Source: a virus
DNA: 48,118 nt
Reading direction: 5' to 3' (one strand)
IMG/VR virus record: IMGVR_UViG_3300020156_000038
Location: 1 to 48,118 of that record
Shown: positions 1 through 48,118 of the stretch, in pieces
How positions within the stretch are numbered: position 1 is the stretch's first letter
Layout of the letters: each line of letters opens with the position of its first letter
Made by a program: the position numbers and the translations under genes
Notes under the pieces: generated by a model
Database searches by the model: none
Told to the model about the DNA's origin: nothing
What the model saw: only the letters and a program-made list of their open reading frames with translations

Positions 1-127
1 CATCCTTTCCCTCGCGCAGAACAACATGCCGTCTGCGCAATCGGCCAGCTTCAGCACCACCTCTTCACGCGGTGTAACTTCGATGCTGAAGTCCACCGTG
101 TTAAGCAGCTGCTCCTCAACCTCGCCG
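1..127. repeat. 127-bp terminal direct repeat, left copy
   Basis: These 127 bases are identical to 47992-48118. The repeat lies inside one reading frame that continues seamlessly across the join (the HD-domain gene). Together with a length equal to a common assembler k-mer, this points to the overlap left when a circular assembly graph is linearised, not to a biological terminal repeat. The unique circle would be 47,991 bp. Confidence 0.93.
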
Positions 128-456
128 AACTCCTTGCGGATGCCGAGCGCCCGCTTAGCAGGGCTGGGCACGTCGCCGGTGTATTGCTCGGCCAGGTCGT
201 GCGTCAGTGCCTTCATCAGCAGCGCCGCTGACGGCTTGCCATCCTCCAGCAGCATGCAGAACATCGCGACGCCGTGGCTGTGCTGACCCACCGTGTTCTC
301 CGTCACCGTGGGGATGGTGTGGAACCGTTTGACTGCGCTGCCGTCGAACAGCGTGCGCACCTGCGCTAATGCCTTGCTGCCCGGATTGAAGAACGCTTTG
401 TCACCGTGATGAAAGTTGGCGTCGTAGTGGCCCAGGAACGGTGAGATGTCAACCAC
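1..456 (-). CDS. HD-domain 5'-deoxynucleotidase (YfbR-like), N-terminal part; continues at 47991
   Basis: This is the N-terminal 152 codons of a protein split by linearisation; joining to 47991-47833 gives 204 aa, close to the roughly 199 aa of E. coli YfbR. GTG at 456 is chosen because AAGGAG stands 7-8 nt upstream and it overlaps the stop of the upstream thymidylate-synthase-like gene by 8 nt. HD-phosphohydrolase metal residues are visible: H59 and H61 (GQHSHG) and H86-D87 in THDLAEQ, followed by YTGDVPSPAK, a sequence typical of YfbR-type nucleotidases. Known members dephosphorylate deoxynucleoside 5'-monophosphates. In this operon it may remove dTMP or another dNMP to favour a modified nucleotide; that role is inferred. 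Confidence 0.85.
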   Translation of the reverse strand, partial: MVDISPFLGHYDANFHHGDKAFFNPGSKALAQVRTLFDGSAVKRFHTIPTVTENTVGQHSHGVAMFCMLLEDGKPSAALLMKALTHDLAEQYTGDVPSPAKRALGIRKEFGEVEEQLLNTVDFSIEVTPREEVVLKLADCADGMLFCARERM

Positions 457-1522
457 GGGTCTGCTCCTTTGCTGCGCGCTTGGCACTGCGCCGTTCGAGC
501 CACTCTTTGCAGGCGATGCGCCAGTCCCACGCGGCGATCTTGAGCACATGCTCGTCGGCTTCGTCGTACTGCTTGTTCCGCCACGCGTCATGCGCCAGAT
601 ACATGGGCACGGCCACTTCGCCGATGAACCTGCTGTTCCACTTGGTGTACTCGTTGTGGATGCCGTTGCGGGTCAGCAGGTAATGCAGGTCTTGGTGCCA
701 TGCATCCAGTGAGCAATCCACCAGCGGCATCAAAGCGCAATCCTTGTGAGTGGTGGTATAGCGACAGCTACGCAGCGCGTCATCGGCCAGGATCAGGATG
801 TCCTCTTCCTTGACGATGTCCGTGTACAGATGCAGGTTGTTCGACACCTGGCGGTACACGCCAACCGGCACGCCGATCTTCGCCGCCATGTACTCCTGCA
901 GGATGCTGAAGTGCACGGCATTCGCCCCGTAGCAGCCCCACAGCATGTCGTTGCTGCGGTTGCACACGGTCATATTAAGCACGCCGCCACGGCAGTCGAA
1001 GTACGCATGCGTGTTGCACGGCACGTCCTTACCGCCAGCCTGCGCCACCCAAAGGTCGGAATGACTTGTATCGGCCATGTACTCAACGCCATCCAAGTTA
1101 GGCGCTGCGTTCCACATGGCGAGAACAGCACGGCGGCTATTTGGATTGTTGCGCAAATCTTTTGCGATAACTTCCAACTGGTCGTAGCCGAAGAAGTTTC
1201 GCCAGCGCCAGCCGTAGGCACCCCAGATGCTTTTTCCATCGTCGCTGTATTCACGGAAACGCTTGTTGAACAACATGGGGAACAGCAAATCGTTGCGCCC
1301 GCCGAGCATCCACAGGCTTTCCATCAGATGGAAGAACGGGTTGGCGTCACGCAGCGGCGAGAACAGCACCCGGCGCTGCGGCTGGTAGTACACCGTTGTG
1401 ACCGGCGCCGGCATCACCAGCACCGTACCGTTGCGGCTGTCCTCACGGATGCCTACCTGTTGCACCTTGTACAAGGCTTCGTTCAACGCTTCCGATACGC
1501 TACTTGCATGTACGATGTCCAC
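449..1522 (-). CDS. Thymidylate synthase family protein (candidate dUMP hydroxymethylase)
   Basis: The 357-aa product keeps the TS catalytic framework: paired arginines 130-131, nucleophile C169 in DVPCNTH, phosphate-binding R189-S190 and D192 in NRSND, an Asn (N201 in GANAVHF) where dUMP-specific enzymes have Asn and dCMP hydroxymethylases Asp, and H231/Y233 in NNLHLY. The substrate is therefore probably dUMP. The family includes both methylating TS and phage enzymes adding a hydroxymethyl group; sequence alone does not decide, but the neighbouring hmdU-type gene favours hydroxymethylation. GTG at 1522 is preferred to the longer ORF because GAGGAG lies just upstream and the preceding gene stops 1 nt before it. 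It overlaps the HD gene by 8 nt, indicating translational coupling. Confidence 0.85.
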   Translation of the reverse strand: MDIVHASSVSEALNEALYKVQQVGIREDSRNGTVLVMPAPVTTVYYQPQRRVLFSPLRDANPFFHLMESLWMLGGRNDLLFPMLFNKRFREYSDDGKSIWGAYGWRWRNFFGYDQLEVIAKDLRNNPNSRRAVLAMWNAAPNLDGVEYMADTSHSDLWVAQAGGKDVPCNTHAYFDCRGGVLNMTVCNRSNDMLWGCYGANAVHFSILQEYMAAKIGVPVGVYRQVSNNLHLYTDIVKEEDILILADDALRSCRYTTTHKDCALMPLVDCSLDAWHQDLHYLLTRNGIHNEYTKWNSRFIGEVAVPMYLAHDAWRNKQYDEADEHVLKIAAWDWRIACKEWLERRSAKRAAKEQTRG

Positions 1523-1523
1523 T

Positions 1524-2372
1524 TTACTCTCCTCGACCAGGATAACGGGAGCGCGGCCGACCCTGGCCCATCCGTACGCGCTCGTACTTGTCAAACTCAC
1601 ACAGACAGTTCTGTAGGTCCTGTGCGTCAATCGGTTGTAGGTTGTGGTTACGTTCGCGCTGTATGAACTTGGTCACCGCGTCGAACAGCATGTCGAAGTC
1701 ACGCTGCCAGATGGCAGGGTTCATCCGTTGCTTGTATGGCCTGTCGAACACGCGGTTCAGTCCGCGCCTGCTGCCTTCTCCCATTGCTGCCCATGTCCAC
1801 CAGTCGGGCGCTTGCTTCAGGTGGCCGTAGTGCTTCGTATCTGCCACTACCTGCGCCGCCAGGAAGTCACCGATGCCGTCTTGCGCCGCCAGCCTTGCGT
1901 GAAACGACGCCAGCGTATCACCTTCCTTCGGTGCGATATGCTTGCGTGCGTCCCATATGGGCTGCAGTACCCGTTCAGCGTAGTACTTCTCCTTCGGTAT
2001 GGCATTGCGGTGTGTCGTGATCATGTAGGCACCAGTCCACACCTTCTGGCCCAACGCGCTGCGCTTGCTGAGCACCCGCTGAAACCGTTTGGCGTCGTAC
2101 GGTATGGGTATACTCATGTCGTTCAGCGTTTCGTGCCAATTCACCACACGCGCCACCAGCATGGCGAAGAACAGGTAGCCGTGGTCACCGAGCACGTCGC
2201 GCCAGTTCTCCTTGATCCAAATGGTCTCCGTATCTAGTTCGCGGTACACGTTGCAGAAGCGGTACTCCTGCAGAATGGCGTCCTGTGTCCACGGCTTCGC
2301 CATATCCATCTGCCGCCGCTGGTAAATGCGGTGTCGCTCACACATGAACTTCAGCAGCTCATCGATGCGCAT
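1524..2372 (-). CDS. HhH-glycosylase-fold helical protein of the 5-hmdU DNA kinase / aGPT-pyrophosphorylase family
   Basis: 282 aa. I recognise the motif series of this phage DNA-hypermodification family: KPWTxDxIL (26-34), RFCNVYRELDTET (38-50), a helix-hairpin-helix-like GIGDFLAAQVVADTKH (166-181) and GEGSRRGLNR (198-207). Relatives occur in phages that convert 5-hydroxymethyl-dU in DNA to more complex thymines, either as the helical domain of the hmdU DNA kinase or as alpha-glutamyl/putrescinyl-thymine pyrophosphorylase. No P-loop is visible here, so it would act as a stand-alone transferase/pyrophosphorylase or work with a separate kinase. ATG 2372 has GGAG 7 nt upstream and overlaps the glycosyltransferase stop by 14 nt. 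Family placement is from memory of motifs, not a search. Confidence 0.68.
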   Translation of the reverse strand: MRIDELLKFMCERHRIYQRRQMDMAKPWTQDAILQEYRFCNVYRELDTETIWIKENWRDVLGDHGYLFFAMLVARVVNWHETLNDMSIPIPYDAKRFQRVLSKRSALGQKVWTGAYMITTHRNAIPKEKYYAERVLQPIWDARKHIAPKEGDTLASFHARLAAQDGIGDFLAAQVVADTKHYGHLKQAPDWWTWAAMGEGSRRGLNRVFDRPYKQRMNPAIWQRDFDMLFDAVTKFIQRERNHNLQPIDAQDLQNCLCEFDKYERVRMGQGRPRSRYPGRGE

Positions 2373-3174
2373 TCTTGTACTCCATACCAGCGAGAATAGC
2401 ACGACGCCAGTTGACCTTGACATCCGTGCGTGTGCCCCACATGGTGCCATTACCCTTCTGTTGCTTGGTGACCACCGTAACGCAGTCCGGGTGCAGCTTG
2501 GCAAGCTGCTCAGCGGCTTTGCGCTGTACGTCGTCGGTGCGGTAGGTGCTACACCCGCCTTCTTCGTTACTGCCACGCTGCTCCTGAACCAGCCGATTCA
2601 GTTGGAAGCATTCGTGTCCGCGCTTGAGCAGTTGCAGCTGGACGTCGAAGTCCTCCATGACAGGTACACGGAACTTGATGCCTTCACGCTTCAGCAGGTC
2701 GCGGTCGTAGGCCAGCGCCCGCAGCTGTCGCGTGTTGAAGTCGAGCGCCGCGCGGTTGTTGGCGAACAGACGATGCCCGATGCTGCCGTGGCCGTAGCGC
2801 CGCAGCAGCTTGACAACCTCGGCCAGCCCTGCCGCGCGCTGTGCCTCAGTGGCCTTGCGGTAGCGCACGCTGGGCTCACCATCCAAACCCTCAGCTTCGT
2901 CGCGCCAGGACCACGAGCTCAGGTCGTCGTCTAGCATCAGAATGTGCGGGTCGTCGCTGCATTCCAGTATAGACTGACGCGTTGCAGCGATGCCCTTGGC
3001 AGAACATCCTCGAACACGCGCGCCCAACAGCGCTGGATGCCCTTCAAACGACTTCACCTCCTTTACTGGACACACGACGGTGACGCCATATTTCTTGACC
3101 AGCTTGGGGCCAAGTTCACGGATGGTGAACTGCATTTCAGGGCCACGGTTCAGGGTTGGGATGAAGATACGCAT
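2359..3174 (-). CDS. GT-A fold glycosyltransferase, TAGT-like
   Basis: 271 aa. The N-terminus MRIFIPTLNR, then GIAATRQSI (61-69) and an LDDDL metal/nucleotide-sugar motif (81-85) are the signature of GT-A glycosyltransferases. The arrangement resembles TAGT enzymes (TET/JBP-associated glycosyltransferases), which attach sugars to hydroxymethylated pyrimidines. MEDFD (173-177) could supply the acidic base of the acceptor site. It is the gene directly upstream of the hmdU-family protein and TS-like enzyme, so a role in glycosylating a modified thymine in phage DNA is the simplest inference; the sugar donor is unknown. The ATG overlaps the stop of the preceding small gene (TAATG). Confidence 0.7.
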   Translation of the reverse strand: MRIFIPTLNRGPEMQFTIRELGPKLVKKYGVTVVCPVKEVKSFEGHPALLGARVRGCSAKGIAATRQSILECSDDPHILMLDDDLSSWSWRDEAEGLDGEPSVRYRKATEAQRAAGLAEVVKLLRRYGHGSIGHRLFANNRAALDFNTRQLRALAYDRDLLKREGIKFRVPVMEDFDVQLQLLKRGHECFQLNRLVQEQRGSNEEGGCSTYRTDDVQRKAAEQLAKLHPDCVTVVTKQQKGNGTMWGTRTDVKVNWRRAILAGMEYKNAHR

Positions 3175-3374
3175 TAGGTGGTCTCCAGTTCGCGCGCCGC
3201 TTTAACGGCTTCGAGTCGATTGAATTGGTTGACGAGGTAGCGGCCGAACTTGACCGGGTCTTCCACGCCGTCCTTATACAGCTTCATGACGAACTGGTCG
3301 CCACGTTTTATGAACACCTCGCCCTTACGGCGAGGCTTATTGCTCATCGTCATGGACCACGTGTGTTCGGCCAT
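3174..3374 (-). CDS. Small basic protein, 66 aa, unknown
   Basis: ATG 3374 has a near-perfect AGGAGG 6 nt upstream, which decides this start over the longer frame. The product begins MAEHTWSMTM, is rich in Lys/Arg (NKPRRKGEVFIKRGD) and has no cysteine or membrane segment. It starts 1 nt after the stop of the CxxC gene, and its own stop overlaps the glycosyltransferase start. I recognise no family. Confidence 0.75.
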   Translation of the reverse strand: MAEHTWSMTMSNKPRRKGEVFIKRGDQFVMKLYKDGVEDPVKFGRYLVNQFNRLEAVKAARELETT

Positions 3375-3375
3375 G

Positions 3376-3669
3376 TCAGCCTCCTGCCATGCGGAGCCAG
3401 TGTTCACTGGCGTCGTCCGCATCACGGTACACGTATCGCTCACCATTGCGACCGCTGCGCATGATGACCGGACCGTCTTGCTCCTCGTAGTCCTCGCGCA
3501 CCTTGCCAGTGCCGCTGCAGACTTCACACGGTTGATCGTACTTGCCTTCGAGATACGCTTCGAAGTCTTCCTCATCCCAGTCCTCTTGGTTCACGATGCC
3601 GAGGTGGGCGCTGCTGTGTTCTTCGCCCTTACATAACGGGCAGATGATCCACGGTGCCTTGCTGCTCAT
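3376..3669 (-). CDS. Small zinc-finger-like protein, 97 aa
   Basis: Two CxxC pairs, CPLC (10-13) and CEVCSGTGK (about 48-56), could bind one zinc ion; the second pair resembles the DnaJ-type CxxCxGxG repeat. The acidic stretch between them (EDWDEEDFEAYLEGKYD) is a common feature of small phage zinc-ribbon proteins of unknown role. AAGGAG lies 8 nt before ATG 3669 and overlaps the sulfotransferase-like stop codon, so the genes are co-translated. Confidence 0.75.
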   Translation of the reverse strand: MSSKAPWIICPLCKGEEHSSAHLGIVNQEDWDEEDFEAYLEGKYDQPCEVCSGTGKVREDYEEQDGPVIMRSGRNGERYVYRDADDASEHWLRMAGG

Positions 3670-3673
3670 GGTC

Positions 3674-4396
3674 CTACTCCTTGTATCCGTAACGCTTGGC
3701 GAGTGACTTGATCTGCTTCCCCAGGTCGGTGTCGATGTCGATCATCTCGGCGAAGGTAAGCGGCGTGTACGCACGGAAGCCGCCTGTCTTGTTCATCGGC
3801 TTCAGGTGCGCGGGGTACGGCTCGTTCTTGCCCAGCATCTCCATGATGGCTGGCCACGCCTGCTGGTAGCGCTCCAGGTTGAACGTGAGGTCGGCCTGTT
3901 TTTCGCTCAGCTGGTTATGCGCCAGCCAGTAGTGCATCGCGCGCAGCATGGCGTTCTTGCGGATGTCCGGAATCAGCCCGTTGTCCACGTAGAACTGCCA
4001 CGTCACCGAGCCGAATATCTTGGTCATCGATGGGATGGCCTTGCGCGGGTCGCGGGTGATGTGCAGCGTGTGCTTGAAGTCGAAGTCGCTGCGGCGTTCG
4101 CCCACATGCTTCTTCAGCTGGCTTTCCTGCCACGGAGCCATCGGGTACCAGTCGCTGTCCACCACGAAGTAGTGGCTGACCGTGCCGTCGTCTCCGACCT
4201 TCTCATGCAGCACGTTGATGCCAACGGTGCGCAACGCCTTGGCGGTGAACATGGTGCCGCTGCGCCCAGAGCCGAGCACGAGCAGCTTCTTCGGGATGCG
4301 CACGCCCTTGCTCTTGCGAACGCCCCACTTCTCCTCGCTGCTGCGCAGGTGAGGCTCCTTCTCGAATACGATGATGTCGCGGCCGTTGACCTTCAT
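3674..4396 (-). CDS. Sulfotransferase-superfamily P-loop protein
   Basis: 240 aa. GSGRSGT (42-48) matches the 5'-phosphosulfate-binding loop of PAPS-dependent sulfotransferases, and HITRDPRKAIPSM (112-124) matches the 3'-phosphate-binding strand/helix with its conserved Arg and Ser. The remaining length is enough for one catalytic domain; there is no signal peptide or membrane anchor, so it acts in the cytoplasm. Known members transfer sulfate from PAPS to hydroxyl or amino groups. It is the first gene after a terminator and lies upstream of the glycosyltransferase, hmdU-family and TS-like genes in an overlapping operon, so a sugar or base substituent in phage DNA is a plausible acceptor. That is inference; some superfamily members have other activities. 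AGAGGA lies 11 nt before the ATG. Confidence 0.72.
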   Translation of the reverse strand: MKVNGRDIIVFEKEPHLRSSEEKWGVRKSKGVRIPKKLLVLGSGRSGTMFTAKALRTVGINVLHEKVGDDGTVSHYFVVDSDWYPMAPWQESQLKKHVGERRSDFDFKHTLHITRDPRKAIPSMTKIFGSVTWQFYVDNGLIPDIRKNAMLRAMHYWLAHNQLSEKQADLTFNLERYQQAWPAIMEMLGKNEPYPAHLKPMNKTGGFRAYTPLTFAEMIDIDTDLGKQIKSLAKRYGYKE

Positions 4397-4429
4397 ATCA
4401 CAATTGTCCTCTTGCGGTATAAGACAAAA

Positions 4430-4453
4430 GAACCCGGCTCGGAGGCCGGGTTC
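4430..4453 (-). terminator. Rho-independent terminator (minus strand)
   Basis: A perfect 9-bp stem GAACCCGGC / GCCGGGTTC with a 6-nt loop is followed on the minus strand by TTTTGTCTT. It sits just downstream of the histone-like gene and upstream of the sulfotransferase-like gene, so it separates two minus-strand transcription units. The modification operon therefore needs its own promoter or read-through. Confidence 0.85.
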
Positions 4454-4482
4454 TCAGATTGCAGCCTATCGGCTAACCTGCA

Positions 4483-5652
4483 TCAGTTGACTTCGATGTA
4501 GCCGCGCTCGATGTTCCAGTGCAGGTTGTGGCTGCCGCCACCGTTGGCGAAGAACTCGCCGACCGTCTTGGACTTCTTCAGCAGTTCGAACGTGTCGTAG
4601 CTGGCGGTGCCTTCGCGCTTCGGGTTGTCCTTGACGAGCACCTTGATCTTCTGGCTCTCGCTGAACGCGCCCTTGCGGCCACGGCGACCTTCGCCCTGGT
4701 CCTTCTTGCCTGCGGCCTTCTTGGCCGGTGCCTTCTTGGCTGCTGCGCCCTTGCCAGTGCCCTTGGTCAGCTTGGTCGGCTTGGCCGCGCCGTTGGCCTT
4801 GCCTGCGGTCTTCTTGGCCGGTGCCTTCTTGGCTGCGGGCTTCTTCTTGGCCTTCGGCTCGGCCTTGGCGGTCTTCTTGGCAGTGGTCTTCTTGGCGGTG
4901 TCGTTGCTCACGTTCTTCTCCTTCGATGCCTTTGCGGCGGGTTTGGTCTTGCTGGTGGTTGCCTCCTTGGTGGCAGGCTTCTTGGTGGCTGCGGCCTTCT
5001 TGGCTGCGGGCTTGCTCGCCGGCTTCTTCTGCGCGGCGTTCGGTGCGGCTTCCTGCTCGTTGGTCGCGGTGTCCTTGTTGTCTTGCTCGGTCATGCGCTT
5101 GCTCTCCAGTCGTGCGGCCTTCTTTTCGGCCTTGTTCTTCAGGGTGTTGTGGTTACGGACCGCACGCTTGATGGCATCGCGGTTCGATTCAGTAGGGGAC
5201 TCCTTCTTATCCCAGGTCCCCTTGCTGGGCTTCTTGCTGCTGCCAGCAATCAACTCGGTGGTGGTGCACGGTGCAACCGCAGGGCACGGACCAGTCTTCG
5301 GTAAGCCAGCTTTATGCGTGGCAATCACGTTGCGTTCGGCCAATGTCATACGTGCTGCATCGTTCATTGCGATCCCCTTGTCGGTGCTGAGCTTGTGTAG
5401 CGCCTTGGCGGCGCGGTCGGTCATGCGGATTGCTGCGGTCAGTGGCGTGGTGTAGTGCTCGATAGCCCGCCCCACCGGGTAAGTCTCGAGCTCCTTGTAC
5501 TCGCTGTGGAATTCGCGCGCTGCCATCTTGTGGATGTCGGTGGTCAGCTCGCCGTTACCTTCCTCAGTGCTGATATAGTGCACCACGCCCTTGTCTTCGT
5601 TCAGCAGGATCGCGCACCTGCTGTTTCGACTGCGGTATACAGCAACGTCCAT
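4483..5652 (-). CDS. Histone H1-like, lysine/alanine-rich DNA-binding protein
   Basis: 389 aa in three parts. Residues 1 to about 185 are an unrecognised globular region. About 190-310 is a low-complexity tail dominated by K, A, P and T with repeated AKKAPAKK units, very like bacterial histone-H1 tails. The C-terminal 65 residues (from GRRGRKGAFSE) form a compact domain containing KVLVKDNPKR and KTVGEFFANGG, a C-terminal module I have seen on other phage/proteobacterial H1-like proteins. An internal in-frame ATG (MTEQDN, near 5094) has GGAG 9 nt upstream and could give a shorter tail-plus-C-domain product. It probably binds or condenses DNA. ATG 5652 has GGAG 10 nt upstream. Confidence 0.75.
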   Translation of the reverse strand: MDVAVYRSRNSRCAILLNEDKGVVHYISTEEGNGELTTDIHKMAAREFHSEYKELETYPVGRAIEHYTTPLTAAIRMTDRAAKALHKLSTDKGIAMNDAARMTLAERNVIATHKAGLPKTGPCPAVAPCTTTELIAGSSKKPSKGTWDKKESPTESNRDAIKRAVRNHNTLKNKAEKKAARLESKRMTEQDNKDTATNEQEAAPNAAQKKPASKPAAKKAAATKKPATKEATTSKTKPAAKASKEKNVSNDTAKKTTAKKTAKAEPKAKKKPAAKKAPAKKTAGKANGAAKPTKLTKGTGKGAAAKKAPAKKAAGKKDQGEGRRGRKGAFSESQKIKVLVKDNPKREGTASYDTFELLKKSKTVGEFFANGGGSHNLHWNIERGYIEVN

Positions 5653-5656
5653 GTGC

Positions 5657-5986
5657 TCAGCGCTCCTGCTTCACGGTGCCGTTGGCGTTGCATGCCGTGG
5701 CGTACGCCTTGTCGTAGTCCGGCCAGCCTACCTCGCCGCCGCTCTGCTCGTACATGTGCACCATCCGACAATACTGCGCTTGCTCCAGCACCAGTGCGTC
5801 GTCCTTGAAACCACCGATGATGGCTGCTGCGGCCAGCAATGCCACCACGGTCAGGACCACGTACAGGATCATGTTGTTGCGGCTGCGGTTGTCTTCGATC
5901 TTCGTGTTGTAGCGGTTCATACGGGGCGTCTCCCTCAAGGCGCAGTGCGCGTCGTAGTCAGTTCCGTGCAGCTTCTTGGCTCGCAT
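5657..5986 (-). CDS. Single-pass membrane protein, 109 aa
   Basis: A hydrophobic segment (ILYVVLTVVALLAAAAIIGG, about residues 39-58) follows a basic, Asn-rich N-terminus, suggesting N-in topology with the C-terminal part (containing two Cys) in the periplasm. ATG 5986 overlaps the upstream stop (TGATG) and has GGAG 8 nt before it. A second possible start, MNRYNTK (near 5920), also has a GGGAG upstream. Function unknown. Confidence 0.65.
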   Translation of the reverse strand: MRAKKLHGTDYDAHCALRETPRMNRYNTKIEDNRSRNNMILYVVLTVVALLAAAAIIGGFKDDALVLEQAQYCRMVHMYEQSGGEVGWPDYDKAYATACNANGTVKQER

Positions 5987-6213
5987 CACTTGTTCTCCGG
6001 GTTGAACGGTACCACGTGGACGCATTCGCCCTTGTGCTCGTTCATGCTGTTGAACCGCATTGCCTTGCGGTTGGCTTCGTCACGCGTCGGCAGGCGTTGC
6101 GCCTTGGCAAGCTGCTGCGTACGGAACGAGCGGACCTTGGCGCTGCGGCGTGGCACGCAGACAAAACCCTGGAACTCATTCTTGTCGTTGTAGATGGTCA
6201 GCACGTAGATCAC
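5986..6213 (-). CDS. Small protein, 75 aa, unknown
   Basis: GTG 6213 is preceded by CAGGAGAGTACC, the same extended ribosome-binding site used by many genes of this arm. The product (MIYVLTIYNDKNEF...) has a predicted beta-rich N-terminus and a basic middle, with no cysteine pairs or membrane span. Its stop overlaps the next start. No family recognised. Confidence 0.65.
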   Translation of the reverse strand: MIYVLTIYNDKNEFQGFVCVPRRSAKVRSFRTQQLAKAQRLPTRDEANRKAMRFNSMNEHKGECVHVVPFNPENK

Positions 6214-6266
6214 GGTACTCTCCTGTATTGTGGACCACGCTGTGGACGCAACGTGGTGTGTAATGC

Positions 6267-6494
6267 TTAGGAAAAATCAGCGGCGCAGATTGCGTCGAGG
6301 TTGGCGATGGCCGTGTCGAGCGTAGGGCCGTGAATATCGAGCAGCACCGACCAATCGGATTCGAGAGTGACCACCGTGCCGTCGAGACTGACGACCGAGG
6401 CGTGGTATTGAAGACCGTCGAATAGAACAGACAGCTTGCAAGATTCAGCAGTGGCGCTGACTGCTTTTTCGATGAGCTTTTCGATGTTGCGCAT
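6267..6494 (-). CDS. Small protein, 75 aa, unknown
   Basis: ATG 6494 follows AGGAGTCTCACA, a good ribosome-binding site. The sequence has a helical start (NIEKLIEKAV) and an alternating beta-like middle (LSVLFDGLQYHASVVSLDG). It is the first gene after a 160-bp non-coding gap downstream of the helicase gene, so it may begin a transcript. Function unknown. Confidence 0.65.
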   Translation of the reverse strand: MRNIEKLIEKAVSATAESCKLSVLFDGLQYHASVVSLDGTVVTLESDWSVLLDIHGPTLDTAIANLDAICAADFS

Positions 6495-6655
6495 TGTGAG
6501 ACTCCTATTGCTGGATGGGCCTGCCCGGACTTGGCAGGTGGGGCGCTGGCCCCGCCCTAATCATCACCTGGGCGAAGGCCAGTGCGCAACCCCGCAATTG
6601 CGCCCTAACAAAACAAGAACTTAGCCTCTGCCAATTTAGGCCACCGCTGCGGCCG

Positions 6656-8428
6656 TTAGCGGCCCCGCTTGCCCTTGCCTGCCGCCCTGCCAGCGGCCTG
6701 CCCTGCGGGCGTTGCCCTGCGGAGCGCTGGCGTGGCCTGCCGGGTGGCTTTGGCCGGTGCCGCTGGCCTGCCCTGCGCCCTGCCGCCTGCGGCCTTAGCC
6801 TGCCCCGGCTGGCCTGCCCCGGTGCGCGGGCTGCCGCTGGCCTGCTGCACCTTGGCGCGGCGGTCGCGCACGTAAACCCGCAGCGCATCCAGCAATGCAT
6901 TCTGGCCCTTCTTCTTGCGGCGCAGGCTGTACAACTTGGCCTCATCGACGGTGTCACGCGCAATGATGTGATGCACGAACACGCGCTTGTGCTTGCTGCC
7001 CTGTCGCAGTACGCGACGAATGAACTGATCGTACAACTCATAGTCGTAGGTCAGTCCGTACCACACCACATGGTTACCAGCGTTCTGCAGGTTCAAGCCG
7101 TGGCCCATGCTGGCCGGGTGGCCGATCAGCACGGGCATCTCGCCGCGATTCCACTTGGCTTCTATCTCCTTGGAACGCTTGGCGCTGACGCCGCCGCCGA
7201 TGTATGGCGTGTCCTTGCCGAACACCTTGAGCAGACGTTCCAGGTCATGTTCAAACTCATAGGCAATGAGCACCGGCTGGCCGCTGATCTCTTCGACCAG
7301 ATCGGCCACAATTTCGTCCTTGCCTTCGTGCACCAGCTCCCAGCTGTTCGGCCCGCGCTGGCGCGCAGTGCTGACCAATGGGTCCTTCTGCTTGTAGATG
7401 CCGCCATTGGCGATCTGCGCACACTTGGTCATCGCCGCTGCGGCGTTGAGTGCGGACACCGTGTTGCCTTCGACCTCTGCCACCATGTTCTCCTCCATGG
7501 TGTCGTACAGTTCACGCGCCTTATCTGGCAGGTCGAACTTGATGATGTTCTCGACAAGCTCAGGCAGTTCCAGGTAGTCCGCCGCTGACAGTCGCAGCAC
7601 CATCTTCTTCAGCTTCTCGTAGATCAGCTTCTCGCTGTCCTTCTTGGGCACGAACGTGTACCCGCCGTAACCGGTCGGGTTGAAGTACGTCGCCTTGTAA
7701 TGCGTGATGTACGGACTGAGCGCCGCGCCCATGTCGACGATGTACACTTGGCCGAACAGGTCAAGCAACCCGTTGGGAGACGGTGTGCCGGTCAGAATCC
7801 AGCGACGACGGAACCGGTCCAGCGTCTCCTTCAGAATCTTGAACCGCACGCTGTTGCTGTGCTTGAACTTGGTGGACTCGTCGACCACGAGGTCAGTGAT
7901 CGCACCAGGACCGAACAACCACTTCAAGCGCGCTTTGTCCAGCTGCACCTGCACCTTGTTATTACGACCGCGCGCCTTGGTGACGTTGAACAGCCACTCC
8001 AGTCCTTCGGGGTTGACGCACAGCACGTCGTACGCGTTGTTCTCAATCGCGTCGAACAGAACGTCTTCCTTGTCCTTTCCGTGCAGCACACCCACCCGCA
8101 GATGGTTGAAGTCCGTCCACTTCTCCGCCTCGGCCGGCCACACGCTGTGACACACGCGCAGCGGCGCGATGACCAGCGAAATGCCCGACAGGTTCTGCTT
8201 CTTCAGCAGACTGAGCGCGGCGAGCGTGATGCTTGTCTTTCCCAGACCTGGGTCCAAGAACAGGCCCGCGCCTGCGTGTTCGAGCAGCCACTTGACTGCC
8301 TTCTTCTGGTACGCATGCGGCTTCCACGGCTGCGCCTTTACGGCGTACTCCAAGGGCGCGTCGTCCCGCTTTGATCGCTTGGTCAACGATACGCTTGCCT
8401 TCTTCCGGGTCTTCGCAGACGTGGACAT
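6656..8428 (-). CDS. SNF2/superfamily 2 helicase
   Basis: 590 aa. Q-like motif QPWKPHAYQ (33-41), Walker A DPGLGKT (59-65), DExx-type VVDES (about 180), ILTGTPSPNG motif III, and C-terminal motifs including GHGLNLQNA and the arginine-rich FIRRVLRQGSKHKRV (motif VI) are all present, so it should be an active dsDNA translocase/helicase of the kind found beside VRR-NUC nucleases in phages. After about residue 520 the protein turns into a 70-residue tail of A, G, R, P, K and Q encoded by unusual GC-rich repeat-like DNA. ATG 8428 has AAAAGGA 9 nt upstream but lies deep inside the VRR-NUC frame; TTG codons at about 8386 and 8350 are alternatives. It probably acts in replication or recombination. 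Confidence 0.87.
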   Translation of the reverse strand: MSTSAKTRKKASVSLTKRSKRDDAPLEYAVKAQPWKPHAYQKKAVKWLLEHAGAGLFLDPGLGKTSITLAALSLLKKQNLSGISLVIAPLRVCHSVWPAEAEKWTDFNHLRVGVLHGKDKEDVLFDAIENNAYDVLCVNPEGLEWLFNVTKARGRNNKVQVQLDKARLKWLFGPGAITDLVVDESTKFKHSNSVRFKILKETLDRFRRRWILTGTPSPNGLLDLFGQVYIVDMGAALSPYITHYKATYFNPTGYGGYTFVPKKDSEKLIYEKLKKMVLRLSAADYLELPELVENIIKFDLPDKARELYDTMEENMVAEVEGNTVSALNAAAAMTKCAQIANGGIYKQKDPLVSTARQRGPNSWELVHEGKDEIVADLVEEISGQPVLIAYEFEHDLERLLKVFGKDTPYIGGGVSAKRSKEIEAKWNRGEMPVLIGHPASMGHGLNLQNAGNHVVWYGLTYDYELYDQFIRRVLRQGSKHKRVFVHHIIARDTVDEAKLYSLRRKKKGQNALLDALRVYVRDRRAKVQQASGSPRTGAGQPGQAKAAGGRAQGRPAAPAKATRQATPALRRATPAGQAAGRAAGKGKRGR

Positions 8429-8657
8429 CGTAGCCGTTCCTTTTCAGATATTTGATGGTCAGTTGTTGCAGCGGCTCAAGCGGATAGCCGGGTGATTTGA
8501 ACTCGATGATGAGCGGCTTACCACCGGGCATCCAGAACACATCATCTGGGAACCCTCGCCGCCCCCGCAGGTTCATCTTGGTTACGAGAATACCCAGCTC
8601 GTCCACCGCGTAGCGGACGACTGGGTTCTCGACCGCCTTCTTTTCTAGAAGACGCAT
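8043..8657 (-). CDS. VRR-NUC domain nuclease with long out-of-frame overlap into the helicase
   Basis: The first ~95 residues are a complete small VRR-NUC: E5, GRRGFPDDV (32-40) and the catalytic LIIEFKSPG (49-57), followed by QQLTIKYLKRNGYDVHVC. Stand-alone phage VRR-NUC proteins are usually about 90-130 aa and sit just upstream of an SNF2 helicase, as here. The open frame does not stop there but runs a further 110 residues through the 5' part of the helicase gene, to 8043, as arginine-rich sequence without recognisable structure. Either the natural stop was lost or the overlap is genuine. ATG 8657 has AAGGTGG 6 nt upstream and overlaps the upstream gene by 13 nt. Confidence 0.75.
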   Translation of the reverse strand: MRLLEKKAVENPVVRYAVDELGILVTKMNLRGRRGFPDDVFWMPGGKPLIIEFKSPGYPLEPLQQLTIKYLKRNGYDVHVCEDPEEGKRIVDQAIKAGRRALGVRRKGAAVEAACVPEEGSQVAARTRRRGPVLGPRSGKDKHHARRAQSAEEAEPVGHFAGHRAAARVSQRVAGRGGEVDGLQPSAGGCAARKGQGRRSVRRD

Positions 8658-9373
8658 GGCCCACCTTTCGCCTTACTGAATGGGCACCACTGACAGTACT
8701 TGCCAGGACGCGGTGCGAAGGTGCGGTCGGCGAACATCGGCTTCACCCGTTTGTCCCACTGCTTCTGCGCGGCGATGGCCTGCTTGGCCGTGTAGACAAT
8801 CGGTTCCTCGGCTGGGTACGTGATCCCCAGGTCGGTGTACAGAAGCTGCGCCGTGATCTCCTTCGACTGCGGGTATCGTGCGATGCCTGCCGCCGCGTAC
8901 AGGTCCAGCTGAAGCTTGTACTCCTCGTTCTTGTACTCGTTGAACTTGCCGGACTTACCATCGCGGATGTTGAAGCTGTTGTCATCCAGGAACTGGTAGC
9001 CGATGTCGATCTTGACACGCAGCACGCAGTTGTTCCAGTCGTCCCACGCCACCGGGTTCCAACTGGTGTCGAAGCCCCAATTCTCTTCCGCCACGAGCGA
9101 CGGCTGCGCGCGGTAGAACTTGTAGTGGTCCTTGAACGACTGCAGTTCCTTTGCCAGCCGACCAGTGCGCTTCAGCAGGTAGTCCTCACTGGCCTGCGCA
9201 ATCTTCTGGCCGCGCAGCATGGCGTCGCTCTTGGGCTCTGGCAGCTTGTCCAGATGCTTGTACTTGGCGAAGGCTGGGCAACGATTCCAGTCGTTGTACC
9301 GCGTGAACGACCACGACTTGATCTGCTTCGGCGCAGCCCTCGGCTTGTACGTCTTGAACTTTGGCTGGGCCAT
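8645..9373 (-). CDS. PD-(D/E)XK exonuclease, Cas4/RecB-like
   Basis: 242 aa. SFTRYNDWNRCPAFAKYKH (22-40) is the N-terminal S-x-Y-x-x-W-x-x-CP motif of RecB/Cas4-type nucleases. The catalytic core is RVKIDIGY followed by IRDGKSGK (D-x-K), then QLDLYAAA (QxxxY-like). GKYCQWCPF...CVF at the C-terminus gives the remaining cysteines of a possible iron-sulfur cluster. Such enzymes process DNA ends in phage replication and recombination. ATG 9373 overlaps the upstream stop and follows GAGGAG. Confidence 0.82.
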   Translation of the reverse strand: MAQPKFKTYKPRAAPKQIKSWSFTRYNDWNRCPAFAKYKHLDKLPEPKSDAMLRGQKIAQASEDYLLKRTGRLAKELQSFKDHYKFYRAQPSLVAEENWGFDTSWNPVAWDDWNNCVLRVKIDIGYQFLDDNSFNIRDGKSGKFNEYKNEEYKLQLDLYAAAGIARYPQSKEITAQLLYTDLGITYPAEEPIVYTAKQAIAAQKQWDKRVKPMFADRTFAPRPGKYCQWCPFSKAKGGPCVF

Positions 9374-9579
9374 TACCGGCTCCTCGACTTGGCTTTCTGC
9401 TTGCGCTTGGCTGCCTTCTGCGCGCGCAGCTGCTTGCGGTTGGGCTTGTACGGGTCGACGTGCTGAGCCGCTTTGCCGAACTCCTGCTGAATTTCCTTGG
9501 CTCTGGACTTGTCCTCACGCCCACCTTCCATCAGGTGCTGCATGCTGCCGTCGACGATTGCCTTGCTGATCATTTCCAT
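9373..9579 (-). CDS. Small, strongly basic protein, 68 aa
   Basis: ATG 9579 has AAGGAG 7 nt upstream, overlapping the polymerase stop. The N-terminal half is helical (MEMISKAIVDG), and the C-terminal third is almost purely K/R/Q/A (RKQLRAQKAAKRKQKAKSRSR), probably binding nucleic acid. It lies between DNA polymerase and the Cas4-like nuclease, so a replication accessory role is possible. No family recognised. Confidence 0.7.
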   Translation of the reverse strand: MEMISKAIVDGSMQHLMEGGREDKSRAKEIQQEFGKAAQHVDPYKPNRKQLRAQKAAKRKQKAKSRSR

Positions 9580-9583
9580 GCTG

Positions 9584-11443
9584 CTACTCCTTGAACTTCT
9601 TGAGAGTGGACCAGTTGGTGCCGGTCTTGCCGTCGGACAGCATCGGCACGTCGAACTCAACGCTCTGCATCACCTTCCGCAGCAACGCCATTTCCGACTT
9701 GACGTGCGCCTTAGGCACCGACAAGTTGATTTCGTCGTGCACAGTCACCAGGAATCGACCGTTACGTTTCTTCTCATCGTGGTACCTGATGACCGCTTCC
9801 TTCGTGCAGTCGGCGGCGCTGCCTTGAATGAGGTAGTTCAGCAGCTTGTACTCGAACGTCTGCTTCCTGCCATCGATGATCTTCGGCGGTTCGCAGTAGT
9901 ACTCGCGACCACCCCACGTACGAATCGCCTCACCGTCCTTGCCACGCTGGCTGATGTACTTAGCCAACGCCTTCAGACCGGGGATGGCTTGCAGCTGTGC
10001 GTCCTTGATCTTCTTGGCCTCCTCGACGGTCACCTTCATGCCCGCCGCCAGCTTGCCTAGACCCATGCCGTAGATCATGCCGAAGTTAAGAATCTTGGTC
10101 GAGCTACGACTGATCTCCAGCCCGTAGATTTCCTTGATCTGCTCTTGCACGAATGTGTGGATGTCCATGCGTGGCTGCGCATTGTACTCGGCACACAGCG
10201 TGTCGTCTTCGAAGTGACCCAGGATACGAAGCTCTTGCTGGTTGTAGTCGCGGTGGCAGAACACCTGTCCCTTATCCGGCAGGATGTACTGACGCATCAG
10301 CGGCAGTTCCGGAATCGTCAGATGGTTCGGATGCGCGTAACCATCATCCTTGCCTTCGAACGACTTCGGGATGTTCTGGAAGTTGGGTGACGAAGACATA
10401 CGCCCCGTGCGCGCACCGGCGAAGCCGTCGTTGCCGTGTGACTGCCGTACCTGATTCCAGTTGGTGTAGATCATGCCACCGGACTGCTGCGCCATTTCGA
10501 GCCACGGTCGCATGAACGTGCCCATGCACGTAGCCAGCCGGTTACGATAGCCCAGCGCGTGCGCTACACGCTTGTCCTTGAACTTGTCCAGCGTCAGGTT
10601 CTTCTTGGCAACGCTGTTCTTACCGCTTGGTGTCTGCACCCACTCGCTGATGATGTTGTTGCGTTCCAGGGCCTCGGCCACTTCGGCATCGCTGTCGACG
10701 TTCAGGTCCTTGGACTTCAGCCGCTTGCGCAGCCAGTTGTCGACTATGATAGTAGCTTCTTCGTATTGCTTCAGGTCCTTCGCCAGCTTGCGCTCGTCAG
10801 CGCGGATGCCGATACGCTCGTTGTCAAGCAGAATCGGCATCAGCCTGCGCTCACGATCATAAGCCTCCAGCATGTTGCGTCGCACGATCTCCGGGTACAG
10901 GAAGTCAAACAGCTTGCGGGTACGCAGCACGTCGCCGTCAGCGTATGGTGCCACGATGTCACCCGGTGCCAAGCTGATGAACGCCCCAGCCTTACCGCGC
11001 GACTGCTTCTTGATAATGCCGTTGTCCACAAGCCAGTCGGCCACTGCGTCACGCTCTTCTGGAGCCATCCCCAGCAAGCGTTCCGCACTCGGCTTCAGGC
11101 CCAGGTTCATGGCATGTGGATCGTGCAGGAACAGGAGATACAACGTGTCGTGGTATCGATCCCACGGCAGGCGCGGCATGCCCATGTGCTCTTCGGCTAC
11201 GTCGACGTCGAACTTGCCGTTATGGAACAGCAGCGGTTCACCACTCTTCCACGCATCAAGCAGCACTGCACGAGCAGCCTGCTTGGTGGTGTTGTTGCCT
11301 GTGGGATGGCCCCAGCGGTGGTAGTGGCCTCTGCGCTCGCCAGGACGCAGTATACTGAAGCCTACCGGCACTGGCGGGTACTTCGGTCGACGTTCGATGG
11401 ACTCGGTTTCGAAGTCGACCGTGATGGGTTTGATCTTTGCCAC
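9584..11443 (-). CDS. Family A DNA polymerase with 3'-5' exonuclease
   Basis: 619 aa, the size of compact phage Pol I-type replicases that lack a 5' nuclease. Exonuclease motifs are intact: VDFETE (D10, E12), LFHNGKFDVDV and the Exo III region APYADGD. Polymerase motif A is HRDYNQQELRILGHF (about 400), where Gln replaces the common Ile/Gly after DYS; motif B is RSSTKILNFGMIYG with Phe at the O-helix selectivity position; motif C is VTVHDEI (about 570). It should replicate the phage genome with proofreading. GTG 11443 is supported by TAGGAGAGTGAC. The unusual motif A Gln could relate to copying or inserting modified nucleotides, but this is speculation. Confidence 0.95.
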   Translation of the reverse strand: MAKIKPITVDFETESIERRPKYPPVPVGFSILRPGERRGHYHRWGHPTGNNTTKQAARAVLLDAWKSGEPLLFHNGKFDVDVAEEHMGMPRLPWDRYHDTLYLLFLHDPHAMNLGLKPSAERLLGMAPEERDAVADWLVDNGIIKKQSRGKAGAFISLAPGDIVAPYADGDVLRTRKLFDFLYPEIVRRNMLEAYDRERRLMPILLDNERIGIRADERKLAKDLKQYEEATIIVDNWLRKRLKSKDLNVDSDAEVAEALERNNIISEWVQTPSGKNSVAKKNLTLDKFKDKRVAHALGYRNRLATCMGTFMRPWLEMAQQSGGMIYTNWNQVRQSHGNDGFAGARTGRMSSSPNFQNIPKSFEGKDDGYAHPNHLTIPELPLMRQYILPDKGQVFCHRDYNQQELRILGHFEDDTLCAEYNAQPRMDIHTFVQEQIKEIYGLEISRSSTKILNFGMIYGMGLGKLAAGMKVTVEEAKKIKDAQLQAIPGLKALAKYISQRGKDGEAIRTWGGREYYCEPPKIIDGRKQTFEYKLLNYLIQGSAADCTKEAVIRYHDEKKRNGRFLVTVHDEINLSVPKAHVKSEMALLRKVMQSVEFDVPMLSDGKTGTNWSTLKKFKE

Positions 11444-11467
11444 GTCACTCTCCTAGATGCTGGGTTC

Positions 11468-11671
11468 TCAGTTGCCGCCAAGCAATTCGCGGCGTTCACG
11501 CTCGGCGCGCAGCTTGTTGGCGCGGCCGTGAATGCGCAGCAGGAACTGAGCTCGTTTGCTTCCCTTCTTCTCGTTCTCCAGCAGCTTCCAGCAGTCCTTC
11601 TCGGACAAGGTCTTCAGTGCTTCGTTCATTGCCACCCAGCTGCTGAGCGGATTGGTTTCGGGCTTGCTCAT
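11468..11671 (-). CDS. Small helical charged protein, 67 aa
   Basis: ATG 11671 follows AGGAGG with 4-5 nt spacing. The product is mostly charged helix (ALKTLSEKDCWKLLENEKKG, then RANKLRAERERRELLGGN) and resembles short phage helical proteins of unknown function. It sits between a terminator and the DNA polymerase gene and should be co-transcribed with the polymerase. Confidence 0.72.
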   Translation of the reverse strand: MSKPETNPLSSWVAMNEALKTLSEKDCWKLLENEKKGSKRAQFLLRIHGRANKLRAERERRELLGGN

Positions 11672-11693
11672 GGTTCCTCCTGTTATAGTTAAA

Positions 11694-11719
11694 GGTCCGC
11701 CCACTTACGCAGGCGGACC
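11694..11719 (-). terminator. Hairpin terminator (minus strand)
   Basis: An 8-bp perfect stem GGTCCGCC / GGCGGACC with a 10-nt loop is followed on the minus strand by TTTAACTATAA. It lies 9 nt after the stop of the putative ssDNA-binding protein. The short U-run suggests partial termination. Confidence 0.65.
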
Positions 11720-11727
11720 GTGGTTGC

Positions 11728-12612
11728 TTAGAACTTTCGCTTGCCTGCGCCTGCCTTGCCAGCGGCCTTGCCGACAACAGGACGCTGCTGGCGGGCTGCG
11801 GCCTTCTGTACCGGACGCTTGGCACCGCCCTTGCCGCGTTGCTTGGCAGCGCCGCGCTGGGGACGCTCTTCTTCCTCTTCACGCGGTGCGTAGGGGAAGT
11901 CGAGTTCGGTGGCATCGGCCTTGGCCATCAGCGCTTCGATGACGTCACCGTCTTCGATCGCCTCGACCAGCTTGAACTGGAGTTTGAACTGCGTCTTGGG
12001 GTCCGGCACGACGCTGATCTCGGTCACGACGCCCAGCGGCGGGCGCTGCAACGTCTTCTCCAGCTGGCGCACGTAACCGGCCCAGCCCTTGACGCTGGTG
12101 ACCGGGATGCGCAGGAACACCGGCGTCGCTTCCTCGATCGACTCGACATCAGCCGCTTCGTCCTCAGTGAGCAGCGCCAGACGACGCTGGTTCTTACACG
12201 CCTTGCCCCGGCCCTTCTCGGCCGAACCCCACTGGTTGATGTCGCTGTCCTTGCAGAGTTCGCCTGCGTATTCCGGGATCGAGTTTTCGTGCCAGCGCAG
12301 CGTGTTCTCGTCCCGCCCCAGCGCATACGCATCCGGCGGCTGCGGGTTGTCCGCATCGTAACCGTCCACGTAGTACGTGTACTCCAGGATGTGGTCGAGC
12401 ACCACCACGTTCATCTTGTTACCGGGGACTTCCGCACCCTGGTAGGTCAGCCGGCCGCCTTTCAGCGAAATGAACGTGCCACCGGAGCCTACGTTCTCTT
12501 CGATGCCTGCGGCCATCTGCGCGCGCTTGGCGAGCTCTTCGCTCCAGTTCACCATCGCCTTGCCGGGCTTCTTCGCGGCGGTCTTCTTCGTTGCTGCTTT
12601 CTTGGTAGCCAT
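11728..12612 (-). CDS. Putative phage ssDNA-binding / replication-associated protein with basic tails
   Basis: 294 aa. The core (about 20-235) contains FISLKGGRLTYQG, VVVLDHILEYTYYVDGY and a Cys-containing middle (ELCKDS, GRGKACKNQRRLAL), a pattern seen in abundant phage proteins encoded near DNA polymerase and often presumed to bind ssDNA. Both ends are low-complexity and basic: MATKKAATKKTAAKKPGK at the N-terminus and a 55-residue K/R/A/G/Q tail ending KAGAGKRKF. An acidic segment (EEEEE) precedes the tail. Classical SSBs end in acidic tails, so a basic end is unusual. The function is inferred from context; a middle-sized nucleoid-type protein is an alternative. Confidence 0.5.
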   Translation of the reverse strand: MATKKAATKKTAAKKPGKAMVNWSEELAKRAQMAAGIEENVGSGGTFISLKGGRLTYQGAEVPGNKMNVVVLDHILEYTYYVDGYDADNPQPPDAYALGRDENTLRWHENSIPEYAGELCKDSDINQWGSAEKGRGKACKNQRRLALLTEDEAADVESIEEATPVFLRIPVTSVKGWAGYVRQLEKTLQRPPLGVVTEISVVPDPKTQFKLQFKLVEAIEDGDVIEALMAKADATELDFPYAPREEEEERPQRGAAKQRGKGGAKRPVQKAAARQQRPVVGKAAGKAGAGKRKF

Positions 12613-12696
12613 GTTACTTGTATCCTTATGTCATAGTGACTTAGTTGGGTTGCGTCATCTTAATATCCCGCTCGACGTAGCGGTACAGCGATGGAG

Positions 12697-13119
12697 CTAC
12701 TGCTTGGTTGCGCCTTCCGGGACTTCGTAACGACCACTGACCTCACCACCCTGGATGGCAGAGCCACCGAGCAGCTGCGCAGCGAGCGATTCGTCATCCA
12801 TCGGCAGACCGAACTTCTTCTGCATTTCCTGCACCTGATACATCTGAGTGAACACCCGTGCGCCGCTGGCGAGATGCGTGATCAACTCCGGCGAACCGAT
12901 CATCGAGCTGATGAGCTCGAAGCCCTTGTTACCAGCCTTGTCGGGTTCGCACGATTGAATACCCATCACGACCAGACCTTCCAGCTTGGTCGGGTCGAGT
13001 TTCTTCAGCACATCCAGCGCTTCGGTGTTGGCCAGCACGGTTTCTTCGGGCGAACCGCGCTTGATCTTCTCGCACAACTCACCAGCGGCTTGCATGAACA
13101 GGCGTTCAATCAGATTCAT
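12697..13119 (-). CDS. Conserved-looking phage protein, 140 aa, unknown
   Basis: ATG 13119 is preceded by TAGGAGAGTAAGGAA. The product is largely helical (NLIERLFMQAAGELCEKIKRG, LDVLKKLDPTKLEGL) with no obvious catalytic motif. It lies between two replication-arm proteins with lysine-rich N-termini and is probably co-transcribed with the putative ssDNA-binding protein. I cannot name a family. Confidence 0.7.
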   Translation of the reverse strand: MNLIERLFMQAAGELCEKIKRGSPEETVLANTEALDVLKKLDPTKLEGLVVMGIQSCEPDKAGNKGFELISSMIGSPELITHLASGARVFTQMYQVQEMQKKFGLPMDDESLAAQLLGGSAIQGGEVSGRYEVPEGATKQ

Positions 13120-13157
13120 TTCCTTACTCTCCTATGAATGGACGGTTGTGTTGCGGG

Positions 13158-13721
13158 TTACAGCTTGGTGCTGCTGATGGTGACCACGGTGAAGCTGCCG
13201 ACACCGGGCACTGCCTTCTTCGCCTCCCATCGTTCCTGGATGGCTTCCATGTTCGGCACGATCTTGAGGAGGTCTTCGTTGCCCTTCTTCTTTGCGAAGG
13301 CCATGAACTTCTTCTCGTCCTCGATGCGAGGGATGTCCTTCTTGACGACCTGGGCCTTCGCCACCTTACCGATGGCACCATTGGCTTCGGACTTCGGCAG
13401 GTTCTGGATCAGGTGTTCCTTCAGCGCCGTCTCGAACTCAGCCAGCGGCTTGATCTCGTTCTGCGCAGCCAGTCGCTGCTTCTTGGTTTCATACAGCGCG
13501 TCGGCGGCACCGGCCAAGGTCTTCGGGATCACCAGCTTGCGCTTATTCACCTTGACACTGACCTTCTCGTTCACCGTGGTGTCGGGCTTCGCCTTGGCGG
13601 TAGCTTTGTCGACCAGCTTGCCGGTCTTCGCATCGCGGCTGATCACACGCGTCGCCTGCTTGACCATCTTGCCACCTTTGAACGGTGCCTTGTCCTTCTT
13701 CACAGCCTTCTTCGTTGCCAT
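13158..13721 (-). CDS. Basic protein with H1-like N-terminus, 187 aa, unknown
   Basis: The protein starts MATKKAVKKDKAPFKGGK, the same K/A-rich lead as the ssDNA-binding candidate, and continues as a mostly helical, Lys-rich chain (KRLAAQNEIKPLAEFETALKEHL) ending in a beta-like SFTVVTISS. ATG 13721 follows TAGGAGAGTGTG; a GTG directly before it is less likely. It is the first gene after the promoter-like repeat at 13768-13795, so its transcript probably starts there. DNA binding is likely from composition; specific role unknown. Confidence 0.7.
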   Translation of the reverse strand: MATKKAVKKDKAPFKGGKMVKQATRVISRDAKTGKLVDKATAKAKPDTTVNEKVSVKVNKRKLVIPKTLAGAADALYETKKQRLAAQNEIKPLAEFETALKEHLIQNLPKSEANGAIGKVAKAQVVKKDIPRIEDEKKFMAFAKKKGNEDLLKIVPNMEAIQERWEAKKAVPGVGSFTVVTISSTKL

Positions 13722-13767
13722 CACACTCTCCTATTGGGTTGGGTGCCGAGGGCGCAAGTGCCCCGCA

Positions 13768-13795
13768 GCGCAATTATGTGCAATTGCGCAATTAT
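13768..13795 (-). promoter_or_regulatory. Candidate promoter/operator with GCGCAATTAT repeats
   Basis: In the 89-bp gap between the ligase and the next minus-strand gene, GCGCAATTAT occurs twice with 18-bp spacing (13768, 13786), and GCGCAATT / AATTGCGC forms an inverted repeat (13768-13775, 13782-13789). On the minus strand the second copy reads TCTATAATTGCG and supplies a perfect TATAAT -10 box (13791-13796) but no good -35. This suggests an activator- or repressor-dependent promoter reading toward 13721. Confidence 0.5.
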
Positions 13796-13810
13796 AGACA
13801 ATCAGCTAAA

Positions 13811-14686
13811 TCAGGCGTCGATAGGGTCGCGCCAGCCTAGGTAAACCGGGAAGCGCGGCCTGTCCTTCACCCCAATCGGGAAATGCTTGTACTTCACAAT
13901 ACGGCCCTTCAGCTTATCTCGAATTGCCCAGAACGCTTCACGTTCTTCCTGCGTGAAGCCGCTACCAATGCTGAACTTGATGCCACCCGGCAGGGCGCAC
14001 ACCAGCGCACCCAGGACGCCGCCGCTGACCTTGTTAGCCTTGTGGCTGCTGCGCTTGGCAAGCCCTAGCAGGCTGCGCTGCTGCTCGTTCATGTTGTGCG
14101 TCAGTTCCTCGTACCCCACCACCAGCGCCTCGGCGTCGCAGAACCGCTTCAGCTTCATCAACGTGCCTTCGCTCAACGTGGCGCGGCCGAACTTGTACTC
14201 GCCATCAGCGCTGCGCAACATGATGCCTTCGAACCCGAGCTCAAGGATGGCGCTCTCGTACTTCAGCAACTCTTCTTCGCTATTCAGCTTCGTGTGGTAC
14301 ACCGGCACCAGCCCCATCTTGGCGTTGGCTTTGGCGAAGCGTGTGACCTCCAGCAAGCGACGCTGGAACGGTGCGCTACTGTCCCACTTGTCGAACACCC
14401 GGTACGTCACGTCGGGCTGTCCTTCGAACGACATCACACCGCTGTTGGTCTTGCGGTAGCAGTCCTTGGCGGTGGGGTCGCCGACGATTAGCTCGCCATC
14501 CAGCCCTTCGTACTTCTTCTTGCCCCAGAGCCGTTGCACCTTTTCGTTCGGGATCGGCTTCAGGTTGCGAGACAGCACCACTCCGTTGACTACCAATGCG
14601 CGGATGCCATCGAACTTGGCACTGCCCAGCAGCGGGTATTGCAGCTTGGTACCATCGGTAGTAGCTGCCAACATGGGACGCAGCAT
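13811..14686 (-). CDS. ATP-dependent DNA ligase
   Basis: 291 aa, a compact phage ligase. The adenylated lysine is K24 in SAKFDGIR (motif I). Motif III is GLDGELIVG, motif IV GFEGIMLRS, motif V TLMKLKRF, and an OB-fold domain follows from DAEALVVGYEE. It seals nicks during replication and repair using ATP. ATG 14686 follows GAGGAG with 7-nt spacing. The closing residues are in the OB domain, so the protein is not truncated. Confidence 0.94.
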   Translation of the reverse strand: MLRPMLAATTDGTKLQYPLLGSAKFDGIRALVVNGVVLSRNLKPIPNEKVQRLWGKKKYEGLDGELIVGDPTAKDCYRKTNSGVMSFEGQPDVTYRVFDKWDSSAPFQRRLLEVTRFAKANAKMGLVPVYHTKLNSEEELLKYESAILELGFEGIMLRSADGEYKFGRATLSEGTLMKLKRFCDAEALVVGYEELTHNMNEQQRSLLGLAKRSSHKANKVSGGVLGALVCALPGGIKFSIGSGFTQEEREAFWAIRDKLKGRIVKYKHFPIGVKDRPRFPVYLGWRDPIDA

Positions 14687-14690
14687 GACC

Positions 14691-15137
14691 TCACTCCTCT
14701 ATGTTCACTAGTTGCGGGAATAGCGCCGGAAGACCGATGGCTTCAAACGCCTCGTAGCTTGGGTACTGCTCACGCGGGTGCAGAATGCATATGCACGACG
14801 CCATGAACTTGTCCGGGTGCGCGCACTCAGTCACTACCGCCTGATACTCCTCCACCAAGCGATCGTAGTCGTCGACCAACTCGACGTCCACGTAGTACCG
14901 ACTGTAGCAGGCCAGGATCAAAATAGCGGGCAGCGTCTGCGGATGAAGATTCTTCGTCATCAGTTGGTAGCCCGAACTCAACGAAACGAGAGTAAGGTGC
15001 TTGGCTACGACATCCCCAATGCCGTGGAGGAACCTCTCGACCGTAAACCGGTCCGGACCAGTTCCGGGCTGCTTCTGCACCACGCCACCTGTATCCTTGG
15101 TCCCAGCCTTTCGCATGCGCTTGCGTTTCTGTTTCAT
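14691..15137 (-). CDS. Unknown protein, 148 aa, overlapping another frame
   Basis: The frame has a very basic start (MKQKRKRMRKAG), then a convincing folded region (IGDVVAKHLTLVSLSSGYQ, PAILILACYSRYYVDVELVDDYD) with several cysteines near the end (ECAHPDKFMASCICILHP). It ends 4 nt before the ligase start. No clear ribosome-binding site precedes ATG 15137; GTG codons around 15080 after AAGGAT are alternatives. Its 5' two-thirds overlap the 145-aa frame at 14827-15264, of which it may be an out-of-frame continuation. Confidence 0.62.
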   Translation of the reverse strand: MKQKRKRMRKAGTKDTGGVVQKQPGTGPDRFTVERFLHGIGDVVAKHLTLVSLSSGYQLMTKNLHPQTLPAILILACYSRYYVDVELVDDYDRLVEEYQAVVTECAHPDKFMASCICILHPREQYPSYEAFEAIGLPALFPQLVNIEE

Positions 15138-15264
15138 ACTCAGCTACCAATAGGTCGTCTTCGCAACGACTGTGGGTGAACGGCTCCACACCCGGTGGTG
15201 TGAAGCACACGAACGAGATGCGCCCGGTAAAGGCGCACCCGTAGACATGTCGTTCGAGATTCAT
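14827..15264 (-). CDS. Overlapping ORF, 145 aa; N-terminal part likely coding
   Basis: ATG 15264 overlaps the stop of the dCTP-deaminase-family gene, the standard coupling in this arm. The first ~50 residues (MNLERHVYGCAFTGRISFVCF..., EDDLLVAEYETETQAHAKGWDQGY) look like real protein, while the rest is Trp/Arg/Gly-rich and overlaps the 148-aa frame by 311 nt. Either both overlap genuinely, or a frameshift joins this N-terminus to the 148-aa frame. Function unknown. Confidence 0.5.
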   Translation of the reverse strand: MNLERHVYGCAFTGRISFVCFTPPGVEPFTHSRCEDDLLVAEYETETQAHAKGWDQGYRWRGAEAARNWSGPVYGREVPPRHWGCRSQAPYSRFVEFGLPTDDEESSSADAARYFDPGLLQSVLRGRRVGRRLRSLGGGVSGGSD

Positions 15265-15836
15265 TGTTTGATGCCCGACACGGTGGCGTCACCGTTGTAG
15301 CGCCCGCGCGCTGCGTAGCTGCGATCTTCGGGCACCGGCCCGTGCTGGAAGAACACCACCTGCCCAATGCGGTCGCCGGCCTGCAACCGAATGGCGTGGT
15401 AGCGTGTCATGTTCTTCAGTTCCAGCGTCAGCACACTGCCGTTCCACCCGGCGTCGCACCACCCGGCGTTCAGGTGTTCGAGACCAATGCGCGCCATGCT
15501 CGACTTCAGCTTGTACTCGGCACTGACGTTGCGCGGCAGGTTGAACATCTGCGCGGACTGCGCCAGGATGAACTCGCCCGGCAGTAGATCGTACGGGCCG
15601 TCTTCTTCCAGGTTGTGCGGCCCCATGAACAGCGGCGTGCGGTCACGCAGGCTGACGCCAGCGAGGCCTTCGATGCCAGTCTGCAACTGGGACGCATCCG
15701 GATGCTTGCGCTCGATCAGCAGGTGTGGCCCCAGCGTCAGGTCGATGCTGGTGGCGTTGATCTGGTCGTGCTCGACGTTGGTTATGATGTTCATCTCGAC
15801 CAGCGTCAGCAGGTTGTTGTAACTCAGCAGGCTCAT
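15261..15836 (-). CDS. dcd: dCTP deaminase / dUTPase family enzyme
   Basis: 191 aa, the usual length for Dcd. The trimeric dUTPase-fold signatures are present: NATSIDLTLGPHL (27-39), KLKSSMARIGLE (phosphate-binding Ser/Arg), then GWCDAGWNGSVLTLELKN containing the catalytic Glu position. Enzymes of this group convert dCTP to dUTP (or directly to dUMP) and so feed dUMP to thymidylate-synthase-type enzymes. With the TS-like gene this suggests redirected pyrimidine pools. ATG 15836 follows TAGGAGAGTGAA and overlaps the GNAT stop (ATGA). Confidence 0.87.
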   Translation of the reverse strand: MSLLSYNNLLTLVEMNIITNVEHDQINATSIDLTLGPHLLIERKHPDASQLQTGIEGLAGVSLRDRTPLFMGPHNLEEDGPYDLLPGEFILAQSAQMFNLPRNVSAEYKLKSSMARIGLEHLNAGWCDAGWNGSVLTLELKNMTRYHAIRLQAGDRIGQVVFFQHGPVPEDRSYAARGRYNGDATVSGIKQ

Positions 15837-16183
15837 TTCACTCTCCTAGGTTGACGTTTCATGTATTGACCGCGTGTAGGGTAGAAGCCATTGGCCTCGT
15901 ACCACAGACGCAGCTTGTTTTCGGACCGATTACCCGCGAACGGCCTCACCTCCAGGCTGCACGCACACTTACGTTTGTCGCACGCGTCTAGAACTACCTT
16001 CAGCGCGCGCTGCCCATATCCCTTACCACGCTGATCCTTCGGGACATAGATGCTGGCGATGAACAGTGCGTCCCGGCGGATACCGAGACACACCGTAGCA
16101 CAGCCAAGAACGAAACTCTGTGTGAACTCCCCCGGCTTGTAGCCATTCAGCAGATCAAGCTTCGCTCTCATCGCTGCTTTCAT
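15833..16183 (-). CDS. GNAT-family N-acetyltransferase
   Basis: 116 aa. The acetyl-CoA pyrophosphate loop VPKDQRGKGYGQRAL (Q/RxxGxG/A type) and the C-terminal NKLRLWYEANGF (the classic LYxxxGF strand) identify a small single-domain GNAT. Target unknown; phage GNATs may modify proteins, small molecules or modified bases. Stop and start overlap both neighbours (ATGA), so expression is coupled to the deaminase gene. Confidence 0.85.
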   Translation of the reverse strand: MKAAMRAKLDLLNGYKPGEFTQSFVLGCATVCLGIRRDALFIASIYVPKDQRGKGYGQRALKVVLDACDKRKCACSLEVRPFAGNRSENKLRLWYEANGFYPTRGQYMKRQPRRVK

Positions 16184-16515
16184 TCAAGTGCCCTGATGCC
16201 TCCTAGGATCATCGCCAGCCCGCCCGAGACGCAACTGGCGTACAACAACGTCATGCCCACTGAACGCACGCGGTTAGCCAGCTTCTGAAGCTGCTCCAAC
16301 TGCGGTATCTCAGCACGCAACGCTTCCATCTCCTCTTCGATCTCAGCTTCTTCGCTGGGGTGCGGGCGCGCTCCGGCTTCGAGCAACTCGAGCCTTCGTC
16401 GCTTGCCCCACAGCGTGCCAGCGCGATCGTCGATGTGGTGCCACCACCACGACAGCAGGGCTGCGACCAGCAGGCTGATGCCGCAGATAAACATCAACGC
16501 AGTGCCTATCGACAT
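16180..16515 (-). CDS. Membrane protein with central coiled coil, 111 aa
   Basis: Two hydrophobic segments, FICGISLLVAALLSWWW (about 9-25) and the C-terminal TLLYASCVSGGLAMILGG, flank a charged helical middle (EEAEIEEEMEALRAEIPQLEQLQ) with coiled-coil periodicity. ATG 16515 has AAGGA 7 nt upstream and overlaps the upstream stop region. It looks like an inner-membrane hairpin protein; function unknown. Confidence 0.72.
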   Translation of the reverse strand: MSIGTALMFICGISLLVAALLSWWWHHIDDRAGTLWGKRRRLELLEAGARPHPSEEAEIEEEMEALRAEIPQLEQLQKLANRVRSVGMTLLYASCVSGGLAMILGGIRALE

Positions 16516-16517
16516 GG

Positions 16518-16691
16518 CTAGTCCTTGGGTACGTTGGACTTGATGGCGATGCTGAGTAGCGCCGCAGCCATCCACGTCCAGATGTTGTAAGCGATGCCCA
16601 ACCCGAACAGCGTGTTGAGCGCCCAGATCAGCAGCAGCGGGCCGATGATGACCAGCGCCACTACTACCAGAAGCAACAGCAGTATCTTCAT
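16518..16691 (-). CDS. Small membrane protein, 57 aa
   Basis: ATG 16691 overlaps the kinase/nucleotidyltransferase stop (ATGA), with GGGAG 9 nt upstream. The peptide starts MKILLLLLVVVALVIIG, has a second hydrophobic stretch (LLIWALNTLFGLGIAY) and ends SNVPKD. The start is a possible uncleaved signal anchor. Too short for most ORF callers, but well placed between co-oriented genes. Function unknown. Confidence 0.7.
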   Translation of the reverse strand: MKILLLLLVVVALVIIGPLLLIWALNTLFGLGIAYNIWTWMAAALLSIAIKSNVPKD

Positions 16692-17494
16692 TGTACGTGC
16701 TCCCTCTCGAACTTGATGCCACGCTCCTTGCGGATATCCGTGGCGCTGATAGCGTGGATGTCAGCGCCCAGGTCAATCTGTTCGACGTTGTAGCCCACGT
16801 CCCGGCCGTAGTACACACCGGCGATGTTGGGCACGGACATCACAGCGAACCGGCCCTTGTACTTGGGTTCAGCGTCCAGCACCTCGCGGATGCCTTCGAA
16901 CACCTGCTGGATGCCGATGGGGTTGTCGCTACTGCACGGCACCGTGCGCACCAGAATGGTGGCAAAGCCGTGACGCTCGATGATCTGGTCGAGCAGCGCC
17001 TTATGTCCGCCGTGGAACGGCTGGAACCTGCCGATCATTACGCCCTGCGGAATGCACTGGCGGATGATCGACGCCATCTCGTAGACCTCTTCCGGTCCGT
17101 ACTCGAAGCCGGTGACTGTGAAGTCCGGGTTGGCAGGCTTGATGAACACGCGGTTGGTGTCTTCGAACCGGCCTTCCTCGATGGTGTTCATGAGGACGAT
17201 CAGGTGCGGTGCGAAAGCAGCGCGCGTTTCCGGCGTCGGGCATACGAAGTCCGCGATGACCAGCCCGCCCGCTTGATTGGCCTTGTCCTTCATGCGCTGC
17301 GCCTGCCGTACACGACCTTCTTCACTGAAGTCCCAGTCATCGGCTTCCTTGCGCACCTCGTCGGCGTTCAGGTGCGTTGCCGCAGGCAGGAAGTTCAGCA
17401 AGCGCTTGGCGAGCTCGGTCTTACCGGAACCCGGCAGACCCATGATCAGCACGCGGAAGGACTGCTCGGCATTAGCTTTCTTGGAAGCATTCAT
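16688..17494 (-). CDS. APS-kinase-like P-loop kinase fused to HIGH-motif nucleotidyltransferase
   Basis: 268 aa, two domains. Residues 13 to about 120 are an adenylylsulfate-kinase-like P-loop kinase: Walker A GLPGSGKT (19-26), LNADEVR (42-48), ADFVCPTPETR (81-91) and GRFEDTN (108-114). Residues about 150-268 are a nucleotidyltransferase: GRFQPFHGGH (155-164, HxGH) and ISATDIR (249-255), closest in motif style to NMN adenylyltransferases, more remotely to ATP sulfurylase. APS kinase makes PAPS from APS, so a donor role for the sulfotransferase-like protein is tempting; a kinase for a modified nucleotide or an NAD-related role are alternatives. ATG 17494 has GGAG 10 nt upstream and overlaps the small upstream gene by 23 nt. 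Confidence 0.75.
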   Translation of the reverse strand: MNASKKANAEQSFRVLIMGLPGSGKTELAKRLLNFLPAATHLNADEVRKEADDWDFSEEGRVRQAQRMKDKANQAGGLVIADFVCPTPETRAAFAPHLIVLMNTIEEGRFEDTNRVFIKPANPDFTVTGFEYGPEEVYEMASIIRQCIPQGVMIGRFQPFHGGHKALLDQIIERHGFATILVRTVPCSSDNPIGIQQVFEGIREVLDAEPKYKGRFAVMSVPNIAGVYYGRDVGYNVEQIDLGADIHAISATDIRKERGIKFEREHVQ

Positions 17495-17642
17495 TTGGGA
17501 TAAACTCCGATAGGATAGTAGGTACGAACGTTTGCTTGGTGAACTTGCTGACATACCCGCCATAGCTCGGGTCTTTCCACAGAATCCAGAGAATGGCGCG
17601 CGTCAGCGGCTTCGCCACAACCATCTGCCGTTTAACTGCCAT
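17472..17642 (-). CDS. Small protein, 56 aa, unknown
   Basis: ATG 17642 has a strong AAGGAGG ribosome-binding site. The product (MAVKRQMVVAKP, then RAILWILWKDPSYGGYVSKF) ends ECFQES. It overlaps the upstream stop and the next gene's start, matching the close packing of this operon. No family recognised. Confidence 0.7.
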   Translation of the reverse strand: MAVKRQMVVAKPLTRAILWILWKDPSYGGYVSKFTKQTFVPTILSEFIPNECFQES

Positions 17643-17901
17643 CGCCTCCCTCCTTCGGCATGCCCAGGAACCGGCGCTTTGCCTGTGCTTCGGTTATGCG
17701 CTGCGCTTTGATGGCTTGCGCCCCGGCCTGCAAATGCAGCGCGATCTCTCCACTGGCCGTATGGAACGTGATGCTGTTAATGGTGAGGTAGCTGATCATC
17801 GCCTCCAGCACCTCGTCGCTCGTTGCTTCCGGGTTGGCGAACACCGCGTTGGTCTGCTGTGCGATGGCCCGGTACATCTGCGGTGTGAGGATGTCAGCCA
17901 T
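17632..17901 (-). CDS. Small helical protein, 89 aa, unknown
   Basis: ATG 17901 follows AGGAGAAGGTCG and overlaps the MazG-like stop by 8 nt. The sequence is mostly helical (MADILTPQMYRAIAQQTNAV, SDEVLEAMISYLTIN) with a basic end (EAQAKRRFLGMPKEGG). No motif or membrane segment is visible; function unknown. Confidence 0.7.
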   Translation of the reverse strand: MADILTPQMYRAIAQQTNAVFANPEATSDEVLEAMISYLTINSITFHTASGEIALHLQAGAQAIKAQRITEAQAKRRFLGMPKEGGDGS

Positions 17902-18319
17902 CGACCTTCTCCTGCGGCGTATCGGGTTGATGGTGCATGTACTGCCCGCCGGTGTCGGCCTTCCTGCGCTGGTGCAGCAGTACCTCGTACCTGTCGATGT
18001 CGTCTGCAGCATACATGCGGCGCACCGCACTTTGCAGGTGACCGATCTCCTTCTCCAGCATCGCGCGGTTGGTAAGCTTTGGGCCGCCCTGTCGCTGATT
18101 GACGATGAGGTCCGGGTTGAACGACTGATAGCCGTTGCGCAGAATCTTACATGCGATCTGCTGCACCTCCGACGCTTCTTCGATCAACACGGCCAAGCGC
18201 TCCGCTTCTGCAGGTGTCAGCCCGTTGAAGTGCGTGGTGTGTTCTTCGGCGATGACGTCACCGGGGAACACCTTGGTTACTTCCACGGTGCCCCTTATGG
18301 AATCTTGTACTTTGATCAT
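17894..18319 (-). CDS. MazG-like nucleotide pyrophosphohydrolase
   Basis: 141 aa. LIEEASEVQQIACKILRNGY (about 59-78) and LEKEIGHLQSAV (about 101-112) give the E-x-x-E ... E-x-x-x metal-binding pattern of all-alpha NTP pyrophosphohydrolases (MazG/dCTPase type), as in a common short phage family. Such enzymes hydrolyse (d)NTPs to monophosphates. It may trim an unwanted dNTP or supply a dNMP for the TS-like enzyme. ATG 18319 follows AGGAGAGGGAA and overlaps the J-domain gene stop (ATGA). Confidence 0.7.
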   Translation of the reverse strand: MIKVQDSIRGTVEVTKVFPGDVIAEEHTTHFNGLTPAEAERLAVLIEEASEVQQIACKILRNGYQSFNPDLIVNQRQGGPKLTNRAMLEKEIGHLQSAVRRMYAADDIDRYEVLLHQRRKADTGGQYMHHQPDTPQEKVDG

Positions 18320-18696
18320 TTCCCTCTCCTTTTCTTCACGGACCCACCGAGGTTCATGACGTTGACGCGGATAGCCTTCATCGCCGTGAACCCTTCTCCT
18401 CCACACGCCTTGCACGTTGCTGCTGTGCGCGCGCTGAAGCCCTTCTGCTTCCACCGCCTGCCTTCGCCACTGCACTGGCCGCACGCGGTACCCAGCATAT
18501 TCAGCATCTCGTCGTACGACTTGCGCTTGGCCTCGTCACCCAGCGTCTCATACGCTACGGTCAACGCTGCCATCGTCTCGTGGTCACCACCACGGTCGGG
18601 ATGGTGTTCGCTGGCCTTGGCACGGTATGCCGCCTTGATCTCCTCAGGAGTGGCCGTGCGATCCACTCCCAACGTGCCGTACATCGTCAGCGCCAT
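18316..18696 (-). CDS. DnaJ-like J-domain protein with CxxCxGxG motifs
   Basis: 126 aa. Residues about 3-60 are a J-domain (YGTLGVDRTATPEEIKAAYR, then HHPDRGGD with the essential HPD). After it come CGQCSGEG and CKACGGEG, half the four-repeat zinc region of DnaJ. Without a substrate-binding domain it probably recruits host DnaK to phage targets such as replication or head-assembly complexes. ATG 18696 follows GAAGGACAGGCT. A compact J-protein of this kind is occasional in phages. Confidence 0.88.
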   Translation of the reverse strand: MALTMYGTLGVDRTATPEEIKAAYRAKASEHHPDRGGDHETMAALTVAYETLGDEAKRKSYDEMLNMLGTACGQCSGEGRRWKQKGFSARTAATCKACGGEGFTAMKAIRVNVMNLGGSVKKRRGK

Positions 18697-18878
18697 AGCC
18701 TGTCCTTCGTCTTTCGCTTTTCGTTGGATGGTGCAATGTCTTTGGTGTTGCGGCTGTGCTCGCTGCAGTATCGGCCTCCTTCGCCGTGTCCGGCGGGCTT
18801 GCTGCACTGGCGCGGCTTGAAGTTGCCCGGTGTAACTGAGAACACCTGCTCTTCGCAACGGTTGTCTTGCTTCGTCAC
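18687..18878 (-). CDS. Small Cys/His-rich protein, 63 aa
   Basis: Starts at GTG 18878 overlapping the upstream stop. It contains NRCEEQVF, RQCSKPAGHGEGGRYCSEH, i.e. three Cys and two His spaced as a possible zinc site, then a basic tail (SNEKRKTKDRLWR). It overlaps the J-domain gene start by 10 nt. Function unknown. Confidence 0.65.
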   Translation of the reverse strand: MTKQDNRCEEQVFSVTPGNFKPRQCSKPAGHGEGGRYCSEHSRNTKDIAPSNEKRKTKDRLWR

Positions 18879-19054
18879 TTCTGATACCTCTCATACATGT
18901 TATCACCGACTTCAATCAGGTGTTCGGACTTCGCAGGCCATGCTGCCAGCACGAGGCTACCTATGCCAACGCCGATTAAGAATCCATTCCACGACACAAT
19001 GCCGAAAACTAGAACGACCACAGACACCAGATAACAACTGTGCTTGATGTTCAT
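18875..19054 (-). CDS. Small membrane protein, 59 aa
   Basis: One long hydrophobic region (YLVSVVVLVFGIVSWNGFLI, continuing GVGIGSLVLAAW) probably makes a two-helix hairpin, with a charged C-terminus (HLIEVGDNMYERYQK). ATG 19054 overlaps the upstream stop (ATGA) after GGTGG. It belongs to a string of tiny membrane proteins in this arm. Function unknown. Confidence 0.65.
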   Translation of the reverse strand: MNIKHSCYLVSVVVLVFGIVSWNGFLIGVGIGSLVLAAWPAKSEHLIEVGDNMYERYQK

Positions 19055-19272
19055 GTCGCCACCGTCCACAGGATAAGATACGCCAGCTTCGCCAGACCGA
19101 ATAGCAAGTGCCACACGCCGACGCCAACTACCACGGCAGTGACGACGATCTTAACACTCCGGTGCCCACGCCACGGCAACGCGTCGCGCATCTTCACCCA
19201 GGTCCAGCAGATCACCGCGTTGAACAGCACGAACGCGATGCAGAACAGGTCGTACAGAATGTCGTAGATCAT
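19051..19272 (-). CDS. Small membrane protein, 73 aa
   Basis: Two predicted membrane helices, LFCIAFVLFNAVICWTWV and IVVTAVVVGVGVWHLLFGLA, are joined by a basic loop (KMRDALPWRGHRSVK). ATG 19272 follows AGGAATCCATTGCC and overlaps the next upstream stop. It could alter the cell envelope early in infection; no family recognised. Confidence 0.68.
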   Translation of the reverse strand: MIYDILYDLFCIAFVLFNAVICWTWVKMRDALPWRGHRSVKIVVTAVVVGVGVWHLLFGLAKLAYLILWTVAT

Positions 19273-19751
19273 GGCAATGGATTCCTGACAATGAGCGGAA
19301 GCAAGAAGGTTATTTCCCAGAAGCCGTGGTCCATCGGACCTACCAGAAATCCTCCTTCAGGATGCGGGTCCCATTCGAAGCCTCCGCCGTAACACACTAC
19401 GGTGTGGTTCGTGCCGCGTGGGCTTGTACCTCCAAGCAGATAGTAGATCTCTGGATTGCGGCTTCGCATGAAGTTGAACAAATCGTCGGACGTCGTGTTG
19501 GCTCCGTCGAAGCAGATGTCAGCCGTAGTGTATCCAAGTGAATTGAGCCACTCTTCCTGTTCATCCTGCCACACGTATACGTCCATCTCCATGCCTTGAC
19601 GCTTCAGTTCTTCGCGCCTCTCCCACTCCCCTATGAAGTGCGGCGAGTCCTCCACTGGGATGTTGAGCAAACACGCCAACGCAGTGCGGTGGCAATCGCC
19701 ATAGATCATATTCATCGGATCGTGGCGGAACAATTGCTTCTGTCGCAGCAT
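19269..19751 (-). CDS. GDC-type phage protein, possible papain/C39-like fold
   Basis: 160 aa. YGDCHRTALACLLNIP (about 19-34), then NHTVVCYGGGFEWDPHPEGG near the C-terminus, give an ordered Cys...His...Asp arrangement typical of papain-like cysteine peptidases such as C39. Phage proteins starting with this GDC(F/H)R block are common and mostly uncharacterised. A peptidase, transglutaminase-like or amidase role is possible but unproven. ATG 19751 follows GGGAGAGTGAC. Confidence 0.6.
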   Translation of the reverse strand: MLRQKQLFRHDPMNMIYGDCHRTALACLLNIPVEDSPHFIGEWERREELKRQGMEMDVYVWQDEQEEWLNSLGYTTADICFDGANTTSDDLFNFMRSRNPEIYYLLGGTSPRGTNHTVVCYGGGFEWDPHPEGGFLVGPMDHGFWEITFLLPLIVRNPLP

Positions 19752-19752
19752 G

Positions 19753-19977
19753 TCACTCTCCCTCGTCAAGGAAGTAGATGATGGCGGCGAGGTCGGCCAG
19801 GTCGAAGTTCCCTTCGAGATACACGCGGTTGCCACTGAACCGGACATACGCCGCCAAGTTCTCGAGACACGCCGCGCGCCGCACCTTTTCACCGAACTGG
19901 AAGTTGATGTTGACGTCTGCGACGAAGCCCTCCAGTTCTACGGGCACGTCGATCTCTGTTGACACTTGCGCTGCCAT
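19753..19977 (-). CDS. Small acidic protein, 74 aa, unknown
   Basis: ATG 19977 has AGGAGAGTGGTC in front, better placed than the GTG two codons upstream. The product appears beta-rich (STEIDVPVELEGFVADVNINF) with a final helix (DLADLAAIIYFLDEGE). It lies between the primase-helicase and the GDC-type gene. No family recognised. Confidence 0.68.
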   Translation of the reverse strand: MAAQVSTEIDVPVELEGFVADVNINFQFGEKVRRAACLENLAAYVRFSGNRVYLEGNFDLADLAAIIYFLDEGE

Positions 19978-19988
19978 GACCACTCTCC

Positions 19989-22106
19989 TCAGAATTTCGC
20001 CTTCTTGCTGGCGGTTGTCTTCATCCCACGCTCGGCGTCGTACGCAGCGCCAAGCTCATTCGGACCCATGTTGTCGTACTTACCTTCGTTGCGGATGGCC
20101 CACAACCGCACCTGCCCTTGCGACGTGCGACAGCCTAGCGTGCCACACGGCCGCTGGAACCCTGCCCTGCGCAGCTCACGTGCCAAGCCGTTGGCCGTGA
20201 CCTTGCCCTTCTCGAGTGGGTCGTACAAGGCCAGCAGGTCCTCGGCACGCCACAACTCGAACTTCAGCACCTGACTGTCCACCCGCAGCACCGTGTCCGG
20301 ATCGTCACGCAACGAGGCAATCCAGCTGGCAAGGTCGCTGCGACCACCGTCGATCATGTCACGCTTGGCTTCAGTAACTGGCGCATGCCCCTTCGGATCG
20401 AAGTCAGACACGTCGAGCGACAGCAGATACGCGAACAGCGCCGGTATACCCGGCCCGATCACGTCGTCCTTGCCCATCCACTTCTCGTAGTTCTTGTAGA
20501 ACTGCACCGGCATGGGGATGCCCTTCACCTCGTGGATGAAGAAGCGTCGGTCGTCGTCTTCGAGGAAGAAGCTGTCCGGGTGGTTGGATGTGAAGTAGTA
20601 GTTGATGCGATCCGGCACCGTGTAGCTAGGCACGTACTTCGGATTCAGTCGCAGCAGCTGTCGCGTGATCATGGACTTGAGCCGGTCAGCGATACCGCGC
20701 TTGTCGCCCGAGGTGATCTCGTCACCCATCACGAACTGCTTGTTCTCCGCCCACTCGTTGTGATTCTCATGGATGTTCTGGTCGCTGATCTCGGTGAAGT
20801 TCTTCCCGTAGATCTTGCCCAGCGTATATCCGATGAGCGACTTGCCCGTGCCGTGTTTGCGGCCCCACACCACCGGCGACGAGTACAGCTTGGTCCCCGG
20901 GTACTGCAGCGGGTATGCACACCACTGCTCGAACCATTTGCGATGCGGATTCTTCGGTCCGAAGATGAAGTCTAGCAGTTCCTTCCATGGCGTGATGTCA
21001 CCCGGCTCCGGGTCACACGACCAGCCTGCCCAGACGTTGAGTTCGTTGCGTCGCGTGATGCGCTCGCCACCCGGCTCATACGTGACGCGTGCCACCTCTG
21101 CACGGTGGGGCCACTTGAGCCATTCCTTTGCTGCGGAGCGCTCGACCATCTTCGTGCCCTTGTCGGACACCTGCTCTTCGTAGTAGATGCGCGTGCTGTA
21201 CGCGTGGTCGGTGAACGCACGCGGACTGATGCGACGCAGGTCTTCCATGTTCAGGATGACACCTGGGTCACGTACGTACACGACTTCCTGGTTCAGCGCA
21301 AACAGTTCCTGCGCGGCACGCCACTCCGCTGCACCGTCCAATAGTTCGCGGAACGCTTCGACGCCTTCGTCGACCAGATAGTCGTCGAGGCCGATCTTCT
21401 TGTTGTCCTTCTCCAGAAAAGGGATGCGCACCACGTAGGGCTGCGCGCCCAATAGAGTTAGCTCGCGCGCGAGAGCGTTCTCTGCCGTCATCACCTGCGG
21501 GTTTGTCACTGCGTCGCTGTCGTAGCAGATGTACACGATGCGATCACGCCATTGAAACTCGTGGAACATCGGCAGCAACGGCATACGCGCGTTGTTCGAC
21601 TTGAAGCACCACACACCACCCAGTCCGATGGTCGGATGCCCCAGCTTGGTAGCGCACGCGGCCTTGAGCTCGCCCTCGGTGATGATTAGCGGTATCTCAG
21701 GGTTCTGCGCAATGCTCCTCCAGTTAGTCCCACCGACAGGTGGTATATAGAGTTCGTTGAGCGAACGCCCCGGCTGTGCGTAGCGCAAGTCCTTCTTGTT
21801 CGTGAGCGCATCGAACCCGGTCTTCGTCGTCTCGAGGTAGCGATAGCGCCAGAACTTTGTTACCTTGCCATCAAGGTCGAAGTACGGAATCAAAAATCCA
21901 GCGTGAAAGCTGGGTAGGTTTTTCAACTGCTGCGCAGCTTCGTCTGCTGTGTGCGCTTTGAACTTGAGTTGCCTCGCGTCGCTCGCGTCAAGTGCTGAGA
22001 GACTCAGCTTCTTCGCCATCGCAGCTGCTACGCCTGCTTGGCTTCCGAATTCACTCACACGCTTCGTGCGACGCAGTCCTTGACCGCGTCCTGTCTTTGT
22101 ACTCAC
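19989..22106 (-). CDS. Primase-helicase: TOPRIM-like (DUF3854) plus SF3 helicase (DUF5906)
   Basis: 705 aa. A TOPRIM-like region has ITEGELKAA with E144 and YICYDSDA with D196/D198, as in DUF3854 primases. The C-terminal ATPase has Walker A GRKHGTGKS (415-423), Walker B FVMGDEI (about 458-464) and the SF3 motif C-like YYFTSNHPD. It would unwind the fork and prime lagging strands, serving the family A polymerase. The C-terminus ends in a short basic tail (KTTASKKAKF). GTG 22106 follows GGGGAG with 7-8 nt spacing. It is the first gene of the minus arm, directly bordering the divergent control region. Confidence 0.88.
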   Translation of the reverse strand: MSTKTGRGQGLRRTKRVSEFGSQAGVAAAMAKKLSLSALDASDARQLKFKAHTADEAAQQLKNLPSFHAGFLIPYFDLDGKVTKFWRYRYLETTKTGFDALTNKKDLRYAQPGRSLNELYIPPVGGTNWRSIAQNPEIPLIITEGELKAACATKLGHPTIGLGGVWCFKSNNARMPLLPMFHEFQWRDRIVYICYDSDAVTNPQVMTAENALARELTLLGAQPYVVRIPFLEKDNKKIGLDDYLVDEGVEAFRELLDGAAEWRAAQELFALNQEVVYVRDPGVILNMEDLRRISPRAFTDHAYSTRIYYEEQVSDKGTKMVERSAAKEWLKWPHRAEVARVTYEPGGERITRRNELNVWAGWSCDPEPGDITPWKELLDFIFGPKNPHRKWFEQWCAYPLQYPGTKLYSSPVVWGRKHGTGKSLIGYTLGKIYGKNFTEISDQNIHENHNEWAENKQFVMGDEITSGDKRGIADRLKSMITRQLLRLNPKYVPSYTVPDRINYYFTSNHPDSFFLEDDDRRFFIHEVKGIPMPVQFYKNYEKWMGKDDVIGPGIPALFAYLLSLDVSDFDPKGHAPVTEAKRDMIDGGRSDLASWIASLRDDPDTVLRVDSQVLKFELWRAEDLLALYDPLEKGKVTANGLARELRRAGFQRPCGTLGCRTSQGQVRLWAIRNEGKYDNMGPNELGAAYDAERGMKTTASKKAKF

Positions 22107-22131
22107 TAGGTAACTCCCCTATTGTTTAAGG

Positions 22132-22227
22132 GCGCGCCGGGTGAGCAAACGGTGGTCCAAGCCGCTCGCCGCCGCGCCGTTCAGCGCGGACAACCAATCG
22201 GGAGAGTGGCGCGGCCACCCGGCGCGC
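22132..22227. repeat. 12-bp inverted repeat flanking a palindrome-rich loop
   Basis: GCGCGCCGGGTG (22132-22143) is the exact reverse complement of CACCCGGCGCGC (22216-22227). The 72 nt between contain further GC-rich dyads (for example around GCCGCGCC and GCGCGG). The structure could form a large cruciform or RNA hairpin just upstream of the primase-helicase start. Confidence 0.7.
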
Positions 22228-22277
22228 TTGGTGTCATTGTCACACGTGCCCAATTATTTTGACAAGTGAAGGGCTGT

Positions 22278-22300
22278 AAACCCTAGCAGCGACAGGGTTT
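22278..22300. repeat. 7-bp hairpin followed by T-rich DNA
   Basis: AAACCCT (22278-22284) pairs with AGGGTTT (22294-22300) around a 9-nt loop, followed by TTGCCTCTTT. It might be a weak plus-strand terminator or a protein-binding dyad at the edge of the AT-rich segment. Confidence 0.4.
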
Positions 22301-22482
22301 TGCCTCTTTGGCGGGGTAGACAGGCCGGTTTGCAATTCGGTGTCTCCTAACTCCTGCTAAACAATAACCTATTTATTTAACTTTTTATTTCTTTTGAAAT
22401 TGAAAAAATAGAAAACAAAGCAAAACAAAAGTCCGTAAGACACTCGCGAGCATAGGATTTGAGTCTGTTTTGCATTGTTGTT

Positions 22483-22517
22483 TTGAGCTGGTTTGCATTT
22501 GCATAAAATGAGCTCAA
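22483..22517 (+). promoter_or_regulatory. Candidate plus-strand promoter with overlapping operator dyad
   Basis: TTGAGCT (22483-22489) and AGCTCAA (22511-22517) form a perfect 7-bp inverted repeat around TAAAAT (22504-22509), a reasonable -10 box; TTGAGC or TTTGAG 15-16 nt upstream could be the -35. This would drive the packaging/structural arm with a leader of about 170 nt before terS, and a dimeric regulator could bind the dyad. Confidence 0.45.
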
Positions 22518-22573
22518 TATGACTGTTTTCATAGGGTTTGCGCTCGTTTTCGCCTGCAAAACAGGAGGAAATC

Positions 22574-22591
22574 GTGTACTGTTCCCGCTAG
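22574..22591 (+). CDS. Possible five-codon leader ORF
   Basis: AGGAGG (22563-22568) is placed 5 nt before a GTG that opens a frame of only five codons (M-Y-C-S-R, stop TAG). A perfect Shine-Dalgarno is unlikely at random in this AT-rich leader. It could act as a leader peptide or ribosome-loading site upstream of terS. Very tentative. Confidence 0.25.
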   Translation: MYCSR

Positions 22592-22687
22592 AAGGCCGCA
22601 GACTACTCGCCGCGCCACGTGGCTGAGTCGCATGCGTCCGCCACAGAGGGCCTCCATCACTGAATACGAAGACACTGAGGATCAACG

Positions 22688-23272
22688 ATGGCTGGTAGGC
22701 CGATCACACGAGCGAAGAAGCAGGTTGCTGACGCCCGACGTAAAGAGCGCGAAGCCAACGGTGGTAAGCGAATCGTCCGGAATCCCACTCCTCCCAAGAA
22801 GCGCGAAGCAAAGAAGCAAGCCGCAGCCGACGCAGCTGCGAAGGGCGAAGCCACCGACTTCGCCGGATTCACTCGCACCGTGTGGCAAGAGTTCATGAGC
22901 GAATACATGCGCACCGGTCGCCAGGACCTGGCCTGCAAGAAGTCAGGCATTCCCCGCCAGACGGTATACAAGCGCACCCGCCAGGACGCAGAGTTCGGCA
23001 AGCTCATGGAAGAAGCGCGTGAAATCTGCATGAGCAGTCTCGAGGACGCCGCCATTCGCCGCGCGCGGGATGGGTGGCTCGAACCGCAGTACTTCAAGGG
23101 CGAACTTCAGGGCTACGTACGCAAGTACAGCGACAGCCTGCTCCAGTTCATGCTCATCCACGGCAAGCCGGACAAGTACCGTCCCAAGAAGGAGGTCGAG
23201 CTCTCCTCCAATCCGCTCGCCTCGCCGCCGACGATCAACCTCACCCTCAACCGTCCCACGAAGAAGGGCTGA
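22688..23272 (+). CDS. terS: Terminase small subunit
   Basis: 194 aa, directly upstream of the large terminase. A basic N-terminus (ITRAKKQVADARRKEREANGG) is followed by a helix-turn-helix-like segment (DLACKKSGIPRQTVYKRTRQD, about 79-99), as in TerS proteins that recognise the packaging site. The C-terminus (LTLNRPTKKG) is short and flexible. ATG 22688 has GAGG 8 nt upstream. It would bind phage DNA near its own gene and deliver it to TerL. Confidence 0.82.
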   Translation: MAGRPITRAKKQVADARRKEREANGGKRIVRNPTPPKKREAKKQAAADAAAKGEATDFAGFTRTVWQEFMSEYMRTGRQDLACKKSGIPRQTVYKRTRQDAEFGKLMEEAREICMSSLEDAAIRRARDGWLEPQYFKGELQGYVRKYSDSLLQFMLIHGKPDKYRPKKEVELSSNPLASPPTINLTLNRPTKKG

Positions 23273-23275
23273 CCT

Positions 23276-24757
23276 ATGTTCACCGAGGGCAGCTTCGATG
23301 AGTCGTCTAGTGACGGCGTACTCAACATAGAGCTTCATGAGCAACAGACCGTAGCGTACGACAGCCACGGCACTGAGGTTCTGTACGGCGGCGCGGCCGG
23401 TGGTGGGAAGTCCCATCTGGAACGCTGCGCTGCCATTCTGTGGTGCCTCCAGATTCCAGGACTGCAGGTCTACATCTTCCGTCGTGAGTTCCCTGACCTC
23501 TACAAGAATCACATGGAGGGGCCAAGTGGCTTCCCTTCACTGCTCGCGCCGCTGGTCAACTCCGGCCATGTGAAGATCAACTACTCGGCCAACCAGATCA
23601 AGTTCTACAACGGCAGCAAGATTCACCTCTGCCATTGCAAGCATGAGAAGGACGTGTACGGCTACCAAGGTGCCGAAATCCACGTACTGATCATCGACGA
23701 GCTCACTCACTTCACCGAGCCGATGTATCGCTACCTGCGCGGTCGTGTGCGCATGGCGGGCATCAAGCTGCCGGAGTGGGCGCAGGACCTGTTCCCTCGG
23801 ATTCTGTGCGGTACCAACCCCGGTGGCGTCGGTCACAATTGGGTGAAGCAAACTTGGGTCGACATGCTCAAGCCGCTCGAAGTCCGGCAGATGGACGACG
23901 ACGAAGGCGGATTCCGTCGCCAGTACATTCCTGCCAGGATGACCGACAACCCGACGCTGCTCCGTGACGACCCGAAGTACCTGCAACGACTCGAAGGTCT
24001 GGGCAACCCCGCGCTCATCAAGGCGATGCGCGACGGTGACTGGAACATCGTAGCCGGTGGTGCGCTCGATGACGTATGGGATGCAGAGCGCGTCGTGCTG
24101 CCGAGGTTCCGAGTACCGAAGGGCTGGCGCGTCGATCGTTCGTTCGACTGGGGCAGCGCGCGGCCATTCGCCTGCATCTGGTGGGCCGAGGCCGATGGCA
24201 CCGAGGCGACGTTGCCCGACGGACGTAAGTTCTGCCCACCGAAAGGCTCGCTCATCGCTATCCAGGAATGGTACGGCGCGAAGAAGGCGAACGAAGGGCT
24301 GAAGATGCCAGCCAAGGCCGTCGGTCGCGGCATCGTGGACATGGACACGTCGCTACAGACAGGCTCATGGATCGCTCGACCTGTCCGCCCAGGTCCTGCG
24401 GACAACGCCATCGCCGACGTGCAGAACCCCGGCACGCCTACCATCGCAGACGACATGGGCAAGGCGGGCTGTCGCTGGGAGCGCAGTGACAAGTCGCCCG
24501 GTTCACGCAAGAACGGTCTCGAACTGCTGCGCACTCGGCTCAGCGAAACCAAGAAGGACTACCCCGAGGGACCGGCGTTCTACATCATGGATCACTGCCG
24601 CAACCTGATCAACCATCTACCCGTACTACCCCGCGATGTGAAGAACCCCGAGGACGTGGACTCCTCGTCCGAAGACCACGATTACGACGCAACACGTTAC
24701 CGAGTACTGAAGGGCAGCGGTGCTGCTGAAGCTCTCGAAATCAACCTACCACGCTGA
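23276..24757 (+). CDS. terL: Terminase large subunit
   Basis: 493 aa. Walker A GGAAGGGKS (38-46), Walker B VLIIDE (137-142), coupling motif CGTNPGG (178-184) and RNase H-like nuclease motifs beginning RSFDWGS (D291), with later acidic residues in MDHCRN and DHDYDATRY. This ATPase-nuclease cuts concatemeric DNA and pumps it into the prohead through the portal. ATG lies 4 nt after the terS stop; AAGG lies 8 nt upstream. Confidence 0.96.
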   Translation: MFTEGSFDESSSDGVLNIELHEQQTVAYDSHGTEVLYGGAAGGGKSHLERCAAILWCLQIPGLQVYIFRREFPDLYKNHMEGPSGFPSLLAPLVNSGHVKINYSANQIKFYNGSKIHLCHCKHEKDVYGYQGAEIHVLIIDELTHFTEPMYRYLRGRVRMAGIKLPEWAQDLFPRILCGTNPGGVGHNWVKQTWVDMLKPLEVRQMDDDEGGFRRQYIPARMTDNPTLLRDDPKYLQRLEGLGNPALIKAMRDGDWNIVAGGALDDVWDAERVVLPRFRVPKGWRVDRSFDWGSARPFACIWWAEADGTEATLPDGRKFCPPKGSLIAIQEWYGAKKANEGLKMPAKAVGRGIVDMDTSLQTGSWIARPVRPGPADNAIADVQNPGTPTIADDMGKAGCRWERSDKSPGSRKNGLELLRTRLSETKKDYPEGPAFYIMDHCRNLINHLPVLPRDVKNPEDVDSSSEDHDYDATRYRVLKGSGAAEALEINLPR

Positions 24758-24767
24758 GGACTTTACT

Positions 24768-26330
24768 ATGCCGCGCCAAGTCACCAACACACCGACCGGT
24801 CCGACCTCTCGTCGCAACGCCGAGGCCATGCCGCCCAACGTCAGTTACGTGCTGCCCGAAGTGGAAGCGATGCTGCCCAAGTGGCAGATGATCACCGACT
24901 GCATCGCAGGCCAGGAGGCAGTCAAGAAGGCAGGCACCAAGTACCTGCCAAAGCCGAATGCTGCGGACACGTCACCTGAGAATGAAGCGCGTTACACTGC
25001 GTATGTCACGCGCGCTGTGTTCTACAACGTCACGGCCAACACGCTCAGCGGCTTGGTCGGTCAGGTGTTCAACTCCGACCCGGTGACCGAGTACCCAAAG
25101 GAGCTCGAACCGTTGTGGTACGACTGCAACGGACGCGGCGTGACACTGATCCAGCAGGCCAAGAAGACGCTGACGTCTACGCTGGCCTTCGGTCGGTGTG
25201 CGCTGCTGGTGGACTTCCCCAAGGGCGCGGTCGACCTGGATGGCAATCCGCGTGCGTTCACCCGCCAGGAAGTAATGGACGGCTTGGCACGCCCGACCAT
25301 TCAGTACTACGGCCCCACCGACATCATCAACTGGCGCTACGAGCAGAAGGGCGCAGTGTCGGTGCTGTCGCTGGTTGTGCTGGTCGAGGACTACATCATC
25401 AAGGACGACGGCTTCGAAATCCAGCGTGGTACGCAGTGCCGCGTGCTCCGTCTGCGCGATGGCATGTACGAAATGGAGGTGTGGCAGCGCACCGACGAAA
25501 AGCAGGAGGGTCCGTACTACTTGATCGGCACCTTCCAGCCGCGTGACAGCAAGGGTCAGCGCTTCGGCTACATCCCGTTCTATTTCATCGGTTCGCAGAA
25601 CAACGATGCGCAGATCGACAAGCCGCCGATGTACGACATCGCCAACCTGAACATCGGCCACTACCGCAACAGTGCCGACTACGAAGACTCGGTGTACATG
25701 GTCGGGCAGCCCACTCCGTACTTCGCCGGTCTGACGCAGACGTGGGTCGATGAAGTACTGAAAGGCACCATCCAGCTGGGCAGCCGTGGCGCAGTGCCAC
25801 TGCCCGAAGGCGGCAGCGCCGGTCTGATCCAGGCCGAAGAGAACTCCATGGTCAAGGAAGCGATGGACCAGAAGGAACGACAGATGGTGGCGCTGGGTGC
25901 GCAGCTCGTTCAGGACAAGCAGGTGCAGCGCACGCTGGGCGAAGCCAAGATGGAAGCCACGGTCATCGCCAGCACGCTCACCTCCTGCGCTCGCAACGTA
26001 TCACAGGCGTTCGAGTCAGCGCTTCTGGCTGCGGCGTCGTTCAGCGGTGCCCAGATCGACGCCGACAAGCTGAAGTTCCAGCTGTCGACGGACTTCGCCA
26101 TCGCCAAGCTGTCGCCCGAGGATCGGCAGCAGCTGATCGCCGAGTTCCAGGGTGGTCTCGTCTCCTTCACCGAAGCTCGTGCGCAGCTGCGTCAGTCGGG
26201 CATTGCCACGTTGGACGACGAAGTGGCGCGCACCGAGATCGAGAAGGACATGGAATCGGCCGTGGATCTGGACAAGACGATCACCGAAGAAACCGACCCG
26301 AACGCTGACCCGGACAACAGCCAGGAGTAA
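24768..26330 (+). CDS. Portal protein (DUF4055-like)
   Basis: 520 aa. The order after terL, length and sequence features (YTAYVTRAVFYNVTANTLSGLVGQVF near the start, YYGPTDIINWRYE and GYIPFYFIGSQN in the core, long helices with QKERQMVALGAQ near the end) match the DUF4055 portal group. It would form the dodecameric ring at the capsid vertex. ATG 24768 follows GAGGA and is 11 nt after terL; the longer frame overlapping terL lacks a good ribosome-binding site. Confidence 0.88.
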   Translation: MPRQVTNTPTGPTSRRNAEAMPPNVSYVLPEVEAMLPKWQMITDCIAGQEAVKKAGTKYLPKPNAADTSPENEARYTAYVTRAVFYNVTANTLSGLVGQVFNSDPVTEYPKELEPLWYDCNGRGVTLIQQAKKTLTSTLAFGRCALLVDFPKGAVDLDGNPRAFTRQEVMDGLARPTIQYYGPTDIINWRYEQKGAVSVLSLVVLVEDYIIKDDGFEIQRGTQCRVLRLRDGMYEMEVWQRTDEKQEGPYYLIGTFQPRDSKGQRFGYIPFYFIGSQNNDAQIDKPPMYDIANLNIGHYRNSADYEDSVYMVGQPTPYFAGLTQTWVDEVLKGTIQLGSRGAVPLPEGGSAGLIQAEENSMVKEAMDQKERQMVALGAQLVQDKQVQRTLGEAKMEATVIASTLTSCARNVSQAFESALLAAASFSGAQIDADKLKFQLSTDFAIAKLSPEDRQQLIAEFQGGLVSFTEARAQLRQSGIATLDDEVARTEIEKDMESAVDLDKTITEETDPNADPDNSQE

Positions 26331-26336
26331 TGCCAC

Positions 26337-27407
26337 ATGGCACGCCTGACCAAAGAGGGACAGCTGCTGCACGACGTGACGGTGCGCTTCCAGGTCTATC
26401 TGGAGCGACTGAAGGCGGGTGAGGTCAAGCGCATGGACGCCACGATCCGACAGATGGACGTGGCGATCCGTCGTGCGCTCGAAGGTGTCGGCAACGCACC
26501 ATCACGCGCCAAGCTGGATCGCATGCTAGTGCAGATGCGCAAGCGGCTGGTGGACATCACTGATAAGAATGCGGAGGCTTACCTCAAGACGCTGCGTAAG
26601 TTCAGTGAATATTCGCTGGAGTTCCACACCAGTACGATCGAGCTCGTGTTGCCCACCAGTGCTCCGGGCTTGGCCGCTACGTCCACGGCTGCGGCGTGGT
26701 CTGGCGTGTTGGCGTCGCCCATCCAGGCTACCGGCACGCTGCTGGAGGACTTCGTCGACAGTTGGGGCAGCCGAGCGATTCAGCGCGTTGAGGGTGCGAT
26801 CCGTACCGGCTTCGCACAGGGCAAGACGGTCGACGACATCGTGCGGATGATTCGCGGTACCAAGGCGAACAACTTCCGTGATGGCATCCTCGGTGGCGTC
26901 ACCAAGCGCGAGGCTTCGGCCATGGTGCGTACCGCTCTGCAGCACGTGAACAACGCGGCGCAGCAGATGGTGTACGAAGACAACAGCAACATCATCGAGG
27001 GATACATCTGGATCAGCACGCTCGACAGCCGCACCAGTCAGCAGTGCCGGTCGCTCGATGGTCGTGTGTTCAAGCTGGGAAAGGGACCGGTGCCGCCGAT
27101 CCACGTCAACTGTCGCAGCAGCACCATTCCCAAGGTGAAGGGCGTGGACCTACTCAGCGAGACAACGCGCGCCAGCAAGGACGGACAGGTACCCGCGACA
27201 CAGACGTACTACGAATGGCTGAAGACGCAACCGGCATCATTCCAGGACGACGCGCTGGGCGCAACGCGAGCGCAGCTGTTCCGCAATGGAGGTCTGAGTG
27301 CTGAGGAGTTCAGCAAACTCAGCCTTGATAAGAACTTCCAGCCTCTCACACTCGAAGAGATGAGGCAGAAGAACCCCAGCGCGTTCAAGCGTGCCGGGAT
27401 CGAGTAA
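26337..27407 (+). CDS. Head morphogenesis protein, SPP1 gp7/MuF type
   Basis: 356 aa. The MuF domain is clear at about 220-265: GYIWISTLDSRTSQQCRSLDG, then GPVPPIHVNCRS with the typical Cys/His residues (DxRT...C...H.NCR). MuF proteins ride inside the head near the portal and are often ejected with the DNA. The N-terminal half is helical and interacts with portal in relatives. AGGAG overlaps the portal stop; ATG is 7 nt downstream. Confidence 0.92.
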   Translation: MARLTKEGQLLHDVTVRFQVYLERLKAGEVKRMDATIRQMDVAIRRALEGVGNAPSRAKLDRMLVQMRKRLVDITDKNAEAYLKTLRKFSEYSLEFHTSTIELVLPTSAPGLAATSTAAAWSGVLASPIQATGTLLEDFVDSWGSRAIQRVEGAIRTGFAQGKTVDDIVRMIRGTKANNFRDGILGGVTKREASAMVRTALQHVNNAAQQMVYEDNSNIIEGYIWISTLDSRTSQQCRSLDGRVFKLGKGPVPPIHVNCRSSTIPKVKGVDLLSETTRASKDGQVPATQTYYEWLKTQPASFQDDALGATRAQLFRNGGLSAEEFSKLSLDKNFQPLTLEEMRQKNPSAFKRAGIE

Positions 27408-27447
27408 TACCACCGCGTAACAACCCACAACAGAGGATACAACGATC

Positions 27448-28194
27448 ATGGCACTCAAGTCCGTACGCGACAATCTCGACGGTCTCTCCGAAGACGTCAA
27501 GAAGGAATACACCGAGAAGGATGGCAAGTTCTATCTCGACATCGAAGGCGTCGATGAGCACCCGGCGGTCGGTGCCTTGAAGCGCGCCAAGGATCACGAG
27601 AAGACCCTTCGCCAGACGGCGGAAACCAAGCTGCGTGAAACCGAGGACAAGCTCACCGAGAAGGAAACCGAGATCGAAGGTCTCCGTTCCGGTGCCGTGC
27701 CGAAGACCGACTTCGAAGCGCTGAAGAAGTCGTACGATGACAAGCTGAAGGCGAAGGAAGACGAGTTCAACGGCAAGTACAACAAGCTGAACACCCTCGT
27801 CGAGAAGCACATGCTGGATGGCAAGGCTCTGGAATTGGCCACCGAAATCAGCACCGTGCCTGCCCTGATGGTGCCCCACGTGCGGAGCCGTTTGAAGCTG
27901 GAAGAGGTCGACGGCGAACTCACCATTCAGGTGCTGGGTTCGGACGGCAAGCCTAGCGCTCATAGCCTGGACGATCTGCGCAAGGAGCTCTTGTCAAATA
28001 AAAATTTTGCGCCCATCCTTATTGGCAGCAAGGCCTCCGGTGGCGGTGCCAACGGTGGGTCGGGTGGAGGCGGTGCCTCGAAGAAGCTCAGTGAGATGAA
28101 CGAAGCTGAGCGGATTGCATTTGCGAAGGAGAATCCGGAAGGTTTCCGGGCAGCCGTCGCAGAAGCACAGAAGGCAGCCGCAAGCAACTACTGA
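27448..28194 (+). CDS. Capsid scaffolding protein
   Basis: 248 aa, immediately before the capsid gene. A long, highly charged coiled-coil region (about 45-130; repeated KLRETEDKLTEKETEIEGL-type heptads) is followed by a small domain and a glycine-rich linker (SGGGANGGSGGGG), then a C-terminal helical KENPEGFRAAVAEAQ segment like those that bind capsid subunits in other phages. No protease motif is seen, so scaffold exit without cleavage, or use of a host protease, is likely. Confidence 0.85.
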   Translation: MALKSVRDNLDGLSEDVKKEYTEKDGKFYLDIEGVDEHPAVGALKRAKDHEKTLRQTAETKLRETEDKLTEKETEIEGLRSGAVPKTDFEALKKSYDDKLKAKEDEFNGKYNKLNTLVEKHMLDGKALELATEISTVPALMVPHVRSRLKLEEVDGELTIQVLGSDGKPSAHSLDDLRKELLSNKNFAPILIGSKASGGGANGGSGGGGASKKLSEMNEAERIAFAKENPEGFRAAVAEAQKAAASNY

Positions 28195-28207
28195 TTTGCC
28201 CGCAGCA

Positions 28208-28238
28208 CAGGGCAGGTTGGAGTTGTCCTCCTGCCCTG
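28208..28238 (+). terminator. Intergenic hairpin between scaffold and capsid genes
   Basis: A perfect 9-bp stem CAGGGCAGG / CCTGCCCTG encloses a 13-nt loop; the following sequence (ATTCCC) has no U-run. It may be a weak attenuator, an RNase-protecting element raising capsid mRNA stability, or a processing site. Confidence 0.5.
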
Positions 28239-28279
28239 ATTCCCACTTACATACCGCCATTCACTGAGGAGACCTTCAA

Positions 28280-29296
28280 ATGGCCAATACCGAACTTTCC
28301 GACATCTTCGTGCCGGAAGTATTCGCCTCGTACCAGGTGAACGATTCCGTCGAGAAGACGGCCTTCGTCGAATCCGGTGTCATCACGCTCAATCCCGAAC
28401 TGGACGCACGCGCCAACTCGGGTGGCTTCCTGACCACCGTCCCGCACTGGAACGATCTCGACGCTTCCATCGAGCCGAACTACAGCAACACCACCTACAC
28501 CGACATCGCCGAGCCGCAGAAGATCAACGCGGGCGAGGTCGTGGCGCGCATCGCCTACCTGAACGAAGGCTTCAGCTCGTCCGATCTGAACAAGGAACTC
28601 GCCGGCTCCGATCCGATGCAGCGCATCGCGAACCGGGTCGACAGCTACTGGCAGCGCCAGTTCCAGCGTCGTGTCCTGTCGGTGGCCATCGGCCTGTACA
28701 ACGACAACGTGGCTGCCAACGGCGGCGACATGACCGTGGACGTGTCGTCCACCACGCCGGGTACGATCACCGACGCCAACCGATTCAACGCTTCCAGCTT
28801 CATCGACGCCCAGTACACGCTCGGCGATCGCGGTGGTGTGCTGGCGGTGCTGGCGGTGCACTCGATGGTCTACAAGAAGATGATCAAGGACCAGCTGATC
28901 GACTTCATCCGCGACGCCGACGGCAAGCTCCTGTACGCCACGTACATGGGCGTCCGTGTCGAAGTGGACGATGGCATGCCGACCTTCGGCGTGGGCGTGG
29001 ACCGCAAGTACCTTTCCATCCTGTTCGGTGTCGGTGCCATGGGCTACGGCCGTGGTACGCCGCGCCGCCCGGCCGAGGTGCAGCGTTACCCCGAGCGTGC
29101 CAACGGTGGTGGCGTCGAGGTGCTGTGGAGCCGCAAGACCTGGCTGATCCATCCGGCGGGCTTCAGCTTCCTGTCCGCCACGATCACCGGTCCCGGTCTG
29201 TCCCCGACCTGGGCCGATCTGCAGCTGGCCACGAACTGGGAGCGTGAACTCGATCGGAAGAAGATTCCGATGGCGTTCTACGTCACCAACGCCTGA
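28280..29296 (+). CDS. Major capsid protein
   Basis: 338 aa, placed after scaffold and before head-completion genes. The N-terminus MANTELSDIFVPEVFASY and segments such as ITDANRFNASSFIDAQYTLGD and LLYATYMGVRVEVDDGM match the phage coat group often annotated 'major capsid protein' beside DUF4055 portals. It should adopt the HK97 fold. Strong ribosome-binding site GAGGAG and highly biased codon use (nearly all C/G at third positions) fit a very abundant protein. A UUCG-loop terminator follows. Confidence 0.9.
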   Translation: MANTELSDIFVPEVFASYQVNDSVEKTAFVESGVITLNPELDARANSGGFLTTVPHWNDLDASIEPNYSNTTYTDIAEPQKINAGEVVARIAYLNEGFSSSDLNKELAGSDPMQRIANRVDSYWQRQFQRRVLSVAIGLYNDNVAANGGDMTVDVSSTTPGTITDANRFNASSFIDAQYTLGDRGGVLAVLAVHSMVYKKMIKDQLIDFIRDADGKLLYATYMGVRVEVDDGMPTFGVGVDRKYLSILFGVGAMGYGRGTPRRPAEVQRYPERANGGGVEVLWSRKTWLIHPAGFSFLSATITGPGLSPTWADLQLATNWERELDRKKIPMAFYVTNA

Positions 29297-29305
29297 TCGA
29301 GCGAG

Positions 29306-29328
29306 AGCGGCTTCGGCCGCTTTAGCTT
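29306..29328 (+). terminator. UUCG-tetraloop terminator after capsid gene
   Basis: AGCGGC-TTCG-GCCGCT is a 6-bp stem with the extra-stable UUCG loop, followed by TTAGCTTT. It lies 10 nt after the capsid stop and would reduce transcription into downstream genes, keeping capsid mRNA in excess. Confidence 0.75.
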
Positions 29329-29346
29329 TGCCGATGGAGAGTAGTC

Positions 29347-29880
29347 ATGGCTGAGACAGTTGATCCGAACAAGCAGAAGTTGGATGAGTCGATGGCAATC
29401 GACAGAATGCAGCCAACCTACGGTCTTAGTAAGGATCAGTTCGCGGAAGTGTACGACGGACAAGTGATCGACGGCGTTACACTCACGGTGTTCGAGAATA
29501 AGGTTACCGGAGCGTCAGGCGGTGGAGGGAATCTGCCCGTGGGTCTCGACGCCCTCGGGTTCTTGCCTTTCAGCGTCCCCAGCGTCGCAGTTGGGGAGTC
29601 GATTGACATCGGTACTCCGGACGTGTACACCGTTCTTAACGGCGTTTTGTCGGGGTTGAACCCGGCAGGTGTCACTACTACTTTCTCAGCTGTTCCTGCT
29701 GGCGGTGCTCCGGGTTTTGACGGAGAGGTTACTTTCGACAATGGCGGTGTTAACCCCATGACCGGCGTAATCGAAGGCACTGCTCTCGTAGGCGTCGGCG
29801 TATCAGTTGGTGCCGCACCGGATGCGGATTACATGCAGCTTCAACGGTATTATGCCGTGCAAGTTACCGCAGCTGCGTAA
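29347..29880 (+). CDS. Putative virion protein, 177 aa (possible head decoration)
   Basis: ATG 29347 follows GGAGAGTAGTC. The first ~50 residues are helical and polar; from ASGGGGNLPVG (about 58) the chain is Gly/Val/Ala/Thr-rich beta-type sequence (VPSVAVGESIDIG, GVTTTFSAVPAGGAP) with a final MQLQRYYAVQV strand. Codon use is noticeably less biased than in the capsid gene, hinting at separate acquisition. The position directly after the capsid suggests decoration or head fibre, but I recognise no family. Confidence 0.6.
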   Translation: MAETVDPNKQKLDESMAIDRMQPTYGLSKDQFAEVYDGQVIDGVTLTVFENKVTGASGGGGNLPVGLDALGFLPFSVPSVAVGESIDIGTPDVYTVLNGVLSGLNPAGVTTTFSAVPAGGAPGFDGEVTFDNGGVNPMTGVIEGTALVGVGVSVGAAPDADYMQLQRYYAVQVTAAA

Positions 29881-29918
29881 GCGAAACAATCACTTATCAT
29901 CTTCGAGGAGATACCATC

Positions 29919-30326
29919 ATGGCCAAGGCCAAGAAGCAGTTCACCACCGTCAAGGAAGCGCCGGTACCGGATGCGGGCCGCGCTCCCTACACGCCGGACG
30001 AAGCGCGCGAGCGCCGCGAACGTCACAACGTCGATCCCAATGCCGAACCCACCAAGGAAGACCGCGTCTACGGCGTGGCCTCCCGTGCGCGCTGGGAAGG
30101 TGGCGACGACATCGCTCAGCTGCATCGCGAATCGCGCCAGATCGAAGGCGCCGAAGTCAGCGAACAGGAGGAGGAAGAGGAAGAGGAAGAGACCTCGGCC
30201 TCCGATCTGACCGTCGCCGAACTGAAGGCTGCGCTGGAAGAAGCACAGGTCGAAATCCCGGCCGGTGCCAAGAAGGCTGACCTCGTCGCTCTGTACGAAG
30301 AGCACGGCCTCGGCGACGCCGAGTAA
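29919..30326 (+). CDS. Head-region protein with acidic linker and C-terminal HeH/SAP-like motif
   Basis: 135 aa. A charged, probably unstructured N-terminus is followed by an unbroken run of glutamates (about 86-94) and then SDLTVAELKAALEEAQVEI, PAGAKKADLVALYEEHG, the helix-extension-helix/SAP/Rho-N-like fold common at the ends of phage head proteins. It may bind DNA or scaffold at the connector. ATG follows GAGGAG. Confidence 0.7.
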   Translation: MAKAKKQFTTVKEAPVPDAGRAPYTPDEARERRERHNVDPNAEPTKEDRVYGVASRARWEGGDDIAQLHRESRQIEGAEVSEQEEEEEEEETSASDLTVAELKAALEEAQVEIPAGAKKADLVALYEEHGLGDAE

Positions 30327-30356
30327 CAGCCCAACTACGCGGAAGGAGAGAAGTCC

Positions 30357-30902
30357 ATGGCTCTGGAAATCGAAGACGGCACGGGCAAGTCGAACTCGAA
30401 CAGCTACGTCACTGTTGCACAGGCGCGTGAATATGCGCAGGCGCGAGGTGTCGTGCTTCCGGCCGAAGAACCGGCTGTGGAGGCGCTGCTGATCCAAGCC
30501 ATGGACTATCTCGAAGCGCAGCGCAGCCGGTACCAAGGTCGCAAGACGTGGCCTGTCGGCACCGTCGCACACCCGGCTGCACAGGCGCTTCAATGGCCGC
30601 GTACAGGCGTGATCATCGACTGCGATTACGCACTACCCGACAACGTGATTCCCACCGAGCTCAAGAATGCCCAGATGCAGCTCGGTATGGAAGTGTTTTC
30701 CGGTCTGGTACTCATGCCTTCCAGCGACGGACGTGTCGTCAAGCGCGAGAAGGTCGACGTCATCGAAACGGAGTACATGACCGGCCAGGACCTGGGAGCC
30801 GGTGGCTCGATGGGTCCATCGTTCCCAGCAGTTGACGCGCTGCTGGAACCTCTGTTCAACGCCTGCGGTGGCGGCTTCTTCCTCAAAACGGTGAGGGTGT
30901 GA
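30357..30902 (+). CDS. Head-tail connector (adaptor) protein
   Basis: 181 aa. SNSYVTVAQAREYAQARGV (14-32), LIQAMDYLEAQRSRYQGRKTW and ALQWPRTGVIID match the phage adaptor family often labelled 'DnaT-like ssDNA-binding'. Such proteins sit under the portal as the first neck ring. ATG 30357 follows GGAGAG; its stop overlaps the next start (TGATG). Confidence 0.82.
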   Translation: MALEIEDGTGKSNSNSYVTVAQAREYAQARGVVLPAEEPAVEALLIQAMDYLEAQRSRYQGRKTWPVGTVAHPAAQALQWPRTGVIIDCDYALPDNVIPTELKNAQMQLGMEVFSGLVLMPSSDGRVVKREKVDVIETEYMTGQDLGAGGSMGPSFPAVDALLEPLFNACGGGFFLKTVRV

Positions 30903-31285
30903 TGGGACGCTTTGACAGTTCGCAGCTTCTGGCAAAGCGTCTCATCGATTTGAATGGTGAAGACGCGGTGGTGACTGTGTTCACTACTACGACGCCAGAC
31001 CCGACGAAGCCGTGGCTTCCGGGGGAGAGTACTCCGCAGGATGTTCCTGTGCGAGCCGTGTTCCTCAACTACAACACGCAAGAAAGTGGCAAGACTTACG
31101 CTGACGGTACTGACATCCATCGTGACGACAAGAAGGTGTTGATCGCTGCGCTCGGGCTTCCTGTGGACCCGAACTTGCAGGGCACCATCACTCGCCAGGA
31201 TGGAACGAAGTTCCGTGTGATCAAGGTCAAGCTGCTCGATCCGAACGGACAGAAGATCCTCTTCGAAGTGCAGGCACGCGTATGA
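30902..31285 (+). CDS. Neck/head-closure protein
   Basis: 127 aa. The predicted fold is beta-rich (VPVRAVFLNYN, KKVLIAALGLPVD, FRVIKVKLLDPNGQKILFEVQARV), and the gene sits between adaptor and tail terminator, the usual place of the stopper protein that closes the filled head. Start overlaps the previous stop; the stop overlaps the next start (ATGA). Confidence 0.7.
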   Translation: MGRFDSSQLLAKRLIDLNGEDAVVTVFTTTTPDPTKPWLPGESTPQDVPVRAVFLNYNTQESGKTYADGTDIHRDDKKVLIAALGLPVDPNLQGTITRQDGTKFRVIKVKLLDPNGQKILFEVQARV

Positions 31286-31713
31286 CCACGACCACGCCCG
31301 TAGCGATTGATGAATGCGCCGCCATCATGAACACCATGGCGGCATCGTTGTATCCAACTGCCGTGGTCCGGTGGACCGGCAAGCAAAAGAACAACCCGCC
31401 AGCGGCAGACACTTCGTGGTTCCGTTGGACAATGCAGCATACCGAGGGTGGACAAGGTTCCCTCTCGTGTGAACACGGTGAGCGCCGGTGGCGTAGGAAT
31501 GGACTAATCATCGTGCAGTGTTTCGCGCCACTCGATAAAGGTGGCTTGACACTGGCACAGCGCATGGCCGAGTCGGTACGTGACGCTTACCAGGGACAGG
31601 ACACACCGGGCGGAGTATGGTTCCGCAACGCAACCACGCAGGAGGTCGGTATCGACGATGCGTGGTACCAAGTTAACGCTGTTATCCAATTCACATACGA
31701 CGAAGTGAGGTGA
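31282..31713 (+). CDS. Tail terminator protein (DUF4128-like)
   Basis: 143 aa. Its N-terminal helix, then a strand series ending RNATTQEVGIDDAWYQVNAVIQFTYDE, fits tail terminator proteins that cap the tail tube and set its length with the tape measure. Location just before the tail tube gene supports this. Start codon overlaps the stopper gene stop. Confidence 0.72.
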   Translation: MTTTTPVAIDECAAIMNTMAASLYPTAVVRWTGKQKNNPPAADTSWFRWTMQHTEGGQGSLSCEHGERRWRRNGLIIVQCFAPLDKGGLTLAQRMAESVRDAYQGQDTPGGVWFRNATTQEVGIDDAWYQVNAVIQFTYDEVR

Positions 31714-31717
31714 CACC

Positions 31718-33475
31718 ATGGCAATCTGCCCTCCGAAGAAGATCGACTCCAATGCCACCGGCGCTCGCTATGCGAAGGAACGGTGCCTTGGGGAACTGCC
31801 CGCCAACCCCATCTGGTACGCACTGGAGCCGAACAGCTACTCGGACTTCGGCGGTCAGATCACCACGGTGGCGCGCAATCCCATCAACCAGTCCCGTCAG
31901 CGCAAGAAGGGCGTGGTGACCGACAACGAGGCGTCCGGTGGTCTGAACCAGGACATCACGCAGTCCAACACCACCGACCTGCTGCAAGGCTTCGTCTTCG
32001 CCGATGCGCGTGAGCGCGGTACTACCAATTCGCTCGTGCGTGGTCAGTCGCTGCTCACGGCGGTCGATGCGGCCAATAGCGAGTACGAGTTCAACAACGT
32101 CGCCGCAGTCAGCGCTACGGTCGGTGCTGCGGGCACCGGCTACCGCGTGGGCGACCTGCTGAGCTACGCAACCGGCGCACAGAGCGCGGCGCGCTTCTAC
32201 GTCAGTGCCATCAACCCGGCCACGGGCGCTATCACTGCCGTCGCTGTGGACGACCCTGGCCTGCGCGGCGCGGCCCCGGCCAACCCGGTGGCTGTCACGG
32301 GAGGTAGCGGCACGGCCGCGACGCTGAACGTCACGTGGGGCGACGCACAGCCTGCTTTCATGATAGGTGACGTGGTGTTGGCAACGGGCTTCGCAGAAGC
32401 GGCCAACAACGGTCTGAAGAACGTCGATGCTTACACGTCCGGTGTACTCACTGTGAACGAAGCGCTGACTGCCGAAGCCGCACCGCCTGCGGATGCGAAG
32501 CTCGTGGCGGTAGGTCACACGTTCGCGGCGGCTGGCCTGTCCATCGTGATGAACGGTAAGCTGCCGCGTCTGACCAGTGCCGGTCCCATCGATCTGACCG
32601 ACTACGACTTCATCCCGGGTGAGTGGGTGTACCTCGACGGCTTCGTCAACAACGAAGGCTTCGCGCGCATCAGCGTGATCACCGCGACGTACATCGAGTT
32701 CGACAAGACCGACTGGCTGCCTGCGGCCGAAGCCGGTGCGGGCATCACGGTCACCCTGTACTACGGCACCATCATCCGCAACGAGTCCGACCCTGCTCTG
32801 ATCAAGCGCCAGACCTACCAGATCGAGCGCACGCTGGGCCAGGACGAGAACGGCACGATGTCCGAGTATCTGGTGGGCGCGGTGCCGAACGAGTTCACGC
32901 TGAACGTGGCGCAGGCGGATAAGGTGACGGTCGACATGACGTTCATCGCCATCGACAACGAACAGCGTGACGGTACGCAGGGTGTCAAGGCCGGTGCACG
33001 CCCGCCGCTGGTGATCGAAGACGCGTTCAATACGAGCTCGGACTTCAGCCGCATCAAGCTGGCGTCGGTCGACCCGCTCGATCCGAACCCCAAGCCGCTG
33101 TTCGCCTTCGCCACGGACCTGTCGCTGACGATCAACAACAACGTCACCGCCAACAAGGCGATCGGTGTACTCGGTGCGTTCGATACCTCGGCCGGTACGT
33201 TCGAAGTCGGTGGTTCCATCACGGCCTACTTCGCTTCGATCGAAGCGGTTCGTGCAGTGCGCAACAACGCGGACATCACCCTGGACTTCATCATGGTGAA
33301 GAACAACGCGGCGCTGCTGTTCGACATCCCGCTGCTGGCGCTGGGCAATGGCCGTCTTGCCGTCGAGCAGGACCAAGCCGTCACCCTGCCGCTGGACACC
33401 AGCGCGGCCGAGAACAAGTTCGGCAACACGCTGACCATGCAAGTGTTCCCCTACCTGCCGGATTCGGCAGGCTGA
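31718..33475 (+). CDS. Major tail tube protein with inserted Gly-rich domain
   Basis: 585 aa, longer than common tail tube proteins (200-350 aa). The tube core is seen in the N-terminus (YALEPNSYSDFGGQITTVARNP) and the C-terminal half (QIERTLGQDENGTMSEYLVGAVPNEFTLNV, ADITLDFIMVKNNAALLFDIP). Between about residues 120 and 210 lies an extra domain with GAAGTGYRVGDLLSYATGA and ITAVAVDDPGLRG, a repeat-like beta module found in phage tail and adhesin proteins; it would project from the tube surface. GAGGTGACACC precedes ATG. Confidence 0.83.
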   Translation: MAICPPKKIDSNATGARYAKERCLGELPANPIWYALEPNSYSDFGGQITTVARNPINQSRQRKKGVVTDNEASGGLNQDITQSNTTDLLQGFVFADARERGTTNSLVRGQSLLTAVDAANSEYEFNNVAAVSATVGAAGTGYRVGDLLSYATGAQSAARFYVSAINPATGAITAVAVDDPGLRGAAPANPVAVTGGSGTAATLNVTWGDAQPAFMIGDVVLATGFAEAANNGLKNVDAYTSGVLTVNEALTAEAAPPADAKLVAVGHTFAAAGLSIVMNGKLPRLTSAGPIDLTDYDFIPGEWVYLDGFVNNEGFARISVITATYIEFDKTDWLPAAEAGAGITVTLYYGTIIRNESDPALIKRQTYQIERTLGQDENGTMSEYLVGAVPNEFTLNVAQADKVTVDMTFIAIDNEQRDGTQGVKAGARPPLVIEDAFNTSSDFSRIKLASVDPLDPNPKPLFAFATDLSLTINNNVTANKAIGVLGAFDTSAGTFEVGGSITAYFASIEAVRAVRNNADITLDFIMVKNNAALLFDIPLLALGNGRLAVEQDQAVTLPLDTSAAENKFGNTLTMQVFPYLPDSAG

Positions 33476-33513
33476 TCCACAACCACAACGTTCATACAAC
33501 GGAGTAAGCTGCG

Positions 33514-33927
33514 ATGAGCAAGAAGACCATCTACGACAAGTTCGGCACGGACAAGAAGGCAGAGCAGGAAGGCATCATCCTCGACTACGGCGACGGCATG
33601 GAAATCCGTATCGCGCGGGCGGGCGGCAGCAACGTCAAGTTCGAGAAGTCGGTGCAGCAGAAGATGCGGAAGTATGGCCTCCAGGCCAAGCATGATCTGC
33701 TGGAACCGGAACAGCAGCGCGAAATCTTCCGCGAAGTGCTGGCCGAGACCGTGGTCCTGGGCTGGCAGGGCGTCACCGACAAGGATGGTAACACGCTGCC
33801 CTTCAGCAAGGACAACTGCATCCAGTTGTTCAAGGACCTGCCGGACCTGTTCGATGATGTGCTCGAGCAGTCGCGGAAGTCTTCGCTCTTCAAGCAGAAT
33901 CTCCTGGAGACCGAAGCGGGAAACTGA
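33514..33927 (+). CDS. Tail assembly chaperone, short form (G-like)
   Basis: 137 aa. Position between tail tube and tape measure, and a helical C-terminus (LFKDLPDLFDDVLEQSRKSSLFKQNLLETEAG), fit the lambda gpG-type chaperone that coats the tape measure before tube assembly. The last two sense codons plus the preceding base form the slippery heptamer G-GGA-AAC immediately before the TGA stop. Start ATG 33514 follows GGAGTAAGCTGCG. Confidence 0.85.
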   Translation: MSKKTIYDKFGTDKKAEQEGIILDYGDGMEIRIARAGGSNVKFEKSVQQKMRKYGLQAKHDLLEPEQQREIFREVLAETVVLGWQGVTDKDGNTLPFSKDNCIQLFKDLPDLFDDVLEQSRKSSLFKQNLLETEAGN

Positions 33928-34313
33928 AGGACGTCCTGCTCTACAGCCTTGGGATGGGCAAAGACGAGCGCGACATCGTAGAGAAGTGCATTCGGACGAG
34001 GCAACCTTTTCCGAATGCCATTCTCAACGCACCCGAGCTCGATCCAGGGTTGAATCTGTTCTACGTGGCGTTCCTGGACTTGACGTCATGTAGATCACTC
34101 GGATATGCTCAAGGTCCGATACCGTGGCTTGCGATACACCACTATTGCGATGCACACGACATCACAGGTGAGCAACGAGAGGACGTCTTCTACCATGTAG
34201 CCCATCTAGACAAGGTGTATTTGGACTGGTCGCTGGAGAAGACGAAAGCATCACTCGCCAATCAACAGCAAGCAGCGCCGAAGGCGCCTAAGCAACCAAA
34301 GAGGAAACGGTGA
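33514..34313 (+). CDS. Tail assembly chaperone, -1 frameshift fusion (GT-like)
   Basis: A -1 slip on G-GGA-AAC (33918-33924) bypasses TGA and continues CTG AAG GAC... in the frame holding 33954-34313, giving about 266 aa. The extension contains LKDVLLYSLGMGKDERDIVEK, IHHYCDAHDITGEQ and a basic Lys/Pro tail. No good ribosome-binding site precedes the ATG at 33954, which supports expression by frameshifting. In lambda a similar small fraction of GT is essential for tail assembly. Confidence 0.88.
33918..33924 (+). promoter_or_regulatory. Programmed -1 ribosomal frameshift site GGGAAAC
   Basis: GGGAAAC is a perfect X-XXY-YYZ heptamer in register with the zero frame (G GGA AAC TGA). The stop codon directly behind it may stimulate slippage. 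The -1 frame is open for 129 codons to 34313. Confidence 0.92.
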
Positions 34314-34747
34314 TGGCCACCATGCGGGGATTCTCCAAGCGTATCAAGGCAATTGCCGATGGTGTCGAGAAGAATGCGAACACCATGATGCGCAAGACGG
34401 TGATCACCGTTGCTTCTGCGGTTGCACTTCGTACTCCTGTCGACACCGGCCGCGCACGAGCTAACTGGCAAACCCAGATTGGCAGCGCGGCCGGTGGCGT
34501 AGTTAACGGCTTCCCCAGCGGCAGCAAGGGCAGCACCGGGGCCGCTGCGGCAGGTGTGGCAATTACCCAAGCCGTGCAGACCATGGAGAAGTACAGGCAG
34601 AGCGGCGTGGACGTCTACATCAGCAACAACCTGCCCTATATCGGCAGGCTGAACCAAGGTCATTCCAAGCAGGCACCAGCAGGTTTCATCGAGTCCGCCA
34701 TCATGGCGGGTCAGAACGCCATTCGTAAGTCGAGGCTCGTCAAGTGA
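34313..34747 (+). CDS. HK97 gp10-like tail/neck completion protein
   Basis: 144 aa. TVITVASAVALRTPVDTGRARANWQ (about 28-52) is the helix plus P-V-D-T-G-R-A-R-x-x-W signature of HK97 gp10-type proteins involved in head-tail joining or tail completion. DVYISNNLPYIGRLNQGHSKQAPAGFIESAI is the second typical block. It usually lies near the terminator gene; here it follows the chaperone. Start overlaps the fusion stop (TGATG). Confidence 0.85.
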   Translation: MATMRGFSKRIKAIADGVEKNANTMMRKTVITVASAVALRTPVDTGRARANWQTQIGSAAGGVVNGFPSGSKGSTGAAAAGVAITQAVQTMEKYRQSGVDVYISNNLPYIGRLNQGHSKQAPAGFIESAIMAGQNAIRKSRLVK

Positions 34748-37575
34748 CTACTGAACGCATTGACATCGTTGTACGCGAAGACGGCTCTCGTGTCGTCAAG
34801 CGCAACATCAGTGACATCGGCACTGCCGCTGACGATGCTGCGAACTCGCTGGACCTGATGAAGAACATCCTCACTGGTCTCGTGGCGGGTGGTATCCTCA
34901 CCGGCTTGCTGCGTATGGCTGATACGTACACCACCATCCAGAACAAGCTGCGGCTGGTCACCACCGGCACCGAGAACCTTGCGCGTGTCACCAAGGAACT
35001 GCAGGGTATCGCCAACGCCACCCGTACCGACTTCGAGTCCACCGCCGAGCTCTACAGTCGCATGGCCAACTCCTCGAAGGAGCTGGGCCTGTCGCAGCAG
35101 GACCTGTTGCGGTTCACCAAGTCGCTGAACCAAGCCGTCGTGCTGTCTGGCGCAACGGCCGAGGAAGCTGCGGGTGGCCTACGACAGCTGTCGCAAGGCT
35201 TGGCCGCTGGCGCGCTGCGCGGTGATGAGCTCAACAGCGTCATGGAGAACTTCCCCAAGGTGGCCGACGTCATCGCACAGGGCATGGGCAAGACCCGTGG
35301 CGAACTGCGTGCGCTCGGTGCCGAGGGCAAGATCACCGCCAACGACATCATCACCGCATTCCAGAAGGCGGAGAAGTCTCTTGCAGAGGACTTCGGCCAG
35401 ACTGTGCCTACGGTCGGCCAAGCGTTCACGGTGCTGAAGAACAACTTCCTCATCTTCATCGGCGAGATGGATCAGAAGCTGGGCGTGACGCAGAAGTTCT
35501 CGGAACTGATAATCAAGATTTCGGAAAACCTCGATACGTTGATCCCCATCCTTGCGGGCGTCGGTGTTGCGATGGGCGTGGCCTTTGCACCGGGCATCAT
35601 CGCTGCGTTCGCCAGCCAGATTCGTGGCCTGTGGGTGTTGATCTCTGCACATCCCATCGGCGCACTTGTAACTGCCTTGGCCGGTGTCGTCACAACGTTG
35701 TATCTCATGCGAGACGAGATCAAGCTGGGCATCGATGATACTACTACGCTGGGCGACCTGATGCGCGCGGCGTGGGAAGACATCGGCCCTGCCATCACCG
35801 CTGTCATGGACCTGGCTGCGCAGTTCTTCGCGTGGCTGACCAACACCAGCGGCGGTACATTCGATCAGCTGCTGAATGACATCGTCGGTTACGAGCACGC
35901 TTCGGAATCCACGTGGTTCAAGATTCTGCGTGTGGTGGTACAAGTGTTCGATATGATCGGCGGCACCATCCGTGGCGTGATGGCGGGCATCCATGCTGTC
36001 GTCATGAGCGTGATCGCCGCGCTGATGAACAACTTCGAACAGCTGGGCAACGCCTTCAACGCTGCGCTGAACTTCGACGGTGACGGTTTGCTCAATGCAG
36101 TACAGGCCAATTTGGACGGTTGGAAGAACGCTGGATCGAATATCGGTGAGACCTTCGGCGAGGCCTTCAAGCAAGAGCAGCTGCGGCAGTCTGAATCCGG
36201 TCTGGAGTCTTTGCTGGATCAGTGGACCAAGCGAGCAGCTGAGATTGGCAAGGCTCGCGCTGCGGCGCAAGGTGGCGAAGGTCAGCTGAATCCGGGTGGT
36301 CGCCCCACTGTCAAGCCGCCGGTGGATGCTGACGCTGCCAAGAAGGCTGCACGTGAACTGGAGCGTCTGAAGAGTGCGCTCGAGAACGTCATGGACGCTG
36401 CGGACCCGTTGGGCGCGGCGCAACGTCGCTTGGCCGAAGCGCAGGACATCCTGAATCGCGCGGTGAAGGCCGGTCTCATCGACCAGGAGAAGGCTGCGGA
36501 CGTGTATGGTAACCTGAAGGATCAGATGCGCGATCAGCTGGACCCGTTGGGTGCGGTCAACCGCATGCTGGACGAGAACATCAGCTTGCTGAAGCTCAGC
36601 AACGAGCAGCGCCAGATCGAGTCTGATCTGATGCAGTTCACTGAGCAGCTGCGCCGTGATGGTGTGAAGCTGTCGCAGGAAGAAGTTGCTGCGCTGCGAG
36701 CCAAGCTGGTGGTCGAGCAGGAACTGGCGCGCATTGCGCAGGCTCGTGATTCGATGGAGCAGAACAGCGTTGCCGGTCAGATGCGCGACTTCCAGGCGCA
36801 GGTCGAAGCGATGAAGCAACTGCTGGCGGACGCTAAGTCTGGGTTTACTTCGGGTGACGTTGCTGGCGAGCTCAGCAACATGCTGCCGTGGGCGAACCTG
36901 GAAGGCACCCAGGAGCAGATGAATGCGTACGTGGCGCTGCATCAGCAGATGTACGACCAGATCAAGGCGCTGGAGGATGCTTCCATCATCAACAGCACAA
37001 CGGCTGGTATGTTGCGCAACCAAGCGGATCGTCAGCTGCTGGAACAACGACTCAACTACACGCGCCAGTTCTTCGGTGCGTTGGCGCAGCTGTCCACCAG
37101 TGAGAACAAGAAGCTGGCACAGATCGGCAAGGCTGCGGCCATCGTACAGGCTACCATCGATGGTGTGTTGGCAGTGCAGAAGACGATGGCTGAGACGCCG
37201 TACCCGTACAACATACCGCTGGCTGCTGCGCAGGCGGCGCTGGCTGCGGCCAACGTGGCGCAGATTGCCAGCACGGGCTTCCGTACGGGCGGCACCATGA
37301 CCGTGGGCGGTAGCGGTGGCCCAGACAGTCAGCTGGTGGCGTTCAGGGCCACGCCGGGTGAGCAGGTGCAGGTTAACACCCCGGCGCAGGCGCGCGGCCT
37401 GGAGAACGCTGGCGGCACCACGGAGGTGTCGGTGCCGGTGACCATTGTCAACGTCAAGGACCCGGACGAGGTGCCCAACGCTCTCGCCAACAACCCGAAC
37501 TCGAAACAAGCGATCGTGAACATGCTGGCTGAAGACCCGGCTTCGTTCCGTCAAGCTCTGAATCTTAACAGCTGA
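34744..37575 (+). CDS. Tape measure protein
   Basis: 943 aa. The N-terminus (NKLRLVTTGTENLARVTKEL, VVLSGATAEEAAGGLRQLSQGLAAG) is the Tmp/TMP_2 domain common to siphovirus tape measures. Several hydrophobic segments (IPILAGVGVAMGVAFAPGI, IGALVTALAGVVTTLYL) may enter the host membrane during ejection. Long helical repeats (MDAADPLGAAQRRLAEAQ, then a similar DPLGAVNRMLDE) follow. At roughly 0.15 nm per residue the tail should be about 140 nm. GTG start overlaps the previous stop. Confidence 0.94.
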   Translation: MTTERIDIVVREDGSRVVKRNISDIGTAADDAANSLDLMKNILTGLVAGGILTGLLRMADTYTTIQNKLRLVTTGTENLARVTKELQGIANATRTDFESTAELYSRMANSSKELGLSQQDLLRFTKSLNQAVVLSGATAEEAAGGLRQLSQGLAAGALRGDELNSVMENFPKVADVIAQGMGKTRGELRALGAEGKITANDIITAFQKAEKSLAEDFGQTVPTVGQAFTVLKNNFLIFIGEMDQKLGVTQKFSELIIKISENLDTLIPILAGVGVAMGVAFAPGIIAAFASQIRGLWVLISAHPIGALVTALAGVVTTLYLMRDEIKLGIDDTTTLGDLMRAAWEDIGPAITAVMDLAAQFFAWLTNTSGGTFDQLLNDIVGYEHASESTWFKILRVVVQVFDMIGGTIRGVMAGIHAVVMSVIAALMNNFEQLGNAFNAALNFDGDGLLNAVQANLDGWKNAGSNIGETFGEAFKQEQLRQSESGLESLLDQWTKRAAEIGKARAAAQGGEGQLNPGGRPTVKPPVDADAAKKAARELERLKSALENVMDAADPLGAAQRRLAEAQDILNRAVKAGLIDQEKAADVYGNLKDQMRDQLDPLGAVNRMLDENISLLKLSNEQRQIESDLMQFTEQLRRDGVKLSQEEVAALRAKLVVEQELARIAQARDSMEQNSVAGQMRDFQAQVEAMKQLLADAKSGFTSGDVAGELSNMLPWANLEGTQEQMNAYVALHQQMYDQIKALEDASIINSTTAGMLRNQADRQLLEQRLNYTRQFFGALAQLSTSENKKLAQIGKAAAIVQATIDGVLAVQKTMAETPYPYNIPLAAAQAALAAANVAQIASTGFRTGGTMTVGGSGGPDSQLVAFRATPGEQVQVNTPAQARGLENAGGTTEVSVPVTIVNVKDPDEVPNALANNPNSKQAIVNMLAEDPASFRQALNLNS

Positions 37576-37583
37576 GGTGTAAC

Positions 37584-38519
37584 ATGGGATACGCGATCGC
37601 AACAGTCACTGGTGGTCTCGGTGACGAGGCGCACTACAAGGTGCTGGCAGCCATCAAGACGCTCGCGGAAGCGAACGGCTGGACGACGTTGCGCTACGTG
37701 GATACTGGCGCAGACCGTGAGTTGATTCTCAACTCCGCCGGTCTGTCTGGTACGGAGGACATCTTCATTGGCTTCAAGACCTACCAGTCTGTGGGTGCTG
37801 ACTACTACAACATGGCGGTGTCGTGTTTTACGGGTTACATCCCGGGCAACACCTTCGAGACGCAGCCCGGTGCGCGCTTGTCGGGCACACCTTGTCACAA
37901 CAATGCTGTGACCTACTACCTGACCTGCAACGCGCAGCGCATTGCGGGCTGTTTCAAGGTGGGTACGCCGGTGTACACGCACTTCTACGTCGGTAAGATG
38001 TTGCCGTACGCTCGCCCAGGTGAGTTTCCTTCACCACTGTGTACGGGTGGCTCGTTCGACGGTAAGGAAGCGCGCCGCTTCAGCGATACCAACTATACCT
38101 TCCCGTACTATGGCTACTTCGGATTTACGGCCAGTAGTCCGCAGAACTACGGACGTATGTACCTGCGGCGACCGGATGGCGTCTGGGCACAGCAGTTCCA
38201 CAAACCATTTGTAAATGGCTTCACGAACTTGCGACCAGCAGGTACGAACTATCAAATGCAGGCTATCATTCTGTACAACTATGACGACGCCACTAAAGGC
38301 AACGTGTGGGGTGAACTGGATGGAATTTCTCAGATTACCGGCTTCAATAACGGGCCTGAGAACGTTCTGCAGCAGGGTGGTTCGCTCGTCGACCAGACCG
38401 GGATGACGCCTCTGCAAGCTGTACAGGCCATCTTGGCTGCTGGTGGTCGCGCACATGTTGTATTGCAAGATGTAAACCGAACTGCTTTCGATAATTTCAT
38501 CGCGATGGAGATGAGCTAA
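37584..38519 (+). CDS. Tail-associated virion protein, 311 aa
   Basis: Follows the tape measure at 8 nt. The motif THFYVGKMLPYARPGEFPSPL (about 132-152) is typical of a family of phage tail proteins found in one or two copies between tape measure and baseplate genes. The N-terminus is helical (EAHYKVLAAIKTLAEANGWTT); much of the rest is aromatic beta structure. Function unknown; likely part of the tail tip or side fibres. Ends with a helical NRTAFDNFIAMEMS. Confidence 0.7.
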   Translation: MGYAIATVTGGLGDEAHYKVLAAIKTLAEANGWTTLRYVDTGADRELILNSAGLSGTEDIFIGFKTYQSVGADYYNMAVSCFTGYIPGNTFETQPGARLSGTPCHNNAVTYYLTCNAQRIAGCFKVGTPVYTHFYVGKMLPYARPGEFPSPLCTGGSFDGKEARRFSDTNYTFPYYGYFGFTASSPQNYGRMYLRRPDGVWAQQFHKPFVNGFTNLRPAGTNYQMQAIILYNYDDATKGNVWGELDGISQITGFNNGPENVLQQGGSLVDQTGMTPLQAVQAILAAGGRAHVVLQDVNRTAFDNFIAMEMS

Positions 38520-38520
38520 C

Positions 38521-39492
38521 ATGGCCGCAGATTACACCACTGGTAGCGCGTCTAGTCTCGCGGACCTGCGCACCGCCGTAGAGAATTTCCTGGTATCGTT
38601 TGGCGGCTGGACCGCTGCCGCTGGTACGGGCAACAATCGGTTGCTCTCTAAGGGTGGGCTGTTTGTTCGTATCGGGTACGACGCCAATCGTTTCTATGTA
38701 TTCGGTGGCACGGGCATCAGTGGAACTGTCTTGACCGGCGAGTCTGCGCGGGGTGCGTGCCTTGGCAATGCGACTTCGTCGCAACCCTGGACGTTTCCGG
38801 TCAATTACGAGATTTACTGGAATGATACGCCGGAAGAGATATACATCGTCGTGAACTATAACGGTGATAAGTACCAGCACCTGCATTGGGGACGTTCTGA
38901 CATTCCAGACATTGGCGGTACTGGTCTGTGGTTCGAAGGTTCGTATCCAAGTACAGCTTCATTGACCGGTGCAAATGATGCTCGGATGTATATGAGTGCT
39001 AGCCGTAACAGTCAAGGTACAGGGGACATCTACCCTACTCCTTATCAAGGCGTGTGGGGCGGCTTTTTCATGGGAGGTGAGAGCGGTGCTTGGACTCGTG
39101 GTGGTGGTATCCATTGTGGGCTGGAAGGCGCAGCGGCATGGCGGCTAGGTAATAGTGGTAGTGCTGTCGGTGACCTTCGCGGTCAGTTTCAAAGCTGGTC
39201 CCTGCTGATGGCCCTTCCTTCTCTGTTTAATGAATCGGAGGTATTGCTACCCATTTACATCACCATGCGTCGTGTGGATACACTAAATACCATCGTAGGT
39301 GTTCTTCGACATGCACGGATGATGCGCTTGGACAACGTGGCTGTAGGTGACATCATTACTTATGGCTCGGATCAGTGGAAGTGTTACCCCCTGTACTCTA
39401 AGAATGTAGCCGAACGCAACGGCGTAACTTGGACAACGGGTGCGTTCCATTCGGGCACGGTCGGTATTGCATTGCGCTATCCTGGAGCTTAA
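38521..39492 (+). CDS. Tail-associated virion protein, 323 aa, related in plan to its upstream neighbour
   Basis: Starts 1 nt after the previous stop and shares that protein's plan: an N-terminal helix (SLADLRTAVENFLVSFGGWT), Trp/Tyr/Gly-rich beta regions and an ending near a structural domain. It contains YEIYWNDTPEEIYIVVNYNG and HLHWGRSDIPDIGG. Third codon positions are more T-rich than in head genes, hinting at a different origin. Possibly a receptor-contacting or accessory tail-tip component; no catalytic motif seen. Confidence 0.65.
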   Translation: MAADYTTGSASSLADLRTAVENFLVSFGGWTAAAGTGNNRLLSKGGLFVRIGYDANRFYVFGGTGISGTVLTGESARGACLGNATSSQPWTFPVNYEIYWNDTPEEIYIVVNYNGDKYQHLHWGRSDIPDIGGTGLWFEGSYPSTASLTGANDARMYMSASRNSQGTGDIYPTPYQGVWGGFFMGGESGAWTRGGGIHCGLEGAAAWRLGNSGSAVGDLRGQFQSWSLLMALPSLFNESEVLLPIYITMRRVDTLNTIVGVLRHARMMRLDNVAVGDIITYGSDQWKCYPLYSKNVAERNGVTWTTGAFHSGTVGIALRYPGA

Positions 39493-39495
39493 TTC

Positions 39496-41223
39496 ATGGC
39501 TGGCATCGTCGGCTATCAGATCGGTTTCGTCATTGCGGGTAACACCAATCCCAATCTCTCGACCGACCTAGATAACAACACCGAGGCCGTTTTCCAAAAC
39601 GACCTATACGACGTGGACTTCCAGGTCCCGTCATGGGCGTACTATGGCGCATGGCGTGTACACAAGGCGAATAATTGGGGTGTCAACGGTACATTGATGC
39701 TGTCGTTCAAGGACGACTACTACAATCGAATCCACATCCAACCGGCGCGCATTGAGCTGGGCACTATTGCCAGCACCGTCAGTCGCGACATCTCTGTGTG
39801 GAACGCATATACCAACCAATCCGCTACGCTGGACGACGTACTGCTTCAGAACGGTACTGGCATCACTGCTGTCGGTGATCCGTTGCCGTACGTGTTCACA
39901 CCACTACAGGAGCGCATCTGGCAGGTTCGCATCACGCCGAATGGCCCGCCTGAGATCAACGCCACACTGCTGTTCGACTTTACCAACGTCGCTGACCCGT
40001 TGCCGGTCATCATCGTCGGTAACCGTGCTGTGGTACTGCCTGCTGTGCCCAACGTGCCGGTTACGGAGCGCTGGCGCTGGCTGACCGATGTACACGTCAG
40101 CTACGACGGCACTGAGCAGCGAGTTGGCTTGCGTGAAGTACCGCGCCGCAGCTTGTCGACGCAGTTGACGTTTGAAAGCGATGCCGAAGTGCGTGAGCAG
40201 TACAAGACGCTGTTCAGTGCGGGTGGCCGCTTGTTCGTACCGTACTTCCAGTACGCCACTACGATCAAGCAGACCTCGGTGGCTGGCGCTACGGTGCTGG
40301 TGTTCGACACGGCGTACGTCGATCTGCGTGACGATGATTACGTGCTGTTGCTGCTGGACAACGCGGCGGTACTAGTGCAGCTGGACGCCATCGGCACTAG
40401 CAGCGCTACCACCAAGGCACCGTTGAGCATCGACGTACCGGCTGGCACGCGCATCATTGCGGTGTATCCGAGTATCCTGCCCAACAACCTTAACCTGTCT
40501 CGGCATGCGGTCAACAACTACGCTACGATGAACCTGTCGAGCGAAGCGACGTATCCACGTGAGGTCGTACGCCCCGGTAGCACGGCTGGCTTTAACACGT
40601 TGGATGGCATGTTCATCCTGGAACGTCGTCCATTGGCCGATGACGACATCGACCATGTATTCGACACTGGACAGGCCATTCTGGATGCGAAGACCGGTCT
40701 GTTCGACGTGTCTGTGGACTGGGACTTCACCAAGGTAGAATCGGACTTCATGTTCCTCATCCGTCGCCTTGGTCGCTACGCCTGCCAGCACCGGAGTGGT
40801 ATCGATGAAATGGACTACTGGCGTGTGTTCTGTGATCAGATGAAGGGAAGTTTGAACAACTTCCTTCTGTCTACGTACCGACCGGACCAGCTGCTCGCCG
40901 CTGAAGTCGGTGTGGGCGCGTCTGGCTTGTTGTTCCTGGGTCCAACGTACGTGGACAACTTCTGGCCTGCACTGCCGTATCACTACATCGCCCTGTATAC
41001 CGACGCAGGCATTCACTACGCCAAGGTCACCGGCGCGGCCAAGAACACTGAAGGCAATTGCTCTATCACGTTTGAACCGTCACTGCCGTCCACCCCAGGA
41101 TGGAATGTCGTAAACCAAGTCAGCTATCTTTTGAAGCAGCGCATCGCCGACGACGAAGTTGAATGGTCCCACTACCAACTGGATAGCACCATCCGGTTCC
41201 GCACGAGGACGGTAAAAGAATGA
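39496..41223 (+). CDS. Distal tail / baseplate hub protein, 575 aa
   Basis: Lies between the two accessory proteins and the DUF2163 gene, the place of distal tail proteins in this siphovirus layout. The long beta-rich N-terminus (SWAYYGAWRVHKANNWGVNG, TLLFDFTNVADPLPVIIVG) is followed by a C-terminal block TKVESDFMFLIRRLGRYACQHR and TYRPDQLLAAEVG known from related phage tail proteins. Stop overlaps the next start (ATGA). Confidence 0.72.
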   Translation: MAGIVGYQIGFVIAGNTNPNLSTDLDNNTEAVFQNDLYDVDFQVPSWAYYGAWRVHKANNWGVNGTLMLSFKDDYYNRIHIQPARIELGTIASTVSRDISVWNAYTNQSATLDDVLLQNGTGITAVGDPLPYVFTPLQERIWQVRITPNGPPEINATLLFDFTNVADPLPVIIVGNRAVVLPAVPNVPVTERWRWLTDVHVSYDGTEQRVGLREVPRRSLSTQLTFESDAEVREQYKTLFSAGGRLFVPYFQYATTIKQTSVAGATVLVFDTAYVDLRDDDYVLLLLDNAAVLVQLDAIGTSSATTKAPLSIDVPAGTRIIAVYPSILPNNLNLSRHAVNNYATMNLSSEATYPREVVRPGSTAGFNTLDGMFILERRPLADDDIDHVFDTGQAILDAKTGLFDVSVDWDFTKVESDFMFLIRRLGRYACQHRSGIDEMDYWRVFCDQMKGSLNNFLLSTYRPDQLLAAEVGVGASGLLFLGPTYVDNFWPALPYHYIALYTDAGIHYAKVTGAAKNTEGNCSITFEPSLPSTPGWNVVNQVSYLLKQRIADDEVEWSHYQLDSTIRFRTRTVKE

Positions 41224-42059
41224 GCGCCATCGACGACAAGGAGACCAGCGTACACGACAGCGACCCTGTCGAGTTGTACCAGTTCCTGGGCTCCTACAAG
41301 AACTACTTCTATACGTCTGCCGCCGAACCGTACCTGTTCGAAGGCAACACCTACATCCCATTGCCGGACCTTTCACGCAACAGCGTCAAGGCCGGTACCA
41401 ACACGGAGGAGAACGCTGCTGTCAAGGTAACGATGCCAGTAACGGCGGAGATCATCGCCGACTACGGCTTCCAGACTACGCCACCGCGCCTGCTGCTGAA
41501 TCTGATTCGCATCTACCGCGACCTGCTGCCTTACGAGACCAACTACCGGGTCTACTGGCGCGGACCGGTTACGAATATCAGCATCAAGGGGCGTAAGGCG
41601 ACGCTAGATGTGCCGTCTATCTTCTCCAGCGTGCTGGGTGCAAGCTGCCCGAGCTTCTACTTCCAGAGCCCGTGCAATCATGTACTGTACGACCCACAGA
41701 CCTGCGGCGTGCCGCGCGTGGACAACAGCGTTAGCACCACGGTTCTGCAGGTGCTGGCCGGTGGTCAGGTCGTGCGTATGAACAGCTACGGTGCCTTCAC
41801 ACCGGATGAGTTCGTCGGCGGTGAGATTTACATTCCCTCCCAGAACGAGCGACGCATGATCATCGGCGCGGATGTTGGCAATGGTCAGCTGACGGTTAAC
41901 TATCCGTTCGGCCGTATCGGTGAAGGTACGCCAGTGCAATTCACGCGCGGTTGCGATCACGCCTGGAAAGGTCATTGCAAGACTCGGTACAACAACACAG
42001 CACGGTTCGGCGGGCATCCGCTGGTTCCGCCGGTCAACCTCTTCGAATCGGGATTCTAA
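41220..42059 (+). CDS. DUF2163-family tail protein (gpL/baseplate type)
   Basis: 279 aa. The C-terminal Cys/Trp block, CNHVLYDPQTCGV and then GCDHAWKGHCKTRYNNTARFGGHP, is the hallmark of DUF2163/phage_BR0599 proteins that join the distal tail to the tip in many proteobacterial siphoviruses and gene transfer agents. The cysteines may hold a metal or Fe-S cluster as in lambda gpL. GTAAAAGA precedes the overlapping ATG. Confidence 0.86.
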   Translation: MSAIDDKETSVHDSDPVELYQFLGSYKNYFYTSAAEPYLFEGNTYIPLPDLSRNSVKAGTNTEENAAVKVTMPVTAEIIADYGFQTTPPRLLLNLIRIYRDLLPYETNYRVYWRGPVTNISIKGRKATLDVPSIFSSVLGASCPSFYFQSPCNHVLYDPQTCGVPRVDNSVSTTVLQVLAGGQVVRMNSYGAFTPDEFVGGEIYIPSQNERRMIIGADVGNGQLTVNYPFGRIGEGTPVQFTRGCDHAWKGHCKTRYNNTARFGGHPLVPPVNLFESGF

Positions 42060-42063
42060 CGCC

Positions 42064-44961
42064 ATGTGGGCAGCCATTGTAATCATTGTTATTGCGCTGC
42101 TTCTCGTTCTGATGGCTCCCAAGCCGAAGATCGAGAATGCCCGCGCAGCGAACCTCGGTGACTTCCAGTTCCCTCGCAGCAAGGAGGGCGACCCTGTCAT
42201 GTGGTTCCTCGGCACCGTGCGTGTTCGCAGTCCGAACTCGTTGTGGTCCGGCGACTACACGCCGGTTCCGATCAAGAAGAAGCAGAAGACCGGTTTGTTC
42301 AGCAGCAAGAAGGTCACCGTCGGTTATAAGTACCACATCGGTCTCGATCTGTGCTGGGGTCTGGGTGGCACGCACCCGGTGACGCTGCGCAAGCTGTGGA
42401 GCGACAAGTACGTATTCTGGCAAGGTACCGCCAGCACAGCGCAGACACTGAACATCAACCTACCGAATCTGTTTGGTGGTGAAGAACAGCGCGGCGGTCT
42501 CATTGGCTCCATTGATTACTACCCGGGAACTTTTACCGAGACACGGAATAGTTATCTTGCGCAGAAGGCTGATCCAGATGTGCCTGCGTACGTCGGTCAA
42601 GCACGCACCGTGCTCCGGGGGAGCGCCTCCACATCTGCGAGCGGATTCTACTTCGGCACCACTACCAGCGTCAACGCGATCCACGCAGAGATGACGCGGT
42701 TGTCGAACAATGTCCACCCCACGTACAGCATCATGCCGAACGGTCTGGATGTGAATCCCATGGAGTTGCTCCATGCTGGGTTCACTGAGAAATTCGGTAT
42801 GCCCGGTATCGATGCCAGCAACATCGACCTGCCGTCGTGGCAGGCGTGCGCACAGACGCTGTACAACGAAGGCTTCGGTATGAGCCTGCTGGTACAGCAG
42901 TCCATCACGGGTAAGGACCTGTGTGAAGAAGTGCTGCGCATCGCCGACGGCATCCTGTACCAGGATACCGACAGCGGTAAGATCGTCGCCAAGCTGATTC
43001 GTAACGACTACGACGTCGAGACGTTGCCGGTGCTTGATCAGAGCATCGTCAAGGAGTTGGTCAACCTCAACAAGACTACGTGGGAGCAGACCTACAACCA
43101 ATGCCGTGTCACGTTCAAGGACCGTGCCAACGAGTACGCTGATCGTGTTGCCACGCAGCAGGATTTTGCCAACATCAACTTCCAGCAGCGTGTCAAGAAC
43201 ATCGACATAAGCGTGCCAGGTTGCTTCCTGAACGAGGAAGCGACCAAGCTGGCGGCGCGTCAATTGTCGTTGCTGAGCGTGCCTCTGTTCCAGATGGAAC
43301 TGCGCTGCAATCGCAAGGCTAGCTTGATGAAGCCGGGTGATGTGTTCGTGTTCAATTGGGCACCGTACGGCATCAGCAACATGGTCATGCGTGTGCAGAA
43401 GATCGACAAGGGCACACTGACCGATGGCACCGTCACCATCAACTGCGTGCAGGATCGCTTCGCCACCGCGTTGGCTGTGTTCGCACCGCCGACTGGTAGT
43501 GGCTGGGTGCCCGTGACCAGCGATGCACAACCTGTGCTGACCCGTTTGTTCTTCGAGACGCCGAAGTGGTTCCACCAATTCTTCGAGACTGCTCCTGCCG
43601 CCAATCAAGCTGCGCCGTACGTAGTGGCAAAGCCTCCCACCAGCGCCAGCGTTGGTATGGACATCGAAGTGTCGGCCAATGGTAGCTACTCCGACGTGCT
43701 TCTGGTGGGTGAAGACTATCCGTACGATGGTAGCTTCCTGCTGCAGACGACGTTTGCTGATACCGTCGGTCGTGACATCGGCTACACGGGCGCTGCGGGC
43801 TTCACCATCGAACTGGTGGATGTGCCTTCGGAACTGCTGGATCAGAACGGTACGTTCGACGCAACCGGTCAGTTCCTGGTGCTGATGAACGGTGAATTCA
43901 TGCAGGTCGCCAACCTGACAGACAACGGCAACGGCACCTACTTCTGCAACAACGTCTACCGCGCTCTGCTCGACACCACGTTCGTCTCGCACGCCATTGG
44001 TTCGCGCGGCTATTTGGTCAAGCAGAGCGATGGCCTGTTGCCGGTGTACCTTGCTGACAATGGTGCTACCTTCTATGGACGCATCCGTGACAACACGCCG
44101 AACGATACCCTGCCACCCGAGGAGGCCTTGACGGACAGCTTTGTCACCACCCAGCGCGCCCAGCGGCCTGCCCCGCCAGATTACTTGACCCTTAATGACA
44201 GTCGTACTCCCGGTAGCGTGGTAACTGGTTCTAATGTCACTGTAGCTTGGCGTGCTCGTAATCGACTGAGCACAGCCTTGGTACCGTACAACGCTGCGAG
44301 TGAAGCACAAGAAGCTGGTGTAGATTACGGCTATCGTACACGTCTGAATGGTGGTTCTTGGAGCGGTTATACGTATACGACAAATCTAAGTGCTACTATC
44401 TCCGCCGATAGTGCTGGTACATTGGAAGTAGAGGTTGTTTCTCGTCGTGAAGGTTTGTTGAGCCGAATTGGAGATCAGTTGTCTATTGAAGTAGTCGCAC
44501 CTCCCGGCGGTGTTGCGCATACAGCTCGTTACTGGAGGCTGTACGTCACTGCTCGCGATCCCTCTGGCTCTATGGACTACACTAACCTCGCACGTCTTCG
44601 TCTATACAATGCAGGTACTGTACATAATCTGAGCGCCGCAACCTGGACCGCGGATAGTAATTATGATTCTCGTACGCCTAATAAGCTTGGCCAACTGACC
44701 GACACGATGTCGAGTATCCAAGATAGCTGGACGTCAGACACCGGCAATGGCCTTCCTGATTGGGTTGTAGTGGACGCAGGTTCCGCAATCACTGCGGATT
44801 TGGTTGCGTTGATGGGAACTGAACCTACCGACACACCTAAGAGATTCCCATACAATTTCCAAATTCAGAAGTCAAGTGATAACGTCAATTGGACTGATGT
44901 AGTTGTAGCTACAGCGCAAACTGCGCCTAACAGCAGCTTTAAGTTCTATCCGTTCACATGA
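42064..44961 (+). CDS. Tail tip attachment protein with N-terminal hydrophobic helix and C-terminal discoidin-like domain
   Basis: 965 aa from ATG 42064. The extreme N-terminus (WAAIVIIVIALLLVLMAPKPKIENA) is a hydrophobic helix also seen in relatives of this tip family. The middle (SMELLHAGFTEKFGMPG to QDRFATALAVF) matches the phage tail-tip (gpJ-like/TipJ) core. From about 710 come an Ig/FN3-like beta domain and, at about 820-965, a discoidin (F5/8 C-like) domain with YWRLYVTARDPSG and VDAGSAITADLVALMG. The DNA for this last quarter has far fewer G/C third positions. It probably carries receptor specificity. Confidence 0.83.
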   Translation: MWAAIVIIVIALLLVLMAPKPKIENARAANLGDFQFPRSKEGDPVMWFLGTVRVRSPNSLWSGDYTPVPIKKKQKTGLFSSKKVTVGYKYHIGLDLCWGLGGTHPVTLRKLWSDKYVFWQGTASTAQTLNINLPNLFGGEEQRGGLIGSIDYYPGTFTETRNSYLAQKADPDVPAYVGQARTVLRGSASTSASGFYFGTTTSVNAIHAEMTRLSNNVHPTYSIMPNGLDVNPMELLHAGFTEKFGMPGIDASNIDLPSWQACAQTLYNEGFGMSLLVQQSITGKDLCEEVLRIADGILYQDTDSGKIVAKLIRNDYDVETLPVLDQSIVKELVNLNKTTWEQTYNQCRVTFKDRANEYADRVATQQDFANINFQQRVKNIDISVPGCFLNEEATKLAARQLSLLSVPLFQMELRCNRKASLMKPGDVFVFNWAPYGISNMVMRVQKIDKGTLTDGTVTINCVQDRFATALAVFAPPTGSGWVPVTSDAQPVLTRLFFETPKWFHQFFETAPAANQAAPYVVAKPPTSASVGMDIEVSANGSYSDVLLVGEDYPYDGSFLLQTTFADTVGRDIGYTGAAGFTIELVDVPSELLDQNGTFDATGQFLVLMNGEFMQVANLTDNGNGTYFCNNVYRALLDTTFVSHAIGSRGYLVKQSDGLLPVYLADNGATFYGRIRDNTPNDTLPPEEALTDSFVTTQRAQRPAPPDYLTLNDSRTPGSVVTGSNVTVAWRARNRLSTALVPYNAASEAQEAGVDYGYRTRLNGGSWSGYTYTTNLSATISADSAGTLEVEVVSRREGLLSRIGDQLSIEVVAPPGGVAHTARYWRLYVTARDPSGSMDYTNLARLRLYNAGTVHNLSAATWTADSNYDSRTPNKLGQLTDTMSSIQDSWTSDTGNGLPDWVVVDAGSAITADLVALMGTEPTDTPKRFPYNFQIQKSSDNVNWTDVVVATAQTAPNSSFKFYPFT

Positions 44962-45158
44962 TAGAAATAAATCCCAATACCATACCAGCGCTAAGAACAG
45001 CTCGCGCTCAATGCATGATACGGATGGTTCAGCTGTCGGGATGTCGCACCTGTGGTGCGGATCAGCAGCGATTCCAGCAGGCTGTAGAAGAGATCGATAA
45101 ACTGATAAACCAACTGGAGAGCTCTGATGCCGTTCAAATTCTCGAAAGCCAGCCTTGA
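44958..45158 (+). CDS. Small protein, 66 aa, CRTCG motif
   Basis: ATG 44958 overlaps the tip gene stop. The product has a helical first half, the motif LSGCRTCGADQQRF and a helical end (EEIDKLINQLE); it overlaps the endolysin start by 32 nt. Tail-fibre-adjacent small genes of this kind are common, but I recognise no family. Confidence 0.6.
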   Translation: MIEINPNTIPALRTARAQCMIRMVQLSGCRTCGADQQRFQQAVEEIDKLINQLESSDAVQILESQP

Positions 45159-45576
45159 TCGCCTCGCCACGGTCGAGCCCAGCTTGCAAGCCGTTGCCCA
45201 TCGCGCATTGGCACTGTCGAAGGTGGACTTCGTCGTAACGCAAGGCAACCGTACGCGTGACGAGCAGATGCGGTTGTACGGTAAGGGTCGCACCGCTGCG
45301 CAGTGCAGAGCCAAGGGCATCCCCGCCAGCTATGCGCAACCTGGGGAGCGCAAGGTGACGTGGACGCTCAAGAGCAACCACATAGGAGGTAGAGCAATCG
45401 ATGTCGCGCCATATGTGAAAGGCGGCATCAACTGGGACGAAGACGGCAAGCTGGGTCTGTGGCCCAAGATCGCCGCTGCTTTCAAGCAGGCAGCCAAAGA
45501 GCTGAACGTCCCGATCGAGTGGGGTGGTGACTGGACTGATACCGTGGACCGGCCGCACTTCGAATTGGCGAGGTGA
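45127..45576 (+). CDS. Endolysin, M15 L-alanyl-D-glutamate peptidase
   Basis: 149 aa, the size of phage T5 endolysin-type M15C peptidases. Zinc ligands are H and D in SNHIGGRAIDVAP (about 91-103) and H in DRPHFEL at the C-terminus, with DRP supplying the catalytic acid. It cleaves the L-Ala-D-Glu (or D-Ala-D-Asp-type) bond in peptidoglycan stems. There is no signal sequence, so it needs the holin-like products encoded directly downstream. GGAGAG precedes ATG. Confidence 0.92.
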   Translation: MPFKFSKASLDRLATVEPSLQAVAHRALALSKVDFVVTQGNRTRDEQMRLYGKGRTAAQCRAKGIPASYAQPGERKVTWTLKSNHIGGRAIDVAPYVKGGINWDEDGKLGLWPKIAAAFKQAAKELNVPIEWGGDWTDTVDRPHFELAR

Positions 45577-45579
45577 CTT

Positions 45580-46005
45580 ATGAAAGGAGAGGGAGTAGTG
45601 AATCTAATAAAGCTGGCCGGCACGAGTGTCGGCACCGGGGCAGCGACTTCGCCATTGTTCCAGTTGTTTACATCGTACGTGCAGCAGCCGGTCTGGGGCG
45701 TGCCTGTTACGGTGATAGGTGCGGCAGCGGCTGGCGCTGCGCTGTCGCTATTCTTCGGCGATCCATTGCCGACCCGTAAGGCGCTGTTCGGTCAGGTGAT
45801 GGCGGCGACGTTCTTCGGTGCTGGTGTGGCCGTGCTGGTGGCGGACGGCATGAACTGGGACTGGGCCACCAAGAACATCTCCATGTTCGCCATGATCAGC
45901 GCCGCCATGATGAGGTGGTTCCTGCCATCGATCATCGAACGCGGCAAGCAATTCATCAAAGAGTTCAAGTTTTCGTTCACCAAAAAAGAAGGAGACAACA
46001 AGTGA
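45580..46005 (+). CDS. Holin candidate, 141 aa, with possible dual start
   Basis: Three hydrophobic segments (VPVTVIGAAAAGAALSLFF, FGQVMAATFFGAGVAVLVA, ISMFAMISAAMMRWFLP) and a very basic C-terminus (KQFIKEFKFSFTKKEG) fit a class I-like holin; the gene lies between endolysin and spanins. Two starts are possible: ATG 45580 (GAGG 6 nt upstream) and GTG 45598 after GGAGAGGGAGTA. Dual starts differing in N-terminal charge set timing in lambda-type holins; here the longer form adds K and E. Start choice is uncertain. Confidence 0.7.
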   Translation: MKGEGVVNLIKLAGTSVGTGAATSPLFQLFTSYVQQPVWGVPVTVIGAAAAGAALSLFFGDPLPTRKALFGQVMAATFFGAGVAVLVADGMNWDWATKNISMFAMISAAMMRWFLPSIIERGKQFIKEFKFSFTKKEGDNK

Positions 46006-46310
46006 ACCTGTTCGATATTCTGTGCATGATAGCTGCGTTCATCATCCTCATCACTGCGCTCGCTCGTCTCAACGACATCAAGCGTTCGCAGAACAGCAAG
46101 CGATGGTGGGTGCGCAGGGTGGGACTGCTGTTCGTGTCTGTGTCGATGGTGATGTTCATCGCTGCGTACTTCACGATCGGCACGCCATACTGGAACGAGG
46201 TGATGAAGTTCCTGGGCATCTGGGGCTTCGCGCTGACCTGGGTCACCACTCCTGGCATGCCGCCTTGGTGGAAATGGATTTCGAGGTACGACGCGAAGAA
46301 CCCGGAGTAA
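46002..46310 (+). CDS. Small membrane protein in lysis cassette, 102 aa
   Basis: GTG 46002 overlaps the previous stop, with AAGGAG 8 nt upstream. Helices LFDILCMIAAFIILITALA (N-terminal) and VGLLFVSVSMVMFIAAYF are separated by a basic loop; a third hydrophobic stretch (GIWGFALTWVTTPG) follows. It may be a second holin or antiholin; a typical feature is its place between holin-like gene and Rz. Confidence 0.68.
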   Translation: MNLFDILCMIAAFIILITALARLNDIKRSQNSKRWWVRRVGLLFVSVSMVMFIAAYFTIGTPYWNEVMKFLGIWGFALTWVTTPGMPPWWKWISRYDAKNPE

Positions 46311-46313
46311 GGT

Positions 46314-46715
46314 ATGGCCATCAATGAAACAGTCAAGCTCATCATCGCGCTCGTCATTGGGTGCCTGCTATTCTACGGCGGCCAGACGGTTCTGGATTGG
46401 CGTGAGGGCGCGCGTCAGAATGAGCAGCGTGGCCGCACGATGGAAGCGACTTCTGGCATTGTCAAGGAAGGCGTCAAGGCAGATGCGCAGCGGCTAGTCA
46501 TCGACGTTGGCCTGCTCGAAGCCCGCGCTCGATTCAACCAACAACTCGAAGAGGACAAACAAAATGAACCTGAAGTTGCTGAGCGTGCTGACCGCGCTGT
46601 GCCTGCTAGTCGGCTGCGCGCATTCCGTGAGAGACGACTCGCCCGCGAGCGACTTGGATGCGCTGGTGAGCAGTGTCAGCCGGGACCTGCAGAGGCGGAT
46701 GCTACCCAACGGTAA
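46314..46715 (+). CDS. Rz: Inner-membrane spanin subunit (Rz)
   Basis: 133 aa. A single N-terminal membrane anchor (VKLIIALVIGCLLFYGG, about 7-23) is followed by a charged helical periplasmic domain (EATSGIVKEGVKADAQRL, FNQQLEEDKQNE), the usual i-spanin plan. The Rz1 lipoprotein gene begins inside it in another frame. Together they fuse inner and outer membranes after the cell wall is cut. Confidence 0.83.
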   Translation: MAINETVKLIIALVIGCLLFYGGQTVLDWREGARQNEQRGRTMEATSGIVKEGVKADAQRLVIDVGLLEARARFNQQLEEDKQNEPEVAERADRAVPASRLRAFRERRLARERLGCAGEQCQPGPAEADATQR

Positions 46716-46941
46716 GGAGTATTGCGGCGAACTGGCGCGCACCGAAGATGCACAGGACGAATGCATCGGTGACTTGGAAGACGGCTTCTTCCAATCGAAC
46801 CGTGACAAGGACCGTGCGGCCAACACGCTGCGCAATGGCGTGGAGCGCATCAAGCTGAGCCGCGCGCCCTGCAAGCTGTTCGACTTCGCCTGCCGCAAGC
46901 GCCAGAAGGAGCTCAACCGTGAGCAAGCGCCCAATCGGTAG
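46564..46941 (+). CDS. Rz1: Outer-membrane spanin lipoprotein (Rz1)
   Basis: 125 aa, starting inside Rz (+1 frame) and continuing 226 nt past its stop. Signal peptide NLKLLSVLTALCLLVGC ends in a lipobox (LVGC), so the mature protein would start at Cys18. It is longer than the 40-60 aa of mature lambda Rz1 and has four further cysteines. The frame overlap and lipobox make the assignment firm. Confidence 0.87.
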   Translation: MNLKLLSVLTALCLLVGCAHSVRDDSPASDLDALVSSVSRDLQRRMLPNGKEYCGELARTEDAQDECIGDLEDGFFQSNRDKDRAANTLRNGVERIKLSRAPCKLFDFACRKRQKELNREQAPNR

Positions 46942-47170
46942 GTTGAAGGCACACCAGCAAGAGCGCCGCTGCACCCGCCTGCCCCGCCCTGCCACCACCC
47001 TGCCTAGCTGCGGGCAGGGCCAAGCGCCAGCCAGCCGGGTCCGCAGGCCGTTGCCAGCGGGGCGCGCAGCACCCCAGCCCTAGGCCACCCCATAGGGCAG
47101 GGCCAGCCGGGGCGGGCTGGCGTCGGCTGGCGGAGCGGCTTAGGACCACCCGGCAGGGCTGGTAAGCACA
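46942..47170. other. Very GC-rich CCTGCC/GCCAGC repeat-like intergenic DNA
   Basis: After the Rz1 stop lie about 230 bp dominated by short words such as CCTGCC, GGGCAGGG, GCCAGCC and GGCTGGCG, with many partial inverted repeats. No coding frame with a ribosome-binding site is visible on either strand. The style is like the DNA at 6500-6860 encoding the helicase tail. It ends at the convergent terminator. Confidence 0.6.
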
Positions 47171-47197
47171 AATAACCCGGCGCTAGGCCGGGTTATT
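47171..47197. terminator. Bidirectional terminator between convergent arms
   Basis: AATAACCCGGC / GCCGGGTTATT form a perfect 11-bp stem with a 5-nt loop. The A/T-rich stem ends give AAATAA on one side and TTATT on the other, so it can stop transcription of the lysis arm and of the DUF3310 gene from both directions. Confidence 0.85.
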
Positions 47198-47219
47198 CGT
47201 TATAGCGTGGTGGCTGGCG

Positions 47220-47840
47220 TCAGCCTTGGTTCACGTAACCCGGCCCCGGCCCGCTGCCGAACAGCGCGGTGTTCCGCATCTGTTCCCAGATTTTGCCAGC
47301 GGCATAACCGGACACGATGCTCTTGACGGATTCCTTCATGTCCGCCGTGGCTTCGTACGGCAGCGGCACCAGACCCAACGCATCCATCTTGTGAGTAAGC
47401 TGCTCCACCACCTCGGCAGCGCCAGGACGCTCATCTTCGCTGGCGTACTGCTCCTTCTCGATGAGCGCGTTCAGCATGTTGCCTGCGCGGTTCAGGTCTT
47501 CGCGACTGGTCCAATCACTCAGCGCCAGGATGATCATGCGCTCAGACACATCGATACCATTCACATCACAGAAGTGAGCCGGCGACTGGTGCGCGCTGAC
47601 GGCCCGGTTCATCGGCGGCAGCACTGTGCCATCGTTGAACGCTTCGATCAGCTTGTCCAGGTAATGGCGAGCTTTCTGCAAGTCCTGCAGCCCGTTCTTC
47701 TTGCGCCAACGCGCGATGTACTTGGTGATGTTACCTTCGAGGTACCGGCCACCGAGGGCCAGCAACACGAAGTCCCAATGCTGGTACGTCGTACCCTTGT
47801 AATGACCGCCACCCACCTGCACTGCATTTGCGTTACTCAC
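47220..47840 (-). CDS. DUF3310-containing protein, 206 aa
   Basis: GTG 47840 is chosen because AAGGAG lies 7-8 nt upstream and it overlaps the HD gene stop by 8 nt. VGGGHYKGTTYQHWDFVLLA and LEGNITKYIARWRKKNGLQDLQKARHYLDKL (residues about 8-60) are the full DUF3310 signature, common in phages beside nucleotide-metabolism genes and possibly a nucleotide-binding module. The remaining 140 residues are helical with no recognised domain. It is the last gene of the TS-like/HD operon. Confidence 0.86.
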   Translation of the reverse strand: MSNANAVQVGGGHYKGTTYQHWDFVLLALGGRYLEGNITKYIARWRKKNGLQDLQKARHYLDKLIEAFNDGTVLPPMNRAVSAHQSPAHFCDVNGIDVSERMIILALSDWTSREDLNRAGNMLNALIEKEQYASEDERPGAAEVVEQLTHKMDALGLVPLPYEATADMKESVKSIVSGYAAGKIWEQMRNTALFGSGPGPGYVNQG

Positions 47841-48118
47841 CTTTATTCTCCTTCCAGATGCGGGCCACGCCCTTGAATACACGCTCGACGCGCTGCTTGA
47901 ACTCGTCGGTCTCCAGTTCTTGCATGATCGCGTTGACATACGTACCGTAGTTCTTGTACGCCGCCTTGATCATCTTGCTCTTGTTGCCGTACATCCTTTC
48001 CCTCGCGCAGAACAACATGCCGTCTGCGCAATCGGCCAGCTTCAGCACCACCTCTTCACGCGGTGTAACTTCGATGCTGAAGTCCACCGTGTTAAGCAGC
48101 TGCTCCTCAACCTCGCCG
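47833..48118 (-). CDS. HD-domain 5'-deoxynucleotidase (YfbR-like), C-terminal part
   Basis: Rightmost copy of the gene whose start is at 456. Positions 47992-48118 repeat 1-127; the real unique C-terminal coding is 47833-47991. This part has VTPREEVVLKLADCADGML, where the D's match the last metal or helix residue of HD nucleotidases, and ends in a basic helix (RVFKGVARIWKENKGE). TAA at 47833 overlaps the DUF3310 start. Confidence 0.85.
   Translation of the reverse strand, partial: GEVEEQLLNTVDFSIEVTPREEVVLKLADCADGMLFCARERMYGNKSKMIKAAYKNYGTYVNAIMQELETDEFKQRVERVFKGVARIWKENKGE
47992..48118. repeat. 127-bp terminal direct repeat, right copy
   Basis: Identical to positions 1-127. It should be removed to obtain the 47,991-bp circle. 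The coding frame of the HD gene is continuous across the join. Confidence 0.93.

Follow-up and report, generated by a model that had tools for sequence, protein, structure and literature searches.

The 5-NedU system of Pseudomonas phage M6 (Yuavirus) encodes a TS-family dUMP hydroxymethylase, a helical protein (HEL) and an HD nucleotidase in one block, together with a P-loop 5-hmdU kinase, aGPT-Pplase2, a PLP enzyme and a radical-SAM enzyme. A second relative is the cassette of HTVC023P-type pelagiphages (clades V, VIII and IX), in which the set of TS-family enzyme, HEL, TAGT glycosyltransferase and HD nucleotidase is already present, with no sulfotransferase, kinase/glycosyltransferase exclusivity or mechanism stated in the accessible parts of that paper (PMC9599517). 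Here, we analyzed a viral DNA sequence of 48,118 nt (the window), which shares the first three of these genes with M6 but, in place of the other four, carries TAGT and a sulfotransferase gene (ST). An earlier note on this DNA had suggested that the combination may be new; judging from those same parts of the pelagiphage paper the four-gene set was known, whereas the branch with a sulfotransferase appears new. We consider it moderately probable that thymine in the DNA of this phage is wholly or partly replaced by glycosylated 5-hydroxymethyluracil with a sulfated sugar.

A complete phage genome with a compact, probable modification operon

The window is a circular, complete phage genome with a direct terminal repeat of 127 bp (47992-48118 = 1-127). 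The seven co-oriented, overlapping genes described in the earlier note were all found, tightly packed on the minus strand, and Pfam and structural assignments agreed with their proposed identities. ST (3674-4396, 240 aa) is followed by a small CxxC protein with a DnaJ-type zinc motif (3376-3669), an ORF with a ribosome-binding site and a weak DnaJ_CXXCXGXG match (E = 0.008). The next gene had been described as a small basic protein; the gene is present, but the 133-aa ORF, which matched no family, is probably a 66-aa gene (3174-3374) that starts at the ATG at 3374 in the list of start candidates. Downstream lie TAGT, a 271-aa GT-A glycosyltransferase (2359-3174; PF20691, 5.7e-17, 62.8 bits against a gathering cut-off of 27.5; phrog_842, 8.6e-36) whose LDDD motif (residues 81-84) is invariant in A2, the 282-aa HEL, a helical domain of 5-hmdU DNA kinase of the aGPT-Pplase1 type (1524-2372; HMUDK_hel PF18723, 1.3e-43), the TS-family enzyme (449-1522; Thymidylat_synt PF00303, 5.8e-16; phrog_5131, 8e-114) and a YfbR-like HD 5'-deoxynucleotidase (PF12917, 3.1e-8). 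Pfam matches for these four all exceed their gathering cut-offs. Since the genome is circular with a 127-bp terminal repeat, the HD gene is not truncated and runs in frame from 1-456 across the circular junction into 47991-47833.

Two further minus-strand genes deserve mention. A dCTP deaminase (15261-15836; PF22769, 2.6e-29; phrog_1663, 1.2e-42) could plausibly supply the hydroxymethylase with dUMP. Directly upstream of ST, a Lys/Ala-rich histone-like protein (4483-5652), recognized by its ORF composition, is a context gene, perhaps unrelated to the operon. A similar histone-like gene likewise precedes ST in another phage (L035).

HEL occurs with a kinase or with a glycosyltransferase

HEL had been described in the earlier note as a protein of the hmdU-kinase type. 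The family was correct (PF18723), but here it does not imply a kinase: no 5-hmdU kinase (HMUDK type) was found by HMM in the complete window genome, nor did HMMs for aGPT-Pplase2/ADDT, PLP enzymes or radical SAM match in the window. A Walker-A scan of the window genome retained, besides the ST loop, only the terminase and a fusion gene at 16688-17563 as credible genes. In M6 and SN1, the HEL homolog is the protein encoded adjacent to the P-loop kinase. However, HEL pairs with either partner, and kinase and TAGT never occurred together with HEL; among the HEL-seeded clusters that contain TS the split is 29 versus 18 (p = 2e-8). A TAGT-seeded scan of 79 loci, blind to HEL, recovered HEL in 60/79, TS in 61/79 and the kinase in 0/79, and where HEL and TAGT co-occur they are co-stranded in 84/84 loci with a median gap of 42 nt. 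A protein shared by loci L016, L014, L034 and L071 was read as a GT-B glycosyltransferase, a reading that went unconfirmed as Pfam, PHROG and PDB gave no convincing support; the main exclusivity statistic therefore counts TAGT only. Because kinase and TAGT are mutually exclusive and HEL has changed partner about 14 times, it appears to be a common partner on 5-hmdU DNA for either chemistry. This exclusivity offers a simple rule for predicting glycosylated versus kinase-derived thymine in 5-hmdU phages, and gives a testable role to HEL, a family named so far solely as part of a kinase.

A predicted PAPS-dependent sulfotransferase

ST matched no Pfam family above cut-off (best, Sulfotransfer_4, E = 0.012, 15.9 bits against 22.8), and single-sequence searches of viral contigs returned no close relatives, homologs being found by profile searches alone. 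The AlphaFold model of ST improved from a pLDDT of 39 with four homologs to 90.7 with an alignment of 30, and when this model was compared with the PDB using VIA-align, 50/50 entries listed were sulfotransferases (best Z 11.6). Across the 30 homologs R45, G47, T48, R115, P117 and S123 are invariant, as is the spacing of eight between R115 and S123, and the loop reads GxGR(S/C)GT (GxGRSGT in the window). We take R45-x-G-T48 and R115...S123 to fit the 5'-phosphosulfate and 3'-phosphate loops of PAPS enzymes. The predicted fold places ST among PAPS-dependent sulfotransferases and, with HEL in PF18723, bears out the families expected in the earlier note for both proteins.

Genes that could supply PAPS were also identified. 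The phage of locus L016 encodes a true APS kinase (L095:1204-1818; TIGR00455, 2.4e-63, 213 bits against 138.7), an enzyme matched in only 5/50,697 phage records and in 0/46 HEL phages without ST. The window has a fusion of an APS-kinase-like P-loop domain and a HIGH nucleotidyltransferase (16688-17563, minus strand), with matches to APS_kinase PF01583 (26.8 bits against 21.1) and AAA_33 (31.1 bits against 27). As a PAPS-making APS kinase (CysC) this candidate was set aside as unconvincing, scoring 22 bits against the TIGR00455 equivalog cut-off of 138.7 and having homologs in five phages (Stenotrophomonas, Xanthomonas, Clavibacter) where the ST search found no match. A link between the fusion and PAPS supply is possible.

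Sulfotransferase genes in other phages

ST is rare yet recurrent, occurring in five phages with HEL and TS (the window, L016, L035, L187 and L194) and in a sixth, L092. These proteins have diverged (32-42% identity to the window ST), and descent of all six modification-linked sequences from one ancestor was not rejected (p-AU 0.25). Standard profiles are insensitive to some of them: the L187 homolog scores 26.4 bits with a Pfam Sulfotransfer profile, below the cut-off of 27, and Sulfotransfer_3, applied to 83 phage records, overlooks the known L194 protein and is therefore unusable as a census of ST.

In the window, ST and TAGT are separated by two small genes, whereas the two overlap by 4-17 nt in L187 and L194. 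L016 has one tight string of HEL, ST, a GT-like gene and TS, with the ST start lying within the HEL stop region. ST is followed by genes for a PIG-L sugar deacetylase in L194 and for APH-like, HAD and NTP-transferase proteins in L187. Since related viruses keep ST beside a sugar-adding gene, the finished base may carry sulfate, and the suggestion in the earlier note that the base is possibly sulfated gains strength from ST in the TAGT/HEL/TS loci of five phages and from the APS kinase in one.

Alternatively, the TAGT branch could be real while ST acts elsewhere, for example on the adjoining histone-like protein or, to alter receptors, on a glycan of the host cell surface. ST comes directly after a histone-like gene both in the window and in L035, where about 7 kb lie between it and the modification genes. 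The ST homolog of a marine Flavobacteriales relative overlaps a family-2 glycosyltransferase gene, typical of polysaccharide work, and about 20 further viral loci hold distant ST homologs without modification genes nearby, so that membership of the ST superfamily alone is no proof of DNA modification. Against this, ST in L016, L187 and L194 is embedded in the GT-HEL-TS block, overlapping the genes beside it, and in L092, where TS is absent, it sits among ADDT, kinase and radical-SAM/TAGT fusion genes; we regard activity elsewhere as unlikely.

A less probable alternative, to which we assign a small chance, is that the direct target of ST is the 5-hydroxymethyl group of 5-hmdU, the sulfate being either the final mark or a leaving group that replaces the kinase phosphate, with HEL as partner of ST. 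Benzylic-type sulfates are good leaving groups, and the window lacks a kinase while retaining HEL, the kinase partner in M6; the position of the ST start in L016 also fits. Yet all five ST-bearing HEL+TS phages also carry a glycosyltransferase or GT-like gene whose product would have to compete with ST for that hydroxyl, and sugar-tailoring genes stand beside ST in L187 and L194. Moreover, many HEL+TAGT phages lack ST, which is therefore not required as a HEL partner.

The proposed base and sulfate donor

The best PDB match of the TS-family enzyme is the CMP 5-hydroxymethylase MilA. The dUMP-type Asn of the phage enzyme, which the earlier note had pointed out, aligns with the Asp of MilA, and the phage enzyme is predicted to be a dUMP 5-hydroxymethylase. 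TAGT is named for TET-linked 5-hmC, and glucosyl-hmC is the proposed substrate of the T6 enzyme (PMC13390438), which would suit a T4/TET-like glycosylated hydroxymethylcytosine instead of a modified thymine. This product is very improbable given the Asn, the presence of HEL from a 5-hmdU system and a dCTP deaminase that would push pools toward dU. Equally remote is a PAPS-independent, repurposed kinase-like P-loop enzyme in the role of the missing 5-hmdU kinase, as the P-loop fold is common with nucleotide kinases (some among the Foldseek matches) but the loop of ST is not a Walker A GKT/S, its 3'-phosphate motif is invariant and the VIA-align ranking holds sulfotransferases only.

A proposed pathway and its relation to known systems

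For the favored product, sulfated glycosyl-5-hmdU, dCTP deaminase and HD nucleotidase would shift pools toward dUMP and away from dTMP, and the TS-family enzyme would, by its family and active site, convert dUMP to 5-hm-dUMP for polymerization. HEL may then present 5-hmdU in DNA to TAGT, as their strong gene association suggests, and a sugar would be added to the 5-hydroxymethyl group. The operon position of ST points to this sugar as its substrate, and ST could sulfate it at a hydroxyl or amine, with PAPS made by the host or boosted by the phage as donor. The added bulk and negative charge would probably make the DNA resistant to host nucleases.

A glycosylated 5-hmdU-type thymine is well supported by gene content, and comparative genomics agrees with the hypermodified, perhaps glycosylated thymine of the earlier note; sulfation of the sugar is our inference. 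The general model, in which TAGT-glycosylated 5-hmdU is sulfated (as ester or sulfamate) by a dedicated ST, some phages bring their own APS kinase and HEL serves as general adaptor, has in our judgment slightly better than an even chance of being correct.

Known phage base decorations comprise alkylamines, amino acids, sugars, deazaguanines and carboxymethyl groups. Literature searches on sulfated bases in DNA and on phage sulfotransferases that act on DNA gave no relevant result, and to our knowledge sulfate has never been reported in a DNA base, so that this would be the first sulfated base known to us. If true, sulfate would be a new chemical class of base decoration in which phage DNA modification meets sulfur-donor metabolism, and new modification-dependent nucleases and sulfatases would be predicted.

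TPST, NDST and the curacin sulfotransferase domain share the fold and PAPS-binding signature of ST but act on glycans, peptides and polyketides, unlike the proposed activity on DNA, and we know of no carbohydrate or tyrosylprotein sulfotransferase that acts on DNA. The T6 TAGT belongs to the same glycosyltransferase family and also works on phage DNA, but there the proposed reaction places a second glucose on glucosyl-hmC, and 5-hmdU is not the proposed substrate (PMC13390438). DNA of Bacillus phage SP-15 resembles the proposed product in having a modified thymine with sugars and extra negative charge, although SP-15 uses other genes to place phosphoglucuronolactone and glucose, with no sulfate, on dihydroxypentyluracil (PMC5977210).

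Operon organization and predicted base identity

The first 127 nucleotides of the window are an exact repeat of positions 47,992-48,118, which identifies a complete circular phage genome of 48,118 bases. No close DNA relatives were found in the phage collection, in which the best match reached 76% identity over 2%. The operon lies on the minus strand and comprises genes for a sulfotransferase-fold protein (ST, 4396-3674), a CxxC protein (3669-3376), a small basic protein (about 3374-3174), the GT-A glycosyltransferase TAGT (3174-2359; PF20691), the helical protein HEL (2372-1524; PF18723, "5-hmdU DNA kinase, helical domain"), a thymidylate synthase (TS)-family enzyme (1522-449; PF00303, phrog_5131) and a YfbR-like HD nucleotidase, whose gene extends across the junction of the circle to 47833. 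Family assignments were strong for the last four, neighboring genes abut or overlap throughout, and a clear ribosome-binding site precedes the TS gene. This set of TS, HEL, HD and glycosyltransferase genes was noted earlier in pelagiphages, without resolution (PMC9599517). A literature search with incomplete coverage of key papers returned no report of a sulfotransferase in an operon of this type, nor of a sulfated DNA base.

Genes elsewhere in the window include those for a dCTP deaminase, a family-A DNA polymerase and a fusion of APS-kinase-like and nucleotidyltransferase domains. A small GNAT acetyltransferase adjoining the deaminase (15833-16183, minus strand) may be a further tailoring enzyme for the sugar or the base. 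Upstream of ST lies a lysine/alanine-rich, histone-like protein (4483-5652, minus strand), and similar lysine-rich proteins occur upstream of ST or HEL in three other phage loci (L035, L016 and L187); these neighbors may relate to how highly charged DNA is packaged.

The top PDB relative of the TS-family enzyme was the CMP 5-hydroxymethylase MilA, with true thymidylate synthases ranking lower. An Asn/Asp residue decides between U and C in TS-family enzymes, and here Asn occupies the position of MilA's cytosine-selecting Asp. Together with HEL and the dCTP deaminase, this residue points to dUMP hydroxymethylation as the predicted activity. The window phage very probably carries glycosylated 5-hmdU.

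Predicted fold and genomic context of the sulfotransferase

Since ST gave only sub-threshold matches to sequence profiles, its fold was tested by structure prediction. AlphaFold with 30 homologues produced a model (pLDDT 90.7, pTM 0.89) with a sulfotransferase fold. In a second structural alignment, all 50 listed PDB entries were PAPS sulfotransferases (best Z 11.6), including TPST, NDST and StaL, while Foldseek placed a sulfotransferase first with nucleotide kinases interspersed lower. Residues R45, G47, T48, H64, G71, R115, P117 and S123 were invariant across 30 sequences, and R115 and S123 lie 8 residues apart, as do the Arg and Ser that bind the 3'-phosphate in SULT enzymes.

Profile scans identified ST in six phages including the window, recurrently linked in operons with TAGT, HEL and TS. 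L016 carries a tight string of HEL (10010-10855), ST (10852-11634), a glycosyltransferase-like gene (11636-12568) and TS (12569-13588). In L187, HEL and a GT4-like gene precede TAGT (9001-9843) and ST (9827-10495), with TS and HD further on; the genes in between (10396-12475), for an APH-like kinase, a HAD phosphatase and an NTP-transferase, may add an extra phosphorylated group to the sugar. L194 encodes a GT-B-like protein, TAGT (8872-9603), ST (9600-10283), a PIG-L deacetylase (10270-10845), HEL, a ParB-like protein and TS, and L035 a histone-like gene and ST followed ~6 kb on by radical-SAM, TAGT-like, HEL, TS and HD genes. The unusual cluster of L092 (7756-13715) lacks TS and HEL, and combines an amino-acid:DNA transferase (PF18724), an ST domain, a P-loop kinase (PF18751), a radical-SAM/TAGT fusion and a class-II glutamine-amidotransferase-like protein. 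No ST was detected in loci with both HEL and kinase in the profile scan of collected HEL loci, and distant viral ST homologues were also found without modification genes. The closest bacterial homologues came from marine Flavobacteriales, where ST overlaps a family-2 glycosyltransferase gene in the one locus examined. The overlap with TAGT, the adjacent sugar deacetylase and the sugar-type bacterial neighbors point to a sugar as the predicted ST acceptor, and sulfation of the sugar on glycosyl-5-hmdU is somewhat favored.

PAPS supply

The L016 phage encodes a textbook APS kinase (TIGR00455, 213 bits against a cut-off of 138.7) at a second locus, L095:1204-1818 (IMGVR_UViG_3300026184_000061, record 49921-50532); this phage also has ST, HEL and TS. 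APS kinase matches occurred in only 5 of 50,697 phage records; among 50 HEL/ST phage records the L016 phage alone matched in full, and the window's fusion gene matched in part. This gene (16688-17563, minus strand) joins an APS-kinase-like P-loop domain to a HIGH-type nucleotidyltransferase, and phages of Stenotrophomonas, Xanthomonas and Clavibacter carry homologues that are 48-50% identical to it. It is not claimed as a PAPS maker, because it scores above the Pfam APS_kinase cut-off but below that of the equivalog model and is common to phages in which an ST search gave no match.

HEL and its proposed exchangeable partner

Loci were collected from IMG/VR around HEL (80) and, independently, TAGT (79), scanned with profiles built within the present analysis, and HEL was clustered at 80% identity (94 clusters). 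Kinase and TAGT were mutually exclusive around HEL: among HEL-seeded clusters with TS, 29 had the kinase, 18 TAGT, none both and nine neither (Fisher p = 2e-8), in a set biased towards the window's relatives in which many contigs are fragments. When further glycosyltransferase-like genes were counted, all except L035 had a kinase or glycosyltransferase, and L035 contains a divergent TAGT (PF20691, E 1e-5). HEL and TAGT shared a strand in 84/84 loci (median gap 42 nt). On the HEL tree the kinase/glycosyltransferase state requires at least 14 changes; with single labels, well-supported branches force 8 changes each for TAGT and kinase.

A conserved ~310-aa family occupies TAGT's place beside HEL in four loci (L014:104-1051, L034:2290-3270, L071:3666-4613 and L016:11636-12568). 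It has an invariant QNDYTI motif, lacks a convincing match in Pfam, PHROG or PDB, and is possibly a new DNA glycosyltransferase family. Six further loci (L018, L019, L026, L057, L059 and L074), some of them on very large contigs of up to 463 kb, have HEL without TS, kinase or glycosyltransferase nearby.

An HMM search of the window for the kinase gave no match, and besides the ST loop, Walker-A motifs in credible genes were confined to the terminase and the 16688-17563 fusion protein. On the simplest reading of these gene associations, HEL would be a recognition or presentation partner for 5-hmdU-DNA whose catalytic mate is swapped, rather than a kinase-specific domain. In the M6 pathway, 5-hmdU is polymerized first and then phosphorylated by 5-hmdU DNA kinase (PMC6449724). 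HEL is common to the window and the M6 group, whereas the P-loop kinase, whose gene adjoins that of HEL in Pseudomonas phage M6 and its relatives, is absent from the window.

Follow-up and report, generated by a model that had tools for sequence, protein, structure and literature searches.

A divergent sulfotransferase-fold protein in a phage thymidine-hypermodification cluster and its possible role in DNA sulfation

Known hypermodifications of hmdU and hmC include glycosylation, amination and carbamoylation (PMC12783734), and earlier work describes a thymidylate-synthase-family enzyme (TS) and aG/PT-PPlase1, encoded near PolA, as a pair for thymidine hypermodification (PMC9599517). Phosphorylation of hmdU widens the set of type II enzymes to which DNA shows full or partial resistance (PMC7653180), and the DNA of Bacillus phage SP-15, with glucose and phosphoglucuronolactone on 5-dihydroxypentyluracil, offers a precedent for the combination of a sugar with extra negative charge (PMC5977210). 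In SP-15, however, the charge comes from phosphate, not from sulfate, and the genes differ from those described here. We know of no report of sulfated DNA bases, and a search of open-access full text, in which the literature on these pathways is partly covered, found no paper on sulfated DNA or on a sulfotransferase in phage DNA modification.

The window, i.e., the whole stretch of 48,118 nucleotides of viral DNA analysed here, is a complete phage genome with an exact 127-bp terminal repeat at its ends and siphovirus-like structural genes (terminase, portal, tape measure, tail and endolysin). On its minus strand, a TS-family gene coding for a probable dUMP hydroxymethylase (449-1522; PF00303, 5.8e-16; phrog_5131, E 8e-114) adjoins HMUDK_hel/aGPT-PPlase1 (1524-2372, start re-assigned; PF18723, E 1.3e-43). 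Further on, and on the same strand, lie a TET-associated glycosyltransferase (TAGT, 2359-3174; PF20691, E 5.7e-17; phrog_842, E 8.6e-36), a 66-aa ORF (3174-3374, its start moved from that of ORF 3174-3575 by a GGAGG site), a zinc-ribbon-like 97-aa protein with two CxxC pairs (3376-3669, GGAG site before the ATG), the sulfotransferase-fold protein that is our main finding (ST, 3674-4396) and a Lys/Ala/Pro-rich protein of 389 aa (4483-5652). The HD 5'-nucleotidase-like ORF (1-591, minus strand; PF12917) spans the contig ends: it runs off the left end and resumes from the right end, and the next gene over the circular join, as in Yuavirus, codes for a DUF3310 protein (47220-47939, minus strand). 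Pfam and PHROGs confirmed the base-modification cluster that the initial annotation had placed around ST, and they identify it as a predicted thymidine-hypermodification cluster of the 5-hydroxymethyluracil type, with a putatively hydroxymethylating TS next to HMUDK_hel. The window TS aligns with the Yuavirus TS and retains the Asn at the dUMP site, a residue that favours dUMP over dCMP.

Yuavirus/M6-like phages have in common with the window the TS hydroxymethylase, HMUDK_hel/aGPT-PPlase1, the HD nucleotidase, DUF3310 and PolA, and the TS-HD-DUF3310 order of Yuavirus is identical. The window, however, lacks the 5hmdU P-loop kinase of these phages and carries TAGT and a sulfotransferase instead. 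No homologue of the M6-type kinase was found in the complete genome, where only two Walker-A proteins, the terminase and an APS-kinase-like gene product, were detected and no further Walker-A ORF exists; its pathway is therefore not of the M6 type. In Brevibacterium phage LuckyBarnes, TS, TAGT and HMUDK_hel adjoin one another as in the window, but no sulfotransferase of the window family was found there. Among HMUDK_hel loci, a GTNGSGKT-type kinase and TAGT never occur together, the apparent exceptions being unrelated Walker-like matches, which suggests that kinase and TAGT are alternative catalytic partners of one DNA-engaging helical protein, HMUDK_hel.

The ST gene is as initially annotated, a minus-strand ORF of 240 aa with an ATG start, and the AGAGGA that precedes this start was rated as a good ribosome site. 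It begins 86 nt after the stop of the upstream 389-aa gene, and the 97-aa CxxC gene begins 4 nt past the ST stop; because of this spacing, we read ST as a member of the operon. In 20 of 80 TAGT loci, the C-terminal ~58-aa domain of the 389-aa protein is encoded on the TAGT strand and no more than 2.5 kb away from TAGT, so genes associated with such clusters lie on either side of ST. Both proposed PAPS signatures are present: the 5'-phosphosulfate-binding (5'-PSB) loop GSGRSGT at residues 42-48 (4253-4273, minus strand), as initially numbered, and the 3'-phosphate-binding (3'-PB) motif RDPRKAIPS, which occupies residues 115-123 (4028-4054, minus strand) rather than 116-123. G42, R45, G47, T48, R115, P117 and S123 are invariant across an alignment of 13 viral sequences, which indicates that the PAPS motifs are conserved and are not chance matches. 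H64-E65 (4202-4207, minus strand) may provide the catalytic base; H64 is invariant both in the clade described below and in the wider family, and E65 is kept except for a Gln in one close relative (L212).

Sequence profiles place the protein outside the named Pfam families. Its best Pfam matches are below threshold (Sulfotransfer_4, E 0.012; Sulfotransfer_3, E 0.15), with a top score of 15.9 bits against a gathering cut-off of 22.8 in the comparison with PF00685, PF13469 and PF17784. PHROGs returned no match for ST, phmmer against PDB sequences gave nothing relevant, and ST is just 20-30% identical to the distant viral family. It was the modelled fold that settled the superfamily. An AlphaFold2 model, for which 20 relatives from viruses and bacteria were aligned (A4), reached a pLDDT of 80.8 and a pTM of 0.77. 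The sole Foldseek match in the PDB with E < 0.001 was the curacin sulfotransferase 4gbm (E 2e-4, probability 1.00), and the best 50 rows of VIA-align were sulfotransferases without exception, including CurM (Z 12.2, 175 residues aligned, rmsd 4.0), OLS (Z 12.1) and TPST (Z 11.5). ST thus shares its predicted fold, 5'-PSB and 3'-PB with the CurM sulfotransferase (4gbm), the Synechococcus OLS sulfotransferase (4gox), TPST1/2 and StaL (Z 12.2-9.7), but it is only 14-18% identical to them, scores under the Pfam cut-offs and sits in a phage DNA-modification cluster. By predicted fold and motifs, ORF 3674-4396 is a member of the PAPS-sulfotransferase superfamily, as had been proposed, and a divergent one because its Pfam scores remain under the cut-off. 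A P-loop kinase as the best structural match, named in the initial annotation as the result that would speak against this assignment, was not obtained. Foldseek does also return shikimate and guanylate kinases with weak E-values, and GSGRSGT is a P-loop variant, so ST could be imagined as a P-loop NTPase/kinase-like protein, or as a catalytically inactive sulfotransferase fold with a structural role in the modification complex. We consider this highly improbable given the uniform VIA-align result, the family-wide conservation of the PAPS motif residues and the missing Walker-A lysine (in a regex scan for GxxxxGK[ST], GSGRSGT was found to have no GK[ST]).

A BFVD search showed that the closest named viral structures are mostly sulfotransferases; the single best is a large 'capsular polysaccharide synthesis protein' from a Megaviridae sample, and several annotated phage sulfotransferases are among them, including those of Synechococcus phage S-SCSM1 and Ralstonia phage phiRSL1. 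Sulfotransferases had initially been called uncommon in lytic phages of Gram-negative bacteria; such genes are not rare among phages in general, but the present clade is: in a collection of 2.9 million viral contigs, only three close relatives were found (L213, the same record as L136; L211, the same record as L168; and L212). They were reached via Phage C48C1 and alignments, while a single-sequence scan of the contigs with the window ST gave no match. In a set of 167 TAGT/HMUDK_hel loci, most of which have no ST, the ST profile detected two strong homologues (phmmer, 163 and 127 bits), closer than any match of the wider ST search, and a regex for further sulfotransferases in the same 167 loci found nothing beyond these two. 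Contig scans seeded with ST sequences alone recovered both known records again, together with L212.

All three relatives lie among base-modification genes, in differing arrangements. In L213/L136, HMUDK_hel, ST, a 315-aa protein and TS form a row, and HD and DUF3310 lie farther out. In L211/L168, a protein resembling the 389-aa protein, including its ~58-aa domain, stands directly before ST; on the same strand, from a distance of about 6 kb onward, are radical SAM/SPASM, a divergent TAGT, HMUDK_hel, TS, HD and DUF3310, with a distance of ~8 kb between ST and HMUDK_hel. In L212, the order is a glutamine-amidotransferase-like gene, an amino acid:DNA transferase (ADDT, E 4e-20), a protein of 451 aa whose C-terminal part is ST, P-loop kinase 3 and a fusion of radical SAM with TAGT, the modification genes being consecutive save for one small ORF. 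The N-terminal ~215 aa of this ST fusion have no homologue among the fetched loci, and among the other window genes tested, only the TAGT domain is common to L212 and the window.

A maximum-likelihood tree unites the four STs (window, L211, L212 and L213) in one clade with support of 100/100. Among the 48 ST loci gathered, base-modification partners are nearby in 4/4 clade loci, of which L213 and L211 were first met in loci chosen by HMUDK_hel and served in part to build the scan patterns, leaving L212 as the unbiased case, and in 0/44 other ST loci, which include some near-duplicates. Whole records of distant STs contain TAGT in 0/19, ADDT in 0/18 and HMUDK_hel in 2/18 cases (distant in sequence). 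The window, L211 and L213 come from related phages (PolA 45-57% identical); since these are three of the four, only about two independent contexts are represented. The link of ST with base modification nevertheless recurs in other phages, and the presence of the relatives in modification clusters makes it possible to suggest that these phages may put sulfate on their DNA. The components are of known kinds, and an ST clade dedicated to DNA-hypermodification clusters appears to be a new combination.

An ST that acts on a host or phage glycan, a protein or a small molecule (e.g., envelope polysaccharide), its location being due to chance or to common early timing, would be in keeping with the other viral ST branches that have no base-modification genes nearby and with the sulfotransferases of many phages and giant viruses. 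In Roseobacter members of the wider family, ST also seems to be joined to a GT25-like domain, which is a typical feature of genes for envelope glycans. Yet every clade member lies in a base-modification cluster, in three arrangements and including one otherwise unrelated phage, and we regard such an acceptor as unlikely. J-domain-ST fusions and cyanophage-like STs were also weighed as pointers to function and rejected: base-modification genes are absent near them, so they say nothing on the acceptor.

Is the acceptor, then, the hydroxymethyl group of hmdU itself or a sugar attached to it? Each of the four clusters contains a glycosyltransferase: TAGT in the window, GT-B in L136, and TAGT-like and TAGT domains in L211 and L212 (E 1.2e-5 and 8e-25, respectively). 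The GT-B assignment is based on the model of the 315-aa protein (model confidence only 62), for which T4 beta-glucosyltransferase ties for the best match (Z 15.8). The joint occurrence of hmdU-type or DNA-aminoacylation enzymes, a glycosyltransferase and ST in 4/4 clusters, together with the apparent GT25-like fusions in Roseobacter (judged by eye only), which point to sugar acceptors, leads us to favour sugar sulfation. The main rival is direct sulfation of the 5-hydroxymethyl group of hmdU in DNA, with 5-sulfooxymethyl-dU as the final base or as an activated leaving-group intermediate like the M6-type phosphorylated base. An M6-type P-loop 5hmdU kinase is missing from the window, HMUDK_hel pairs with either a GTNGSGKT-type kinase or TAGT, like alternative catalytic partners, and in L136 ST directly follows HMUDK_hel, all of which would suit this alternative; it is nonetheless rather unlikely in view of the glycosyltransferases in all four clusters, of L212, which has both a P-loop kinase and ST, and of the many TAGT/HMUDK_hel loci that have neither kinase nor ST.

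Sugar sulfation thus remains the preferred reading: ST is probably a PAPS-dependent tailoring enzyme of a thymidine-hypermodification pathway that sulfates phage DNA, most plausibly on a sugar attached to hmdU. In such a pathway, the TS-family enzyme would produce 5-hydroxymethyl-dUMP, the HD nucleotidase would reduce competing dTMP, and phage PolA would incorporate hmdU into DNA; HMUDK_hel would engage hmdU within the DNA, TAGT would add a sugar, and ST would transfer a sulfo group from host-made PAPS to one of the sugar hydroxyls. The DNA would thereby gain negative charge and bulk in its groove, and this may shield it from restriction enzymes, among them the type IV enzymes that target glucosylated DNA. 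Catalysis, the PAPS source, the order of the steps, the acceptor and the biological effect are the parts of this proposal that we infer. The broader statement that the phage ST clade sulfates hmdU or sugar-hmdU in DNA, a sulfur decoration distinct from backbone phosphorothioation, may well be correct, though we hold it with slightly less assurance; in its boldest version, hmdU-sulfate would take the place of the M6-type phosphorylated base as a leaving-group intermediate. If the statement is correct, DNA gains a further chemistry, sulfation, with a defined candidate enzyme that can be tested with 35S-PAPS; this would point to a means of changing the recognition of phage DNA by restriction enzymes, those directed at glucosylated DNA included, and a DNA sulfotransferase could serve as a labelling tool.

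A possible source of PAPS was also sought within the phages. The window encodes, at 16688-17563 (minus strand), an APS-kinase-like P-loop kinase (PF01583, 26.8 bits, over the cut-off) fused to an NMNAT/cytidylyltransferase-like domain with the motifs GRFQPFHGGH and ISATDIR (phrog_10255 'kinase', E 1e-57). As a dedicated PAPS supply it was rejected: it is not conserved with ST, phrog_10255 is a generic phage kinase family, and the PDB match is weak (2yvu, E 0.0055). No cognate PAPS-making gene conserved beside the clade STs was found.

Several additional observations concern neighbouring or related genes. The unnamed ~58-aa domain (NPKREGTASYDTFELLKKSKTVGEFFANGG...YIEV) of the window protein at 4483-5652 is a possible new component of TAGT modification clusters. 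The T4-beta-glucosyltransferase-like GT-B protein (L136:10621-11565), which has no Pfam or PHROG annotation, has homologues in L134, L139, L140, L155 and L164; adjoining HMUDK_hel, these proteins are apparently an alternative to TAGT. L212:11496-13712, which lies beside ADDT and a P-loop kinase, encodes an unusual hypermodification enzyme in which a radical SAM domain is fused to TAGT. In the wider family, an ST domain is combined with an N-terminal J-domain-like region (FRKxVxKCHPDK) in L011, L013, L014, L015, L027, L034 and L043; these are mostly large viral contigs, one contig being filed as bacterial. Finally, in Thalassovita and Ruegeria (L042 and L044), a GT25-like glycosyltransferase, recognised by eye, is fused to a C-terminal ST of the wider family and is likely a two-step glycan enzyme.
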